Origin: a virus
DNA length: 21,052 nucleotides
Virus record (IMG/VR): IMGVR_UViG_3300017772_000172
Coordinates: 1-21,052 of that record
Reading direction: 5' to 3' (one strand)
Position 1 is the first letter of the stretch; every line of letters begins with the position of its first letter. Positions 1 through 21,052 of the stretch are shown piece after piece. The notes below the pieces were generated by a model. It was given only the letters and a program-made list of their open reading frames with translations, was not told the DNA's origin and did no database searches. The position numbers and the translations under genes were made by a program.

Positions 1-303
1 ACCCTTTAGTGATATAGTAGCGCCATTGACTAACTTAATCTGTAGGTTGTTTATGTGTGCGTTAGTTACAACAGGGTGCGCCAGCTCCAATAGTGTTTGC
101 CACATGATGTCTCTGGCCTGTCCCTGTGTTGGAGCTACATAGAACACATGACCTTTGTCTGCCTGTAGAGCATTAACAATCAACATCCAAGCAGCTAGTC
201 TGGACTTACCTGTACGTCTACCGGCAGCTACAATCTTAAATCTGGTGTCATCCGCCCAGACTTGCTTTTGCCAATCCAGTAGTTGTATGTTAAGATCAGT
301 CAT
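1..303 (-). CDS. terL: Terminase large subunit, N-terminal part (cut by window edge)
   Basis: This is the first 101 residues of the DNA-packaging motor ATPase, which drives genome translocation into the prohead; the rest lies beyond the left edge. The start ATG at 303-301 gives MTDLNIQLLDWQKQ, followed by a Walker A motif AAGRRTGKSR at residues 26-35. The segment HVFYVAPTQGQARDIMW (about residues 52-68) is the usual continuation of the terminase ATPase fold. The reading frame is open to base 1. The start overlaps the stop of the upstream 58-residue gene by 8 bases, so the two are probably translationally coupled. Walker A plus flanking residues make the call firm, although the Walker B and nuclease domain cannot be seen. 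Confidence 0.93.
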   Translation of the reverse strand, partial: MTDLNIQLLDWQKQVWADDTRFKIVAAGRRTGKSRLAAWMLIVNALQADKGHVFYVAPTQGQARDIMWQTLLELAHPVVTNAHINNLQIKLVNGATISLKG

Positions 304-472
304 AGAACCACTTGACCACATAGATAGCTTCGCTATCGCGCAGCCTTGCTGCTAACTCATCCAAGTCTTTCTCTTCATCACACTCATACTCAACATCTAA
401 CTCAGGATCACCGTCCCAGTTTAGATCTTCTTGTTGCGCTAAGGTCTTTAGGTATTCTTTGTTAGTGTTCAC
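296..472 (-). CDS. Small acidic protein (58 aa) between endolysin and terminase
   Basis: A 58-residue open frame begins at GTG (472-470), sharing one base with the endolysin stop (TAGTG), and ends at TGA inside the start of the terminase gene. The product begins MNTNKEYLKTLAQQ and is rich in Asp and Glu in the middle (for example DVEYECDEEKDLDELAARLR). It fits exactly between two real genes with overlaps at both ends, the spacing expected of translationally coupled phage genes. No family is recognised. By position it could be a packaging accessory, but nothing in the sequence proves that. It is predicted soluble with no membrane segment, so it is not an obvious holin. Confidence 0.72.
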   Translation of the reverse strand: MNTNKEYLKTLAQQEDLNWDGDPELDVEYECDEEKDLDELAARLRDSEAIYVVKWFYD

Positions 473-822
473 TAACTATACGTCCACATTACAGGTGTAT
501 CAGTAGCTCTAATGTCTACATGCACAAAACCTCCGGCAACACCAATACCAGTAAAGCCTAACTTAATAGCATTCTTTACTACAGTGTACCTTTGTAAACC
601 TGAAGACACAGCTATGTCCGCTGCTATGCCTTGTGCATGTGTACCCGGTTTTTTCTTACCTAGCTCAATAGGATGGTCAGGTGATCTATAGCCACTTGTG
701 ATAACAAAAGGGAAGCCACAGTGTTCTCTAAGCTCATCTAGGGCATGGATCAGTTCATTATCAATCTCATTCTCGCCTGTGGCTTGACACACAAACTCTT
801 CCCTGTCGAAGTATCTAAACAT
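472..822 (-). CDS. Endolysin, M15-type zinc peptidoglycan peptidase
   Basis: The 116-residue protein matches the M15/VanY-like carboxypeptidase fold (Peptidase_M15_3 type) that cuts the peptide part of peptidoglycan. It has the expected signature order: ITSGYRSPDH (41-50), THAQGIAADI (61-70) and GFVHVDIR (98-105). Likely zinc ligands are His62, Asp69 and His101. It has no signal peptide or membrane segment, so release would need a separate holin, which is not seen in the window. The start ATG overlaps the end of the AT-hook gene by 8 bases, and its stop touches the next start. It lies in the packaging cluster, so lysis is probably expressed with late genes. It could instead be a virion-associated peptidase, but small single-domain size favours an endolysin. 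Confidence 0.88.
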   Translation of the reverse strand: MFRYFDREEFVCQATGENEIDNELIHALDELREHCGFPFVITSGYRSPDHPIELGKKKPGTHAQGIAADIAVSSGLQRYTVVKNAIKLGFTGIGVAGGFVHVDIRATDTPVMWTYS

Positions 823-1204
823 CCGTATATTCGCCTTCTATAGGTTCTTTAGTAACATCAGTTTCAACAGACCCCGCACCTATACCAGAGATGGTTATAG
901 ACACCGCAGATCTACCCCCAGCACTATCTTTCTCAAAGTAACTTAGAGGTAACATGCGATCCATCACTAGTTTCCATGCAGCCGCTTGATTCTTATGTTC
1001 GTCGTCTAGAGCAGCATCGAAGATAGCATCTAACACCTTACGTGACTTAGGTGAAGCCAACATACGTGCTTTGTACTCATTGATAATACTTGCGTCACCT
1101 TTAGGTCTACCTCTGACACCTCTAGATCCTTTAGATTTAGAGACTACATCTGTTTTCCTAGGTCTCCCTCGTTTACGCTTAGGTGGCTCATTATCAATAT
1201 CCAT
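815..1204 (-). CDS. DNA-binding protein with two AT-hooks, possible small terminase subunit
   Basis: A 129-residue protein. Its basic N-terminus carries two AT-hook-like motifs, KRGRPRK at 11-17 and RGRPKG at 31-36, which typically bind the minor groove of AT-rich DNA. The middle (about residues 43-95, with NEYKARMLASPKSRKVLD and AAWKLVMDRMLPLSYF) looks helical and resembles the small proteins that precede terL in many marine phages. The C-terminus is Gly/Ser/acidic. It is first in the leftward unit, 43 bases downstream of the -10 of the leftward promoter, and overlaps the endolysin by 8 bases. The ribosome site is weak (AAGG, 12 bases upstream). Small terminase is inferred from position and size; a transcription factor or nucleoid-like protein is possible. 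Confidence 0.6.
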   Translation of the reverse strand: MDIDNEPPKRKRGRPRKTDVVSKSKGSRGVRGRPKGDASIINEYKARMLASPKSRKVLDAIFDAALDDEHKNQAAAWKLVMDRMLPLSYFEKDSAGGRSAVSITISGIGAGSVETDVTKEPIEGEYTDV

Positions 1205-1246
1205 ATGTGTATTTTACCTTCTAGCTTCTCTAAAGAATACAGTAAC

Positions 1247-1275
1247 ATTATAGCATATTTTTCTGTGTTTGTCAA
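1247..1275 (-). promoter_or_regulatory. Leftward promoter, perfect sigma-70 consensus with extended -10
   Basis: Read on the minus strand, TTGACA (1275-1270) is followed by exactly 17 bases and then TATAAT (1252-1247). The bases TGC directly before TATAAT give an extended -10 as well. The 25 bases upstream of the -35 are AT-rich, like an UP element. Transcription would start near 1240 and read the AT-hook protein, endolysin and terminase. All twelve core bases match the consensus. Confidence 0.9.
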
Positions 1276-1352
1276 GTCCTTTTATGTGTTAATTTATAGT
1301 GCGGAAGTTTTCTTTAGTATTCAAGAGGTTAGGTATGTTAGTAAACACTTGC

Positions 1353-1380
1353 TTTTTCTAGTTTTTTCTAGTTTTGCTTT
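1353..1380. repeat. 10-base phased T-tracts with repeated TTTTTCTAG
   Basis: TTTTTCTAG occurs at 1353-1361 and again at 1363-1371, followed by further T runs at 1372-1375 and 1378-1380. The runs are spaced about one helical turn apart, the classic arrangement for intrinsically bent DNA. They lie about 80-105 bases upstream of the leftward promoter's -35 element. Confidence 0.6.
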
Positions 1381-1423
1381 TGATGTACAGGAGTGCCTAC
1401 TATAGATTTACAACAGACGCCAG

Positions 1424-1452
1424 CCCCTCCCCCGTCCCCTCTAGCATACCCC
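1424..1452 (-). other. Possible G-quadruplex on the minus strand
   Basis: The plus strand has C runs at 1424-1427, 1429-1433, 1436-1439 and 1449-1452, plus CCC at 1455-1457. On the minus strand these are four G runs of at least four, separated by loops of 9, 2 and 1 bases, which meets the usual G-quadruplex pattern. The surrounding region is otherwise AT-rich, so the run stands out. Confidence 0.5.
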
Positions 1453-1466
1453 AGCCCATTTGTCAA
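1438..1466 (-). promoter_or_regulatory. Second leftward promoter-like element
   Basis: On the minus strand TTGACA (1466-1461) is followed by 17 bases and TAGAGG (1443-1438), with TGC directly before the -10, as in the main leftward promoter. The -35 and the spacing are perfect but the -10 is poor. It may be a weak or activator-dependent promoter, or a binding site that shares the TTGACA half-site. Confidence 0.35.
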
Positions 1467-1476
1467 CAAGAGAATT

Positions 1477-1505
1477 TGCCTAGCACACAATAGTCCTCGT
1501 GTCAA
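1477..1505 (-). promoter_or_regulatory. Third leftward promoter-like element
   Basis: On the minus strand TTGACA (1505-1500) is followed by 17 bases and TAGGCA (1482-1477), again preceded by TGC. The layout repeats that of the two elements to its left. The -10 matches TATAAT only at its first two bases, so activity without help is doubtful. Its -35 forms one arm of the inverted repeat at 1500-1514. Confidence 0.33.
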
Positions 1506-1514
1506 CACTTGACA
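1500..1514. repeat. Inverted repeat TGTCAA-3-TTGACA, operator-like
   Basis: TGTCAA (1500-1505) and TTGACA (1509-1514) are perfect inverted arms around CAC. The symmetric site, 15 bases long, resembles a dimeric repressor operator. The left arm is also a leftward -35 element, so a bound protein would block it. Single copies of the same half-site occur at 1270-1275, 1461-1466, 1566-1571 and 1585-1590. Confidence 0.55.
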
Positions 1515-1555
1515 ACAGGAGAAAAACCTGAGTGACTCTAGGGCGCAACCATAGA

Positions 1556-1570
1556 TGACACGAGATGTCA
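1556..1570. repeat. Inverted repeat TGACA-5-TGTCA
   Basis: TGACA (1556-1560) and TGTCA (1566-1570) are perfect inverted arms separated by five bases. This is the same half-site as at 1500-1514, arranged in the opposite order and with a longer spacer. It is probably another protein-binding site in the control region. Confidence 0.45.
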
Positions 1571-1580
1571 AGAGAAAAAA

Positions 1581-1620
1581 AGAGTTGACAAAAGTGGACA
1601 AGTGTGGGCCAGAGTGGGAG
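1581..1620 (+). repeat. Four tandem 10-base repeats
   Basis: Four adjoining decamers, AGAGTTGACA, AAAGTGGACA, AGTGTGGGCC and AGAGTGGGAG, share the pattern ARAGTGGRCA with mismatches. The TTG/TGG cores begin at 1585, 1595, 1605 and 1615. The strict 10-base period puts each core on the same face of the helix. They lie 78 bases upstream of the rightward -35 element and could be sites for a cooperative activator or an origin-binding protein. Confidence 0.5.
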
Positions 1621-1697
1621 CCTCTAGCACACCACAGTAACCACAGTCCAATTGATTCTACCTATCAGATCCTGGGATTCGATAGAAACAATTGTGC

Positions 1698-1725
1698 TTG
1701 ACGGATTTGCAAACACCAGTATAAT
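1698..1725 (+). promoter_or_regulatory. Rightward early promoter (sigma-70 type)
   Basis: TTGACG (1698-1703) is followed by 16 bases and a perfect TATAAT (1720-1725). Transcription would begin near 1732, about 29 bases before the first early gene. Eleven of twelve core bases match the consensus, so host RNA polymerase should read this early in infection. Confidence 0.85.
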
Positions 1726-1760
1726 TAACGCCAACAACAACACAGACAGGAGACGACAAA

Positions 1761-2027
1761 ATGGAACAGCAGCAAACAGGAGTATTCTTCGACATAGCAC
1801 GAGACGCCCTAGCAGGCGACAAGCGAAGCGAAGAGCATATACTAAAGCTATTCGATGATAGGGATGTGCTACCTTTCGAGACACGTTTTGGTCTAAAGCT
1901 GGGCTTGCAGCGGTTTGGCTGGACTAACGAGCAATTCTTTATGGGTATTGCACGAGAGTTGACCAAAGTAAAACAACAACGAGACGAGAGCGCCAAACTA
2001 CTTGAGTCTCTGCACATAGAGTTTTAG
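1761..2027 (+). CDS. Early protein of unknown function (88 aa)
   Basis: This is the first gene after the rightward promoter. ATG at 1761 is preceded by a clear GGAG ribosome site about nine bases upstream. The product begins MEQQQTGVFFDIARDALAGD. It contains a predicted helical middle (ETRFGLKLGLQRFGW, about residues 40-54) and a charged C-terminal helix (ELTKVKQQRDESAKLLESL). It has no cysteines or membrane segment and no family is recognised. First position behind a strong host-type promoter suggests an immediate-early role such as host takeover or transcription control, which is inference only. A hairpin and a possible new promoter follow it before the next gene. Confidence 0.75.
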   Translation: MEQQQTGVFFDIARDALAGDKRSEEHILKLFDDRDVLPFETRFGLKLGLQRFGWTNEQFFMGIARELTKVKQQRDESAKLLESLHIEF

Positions 2028-2043
2028 ATCTAGTGCATCATGC

Positions 2044-2067
2044 GAGCCTATTGACACCAGTAGGCTC
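2044..2067 (+). repeat. Hairpin GAGCCTA-10-TAGGCTC
   Basis: A perfect 7-base stem (2044-2050 with 2061-2067) encloses a 10-base loop just after the first early gene. No T run follows, so it is not a normal intrinsic terminator. It could be an RNA-processing or stability hairpin. The loop contains TTGACA, which may serve as a promoter -35. Confidence 0.5.
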
Positions 2068-2079
2068 CAGTGATTACAC
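2051..2079 (+). promoter_or_regulatory. Possible secondary early promoter
   Basis: TTGACA (2051-2056) is followed by 17 bases and TTACAC (2074-2079), with TGA before it as an extended -10. The -35 and spacing are ideal and the -10 is weak. It lies between the first and second early genes, in the loop and right arm of the hairpin. It could boost transcription of the small-gene array. Confidence 0.35.
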
Positions 2080-2105
2080 TACGGAAAACAACGAAGGATA
2101 ACGAT

Positions 2106-2294
2106 ATGACCTATTTGGAATGGAAAGAACACAACGTGCACTATGTGCTAATTGATGACGATGGCGATATGTACGCTGAGGTCACACTGCCTAACACCTA
2201 CACGCTAGAGGCGCGTGAAGAAATCATAGGCGCAATGGCAAAAGTTACCTACACCAAGTGGTCGGAAGCCACAGAATACAATCACGAAGGATAG
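2106..2294 (+). CDS. Small early protein of unknown function (62 aa)
   Basis: The start is placed at ATG 2106 because AAGGA lies at the right distance upstream; an in-frame GTG at 2070 would add 12 residues but falls inside the possible promoter. The product MTYLEWKEHNVHYVLIDDDG continues with an alternating polar pattern and ends in a short helix (LEAREEIIGAMAKV). It is slightly acidic and soluble, and no family is recognised. The next gene starts four bases after its stop through the repeated junction motif seen across this array. Confidence 0.68.
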   Translation: MTYLEWKEHNVHYVLIDDDGDMYAEVTLPNTYTLEAREEIIGAMAKVTYTKWSEATEYNHEG

Positions 2295-2297
2295 ACA

Positions 2298-2465
2298 ATG
2301 AACACTACAAAAAAGCTAGATCGCTTCTCCGCGCAGTGGTTCGACATACGCGCTGGCAGGGATTCCATACCGGAGAACGAAACAACAAAACAACGAAGGA
2401 TTGAATTGGCCACGGCAATCATCATTCAGTTTTTAGCAATGGAGACGGAGATAAAGACATGCTAG
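2298..2465 (+). CDS. Small early protein of unknown function (55 aa)
   Basis: ATG at 2298 follows the preceding stop by three bases, with AAGGA upstream (the repeated TAGACAATG junction). The product begins MNTTKKLDRFSAQWFDIRAG, is basic in its first half, and ends in a hydrophobic-acidic helix (ELATAIIIQFLAMETEIK). The stop overlaps the next start by seven bases. No family is recognised. The hydrophobic patch IIIQFL is too short for a membrane span. It is accepted because it fills the gap exactly and has a ribosome site. Confidence 0.62.
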   Translation: MNTTKKLDRFSAQWFDIRAGRDSIPENETTKQRRIELATAIIIQFLAMETEIKTC

Positions 2466-2764
2466 CAGCACCAATATATAACGGCGACGAACTACGCCAC
2501 GAGTTTCAAAGTTACGGTAGAGGCGAGCAGTTCAGCCGCTGGGGGTTTGATGCTCTTTTCAAGTTCTTAGATGACTTTTCCGAAGACACTGGTGAAGATA
2601 TTCAGCTAGATGTTGTCGCTTTGTGCTGCGAATGGTCAGAATACGACAGCATCGAAGACGCTTGCGCGGAGTACGGCGACGATATCCAGACACTTGATGA
2701 TTTATTTGACCACACTATGGTGTTATTGCTTGACAATGGCGGCGTAGTGGTGCGAGACTTTTAA
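2459..2764 (+). CDS. Highly acidic conserved phage protein (101 aa)
   Basis: The protein carries about 26 Asp/Glu against 5 Lys/Arg in 101 residues, so its net charge is near -20. The core FDALFKFLDDFSEDTGEDIQLDVVALCCEW (about residues 30-59, two cysteines at 56-57) resembles a widespread hypothetical phage family with the pattern ALxxYLEExEEDTGExIExDxIALCCE. The start ATG 2459 follows GGAG. Such charge recalls DNA-mimic antirestriction proteins (Ocr, ArdA), but no sequence similarity to those is claimed. It overlaps the upstream gene by seven bases and is followed by a 25-base gap. Function unknown. Confidence 0.8.
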   Translation: MLAAPIYNGDELRHEFQSYGRGEQFSRWGFDALFKFLDDFSEDTGEDIQLDVVALCCEWSEYDSIEDACAEYGDDIQTLDDLFDHTMVLLLDNGGVVVRDF

Positions 2765-2789
2765 CAACAGCAACAACGGAGCAAACAGC

Positions 2790-2960
2790 ATGAGAAAACT
2801 ACAGCTAACACGAGTCGATGGTATCTGGACGCTAAAGGAAGACGGACGGATCAAACTCACACACGAAAGCTACAATGAGATTTGCAGAGGCATCAACTCA
2901 CTAGTGCGAGCGTATGAGGAACACAAGGTACAGCATCAATTGGAGGTTACTGCACAATGA
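2790..2960 (+). CDS. Small early protein of unknown function (56 aa)
   Basis: ATG at 2790 has a CGGAG ribosome site 10 bases upstream. The product begins MRKLQLTRVDGIWTLKEDGR and ends in a charged helix (LVRAYEEHKVQHQLEV). The first half could form a short beta hairpin or small sheet and the second half an amphipathic helix. It overlaps the next start by four bases (ATGA), the classic coupling arrangement. It is basic and soluble. No family is recognised. Confidence 0.65.
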   Translation: MRKLQLTRVDGIWTLKEDGRIKLTHESYNEICRGINSLVRAYEEHKVQHQLEVTAQ

Positions 2961-3145
2961 GAACAAGCGAAAAGGAAAAACAATATATGCACAATGCCAT
3001 TGATATTGAACTGGCAGTACTATATGGTCTACAGCAAACACTAGCAGACAAGGTAAACCCTTCGCCTCTAGAGGTTGAATACTTCCAGAAGTGCATATCT
3101 GACCAACACCGACGGATCAACAGAATTAAAAAGAGAGGATTCTAG
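2957..3145 (+). CDS. Small early protein of unknown function (62 aa)
   Basis: ATG at 2957 overlaps the previous stop by four bases and has TTGGAGG upstream, the best ribosome site in the array. The product begins MRTSEKEKQYMHNAIDIELA and appears entirely helical, with a basic C-terminus (HRRINRIKKRGF, residues 51-62) that could contact nucleic acid. It has a single cysteine. No family is recognised. The gene ends two bases before the next start in the shared TAGACATG junction. Confidence 0.68.
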   Translation: MRTSEKEKQYMHNAIDIELAVLYGLQQTLADKVNPSPLEVEYFQKCISDQHRRINRIKKRGF

Positions 3146-3147
3146 AC

Positions 3148-3252
3148 ATGGCAGACGAACTAGAGCAAGAGACAGCGCAGGATCTACCCTTCTGGAAAGG
3201 ATGCCTGTGGTGGATCTGGGGATTCACAATAGGACTAATCATAGGAGCATGA
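3148..3252 (+). CDS. 34-residue single-span membrane miniprotein
   Basis: ATG at 3148 is preceded by GAGAGGA and lies two bases after the upstream stop. The acidic N-terminus (MADELEQETAQDLPF) is followed by a Trp/Gly-rich hydrophobic stretch from about residue 15 to 34 (WKGCLWWIWGFTIGLIIGA). This is long enough for one inner-membrane span. The stop is followed after three bases by the next start. It fits both junctions of the array, which is the main reason to accept such a short frame. It may be an inhibitor or anchor acting at the host membrane; holin function is unlikely from its early position and single short span. Confidence 0.6.
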   Translation: MADELEQETAQDLPFWKGCLWWIWGFTIGLIIGA

Positions 3253-3255
3253 GAC

Positions 3256-3573
3256 ATGATAGCTTATAAATTACTGCGGCAGCGCAAAGACGGCACACTA
3301 GGGCCATTATTCATCAACGCAAGCCAGAGAGTGCCTGTAGGTGAATGGTTAGAGGCAGAGAACCACCCAACGCGAGGGTTTGCCCAGCGTCAAGGGTGGC
3401 ACTGTACACTAACGCCCAACGCGCCACACCTGAAACTGGAGCCGAAAGGTAGCACACGAGTGTGGGCAATGGTTGACGTTGAGAATTTTGAAGAGTACAA
3501 TCGACCAGAATCTCAGGGTGGTACATGGGTACTTGCTCAGAGAATGAAAGTGATTAAAACAATTGGAGTATGA
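3256..3573 (+). CDS. Conserved hypothetical phage protein (105 aa)
   Basis: The product begins MIAYKLLRQRKDGTLGPLFI and contains the stretch NASQRVPVGEWLEAENHPT (residues 21-39), GWHCT (47-51) and RPESQGGTWVLA (82-93). This pattern recurs in a common small phage protein family of unknown function that I recognise by these motifs but cannot name. It looks like a compact beta-rich fold. The start ATG has GGAG upstream and lies three bases after the previous stop. Its end (TGA GAC ATG) repeats the same junction. Early position and conservation suggest a general role in infection, not yet assigned. Confidence 0.82.
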   Translation: MIAYKLLRQRKDGTLGPLFINASQRVPVGEWLEAENHPTRGFAQRQGWHCTLTPNAPHLKLEPKGSTRVWAMVDVENFEEYNRPESQGGTWVLAQRMKVIKTIGV

Positions 3574-3576
3574 GAC

Positions 3577-3747
3577 ATGAGTGCGACGGATGGAGTATGC
3601 CTGCACCAGATTGTGGGCGAACTAGAGAAGATTCAGAAAAGTATGGTGATGGATTCGAGGGAGGCGCGAGACGAATTAGAATGGCAAATATTGCAAAACC
3701 ACATTGACGGGATCGAAGAACTGATAGAAAATATCAACAACGCATAA
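3577..3747 (+). CDS. Small helical early protein (56 aa)
   Basis: ATG at 3577 follows TTGGAG and lies three bases after the upstream stop. The product begins MSATDGVCLHQIVGELEKIQ and from residue 10 on is a run of charged helices with regular Leu/Ile/Met spacing (ELEWQILQNHIDGIEELIE), suggesting a short coiled coil or dimer. It is acidic with one cysteine and no membrane span. No family is recognised. The next gene is separated by 18 bases that carry a fresh CAGGAG ribosome site. Confidence 0.65.
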   Translation: MSATDGVCLHQIVGELEKIQKSMVMDSREARDELEWQILQNHIDGIEELIENINNA

Positions 3748-3765
3748 CAACAGGAGCGTGAGACA

Positions 3766-3918
3766 ATGGATTTATACAGCGACGAATTCTGGCAGTGGTT
3801 AGATAAGTGCCCAGTGAACCACAACGCCAGTGTGCACAATGTGGACATGTACGGCACCAGATTGGGCAGTGTTAACTTTTGGATCGAAGACGAAGACAAC
3901 GAAGAACAGGAGCAATAG
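3766..3918 (+). CDS. Small acidic early protein (50 aa)
   Basis: ATG at 3766 is preceded by CAGGAGCGTGAGACA, the clearest copy of the repeated leader. The product MDLYSDEFWQWLDKCPVNHN ends in a strongly acidic tail (WIEDEDNEEQEQ, residues 39-50). Its three tryptophans in 50 residues are unusual. The acidic tail recalls C-terminal tails that bind partner proteins, but no partner is evident. It stops three bases before the next start. No family is recognised. Confidence 0.63.
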   Translation: MDLYSDEFWQWLDKCPVNHNASVHNVDMYGTRLGSVNFWIEDEDNEEQEQ

Positions 3919-3921
3919 ACA

Positions 3922-4197
3922 ATGGATTTATTTGAGCAACTAGGCATGAGTATTGGCGGACAGAGTGTAGCGGATCACATGGACTCGCTACGCGCCACCA
4001 GTGACACGAGAGCAATCGAGGCGCTGCACGAGCCGGACGATAGCGATCCGGTGGACTATGTGGTGACTGTAGAGATGGTCGTGTCTGCTACGTCAGAGGA
4101 CGAAGCGAAGCAATACGCACACGACATACTTGACACAGCAGAGCAAGAACTGGCAGACTTGATAGACACAGACATAACAGGAGCATTCGAGGTATAG
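3922..4197 (+). CDS. Acidic early protein of unknown function (91 aa)
   Basis: The start ATG 3922 follows CAGGAG and the stop/start junction TAGACAATG. The N-terminus (MDLFEQLGMSIGGQSVADHM) is followed by a disordered Asp-rich linker and then a probable alpha/beta unit, YVVTVEMVVSATSEDEAKQY (residues 46-65). That unit resembles small ferredoxin-like domains in which a beta strand precedes a helix starting with SEDEA. It has no cysteines and a strongly negative charge. The name of such a family cannot be given with confidence. It ends three bases before the next gene. Confidence 0.7.
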   Translation: MDLFEQLGMSIGGQSVADHMDSLRATSDTRAIEALHEPDDSDPVDYVVTVEMVVSATSEDEAKQYAHDILDTAEQELADLIDTDITGAFEV

Positions 4198-4200
4198 AAA

Positions 4201-4485
4201 ATGGATACTATAGACATATTTGTTGATCACTTTGTGATCCACTCTGAGAGTCGAGAGGCTCTGATACTCAACAGCAGTGTTGACGACTTCAAAAGTAACT
4301 TGCGCGAGCTTGTTTCTGCTGAGGTTAGAGAGACTCTGCTGGAACGTGTGAGAGCTTTAGATAACGAAATAAAACTTATTGAACCGCATAGGCGTGTAAG
4401 CCCTCAACACGACAGGCTTGTTGATGCTAGGACTGCTTTGATGCGCTTGCACAATGATCTTCTTTGGAATAAGGGAACTGGATGA
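4201..4485 (+). CDS. Early protein of unknown function (94 aa)
   Basis: ATG at 4201 follows the preceding stop by three bases (TAGAAAATG). A GGAG lies about 20 bases upstream, so initiation may rely on coupling. The product begins MDTIDIFVDHFVIHSESREA and is mainly helical, with LRELVSAEVRETLLERVRAL (residues 34-53) and a basic patch EPHRRVSP. It overlaps the next start by four bases. No family is recognised. Confidence 0.68.
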   Translation: MDTIDIFVDHFVIHSESREALILNSSVDDFKSNLRELVSAEVRETLLERVRALDNEIKLIEPHRRVSPQHDRLVDARTALMRLHNDLLWNKGTG

Positions 4486-4970
4486 ACATATTTTATTTAG
4501 ACAAATGCCCAACACGGGCAGCACAACAGCAGTGCGACAAGCACGTGGTAAAAATGATCCTAGAGAGCGCACAAATGCTCTCTACGGCTCACCACGAGTA
4601 CGATAGTGATCGTGCAGTATACAAGACCACACACAAGAACCATCCCAGCACTGTATGGGCTAGAGAGTGCACAAGCAACTATCGCTGGCTCTATGACCAT
4701 ATGATGGCGCTAGGCGACGAATATACCAAACGCTATGGTAAGGTACACTTGACCATTCAAAAGTGCCGTGAGGCGCTCAGAGAGCCGCCACAGGGTATGC
4801 CGTGGAATGTACACCACACACAACCGCCACAGTGTATGCCCGACGAATACAAGCGCGAGTGTTCTATAGCAGCCTATCGCTTGTACTACGCCAGCAAAGC
4901 TGATACAATCGACATGCGCTGGACTAACGCCAGCAGACAGTTTTTTAATCAACAGGAGATAGCAGCGTGA
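4482..4970 (+). CDS. Phage protein, possibly pyrimidine-dimer glycosylase-like (162 aa)
   Basis: The protein begins MNIFYLDKCPTRAAQQQCDK and has the strongly conserved block CDKHVVKMILESAQMLSTAH (18-37). It continues with NHPSTVWARECTSNYRWLYDH and CMPDEY, hallmarks of a protein family common in large and marine phages. The opening, a motif like DQHLxAEYRE and the helix with WLYDH loosely parallel T4 endonuclease V (DenV), which excises UV-induced pyrimidine dimers; that link is tentative. If correct it would repair sunlight damage in viral DNA. It is the largest of the early array. The start overlaps the previous gene by four bases, and its stop overlaps the following GTG. Confidence 0.72.
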   Translation: MNIFYLDKCPTRAAQQQCDKHVVKMILESAQMLSTAHHEYDSDRAVYKTTHKNHPSTVWARECTSNYRWLYDHMMALGDEYTKRYGKVHLTIQKCREALREPPQGMPWNVHHTQPPQCMPDEYKRECSIAAYRLYYASKADTIDMRWTNASRQFFNQQEIAA

Positions 4971-5191
4971 GTGACTCATATAGCTATGATGTAGACGTGA
5001 CAGATCCCAACGAACTAGACCCCATTGATCGCATGATACGCGACTTGGTGGACTACAAGCTAAACGTGTGCAGTGTGCAGGAACTGCTGGCAATGGCAGC
5101 GGATCACATGACACGAGATCTGGAGAACCGACCACTGTCTGAAGTGCAGGCAATACATAATGACTTATTTTCACGACAGGAGCTACACTAA
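4967..5191 (+). CDS. Acidic helical early protein (74 aa)
   Basis: The start is GTG at 4967 with CAGGAG eight bases upstream, overlapping the previous stop by four bases. The product begins MSDSYSYDVDVTDPNELDPI; from residue 20 it is helical and acidic, with RMIRDLVDYKLNVCSVQELL and LSEVQAIHNDLFSRQE. It has one cysteine and no membrane segment. The stop TAA shares its last base with the next ATG. No family is recognised. Confidence 0.7.
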   Translation: MSDSYSYDVDVTDPNELDPIDRMIRDLVDYKLNVCSVQELLAMAADHMTRDLENRPLSEVQAIHNDLFSRQELH

Positions 5192-5376
5192 TGCGTTGTA
5201 AGGCATGTAATATCATTCTAGAGAACCACGAGCTATCTAGGAAAGACAAGATCACTGGTGAGTTTCTGGACTTGTGCAGCACTTGTGCACAATACAGCAA
5301 CGATGCACTATATCGACCAGATGAGGCTGATGACTTCAATAGTGAATATTTTATACAGGAGGAGCTTGCATTATAG
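5191..5376 (+). CDS. Small zinc-ribbon protein (61 aa)
   Basis: The product MRCKACNIILENHELSRKDK carries CxxC at residues 3-6 and CxxC at 29-32 (LCSTC), spaced as a four-cysteine zinc ribbon or treble-clef knuckle. The remaining C-terminus is acidic. Such small phage zinc proteins often bind RNA polymerase or DNA, but the target here is unknown. ATG overlaps the previous stop by one base, with CAGGAG upstream. The last bases of the gene overlap the -35 of the next promoter. Confidence 0.76.
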   Translation: MRCKACNIILENHELSRKDKITGEFLDLCSTCAQYSNDALYRPDEADDFNSEYFIQEELAL

Positions 5377-5393
5377 GAAAACTGTGGTATACT
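5366..5393 (+). promoter_or_regulatory. Promoter for the replication genes, extended -10 type
   Basis: A weak -35 (TTGCAT, 5366-5371) is followed by 16 bases and TATACT (5388-5393). TGG directly before it makes an extended -10, which can compensate for the poor -35. Transcription would begin near 5400, about 60 bases before the SSB-like gene. The spacing and location, in the only notable gap of the rightward arm after the early genes, support it. Confidence 0.7.
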
Positions 5394-5400
5394 ACTATGG

Positions 5401-5421
5401 TAATGAACGATAAATTCATTA
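5401..5421 (+). repeat. Inverted repeat at the replication-gene promoter start
   Basis: TAATGAA (5401-5407) and TTCATTA (5415-5421) are perfect 7-base arms around seven bases. The repeat begins at the predicted transcription start, so it could be an operator that overlaps +1 or an AT-rich hairpin at the mRNA 5' end. It lies 39 bases before the start codon and leaves the ribosome site free. Confidence 0.5.
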
Positions 5422-5460
5422 CAACTAACTGTTCAATCGCTAACTATAGGAGAACGATAA

Positions 5461-5838
5461 ATGGCGGTAATTGAAGGTAAAGCACAATTCATCAACGTGA
5501 AAGAGACTGAGGTATACGAAGGTAAAGACACCGGACGATACACTGTCACTCTGACACTGAACGATGACACAAGCAACGAACTGTCCAGCAAGGGTGTTCG
5601 CCTGAAGTCCTACGGAGAAGGCTCTGAGGCTATCATGCAACGAAAGTTCGCCAGCAAGTACCCAGTGCGCGTGATAGACGCAGAGGGTGAACCGTTTGGT
5701 GGTGACATTCCAGCAGGCTCTACGGTGCGTATCTCGTACAAGTACGGTGACGAGCATCCTGTGTACGGTGTGCCTGTGTACATGGACGGTATTCGTGTGT
5801 TAGAGATGGGTGCGGCTGGTGTTGACGCAGCACTCTAA
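5461..5838 (+). CDS. Putative single-stranded DNA-binding protein (gp2.5-like)
   Basis: The 125-residue protein begins MAVIEGKAQFINVKETEVYE and has the beta-rich, charged pattern of phage SSB proteins with one OB fold. Examples are RYTVTLTLNDD (26-36), VRVIDAEGEPF and STVRISYKYG. It sits just before primase-helicase and polymerase, as expected for a replication SSB that coats single strands and coordinates them. Unlike T7 gp2.5 it ends in GAAGVDAAL with no acidic tail, so contact with the polymerase may differ. TAGGAG lies nine bases before ATG. The family assignment rests on size, pattern and context. Confidence 0.72.
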   Translation: MAVIEGKAQFINVKETEVYEGKDTGRYTVTLTLNDDTSNELSSKGVRLKSYGEGSEAIMQRKFASKYPVRVIDAEGEPFGGDIPAGSTVRISYKYGDEHPVYGVPVYMDGIRVLEMGAAGVDAAL

Positions 5839-5842
5839 GTTC

Positions 5843-7435
5843 ATGGGGCATGAGTCGTGCGATCAGTGCGGCTCCTCTGACGCCAAGGCAGTCTACAGCG
5901 ACGGTGGGAGCTATTGTTTCTCCTGCCACGCTGTAGGCAAGCCCAACGGCAAAACCACGGTAGAACCTACACCACTGCGGAGGAAGCTAGAGTTGACAGG
6001 AGTCATTGCAGATATTCCTGATAGACGTATCAGCCAGAACACTTGTAAGAAGTACGGTGTGACAGTTGAGTATGACTCTCAGGGTAAAATATCCAAGCAC
6101 ATCTACCCATACTACGCCTGCGACACTGATGAGGTCAAGGGCACCAAGGTACGCCTAGTGAAGAACAAAGACTTCTTTGTCACTGGTAGCACTGAGGGTG
6201 TCGGCTTGTTCGGTCAGCAGGTGTGCAGTGGGCGCGGTAAGTACCTGACGATCACTGAGGGTGAACTGGACTGCCTGTCTGTGTCTGAGATGGTGGGTAA
6301 TAACTATGATGTTGTGTCGTTGCGCTCCGGTGCATCTGCGGCTGCTAAGGAAATCAAAGAGCAGCTAGAGTGGCTAGAGGGCTACGACAACATCGTGGTG
6401 TGCTTCGATAACGACAAGGCCGGTAAGCAGGCTGTAGAGGATGTCAAGGACTTATTCAGCCCTAACAAGCTGAAGATCGTCAAGCTGCCTATGAAGGACG
6501 CTAGCGACATGCTACAGGCTAACAAGATCAAGGACTTCACCAGTTCATGGTGGGATGCCAAGGTCTATCAGCCTGACGGTATCATCAGTGGCAAGGACAC
6601 ATGGGAAGCCCTCACCAGCAAGATCAAGGTGCAGAGTATAGCATATCCGTGGCAGGGACTCAACAGCCACACCAAAGGATTCAGACCCTACGAGCTAGTG
6701 ACGATCACGTCAGGCTCTGGTATGGGCAAGAGTCAGATGGTGCGGGAGCTAGAGTATTACCTGCTGAATGCTACTGAGGACAACATAGGCATCCTAGCGT
6801 TGGAGGAGGACGTAGCGCGTACTGCCCTTGGCATCATGTCGATAGCGGCAGACTGTCCCCTGCATCTGGAGGAGGATCTAGACCCTGACGCTGCATTCCC
6901 TTTCTGGGAGCAGACGATGGGCACTGGGAGGTACTACCTGTTTGACCACTGGGGCAGCACAAGCGAAGACAATCTGTTGGCCCGCGTGCGCTACATGGCA
7001 AAAGCGTTAGATTGCAAGTGGATCATTTTGGATCACTTATCCATTGTCGTATCAGCGCAGGAGAATGGTGACGAGCGCAAAGCCATCGACGCTATCATGA
7101 CCAAGCTACGGTCACTGGTGCAGGAGCTAGGCATTGGACTCTTCCTCGTGTCACACCTGAAGCGCACACAGGGCAAGGCACACGAGGACGGTGGGCAGAT
7201 CAGCCTGAGTGAGCTACGAGGCTCTCAGTCCATTGCACAGTTGTCCGACATGGTGATTGGCTTGGAGAGAGATCAGCAGAACGATAACGAGGAGAGACGC
7301 AACACAACCACAGTGCGTGTCCTGAAGAATCGCTACGCTGGACTCACGGGTGCCTGCTGCTGGCTGAAGTACGACAAGGTCACTGGCAGGATGATGGAAA
7401 CAACAAAACCACAGGAGGAAGCAAATGGACTCTAG
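5843..7435 (+). CDS. Bifunctional primase-helicase (T7 gp4-like)
   Basis: This replication protein primes and unwinds DNA at the fork. From ATG 5843 (530 residues) it has: a zinc finger with Cys6, Cys9, Cys25 and Cys28; a TOPRIM primase core with TEGELD (138-143) and FDNDKAG (188-194); and a DnaB/RecA-type helicase with Walker A SGSGMGKS (290-297), Walker B WIILD (393-397), and LVSHLKRTQG plus SLSELRGSQSIAQLSD. The end LKNRYAGLTG matches the arginine-containing segment of hexameric helicases. A GTG at 5810 would add 11 residues and overlap the SSB gene; the ATG puts the zinc finger at the usual distance. All catalytic motifs are intact. Confidence 0.95.
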   Translation: MGHESCDQCGSSDAKAVYSDGGSYCFSCHAVGKPNGKTTVEPTPLRRKLELTGVIADIPDRRISQNTCKKYGVTVEYDSQGKISKHIYPYYACDTDEVKGTKVRLVKNKDFFVTGSTEGVGLFGQQVCSGRGKYLTITEGELDCLSVSEMVGNNYDVVSLRSGASAAAKEIKEQLEWLEGYDNIVVCFDNDKAGKQAVEDVKDLFSPNKLKIVKLPMKDASDMLQANKIKDFTSSWWDAKVYQPDGIISGKDTWEALTSKIKVQSIAYPWQGLNSHTKGFRPYELVTITSGSGMGKSQMVRELEYYLLNATEDNIGILALEEDVARTALGIMSIAADCPLHLEEDLDPDAAFPFWEQTMGTGRYYLFDHWGSTSEDNLLARVRYMAKALDCKWIILDHLSIVVSAQENGDERKAIDAIMTKLRSLVQELGIGLFLVSHLKRTQGKAHEDGGQISLSELRGSQSIAQLSDMVIGLERDQQNDNEERRNTTTVRVLKNRYAGLTGACCWLKYDKVTGRMMETTKPQEEANGL

Positions 7436-9146
7436 TCCCATCTTTTTAGATGCAGAGACTAATGGTCTGAAGCCTACGAAAGTGTGGGTGGTAGTCACCA
7501 TGCAGGACGGTGAACTACAGGAGCATTACGATGCTGAGTCCCTAGAGTACGCTCTGAGAGGACATGATGACGTAGTAGGTCACAATCTACTGGGTTACGA
7601 CATACCTGTCCTGAAGCGTCTGTGGGACATTGACATAAACAAAGAACGTGTGAAGGACACACTGGTCATGTCACGCCTAGCGAACCCACAGCTAGACGGT
7701 GGGCACTCTCTGAGAGCATGGGGTGAGAGACTCCAGTTTCCCAAGGGAGACCACAGCGATTGGTCGCAGCTATCGCCTGAGATGGTGCAGTATTGCCGAC
7801 GTGACGTAGAGGTGACAGCAGCACTGTACAAGAAGCTGGAGTGGGATCTGAGGCACTTCAGTGAGCAGTCGGTAGAGCTAGAGCATGACGTGCAGGAGAT
7901 CACACAGCAACAGGTACGCAACGGATGGCTACTGGACAGCCGTAGAGCTATTGAGTTAGTCGCTACGCTACGAGAGAAGCTATACGATCTAGAGGATGCC
8001 GTACAGGAATCCTTCAGGCCGCTACCGACATTTGTAAAGGAGATACAGCCAAAAGTAAAAAAGGATGGAGCCATCTCTGTCGTAGGTTTAAAGTTCTTGG
8101 GCGACTCTTGGGAGATCGTGGGTGGCCCTTTTTCTAGAGTAGACTACCCTGAGTTTAACTTAGGTTCACGGCAGCAGATTGGCAGATATCTAAAACACTA
8201 TGGATGGAAGCCCTGTAAGTTCACAGAAACTGGACAGGCAATTGTAGACGAGAAGGTGCTATCAGGTATCACCGGCATCCCACAGGCTTCTCTGATATCA
8301 GAGTACCTGATGGTGCAGAAACGCATAGCACAAGTGCAGTCATGGATAGACGCAGTAGATGAGGACACAGGACGTGTGCATGGTCAGGTCAACACTAACG
8401 GTGCAGTAACCGGCAGGATGACACACGCCAAGCCTAATCTAGCGCAAGTACCGGCATCACGAGCGCCCTATGGAGAGGAGTGCCGACGATGCTGGACTGT
8501 CCCTGAAGGACATAAACTTGTGGGTTTTGACGCTAGTGGCCTAGAGCTACGGATGCTGGCTCACTACATGAATGATGAGGACTATACAAATGAAGTCATT
8601 GGAGGAGACATACACACTGCTAACCAGCAGCTTGCGGGACTTGAATCAAGAGATCAGGCTAAAACTTTCATCTACGCACTGCTGTACGGAGCAGGAGACG
8701 CGAAACTTGGTACGGTGGCGGGAGGAGGCGCAGGTGCTGGTAGACTGCTTAGAGAACGATTTATGTCTAATCTCCCAGCATATGCAAATCTTAAAGGACG
8801 AGTTGCACAAGAGGCAGCACAGGGTTGGATCAATGGACTAGACGGTAGGAGACTCTGGATTCGCTCTGAACACGCAGCACTGAACACCCTATTGCAGAGT
8901 GCCGGTGCATTAGTTATGAAACAAGCCTTGATTACTCTGGATAAGTATGCTAAACTATGGGGTATGGACTATAAGATCGTAGGTAACATCCACGATGAAG
9001 TCCAGACCGAAGTCCCAGCATCACAAGCAGAGAAGTTCGGGCAGCTTGCAGTCTCTTGTCTAGAGGCAGCAGGCATACACTTTAACCTAAACTGCAAACT
9101 TGCAGGGGAGTATCAAATTGGAACAAGCTGGGCAGAAACACACTAA
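7425..9146 (+). CDS. DNA polymerase family A with 3'-5' exonuclease
   Basis: The replicative polymerase, 573 residues. The exonuclease has all motifs: DAET (9-12), GHNLLGYD (52-59) and YCRRD (123-127). The polymerase has the TGRMTHAKPNL motif (329-339), motif A FDASGLELR (368-376, catalytic Asp369), the O-helix RDQAKTFIYALLYGAG (409-424) and motif C HDE (523-525). Tyr417 lies at the position equivalent to E. coli Phe762, as in T7, a residue linked to fast lytic replication. It is shorter than T7 gp5 (704) and has no obvious thioredoxin-binding insert. The start is preceded by AGGAGG and overlaps the helicase by 11 bases. Confidence 0.96.
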   Translation: MDSSPIFLDAETNGLKPTKVWVVVTMQDGELQEHYDAESLEYALRGHDDVVGHNLLGYDIPVLKRLWDIDINKERVKDTLVMSRLANPQLDGGHSLRAWGERLQFPKGDHSDWSQLSPEMVQYCRRDVEVTAALYKKLEWDLRHFSEQSVELEHDVQEITQQQVRNGWLLDSRRAIELVATLREKLYDLEDAVQESFRPLPTFVKEIQPKVKKDGAISVVGLKFLGDSWEIVGGPFSRVDYPEFNLGSRQQIGRYLKHYGWKPCKFTETGQAIVDEKVLSGITGIPQASLISEYLMVQKRIAQVQSWIDAVDEDTGRVHGQVNTNGAVTGRMTHAKPNLAQVPASRAPYGEECRRCWTVPEGHKLVGFDASGLELRMLAHYMNDEDYTNEVIGGDIHTANQQLAGLESRDQAKTFIYALLYGAGDAKLGTVAGGGAGAGRLLRERFMSNLPAYANLKGRVAQEAAQGWINGLDGRRLWIRSEHAALNTLLQSAGALVMKQALITLDKYAKLWGMDYKIVGNIHDEVQTEVPASQAEKFGQLAVSCLEAAGIHFNLNCKLAGEYQIGTSWAETH

Positions 9147-9615
9147 CATCAATCCGAATACTGGTAAAGTCTTTTACTACAAGGACAATCCTAAAACTAA
9201 AAAAGCTGAGAACGCCTTACAGATGTACGTAGATGGTAAGTACGTCCCTAAGTCACATCCGCTACACAAGCCCGGACGCTACAAAGGCTTCACTGATGCA
9301 GCCTTCAGTTCTCTACAGAACTACGAGCTTGCCAAGCAGGGTCAGGTGTACGTACTGGTCAACCCAGCATTTCCGGGCTGGTGTAAAATAGGGATGGCTG
9401 TGGACGCAGAGGATAGGCTCAAGCAGTATCAGACTAGCTCTCCCTACAGAGACTACGAGCTAATCAAGGCATATGATACTGATGACCGACGCACCGCTGA
9501 GAAGGCCGCACACGAGCTTCTAGCGCAGTCACATGAACGTAAGGGCGAGTGGTTCTACATTCAACACCCTGTCGCTACAGAAATACTGGACGGACATTTC
9601 AATGAAAACAGTTAA
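9118..9615 (+). CDS. GIY-YIG family nuclease (T5orf172/Mug113-like)
   Basis: The start is taken as TTG 9118 because AGGGGAG lies seven bases upstream; an upstream TTG at 9100 lacks this. The 165-residue product has an N-terminal block (NPNTGKVFYYKDNPKTKKAE, 12-31, and KYVPKSHPLHKPGRYKGF) and a C-terminal GIY-YIG fold. The latter shows VYVL (77-80), WCKIGMA (88-94), Arg100, and AEKAAHELL with Glu128 and Glu133 as possible catalytic acids. It probably cuts DNA in replication or host degradation, and could be a free-standing homing enzyme. It overlaps the polymerase by 29 bases and the exonuclease by 14 bases, so it is part of the operon. Confidence 0.85.
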   Translation: MEQAGQKHTNINPNTGKVFYYKDNPKTKKAENALQMYVDGKYVPKSHPLHKPGRYKGFTDAAFSSLQNYELAKQGQVYVLVNPAFPGWCKIGMAVDAEDRLKQYQTSSPYRDYELIKAYDTDDRRTAEKAAHELLAQSHERKGEWFYIQHPVATEILDGHFNENS

Positions 9616-10465
9616 CACAGTTGTCGATGACATCTACGAACTGATGACCACAAAGTCTGCTGATGAGTCAGTGGACGTTGAGGCAGAGATTGACAAGTTC
9701 GGAGAGGCCGTCAAACAGCTTATGCGTACTGAGTTTATGCCTGATGCGCCTCGTGACGGACGTAAGCTACGCCTGTCCAACATAGGCAGAGACGATAGGT
9801 ACTTGTGGCACCACTACAACGACACAAGCGCAGGAGAGGAGATCCAAGGGCATACGTATGTGAAGTTCATGTACGGACACCTGATTGAGGAAATGCTCTT
9901 GTTCTTGTGTCGCCTGTCGGGGCACACGATCACTGATGAGCAGAAGGTATGTCAGGTAGAAGGAATCACTGGACACATGGACTGTCGCATAGACGGTATC
10001 GTGACTGATATCAAGTCTGCAAGTACCTACGGCTTCAGGAAGTTCAAGAGAGGCGCTATAGCCTACGAAGATCCTTTTGGATACGTTGACCAGTTGAAGG
10101 CATACGCCTACTCAGAAGGTGAGACTAAGTTCGGATGGTTGGTCATGGACAAGTCCAATGGTCACCTGACGTACCTGAAGTATGACCTAGAGGACACAGA
10201 GGCACCTGTGTACAACACCATCAAAGGTGACATTGCCGAAAGGATACGTCACGTAAAAAAGCTCGTAGAGGCAGAGGAGATACCACCAGTATGCGCGGAA
10301 CCATTAGCGGATGGCAAAAGTGGAAATATGCGATTACCCGCAAACTGTTCCTACTGTCAGTACAAGCATTCATGCTATCCAGAACTGCGTACTTTTCTGT
10401 ACTCAAGCGGGCCAAGGTTCTTAACGGAGGTGGTTCATGAGCCTAAAGTCCAAGAGATCACGTAA
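9602..10465 (+). CDS. PD-(D/E)XK exonuclease with four-cysteine cluster (RecB/Cas4-like)
   Basis: A 287-residue nuclease, the likely functional counterpart of T7 gp6 in DNA degradation and recombination. Motifs in order: GHLIEE (92-97), GHMDCRIDG with Asp127 (124-132), TDIKSAS with Asp136 and Lys138, and QLKAYAY (164-170), the QxxxY signature of the RecB family. The C-terminus has Cys231, Cys249, Cys252 and Cys258 in a CxxC-x5-C context. This is a layout used by Cas4- and AddB-like nucleases to hold an iron-sulphur cluster or zinc. The ATG at 9602 overlaps the upstream gene by 14 bases. The end overlaps endonuclease I by 29 bases. Confidence 0.9.
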   Translation: MKTVNTVVDDIYELMTTKSADESVDVEAEIDKFGEAVKQLMRTEFMPDAPRDGRKLRLSNIGRDDRYLWHHYNDTSAGEEIQGHTYVKFMYGHLIEEMLLFLCRLSGHTITDEQKVCQVEGITGHMDCRIDGIVTDIKSASTYGFRKFKRGAIAYEDPFGYVDQLKAYAYSEGETKFGWLVMDKSNGHLTYLKYDLEDTEAPVYNTIKGDIAERIRHVKKLVEAEEIPPVCAEPLADGKSGNMRLPANCSYCQYKHSCYPELRTFLYSSGPRFLTEVVHEPKVQEIT

Positions 10466-10826
10466 GCAGAGTATCTATAGGTCTGGACTAGAGAAACGAT
10501 TTGCACAGTCAGCACCTAAGAGACGCTATCTGTACGAGCCATATGATGTACCTTACGTGATGCACAGGAAGTACAAGCCAGACTTTGTGGACAAGAAGAC
10601 GGGTGACTACATTGAGACTAAAGGATTCTTTAGGACAGGAGACACCCAGAAGTACACATCAATACGTGACAGCATCAAGCCCACTAAACTAATCTTTGTC
10701 CTGTCAGACCCCAACAAGAAGGTCAGGAAAGGCTCTAAGATTACGATGGGTCAGTGGTGTCACAAGGAAGGTTTTGAATTTTACACAGTTGACGAGTATG
10801 TAGACCATGTCACTAACAATGGATGA
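10437..10826 (+). CDS. Endonuclease I, Holliday-junction resolvase (T7 gp3-like)
   Basis: This 129-residue protein resembles T7 endonuclease I, which resolves branched DNA before packaging and helps degrade host DNA. It has the basic start and YRSGLEKRF with catalytic Glu19, then YEPYDVPYVM, YKPDF with Asp49 and YIETKG with Glu60 and Lys62, the complete E...D...E-x-K set. It ends near the core, so it lacks much of the T7 C-terminal tail. ATG at 10437 has GGAGG about eight bases upstream and overlaps the exonuclease. The genes 3-like and 6-like are next to each other here, unlike T7. Confidence 0.94.
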   Translation: MSLKSKRSRKQSIYRSGLEKRFAQSAPKRRYLYEPYDVPYVMHRKYKPDFVDKKTGDYIETKGFFRTGDTQKYTSIRDSIKPTKLIFVLSDPNKKVRKGSKITMGQWCHKEGFEFYTVDEYVDHVTNNG

Positions 10827-10986
10827 AATTAAGGAGAGAGTGTTGAAGCGGTATGATGCTGATGATATACTAGAGGCACTGGACATATCCGCTGAAGAAC
10901 TGCTGGACAGGTTTGAAGATAAGTTTATCAACAGGCTGCACCAGTTTGAAGAAGAAACAAATGGAGATGAATGGGATGAGTATTGA
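10819..10986 (+). CDS. Small acidic helical protein (55 aa)
   Basis: ATG at 10819 overlaps the endonuclease I stop by eight bases, so it is probably translated by coupling, because no strong ribosome site is seen. The product begins MDEIKERVLKRYDADDILEA and has the segment ELLDRFEDKFINRLHQF, a pattern common among tiny phage proteins next to replication genes. It is helical and strongly acidic at the C-terminus. It overlaps the next gene by 11 bases. Function unknown. Confidence 0.75.
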   Translation: MDEIKERVLKRYDADDILEALDISAEELLDRFEDKFINRLHQFEEETNGDEWDEY

Positions 10987-11344
10987 TAACGCAACACCAG
11001 AAGAGTGGAATGCGCTTAGGAAAAAAACTGCTACTCCTGTAGCTGACACATGGAATCATATTTATGATGATGACAACGAGCCTAACGATCACCCAGTGTA
11101 CGGAGACTACAAGTACGACAGTGTACACCGGCCTGAGCATTACAACACTGGTAGCCTAGAGTGTATTGATGCCATCAAGGGTATGCTCAATCACGATGAG
11201 TACATTGGATACCTGCGTGGCAATGCCTTGAAGTACATGTGGCGCTTCCGCTATAAGAAGAGTCCTATCGAAGACCTACGTAAAGCTAGGTGGTACGAAG
11301 AGCGATTGATTAGTTATATGTTGGAGCATCCTAGTGACAAGTAA
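10976..11344 (+). CDS. DUF3310 protein, possible nucleotide kinase (T7 gp1.7-like)
   Basis: The start ATG 10976 has GGAG nine bases upstream; the earlier in-frame ATG at 10967 abuts that site. The 122-residue protein has an N-terminal acidic linker followed by the domain (about residues 50-120) with VHRPEHYNTGSLECIDAI, LRGNALKYMWRFRYK and DLRKARWYEERL. This is the DUF3310 signature, which T7 gp1.7, a dTMP/dGMP kinase, is believed to share. It lies directly before nrdA, in keeping with dNTP supply. The kinase role is inferred from the family only. Its end overlaps nrdA by 11 bases. Confidence 0.86.
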   Translation: MSIDNATPEEWNALRKKTATPVADTWNHIYDDDNEPNDHPVYGDYKYDSVHRPEHYNTGSLECIDAIKGMLNHDEYIGYLRGNALKYMWRFRYKKSPIEDLRKARWYEERLISYMLEHPSDK

Positions 11345-13217
11345 GGTAGGAGTACAGGATTACTTAGGTATCCAGATTGATTATGACAGAGAAGAAAACC
11401 TTAATGTGTTCTCACTAGAGACACTGAAGGATAGATATTTCTGGGGAGATGAGACACATGCACAAGAAGCATTCGCCAGAGCGTCGGTCTATGGTGCAAC
11501 GTATCAAGGACATACTGACTACAATCTTGCACAGCGCCTTTATAACTACGCAAGCAAGGGCTGGTTCGGTTTTAGCACTCCTATACTTAGTAACGGGGGA
11601 ACCACACGTGGTTTACCTATTAGCTGCTTTCTCAATTATGTTCCTGATTCAAGGCGTGGTCTTTCTGATCACTACGATGAGAACATATGGTTGGCAAGTG
11701 GAGGTGGAGGCTTGGGTGGATATTGGGGTGCTGTTAGAAGTAATGGCGTTTCAACTGCTAACGGTAGTCAGTCTACTGGTAGCATACCTTTCATGCACGT
11801 AGTTGACAGTCAAATGCTTGCCTTTAACCAAGGCGTAACACGGAGAGGATCTTATGCAGCGTATATGGACATCAGTCACCCAGAAGTGGAAGAGTTTATC
11901 GCTATGCGAAAGACTACTGGGGGCGATCTTAATCGTAAGTGCCTTAACCTTCACAATGGAATTACAATCACAGACGAATTCTTGGCCTCCGTCATGTCTG
12001 ATGATAGCTGGAGACTTATAGACCCTAAGTCTAAGCAGGCAGTCAAGACTGTATCCGCTAGGGACTTGTGGTGGCAGCTAGTACACACTAGAGCAGAGAC
12101 AGGTGAACCATACATTGTTAACCTAGACCGCTGTAACGAGGCTCTACCGCAGTCACAGAAGGACATGGGACTAGAGGTACGCCAGAGCAACCTATGTTCT
12201 GAGATTACACTACCAACCAGTGAAGATCGCACAGCAGTCTGTTGCTTGTCTAGTGTTAACTTAGAATACTTTGATGATTGGAAGGACGATGAACTGTTTA
12301 TCTTTGACATGATTAACATGCTGGATAACATCATTGAACATTTTATTGATAACGCTATGATAGATACAGGCATGAACGTGTCAGCAGATAGCATAGAGGA
12401 GTTTAGAGATTATGTTAGAGCAGATAAAACAGGTTTTGCAAAAGCCGCTTATAGCGCATATAGAGAACGTGCGGTCGGCCTTGGAGCGATGGGTTTTCAT
12501 AGTTACCTTCAACGTAATGGAATCCCTTTTGAAGGAATGTACGCCTCCAGCTTCAACAATAGAGCGTTTAAGACAATCAAAGAAAGATCTGAGATGGCTT
12601 CCAGAAGTCTGGCTAGAGACCGTGGGGAGGCTCCTGACATGGCTGGTAGTGGCCGTCGCAATTCCCATCTGCTTGCTATTGCCCCTAATGCTAGTTCTAG
12701 TATTATATGCGGTGGAACAAGTCCTTCTATTGAGCCTACAAGGGCTAACGTATTTACGCACAAAACTTTAACAGGCTCGTACAAAGTCAAGAACAAATAC
12801 TTGGAGAAACTACTTGAAGAGAAAGGTACCAACACCGAAAGAACGTGGAAAGATATTGCTGCTGCTGAAGGCTCTGTTAAAGACCTACCGGAACTCACGG
12901 AAGAAGAGAAGGCAGTATTTAAGACAGCGCCTGAACTTAACCAGATTTGGGTCATTGAACACGCCTACCAAAGACAGAAGTACGTCTGCCAAGCACAGTC
13001 AGTAAACTTATTCTTTGAGCCACCACCAGCTACAGCACCCCAGGAGATCCACGATGAGTATCTGGAGTATGTTAATAGCGTACATTGGACAGGAGCTAAC
13101 AAACTCAAATCTATGTATTACCTGCGAACTACAGCGGCTAGAAATACAGAGAATGTTAACATCAAGATACCAAGGATCAACCTTGAAGACGGAGAGTGTT
13201 TAAGTTGTGAAGGATGA
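11334..13217 (+). CDS. nrdA: Ribonucleotide reductase class I alpha subunit, lacking the ATP-cone
   Basis: This reduces ribonucleoside diphosphates to deoxy forms with NrdB. Catalytic residues are present: Cys98 and Cys303 (redox pair), Asn286, Cys288 and Glu290 in SNLCSEITLP, Tyr595-Tyr596 in KSMYYLRTT for radical transfer, and the C-terminal shuttle pair CLSC (622-625). The protein has 627 residues against 761 in E. coli. It begins almost directly at the catalytic domain, so the N-terminal ATP-cone that senses dATP is missing. It should therefore escape overall dATP inhibition. The start is GTG 11334 with TTGGAG seven bases upstream. nrdB lies about 0.9 kb downstream. Confidence 0.95.
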   Translation: MTSKVGVQDYLGIQIDYDREENLNVFSLETLKDRYFWGDETHAQEAFARASVYGATYQGHTDYNLAQRLYNYASKGWFGFSTPILSNGGTTRGLPISCFLNYVPDSRRGLSDHYDENIWLASGGGGLGGYWGAVRSNGVSTANGSQSTGSIPFMHVVDSQMLAFNQGVTRRGSYAAYMDISHPEVEEFIAMRKTTGGDLNRKCLNLHNGITITDEFLASVMSDDSWRLIDPKSKQAVKTVSARDLWWQLVHTRAETGEPYIVNLDRCNEALPQSQKDMGLEVRQSNLCSEITLPTSEDRTAVCCLSSVNLEYFDDWKDDELFIFDMINMLDNIIEHFIDNAMIDTGMNVSADSIEEFRDYVRADKTGFAKAAYSAYRERAVGLGAMGFHSYLQRNGIPFEGMYASSFNNRAFKTIKERSEMASRSLARDRGEAPDMAGSGRRNSHLLAIAPNASSSIICGGTSPSIEPTRANVFTHKTLTGSYKVKNKYLEKLLEEKGTNTERTWKDIAAAEGSVKDLPELTEEEKAVFKTAPELNQIWVIEHAYQRQKYVCQAQSVNLFFEPPPATAPQEIHDEYLEYVNSVHWTGANKLKSMYYLRTTAARNTENVNIKIPRINLEDGECLSCEG

Positions 13218-13467
13218 ACACCCAGCGTACAGAGCAAAGTTCTACATACCTGAGCTAAAAAAGTATACCAATTGGTCTGACTATCTGGTATACTATAAGG
13301 AACAGGATGACAAGATTATGTTGTTCAGTAACTACTGCATGCAGATGTGGTCTAGTTACATGAGCAACAAGATCAAACAACAAGAGGCACCCCTTAGCTA
13401 CAAGGAGTACCTGAGTAAGTACAAGAAATTACTGGAGGATGGATACAGTGATAGATACAAAGATTAG
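13207..13467 (+). CDS. Small aromatic/Lys-rich protein (86 aa)
   Basis: The start is GTG 13207, overlapping nrdA by 11 bases, with GGAG 12 bases upstream. The product begins MKDEHPAYRAKFYIPELKKY and is rich in Tyr, Lys and Met, with SDYLVYYKEQDDK and APLSYKEYLSKYKKLLEDG (61-79). It is predicted helical with one cysteine. It has no recognised domain. Position between nrdA and nrdB could mean a role in nucleotide metabolism, for example as an electron donor, but it lacks a CxxC motif, so glutaredoxin-like function is unlikely. Confidence 0.7.
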   Translation: MKDEHPAYRAKFYIPELKKYTNWSDYLVYYKEQDDKIMLFSNYCMQMWSSYMSNKIKQQEAPLSYKEYLSKYKKLLEDGYSDRYKD

Positions 13468-13651
13468 CGCCATGAAGCGCCTGTACAACGCTGAGATAGA
13501 CGTGTACAAGGCAGAGGTGCAGAACTACCTAGACAATCCTGTGGCTGTAGGTGAGCATGGTAACTTGATTGAGACTATGGACAAGCTGGTGCAGAAGATT
13601 GCTGAAGCAGAAGATAAACTGATTGTACTGGAGACACACTTTAGTGAGTAA
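13448..13651 (+). CDS. Small coiled-coil-like protein (67 aa)
   Basis: The start is placed at GTG 13448, because GGAGG (13434-13438) is nine bases upstream; the ATG at 13439 abuts that site. The product runs MIDTKISAMKRLYNAEIDVY, then DKLVQKIAEAEDKLIVLETH. Both halves are amphipathic helices, giving a helical hairpin or coiled coil. I recognise similar small proteins next to phage nucleotide genes but know no function. It overlaps the previous gene by 20 bases and the next by eight. Confidence 0.7.
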   Translation: MIDTKISAMKRLYNAEIDVYKAEVQNYLDNPVAVGEHGNLIETMDKLVQKIAEAEDKLIVLETHFSE

Positions 13652-13859
13652 TGTAATTAACCTAATGCCCACACAGGCAACCGCTGACGAGGTACTAGAG
13701 GACTGTAAGGGTGAGTTTAATCACGTACTGGTACTAGGGTGGACTGAAGATGACGCTCTGACAGCTAAGGCTACAGAGTCTATGGACTTGAAGGAGACCG
13801 TCTACTTGGTGGAAGTATTCAAGCAAGCAGTAATTATGGCAGGACATGAAGTAGAATGA
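13644..13859 (+). CDS. Small conserved phage protein (71 aa)
   Basis: The start is GTG 13644 with GGAG 11 bases upstream, giving MSNVINLMPTQATADEVLED. A probable beta strand FNHVLVLGW (about 26-34) is followed by a charged region and a helix VYLVEVFKQAVIMAG. This opening (VINL-P-Q, then EVLED) is typical of small proteins found in many marine phages, with no known role. It overlaps both neighbours, by eight and four bases. Confidence 0.72.
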   Translation: MSNVINLMPTQATADEVLEDCKGEFNHVLVLGWTEDDALTAKATESMDLKETVYLVEVFKQAVIMAGHEVE

Positions 13860-14161
13860 GTGATGAACTAATACACCTGATTAGCCTGTGGGCAATGAAG
13901 CGTGGTATACTTAACAACAGCACACCTTTAGCACAGTTTGCTAAACTTGTGTCTGAGATGGGAGAGCTAGGAGATAACATAGCCAAGCAGCGTGATGTGA
14001 CTGATGACATTGGTGACTGCTTGGTGGTGTTAAACACCTTAGCCATTATGAACGATACGACACTGGAGGAATGCCTGAAGGTAGCGTATAATGATATTAA
14101 AGATCGCAAGGGACACATGAACAGTCATGGTGTCTTTATCAAAGAAGGGGACGCAGCTTGA
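13856..14161 (+). CDS. mazG: MazG-like nucleotide pyrophosphohydrolase
   Basis: The 101-residue protein shows the MazG pattern: KLVSEMGELGDNIAK (about residues 30-44) with the first ExxE-like metal site, then TDDIGDCLVVLNTLA (49-63) with the DxxxD metal site. MazG enzymes hydrolyse NTPs or dNTPs, and phage MazG has been linked to altering host ppGpp or recycling host nucleotides. Here it lies between nrdA and nrdB, four bases overlapping at both ends, so it belongs to the nucleotide operon. It is at the short end of the family and carries a single domain. Substrate cannot be told from sequence. Confidence 0.87.
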   Translation: MSDELIHLISLWAMKRGILNNSTPLAQFAKLVSEMGELGDNIAKQRDVTDDIGDCLVVLNTLAIMNDTTLEECLKVAYNDIKDRKGHMNSHGVFIKEGDAA

Positions 14162-15129
14162 GCTTACTAGATACTAGAGATTACTACAAACCGTTTGACC
14201 ATCCTTGGATGTTTGACTACTACTCACAACAGAATCAGATGCACTGGTTTCCAGAGGATGTACCTTTGCACAATGACGTTAAAGATTGGCAGACAATGAC
14301 TGATGAAGAGAAGAATCTACTGACTCAGATCTTCCGTCTGTTTACACAGTCTGATGTAGACGTAGGTGCAGGGTACGTTGATAGATACATGCGTATCTTC
14401 AAGAAGCCTGAAGCACGTATGATGATGTCTAGCTTTGCTAACATGGAGTCCATACACCAACATGCCTACAGCCTACTACTGGACACCGTAGGGATGCCAG
14501 AGGTGGAGTATAAGGCGTTCTCAGAGTACGAGGCTATGGCTGACAAGCATGAGTACATCAACGCTGTGAAGGTCACTAAGGGCGACAAGAAGTCAATTGC
14601 TAAGGCACTGGCTATCTACTCAGGATTTACTGAAGGGCTACAGTTGTTCTCTAGCTTCATCATCCTGTTGAATTTTCCAAGGTTTGGTAAGATGAAGGGT
14701 ATGGGACAGATCATTACCTACAGCATACGTGATGAGTCCATGCACGTAGAGGCAATGACAAAGCTATTTAGGGAGTTTATGCAGGAGAACATAGACCTGT
14801 GGACTGATGACTTCAAGGCTGAGATCTATCAGGCATGTCGGGAGATGGTTGACCTAGAGGATAGGTTCTTGGATTTGGTGTTTGAGCAGGGCGATATTCC
14901 CGGCTTGACTAAGAAGGAGATGCAACAGTACATCAGGTACATTGCTGACCGTAGGCTGCTACAGTTGGGACTCAAGACTAACTACAATGTCAAAGAGAAT
15001 CCACTGAACTGGCTGGACGATGTGTTAGGTGTAGAGCATCAGAACTTCTTTGAAGGCAGAGCTACCACCTACATGAAGGCTGGACTCAGGGGGGACGTTG
15101 GCAAGGTTAAGTTTGCTAATGTAGCCTAG
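14158..15129 (+). CDS. nrdB: Ribonucleotide reductase class I beta subunit
   Basis: NrdB houses the di-iron tyrosyl radical used by NrdA. The ligands are all present at the E. coli spacing: Asp66, Glu97, His100 (ESIHQHAY), Glu159, Glu193 and His196 (RDESMH). Tyr104 is the radical tyrosine, so the class Ia mechanism is supported; there is no tyrosine loss as in metal-only variants. The protein has 323 residues, shorter than the 376 of E. coli. The start is TTG 14158 with AGGGG upstream, overlapping mazG by four bases. Its stop overlaps the stop of the opposing leftward gene. Confidence 0.95.
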   Translation: MSLLDTRDYYKPFDHPWMFDYYSQQNQMHWFPEDVPLHNDVKDWQTMTDEEKNLLTQIFRLFTQSDVDVGAGYVDRYMRIFKKPEARMMMSSFANMESIHQHAYSLLLDTVGMPEVEYKAFSEYEAMADKHEYINAVKVTKGDKKSIAKALAIYSGFTEGLQLFSSFIILLNFPRFGKMKGMGQIITYSIRDESMHVEAMTKLFREFMQENIDLWTDDFKAEIYQACREMVDLEDRFLDLVFEQGDIPGLTKKEMQQYIRYIADRRLLQLGLKTNYNVKENPLNWLDDVLGVEHQNFFEGRATTYMKAGLRGDVGKVKFANVA

Positions 15130-16919
15130 CTTTCCTCATCTGCTGCTGCTGGTGCCCCTATAAACGGTTGTGCACCGGCAGTTAGCACAGCGGCTCTTCT
15201 GCCTGCCACTGCCTTGTCTTTAGGCTCAACTTTAGCTTCAAACTCTCTAATGACTCTAAAGTGATAATCTATAGGGCTTTCTCCCTTGTTTATTTTGATT
15301 CCACTAAGTCCTTCTAGTCTATCAACAGAGGCATCAACTTCAGCTTTCAACTTAGGGTCTTTTGCACCCGTCTCAGTGTTTCTAGTGGGCGTATAAGCAG
15401 TCTTTCTCTTGAAGTTAGACTTCTGCATAGGAACAGCAGCCACAAGATCTCCACCTCCCACGGGATTGACACCGAACAAATCATGCCCGTCTGAGATTAG
15501 AGTGTACACATCTCCTGTCTTTGGATTGATAGCTATGAAGTCATTTACACCGCCTAGCTCTTTAGACTGTGAATGGTGTGAAGACCCTATGTAGATGTGA
15601 GGGTCGCCTTTGCCGCCCTTGTTTACTTTAATACCTTGAGAGGCAAAGTATTGCGTTAGATCACCTTCCGTAGCCCCACTTAAAGCCCTGTTTTTGTTCT
15701 TCTTCAGCCATGTTTTTAATGAAGGAACTTTAGTTGCGTCTTCTGTCCCTATCCTAAACTTATTGACTTCTTTTTTTAATGCTTCTCCTGATAGGATTCC
15801 CTTTCTATTTACAATTTTCTCTACTGCCTTTTCGGGCAGAGATCGCTTAAATTGTCTTTTAGCTATCTCTTTTTTAGACAAAGTAGGCTTTGTTCTTTTA
15901 CCTGTGACAACATCTTTTTGGTCTGATAACATATTCAGCACAATGGAAGATTTCTGAGAAGACCCTACAACCCCTTCGTCACCTACACGATTAACACCTG
16001 CTGGTCTCTTTATCTTAATCTGTGCGTTTCTTTTTTTACTATCCTTGTCAATGCCATGCACTTTATACATATGATTCATGGCTCTGTTCTGGATTACTTC
16101 AGGGACATCTACACGTATGTTATTCCCTCGACCAAACAACTGCTCTCTGATAGTCTTGGTGTCTGTGGCAGGAAGCACATCAATAGTATCTATAACACCT
16201 ATTGGGCCTTCAGCAATAAACGGTGCTGCGCCTCTACCCATCTGCCTACGTATGCTGTCCACTGTCTGTGCAGAGCCGTAACTTATCTCTTGTTCTCTAG
16301 TTCCAGACCCTATTTCTCCAGACCCCTTGCCCTTACTGTAGGGTATGCCTGTCTCCCTCTCGTATGCAATAGCTCTAGGGTTAACAGAGTCAGCAATAGC
16401 CCGTGGTAAAGCACTAAGCGAACCTTTCCCTGCTGCCATTATCTTACTGCCCATGCCGCCGCCATAGAACCCCGGCAGCATAGTAGGCATGGTACGAGCT
16501 ACTGTGTTAAGACCTCCCTTGACAGCCGCAGCGCCGGGAATAAGCCCTAGTATGTTACCCGCAGCCGCTAGGTCACGCATCATGCCGGGACGCTCCTGAG
16601 CGTACTGTATGGCCTCCTGACCCAGTTCTGTCTCAGCCAGTGTCTGTACACCTGACGCTATAGCTTCTTTAGCAGCATCAGGCATCGCATAATCAACTAC
16701 GTCCCCTATAGGGCTTAGAGCAGTACCTATAACAGTTGAGGTATCCCACATAGCCTGACGGAAGCGGTTTGCCTCTACCTCTTCTGCAATACGATCACTC
16801 TCAGCCATCTCTGCCTGTGCAGCCTTGACTTTACCAGTGACATAATCGTCACCGTACTGCTGTCTACGGGCTGCTTGGCGCTTTATACGGAGTTGTCTAC
16901 CTTCTCCCCTTCTACTCAT
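15126..16919 (-). CDS. Large virion/ejection-type protein with unknown internal domain (597 aa)
   Basis: The start is ATG 16919, with GAGG six bases upstream; a TTG at 16931 would add four residues. The N-terminus is basic and helical (MSRRGEGRQLRIKRQAARRQ), then Ala/Gly-rich (about 50-165, with hydrophobic stretches such as AAAGNILGLIPGAAAVKGGL). The second half is Lys-rich and contains a compact block around residues 436-486, HIYIGSSHHSQ, LGGVNDFIAINP and TLISDGHDLFG, that I cannot assign. A basic linker and an Ala-rich tail follow. Size, composition and place among similar genes suggest an internal virion protein that enters with DNA. An enzymatic role for the block is possible. Confidence 0.72.
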   Translation of the reverse strand: MSRRGEGRQLRIKRQAARRQQYGDDYVTGKVKAAQAEMAESDRIAEEVEANRFRQAMWDTSTVIGTALSPIGDVVDYAMPDAAKEAIASGVQTLAETELGQEAIQYAQERPGMMRDLAAAGNILGLIPGAAAVKGGLNTVARTMPTMLPGFYGGGMGSKIMAAGKGSLSALPRAIADSVNPRAIAYERETGIPYSKGKGSGEIGSGTREQEISYGSAQTVDSIRRQMGRGAAPFIAEGPIGVIDTIDVLPATDTKTIREQLFGRGNNIRVDVPEVIQNRAMNHMYKVHGIDKDSKKRNAQIKIKRPAGVNRVGDEGVVGSSQKSSIVLNMLSDQKDVVTGKRTKPTLSKKEIAKRQFKRSLPEKAVEKIVNRKGILSGEALKKEVNKFRIGTEDATKVPSLKTWLKKNKNRALSGATEGDLTQYFASQGIKVNKGGKGDPHIYIGSSHHSQSKELGGVNDFIAINPKTGDVYTLISDGHDLFGVNPVGGGDLVAAVPMQKSNFKRKTAYTPTRNTETGAKDPKLKAEVDASVDRLEGLSGIKINKGESPIDYHFRVIREFEAKVEPKDKAVAGRRAAVLTAGAQPFIGAPAAADEES

Positions 16920-18522
16920 CTTCGTCCTCAAAGGTAACTTCAGTGCCTGCTGTGGTGTTTTGTATTAGGTCAATCAAGAATAGTCTGTCAGCCTTTAGTT
17001 GAGCAACTAGATCAGAAGCCCCTGACTTCTCTGCTGCTTTAATCGCTAGACCTGTTGCTTTCACCATGTTACCAAACATCTTTTGTGTAGCAGGACGAGT
17101 AGTTAAATATCCTATGCCGAAAGCTGACATCCCTGCTCCAGCACCAAGAGATGCCGCTAGAATAGTGGGGCTTTGCATTAAAGCTGTGCCTGCCCCAGTA
17201 GCAACAGACGCTGTAGCGGCTAGTCCGGGGCCAGTAGTGCTTACGAAAGGGTTTACCCTACGCCCTATGTCGGCCAATGTGCTTGATGTAGAGTTTTGTA
17301 TTTTAGTCTCTAGGAAATCTTTAAGACGTAGAGAATAGCTTTGCTCAGTTAGTAAGTCTGACACATCAACATCAATAGCTTCCCTGTCTACAATCTCGTT
17401 AAGTTTAGTCCTAACTTGCTGTAAAGATGCAGAGCCAATTCTAGTTTGATCAGAAGTGTAGAAGTTTCTCCTGTCTCCAAAAGTTTTATCTAGTTCTCTA
17501 CGGAGCAAGAGCAAAGACTCTAGACTTTTATCGCCCTTCTGAACTCTATCGACTATTATGTCAAACAAATCTCCTGCTGCCTTAGCTTCTTGCATCTGCC
17601 TCCATTTTACACTAGAAAACTGCTCTTGAAGTGAAAGTTCAAGTTCTTTAATAATATCTGATGGGTTAATACGTACTTCGCTTTTTCTAAGTCCTGTTAT
17701 CAGTTTGTTTTCTACGCGACTTATATTTTGCTCTAGGACATTTCTAGCTTTGAAAGGACTACCGGCCTTTAGACTAGGTAGTTTTTCTACTGCATAGTCA
17801 AGCGCCCTAGAAGTCAAAGAATCTCTAGGGTTCCATACCCTACGTTTGATAATCCGTCCTGTCTCCACTAAATCATCAGGATCCATCTGTGTCCTGATAG
17901 GGGCAAAATATTCAGTCAAAGATTCTTTTCTATTAGCTGTAGCTCTGCCCTCGCCTTTACTTCTTACCCACTCACCAAGCGATTCAACAGGTTTTCCTTT
18001 AACTCTAGGCAGCAAGCTCCTTCCGGGAGCCTGTATTCCAATGTTTAGGAAACCCTCAGCAATCTTCAGTAGTCTAGCGTTTTCTGGGCCGCGCTTGCCC
18101 CACTCTTGTAGGTATTCAGTACCCTTATCAAAAGCTCTAGCAAACTCCTGTCCCGCTTCAGTAGAGCCTAAGTATTCCATAAACTCTGATACTGTCTGAA
18201 AAGGTGCTGTCTCAAGAATACCAGAGCGTTCTAATCCTTCACCTGCAATTTCAGCAGCGCCGCCTATTACCTCACCACCAAGTATTCTTGCACCCTTGCC
18301 TACAAAGCCTGTAGTAAGATCCCTGTAGTCTATAGGTTCCTGTGCAATATCAGCAATGGCCTGACCGCGCTTCGACAAAATATCCGTAGTAGAACGCATC
18401 ATCGTGTCGTTCTGTCTACGTTGTATCTCTCGCTCTAAATCAGCAGCAACGTCTGTTAGCCCTTGTTTTTGAGCTTCTACAAACGCTTTTGCTAATTGTT
18501 CGTTAGATAGTTGCTGTGCCAT
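16912..18522 (-). CDS. Internal virion/DNA-ejection-type protein (536 aa)
   Basis: The product begins MAQQLSNEQLAKAFVEAQKQ, is helical throughout, and near residues 433-473 has a Gly/Ala-rich hydrophobic stretch (GLAATASVATGAG, ILAASLGAGAGMSAFGIGYL) that could insert in or line a membrane channel. It ends in a very acidic tail (TFEDEDE). A middle region (about 200-400) has many charged helices, as in long rod-like virion proteins. No catalytic motif is seen. It overlaps its neighbours by eight bases and one base, and all three genes read leftward, like T7 gp14-16. The ejection role is inferred from these features. Confidence 0.72.
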   Translation of the reverse strand: MAQQLSNEQLAKAFVEAQKQGLTDVAADLEREIQRRQNDTMMRSTTDILSKRGQAIADIAQEPIDYRDLTTGFVGKGARILGGEVIGGAAEIAGEGLERSGILETAPFQTVSEFMEYLGSTEAGQEFARAFDKGTEYLQEWGKRGPENARLLKIAEGFLNIGIQAPGRSLLPRVKGKPVESLGEWVRSKGEGRATANRKESLTEYFAPIRTQMDPDDLVETGRIIKRRVWNPRDSLTSRALDYAVEKLPSLKAGSPFKARNVLEQNISRVENKLITGLRKSEVRINPSDIIKELELSLQEQFSSVKWRQMQEAKAAGDLFDIIVDRVQKGDKSLESLLLLRRELDKTFGDRRNFYTSDQTRIGSASLQQVRTKLNEIVDREAIDVDVSDLLTEQSYSLRLKDFLETKIQNSTSSTLADIGRRVNPFVSTTGPGLAATASVATGAGTALMQSPTILAASLGAGAGMSAFGIGYLTTRPATQKMFGNMVKATGLAIKAAEKSGASDLVAQLKADRLFLIDLIQNTTAGTEVTFEDEDE

Positions 18523-19865
18523 TAGTTTACTCTATAGAAGTTACTTAAAAATGCTTGAGTGTCAGGGTCAAATTGTGATAGGTCTATTTGATCTACGTCT
18601 GATTGGTCAATCTCATACCTATCTGGTATGGCTGTTTTCCTCTGGAAATAGTCATAATCTGCTTGGTCTATTATCTTTTTGTTTTGAAGATGATCTAGAT
18701 CCTGAATAAAGCCTACCTTAGCTCGTTCAATAGCGTCTCTTTCAATAATTAAAAGTCTTAATACATCTTCTTCAGTAACGCTAGTCAAATCTGCTGCTGT
18801 CATTTGTTTCATAAAGGCAAGGTCAGTGTTTGATACACCAGAACCAGCACCAAGAGCAGATATATTAGCAAGTACCTGCCCTGCTCTTTGACGCATAAGT
18901 TCAATAGTGTTTTGAGTAGCATTTTTAGTAGGTCTACCAGTAAGGCCACTAACTATCATATCTACTTCTTTTTCTATGCCACTGAACCTACCAGCTAAAA
19001 TACCTTCATCGACAAGACGCATGGCACGATTGTTCTGTATTGCTTGCTCTTTCAGGTCTAGCATTTCATTATAATCGTCACCAAAAGTTGAAGCAATAGT
19101 ATCGTCTATCTTACTTCCCAGCGTTTCAGTTCTGTTGATAACAGTTGACACATTAGGGTCTTCTTCAACAACGCCAGCAGCTACAGGAGTTTGCCATTTG
19201 CCGTCAGCAAACACTTTACCGCCACGAATAGGCAACTGTACAATAGATCCATCTTGCTTCTCAAAGCGTTTACTCTCAGTGCCCTCGCCCAACGTACCCA
19301 TCTTTTCTATTTCTTCATAGTCAAGACCTACAACATCTTCAGCTTTTAATCCGTAAGCAGTAGCTAGAGCATCTAGAGCAGGCTGTCGTTCAGTTCTGCT
19401 TACGTCTTCAAACTCTAGTTTACGTAAGTCTTCAGCCAGTTTTCCTAGTTGTTCTGTGCCTGCGTTATCAATAGTTTGAGTGTACGAGTCAGGCAACTTC
19501 AAGGCAGTAGCCCTGTCTTTTAAGCTGCTCCTTAAAGCAGTTAGTTGAGCCTGCTGCTGTTGTTTCTGAGCTAACTCTTGCATCTTACCTGTAGCAGCAA
19601 TCCTCTGCTCTGGTGTACCAAACTGAGCCAACAGACCGTACATTTTAGCCATCTTCTGTGGGTCGTTGGGGTCAATAGATGATAAACCCTGTTGTAGCTT
19701 CTCCTGCGGAGTCCTCATGTCCATCCCCAGCGCACCGCCAATTTGCCTAGAGGCTTGCTGTGCAAAGGGACTTAACGCTGGCTGACCTGTAAGTAAACCA
19801 GAAGTTCCTTGAGTAGGAGATACCTTGTAGCGATCTAATACGCCTGTTCTTTCTAAAATACCCAT
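18522..19865 (-). CDS. Structural/ejection-type protein (447 aa)
   Basis: The product begins MGILERTGVLDRYKVSPTQG and contains a Gln-rich helical region near residues 90-110 (KMQELAQKQQQQAQLTALR). A later helical domain has GILAGRFSGIEKEVD, ELMRQRAGQVLANISALG and SGVSNTDLAFMKQM, a pattern seen in large podovirus structural proteins. It has no cysteine and no membrane segment. Its TAA shares a base with the next start. A virion or internal core role is likely; catalytic activity is not apparent. ATG at 19865 has AGAAAG upstream, a weak ribosome site. Confidence 0.75.
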   Translation of the reverse strand: MGILERTGVLDRYKVSPTQGTSGLLTGQPALSPFAQQASRQIGGALGMDMRTPQEKLQQGLSSIDPNDPQKMAKMYGLLAQFGTPEQRIAATGKMQELAQKQQQQAQLTALRSSLKDRATALKLPDSYTQTIDNAGTEQLGKLAEDLRKLEFEDVSRTERQPALDALATAYGLKAEDVVGLDYEEIEKMGTLGEGTESKRFEKQDGSIVQLPIRGGKVFADGKWQTPVAAGVVEEDPNVSTVINRTETLGSKIDDTIASTFGDDYNEMLDLKEQAIQNNRAMRLVDEGILAGRFSGIEKEVDMIVSGLTGRPTKNATQNTIELMRQRAGQVLANISALGAGSGVSNTDLAFMKQMTAADLTSVTEEDVLRLLIIERDAIERAKVGFIQDLDHLQNKKIIDQADYDYFQRKTAIPDRYEIDQSDVDQIDLSQFDPDTQAFLSNFYRVN

Positions 19866-19867
19866 GT

Positions 19868-21052
19868 TTAACTGATTCCTAATAGATCTAAAATACTACC
19901 GCCTACGTCACCTATCTCACCAAACAAGCCACCTATGCCTGAGCTAATACCGCCTGCTGAAGCAGCCGCTTGTTGTCCTTGAGCGCTCAGTAAAGCACTG
20001 TATATCTGTGCTATATTGGCTGCTCTAGCTTGTTCAGCACCTACAATATCCTCTAGTCCAGATACGCCTGCTTCAGTCATTAATCCAGCACCTTGTCTAC
20101 GACCAAGATCAGCAATACTAGCAAGAGATATTCCGGGAGTTAGTGAAGCAAGTAACTCTTGCTCTGGTCTATATTGTAACCCCATAGAAAGACCAATGTT
20201 GCCTAACTGTCCTGCTTGTAGTTCTTGTGGCAACCCTGCTGCCCTACCGCCTAAACCAAACATACTCTCAGCAAGTCCCATCTGTTGCAGTTGTTCTGCT
20301 TGTGCTTGTCCTAGCGCACCTAGAGATGCTCTAGCCTTAGCTTCTTCCTGTGCTTGTGCTAAAGCAAACTGCTCAGGAGAACCACCAAACTGTGCTGTAC
20401 GTAGACCTGTACGTCCCTGTGAAGCTAGGCGTTCTTCCAATGCAAGCTGGGCACGTTGCTCTTCAGGGCGTTGAGTAGCTCTAATGCGCTCATAGACATC
20501 AGATTCTCTCTGTGCCATAGGAGCCATAGCACCCGTTAGGAAGCCGCCTACGCCTCCTAGAGCCTGTCTCTGGATACCTGATACATCTGGTATACCTGCA
20601 CCAAAGCCTCCTGTAGCGGGGGCTGTAGGAGCTTGTGCGCCTAAAGCTCTTGCAGCCATTGCTTGTTCTGGTGACTCAAAAGTACTAAAGTATGTCTCTG
20701 CTGGGAGTGGCACAGGCCCACCAGTTACATATCCGGGGTCTCCGGGCTGTCGGGCGTAATCAACACCCATGCCACCAAATCCTCCAAGTAAGCCACTTGT
20801 AATACCTTGTAGCTTCTCTTGTTGTGCAGCCATAGCAGGAGACAATGTAGTAGCAAACCCACCTTCAGGTGTAGTGCTTACGCCACCAAAGCCAGTAGAG
20901 ACAGTGAAGGGTTTGAAGGCCGCTGCTTCTGCACCAGTTCTCCCAATCTCAGCCATGCCTGCAGATGCTTGTTTAGCTACATCACGTAAGGAGTTAAGCT
21001 CATCAATGCTAAGTCCTGCACCTATTAGTGAGCCACCAGCACCGCCTAAGAA
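19868..21052 (-). CDS. Gly/Ala/Gln-rich structural protein (5' end beyond window)
   Basis: The frame is open to the right edge. An internal ATG at 20956 gives 362 residues, but 32 more codons upstream read FLGGAGGSLIGAGLS, then DELNSLRDVAKQASAGMAEI with no stop and the same composition, so the true start lies outside. The protein is low complexity, with PEQAMAARALGAQ, a Gln/Glu/Arg helical stretch and repeated Gly-Gly motifs, ending in GGSILDLLGIS. Such proteins in marine podoviruses are virion components near the tail or internal core. No enzymatic motif is seen. It is two bases from the next gene. Confidence 0.8.
   Translation of the reverse strand, partial: FLGGAGGSLIGAGLSIDELNSLRDVAKQASAGMAEIGRTGAEAAAFKPFTVSTGFGGVSTTPEGGFATTLSPAMAAQQEKLQGITSGLLGGFGGMGVDYARQPGDPGYVTGGPVPLPAETYFSTFESPEQAMAARALGAQAPTAPATGGFGAGIPDVSGIQRQALGGVGGFLTGAMAPMAQRESDVYERIRATQRPEEQRAQLALEERLASQGRTGLRTAQFGGSPEQFALAQAQEEAKARASLGALGQAQAEQLQQMGLAESMFGLGGRAAGLPQELQAGQLGNIGLSMGLQYRPEQELLASLTPGISLASIADLGRRQGAGLMTEAGVSGLEDIVGAEQARAANIAQIYSALLSAQGQQAAASAGGISSGIGGLFGEIGDVGGSILDLLGIS

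Follow-up and report, generated by a model that had tools for sequence, protein, structure and literature searches.

Early genes of an uncultured virus as a translationally coupled array of probably exchangeable single genes

Can the small early genes of a virus be exchanged one at a time while their translation stays in order? The question arises from the window analysed here, the whole 21,052-nt stretch of IMG/VR record IMGVR_UViG_3300017772_000172, in which a sequence-only reading had pointed to a repeated stop-plus-start junction and had proposed that identical joints make up an exchangeable cassette array.

Start/stop joints and how far they exceed chance

Stops ending at 2294, 3145, 3252, 3573 and 3918 had been listed, each followed almost directly by ATG, and reading the sequence directly we found all five in place, with the ATG 2-3 nt past the stop and GGAG, AGGA/AAGGA or GAGG 6-9 nt 5' of the ATG at every listed joint (Table 1). 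The copy before gene 3766 does have a more distant stop, as had been noticed; the working stop is the TAA at 3745-3747, and the joint reads GGAGCGTGAGACAATG. The divergent copy at 4197 is likewise present. Absent from that list was the joint before 2459, which overlaps the start, and ATGA, GTGA or TAATG overlaps are the form of several further early junctions. The sequence GGAGCAAACAGCATG is common to the junction at 2765..2792 and to three junctions in relatives, u10>f1 (L020), u10>f3 (L325) and n3>2957 (L302).

Table 1. Joints, genes and other features of the early region, with putative recombination genes; genes are named by their first position.
Feature	Positions	Strand	Remarks
Predicted host-type sigma-70-like promoter, TTGACG ... 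TATAAT	1698..1730	+	5' of the early array; sequence read directly
78-nt non-coding element: conserved hairpin, TTGACA in loop, then SD	2028..2105	+	10 copies aligned
Joint 2294, GAAGGA-TAG-ACA-ATG	2282..2300	+	genes 2106-2294 / 2298-2465; f2 or f8 as alternative downstream genes in relatives
Joint GGAGATAAAGACATG	2447..2461	+	7-nt gene overlap; read from sequence
Junction CAACAGCAACAACGGAGCAAACAGCATG	2765..2792	+	GGAGCAAACAGCATG also at joints of unrelated genes
Joint 3145, AGGATTC-TAG-AC-ATG	3136..3150	+	5 different genes precede gene 3148 across relatives
Gene 3148, 34 aa	3148..3252	+	one hydrophobic stretch; ends ..IIGA-stop; 4 alternative downstream neighbours
Joint 3252, GGAGCATGAGACATG (TGA-GAC-ATG)	3244..3258	+	3256-3573 and fRDE gained or lost here
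Gene 3256, 105-aa single-gene module, phrog_12224	3256..3573	+	many relatives without gene
Joint 3573, GGAGTATGAGACATG (TGA-GAC-ATG)	3565..3579	+	
Gene 3577, 56 aa	3577..3747	+	5 alternative upstream neighbours
Joint before 3766, AGGAGCGTGAGACAATGGATTTAT	3752..3775	+	holds TGA unused by present upstream gene (relic stop)
Gene 3766, 50-aa single-gene module	3766..3918	+	many relatives without gene
Joint 3918, AGGAGCAATAGACAATGGATTTAT (TAG-ACA-ATG)	3908..3931	+	~30 nt homologous to joint before 3766
Joint 4197, GAGGTA-TAG-AAA-ATG	4185..4203	+	
Gene 4201, 94-aa single-gene module	4201..4485	+	many relatives without gene; chimeric in L009
Gene 4482, Pfam Pyr_excise, phrog_624	4482..4970	+	conserved; L020 keeps 5' remnant only
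Junction 4482/4967, GGAGATAGCAGCGTGAGT	4953..4972	+	insertion site of f10 (L028, L014) or u3 (L160)
Putative single-strand DNA-binding/annealing protein	5461..5838	+	weak PHROG match to Gp2.5-like, E=0.00039
PD-(D/E)XK / Cas4-domain exonuclease	9533..10465	+	
Phage endonuclease I	10437..10826	+	

The form GGAGNNTGAGACATG with up to 2 mismatches was matched 4 times versus 0.67 expected, and 0/100 shuffles reached 4. Single short forms of the joint, taken alone, gave a weak signal: TGAGACATG with 1 mismatch was matched 4 times versus 7.2 expected, and TAGACAATG 12 times versus 6.3. When whole start contexts were compared, at least 8 consecutive bases were shared by 11/120 early pairs versus 0/171 pairs of the window's other genes, and 1000 spacer shuffles of the early contexts gave a mean of 1.94 such pairs with a maximum of 9. 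The early joints are therefore more than chance, though the repeat is modest. Weaker repetition was seen in the start contexts of Pelagibacter phages HTVC103P/115P (26/630 and 7/276 pairs with at least 8 shared nt).

A search for the joint across phage genomes, which the sequence-only reading had suggested, returned no enrichment in IMG/VR: the exact joint GGAGCATGAGACATG had 47 matches versus 62 for a permuted-spacer control, ruling out a universal phage joint, and only five contigs among the 47 matches were recognised as belonging to this clade. Homologues of gene 3256 in other phages (53-68% identity) lack this joint, and their occurrence without it in 12 other IMG/VR loci rules out that the joint was carried with the gene into distant phages.

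Gene exchange in relatives and the position of its edges

The relatives compared were metagenomic contigs, 26 other IMG/VR loci, of a clade of uncultured viruses of bacteria that are probably marine. No annotated close phage was found by nucleotide match; the DNA polymerase is 48% identical to that of Pelagibacter phages HTVC103P/115P. Among these loci gene order is largely fixed and gene content differs by one or a few genes at once, with indel events approximately 10x denser per aligned kb in the early region than in the replication module (49/33 kb vs 32/218 kb). The early regions contain 67 distinct neighbour pairs, and 18 gene families have at least two alternative upstream neighbours and 16 at least two downstream. 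Single early genes are gained, lost and replaced exactly at these junctions with coupling preserved, as had been predicted.

Where the same upstream gene precedes different downstream genes, homology stops at a median of +2 from the A of the ATG (43/45 within -16..+9), and where the same downstream gene follows different upstream genes, homology starts at a median of -1 (51/53 within -22..+3); edge pairs share phylogeny, and these counts are not independent. The ends of HSPs, edges not defined by gene calls, lay inside start-codon windows in 80% of 1506 cases (69% of 469 unique), such windows being 17% of the sequence in that count. Relative to the window, homology blocks end at 2294, 3256-3259, 3562-3575, 3775/3896, 4192-4195 and 4482. 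Module edges therefore coincide with gene boundaries, the pattern by which boundary-sequence mosaicism is recognised, and since most edges lie at the ATG, the SD and the stop travel with the upstream gene.

The ends of the proteins change with their neighbours. The relic TGA before gene 3766 acts as the stop of gene 3148 in L084. Borrowed stops set the C-terminus of fRDE, which is ..ETTGDESNDSV-stop before gene 3256 and ..ETTGDET-stop before gene 3577. Similarly, gene 3922 ends in ..FEV-stop or ..FEA-stop depending on its neighbour, and in the absence of gene 4201 it terminates in the ATGA of gene 4482.

Some edges are internal to genes, as in the gene 4482 remnant, the gene 4201 chimera and recurrent edges inside genes 3922 and 3577. 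In the one near-identical genome pair examined, L083 and L008, the tract of a recent swap runs from inside gene 3148 to inside gene 3577 and crosses the joint, which rules out a clean joint-bounded swap for this pair. Such a tract would be expected if homologous recombination between conserved genes on either side were the sole source of changes in gene content and the joints served translation only. That process, however, spreads existing pairs and has no means of bringing non-homologous genes together as new neighbours, and with 67 distinct pairs observed we find it unlikely as the whole explanation.

Shared sequence at the joints and the mechanism of exchange

The extent of shared sequence at the joints varied between events. 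Overlap at indels was 30 nt for gene 3766, up to 19 nt for gene 3256, 14-17 nt for the 3148>3766 fusion, up to 13 nt for u3 and 8 nt for f2>3148; long homology (13-30 nt) thus marks only some events, with 0-8 nt in others. In the four longer cases the 13-30 nt are common to both module ends, which is not so for gene 4201 at 3922/4482 (the 3922/4201/4482 junction was read by eye) or for u9 at 4967/5191 (ATG only), where joint homology is little or none. At least 5 nt to the left of the ATG were shared in 14/63 pairs with different upstream genes and the same downstream gene versus 129/2099 unrelated junctions (Fisher p=4e-5; pairs not independent).

These data bear out the proposed exchange through identical joints only in part. 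The events at 3256/3577, 3766/3922, 3148>3766 and u3 before 4967, with their long shared joints, speak for it, and the first three would also suit a dedicated homologous recombination site for cassettes, the strong form of that proposal. Against one identical site, several different joint types serve, and the 3148>3577 junction is itself spelled variously (TGAGACATG, TAGGAACATG, TGAGACAATG). Most edges fall at the ATG itself, insertions also occur at the motif-free junctions 4482/4967, 4967/5191 and 3922/4482 (some sharing 0-4 nt), the L083/L008 tract has neither edge at a joint, and the joint is not enriched across IMG/VR. A dedicated site is accordingly improbable.

Several of the same observations would follow from illegitimate recombination at random places, after which selection alone leaves whole, coupled genes and the likeness of joints reflects an SD and an A/C-rich spacer. 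Little beyond the ATG is shared at most edges, motif-free junctions take insertions, and the exact joint is no commoner in phages generally than its control. However, the 13-30 nt overlaps of several events include non-SD bases, the spacer similarity of early joints is above that of shuffles and absent from the window's other genes, and different upstream genes have unusually similar tails before the same downstream gene. We consider this explanation quite possible, though short of an even chance.

The reading we judge probable is that translational coupling ties the early genes into an array whose members can be exchanged singly; short-homology recombination at junctions would have produced it, with selection filtering the products and ordinary recombination spreading them. 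Most genes encode the next gene's SD in their last codons, and after it comes a stop, either within the SD-to-ATG spacer or completed by the ATGA of the following gene. Because each gene's end already supplies the SD and often the stop, exchange would be cut almost exactly at the start codon, and a new gene could join at the ATG scarless, with immediate translation. Rare recombination events at the junctions may create new neighbour pairs, with 3-30 nt of common sequence as a guide (ATG alone, ATGA, TAGACATG, GGAGCATGAGAC(A)ATG, GGAGGCATAACAGCATG and others); we infer this pairing step, as well as the fitness benefit. Selection would keep seamless products only, and these would then spread through the clade as ordinary homologous recombination takes place in the conserved genes on either side. 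Enzymes for the recombination may come from the phage itself, with its SSB/annealing protein, exonuclease and endonuclease I as candidates.

The 2028..2105 element appears to be a second, leader-type cassette end. L160 has three copies, before u1, u2 and f2, and both sides of the hairpin change in 5/13 consensus pairs; its TTGACA and TACACT boxes were found by eye only. The promoter at 1698..1730 is kept in L005, L160 and L084. No Rfam family scored above its gathering threshold in the early region, and one sub-threshold match to a miRNA family was dismissed as chance.

Relation to known systems and significance

Why mosaic edges sit on gene boundaries is debated, the two models being targeted boundary sequences and random recombination followed by selection (PMC3233612, PMC3945230). 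The array is best read as a clade-specific variant of the former, described for lambdoid phages (PMC3233612), with which it shares modules that are single genes and, for some events, short conserved intergenic sequences at module edges. Unlike that model, the boundary here lies partly within the coding sequence of the upstream gene, whose last codons hold the SD and stop; several joint types are present, and at most edges, which fall on the ATG, the common sequence is only 3-8 nt.

The SAS/ESAS of cluster K mycobacteriophages, whose proposed role is translation initiation and not gene exchange (PMC3203893), are also short AGGAG-bearing repeats a few nt before the ATG of unrelated small non-structural genes, and some hold the upstream gene's stop; the repeat here lies 3-7 bp before the starts of non-homologous non-structural genes. 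SAS have a strict 13-bp consensus, whereas the spacer here is loose, and the early joints do not match that consensus (GGGATAGGAGCCC) beside the ATG, sharing only AGGAG. Half of the SAS have an added inverted-repeat element, to which the 78-nt hairpin element corresponds; those inverted repeats did not support RNA pairing (PMC3203893), whereas the hairpin here has two-sided changes. A regulatory binding site for translation or a DNA-binding protein, conserved for regulation and not exchange, would fit both the position of SAS and the sequence around SDs common to non-homologous early genes. It is nevertheless highly improbable, given that spacers vary freely between orthologous junctions, many early genes lack the motif and no strict consensus extends beyond the SD.

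T4-type phages have PeSL (promoter early stem-loop) shuffling cassettes, described in a citing paper (PMC4503421) as repeated promoter-like and stem-loop intergenic cassettes between exchangeable early genes; the 2028-2105 element repeated in L160 has some resemblance to them. Unlike PeSL in that account, the main joints here are not promoters, lie in coding sequence and are only 8-30 nt long. Relaxed homologous recombination by Rad52-like annealing proteins of phages (PMC3945230) would permit pairing at short, diverged stretches. Unlike those systems, the window, a 21-kb fragment of the phage, has no Rad52, Red-beta or Erf-type recombinase among its scanned genes and instead has only the weak Gp2.5-like match and the two nucleases.

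More tentatively, the clade may draw on a viral gene pool under a translation-coupling rule. Any pool gene starting with ATG could click in behind any other, because each early gene's end encodes its successor's SD and sometimes lends or borrows a stop; unrelated proteins would then converge on C-terminal tails (..GA-stop, ..TEA-stop, ..EQTA-stop), and the coupled joint would itself be a short-homology recombination site. In this clade the same genes can be followed, at nucleotide resolution, through many alternative pairings with neighbours, and since relic and borrowed stops record former neighbours, the two models of mosaicism become separable junction by junction. Neighbours also set the C-termini and stop codons of these small early proteins, which matters for the annotation of such genes.

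Joints between the early genes

The 21-kb window, from a virus record, encodes a primase-helicase, a family A DNA polymerase, an exonuclease, endonuclease I, ribonucleotide reductase subunits and MazG. No nucleotide match was found among annotated phages, of which Pelagibacter phages are nearest by polymerase (48% identity). On the minus strand, four large ORFs (601, 536, 447 and 362 aa; 15126-20956), none matched in PHROG and the two checked (536 and 362 aa) unmatched in Pfam, probably encode structural proteins. Gene calls were based on ORFs, Shine-Dalgarno sequences (SDs) and homology, and very short ab initio calls include possible errors.

The stop-plus-start joints described in the sequence-only reading were present on direct reading from 2294 through 4197, each listed joint with an SD 6-9 nt 5' of the start. 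The extended joint pattern was enriched (4 matches versus 0.67 in shuffles), and the bare 9-mers were unconvincing taken alone. At least 8 consecutive nt were common to 11/120 pairs of early start contexts versus 0/171 pairs of other window genes; spacer shuffling gave 1.94 such pairs on average and at most 9 (1000 shuffles). The search across phage genomes that the reading had proposed gave no over-representation of the exact joint among 2.9 million viral contigs (47 stretches versus 62 with a permuted spacer).

Features of the early region and its relatives (window positions unless an IMG/VR locus, L, is named)
Feature	Position	Remarks
Predicted host-type promoter, TTGACG..TATAAT	about 1698-1730	in front of early array
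Early array of small genes	1761 to about 5460	downstream of promoter
Joint TAG-ACA-ATG	2294 and 3918	
Joint TAG-AC-ATG	3145	
Joint TGA-GAC-ATG	3252 and 3573	
Joint copy with non-working TGA	before 3766	
Joint TAG-AAA-ATG	4197	
Non-coding 78-nt element	2028-2105	strong hairpin GAGCCTATTGACACCAGTAGGCTC, TTGACA in loop
Copies of 78-nt element	L160 4856-4932, 5134-5205, 5398-5478	three different genes downstream
fRDE gene family copies	L031 654-833; L012 375-554; L086 928-1095; L022 883-1050	
Differing tract	L083 1753-1895	inside 3148 to inside 3577, spanning their joint

Gene content and homology edges among relatives

The gain and loss of single early genes expected from such joints was borne out in 26 IMG/VR loci (metagenomic contigs) with overlapping early regions: order was mostly kept, content differed by one or a few genes, and 67 distinct neighbour pairs occurred. 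Gene 3148 (named, like the others, by window start) is followed by 3256, fRDE, 3577 or 3766; 3577 is preceded by 3148, 3256, fRDE, family f1 or an unrelated 51-aa gene; six different genes come directly after family f2; and the order of 2790 and f1 is reversed between L031 and L086/L022. Indels, which are not phylogenetically independent events, numbered 49 in 33 kb of early region versus 32 in 218 kb of replication module, about ten times denser per aligned kb.

Homology edges clustered at start codons: windows of -30..+15 around a start, making up 17% of the region, held 80% of 1506 internal BLAST ends (69% when only the 469 unique ends are counted). With families defined, homology in same-upstream pairs extended to a median of +2 (43/45 in -16..+9) and in same-downstream pairs began at a median of -1 (51/53 in -22..+3). 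Homology thus usually changes at the ATG, the SD, stop and spacer usually belonging to the upstream gene. At least 5 nt left of the ATG were also common to about a third of same-downstream pairs (21/63, best copy); with one copy per junction the count was 14/63, versus 129/2099 for unrelated early junctions and 1/136 for other genes.

Some edges lie inside genes. L083 and L008 are near-identical over about 4.5 kb except for one 143-bp tract with 22 differences, a recent allelic exchange of the ordinary kind that spans the joint instead of ending there. In L020 (7483-7547), all that is left of gene 4482 (pyrimidine dimer glycosylase-like) is about 50 nt of its 5' end, and in L009 (157-441) a chimeric 4201, its first 24 residues nearly unchanged and its C-terminal part different, is an exchange within a gene.

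Neighbour-made stops and relics

The fRDE gene has no stop codon of its own; whichever gene comes next supplies the stop and last residues. Before 3577 it ends ..GDET* via ATGA, and before 3256 it reads 14 nt into that gene to end ..GDESNDSV*. Its N-terminal half resembles that of 4201 (about 40% identity). Gene 3922 similarly ends ..FEV* (TAG) before 4201 and ..FEA* (ATGA) before 4482. The joint before 3766 holds a TGA that is idle for the current upstream gene in the window; L084 has 3148 joined immediately to 3766, and there this TGA terminates 3148 (ATA GGA GCG TGA). ACAACGGAGGCATAACAGCATG or a near copy ends the unrelated genes f8 (L084), f7 (L327) and a 110-aa gene (L311), and GGAGCAAACAGCATG is found behind the u10 and n3 families and directly before 2790 in the window.

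The 78-nt element, separate from the joints, shows two-sided pair changes in its hairpin, arm changes being compensated in several copies; by analogy it looks like a PeSL-type early cassette, resembling those of T4 as cited in PMC4503421. The 105-aa protein of 3256-3573 (phrog_12224) has homologues 53-68% identical in unrelated phages, including T7-like Escherichia phage Pisces (gene flanked by SAM hydrolase and kinase), the 149-kb Cronobacter phage CR8 and many IMG/VR contigs, suggesting a widely travelling early gene.

Possible pairing at joints and a proposed coupled array

Phage mosaicism has been ascribed either to targeted boundary sequences or to random recombination plus selection (PMC3233612; debated in PMC3945230). 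The nearest sequence analogue of the joints is the SAS/ESAS of cluster K phages (PMC3203893), which has a strict consensus that the window joints do not match. The two ends of an indel overlapped by 30 nt in the case of 3766, by as much as 19 nt for 3256, by 14-17 nt where 3148 precedes 3766, by up to 13 nt for family u3 and by 8 nt where f2 precedes 3148; several others had 3-4 nt, and 4201 essentially none. For some events, then, joint pairing of the kind the reading proposed is plausible; others do not require it.

The simplest account would be a coupled array in which the end of each gene encodes the SD for the next, so that the ATG is a natural cut point and an incoming gene is translated immediately. 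Where similarity between joints is longer, it would provide pairing sites, a few bases sufficing at shorter ones, possibly with a Gp2.5-like SSB (5461, weak match), a PD-(D/E)XK exonuclease (9533) and endonuclease I (10437). Selection for compact coupling would weed out scarred products, and the result would be spread by way of conserved genes.
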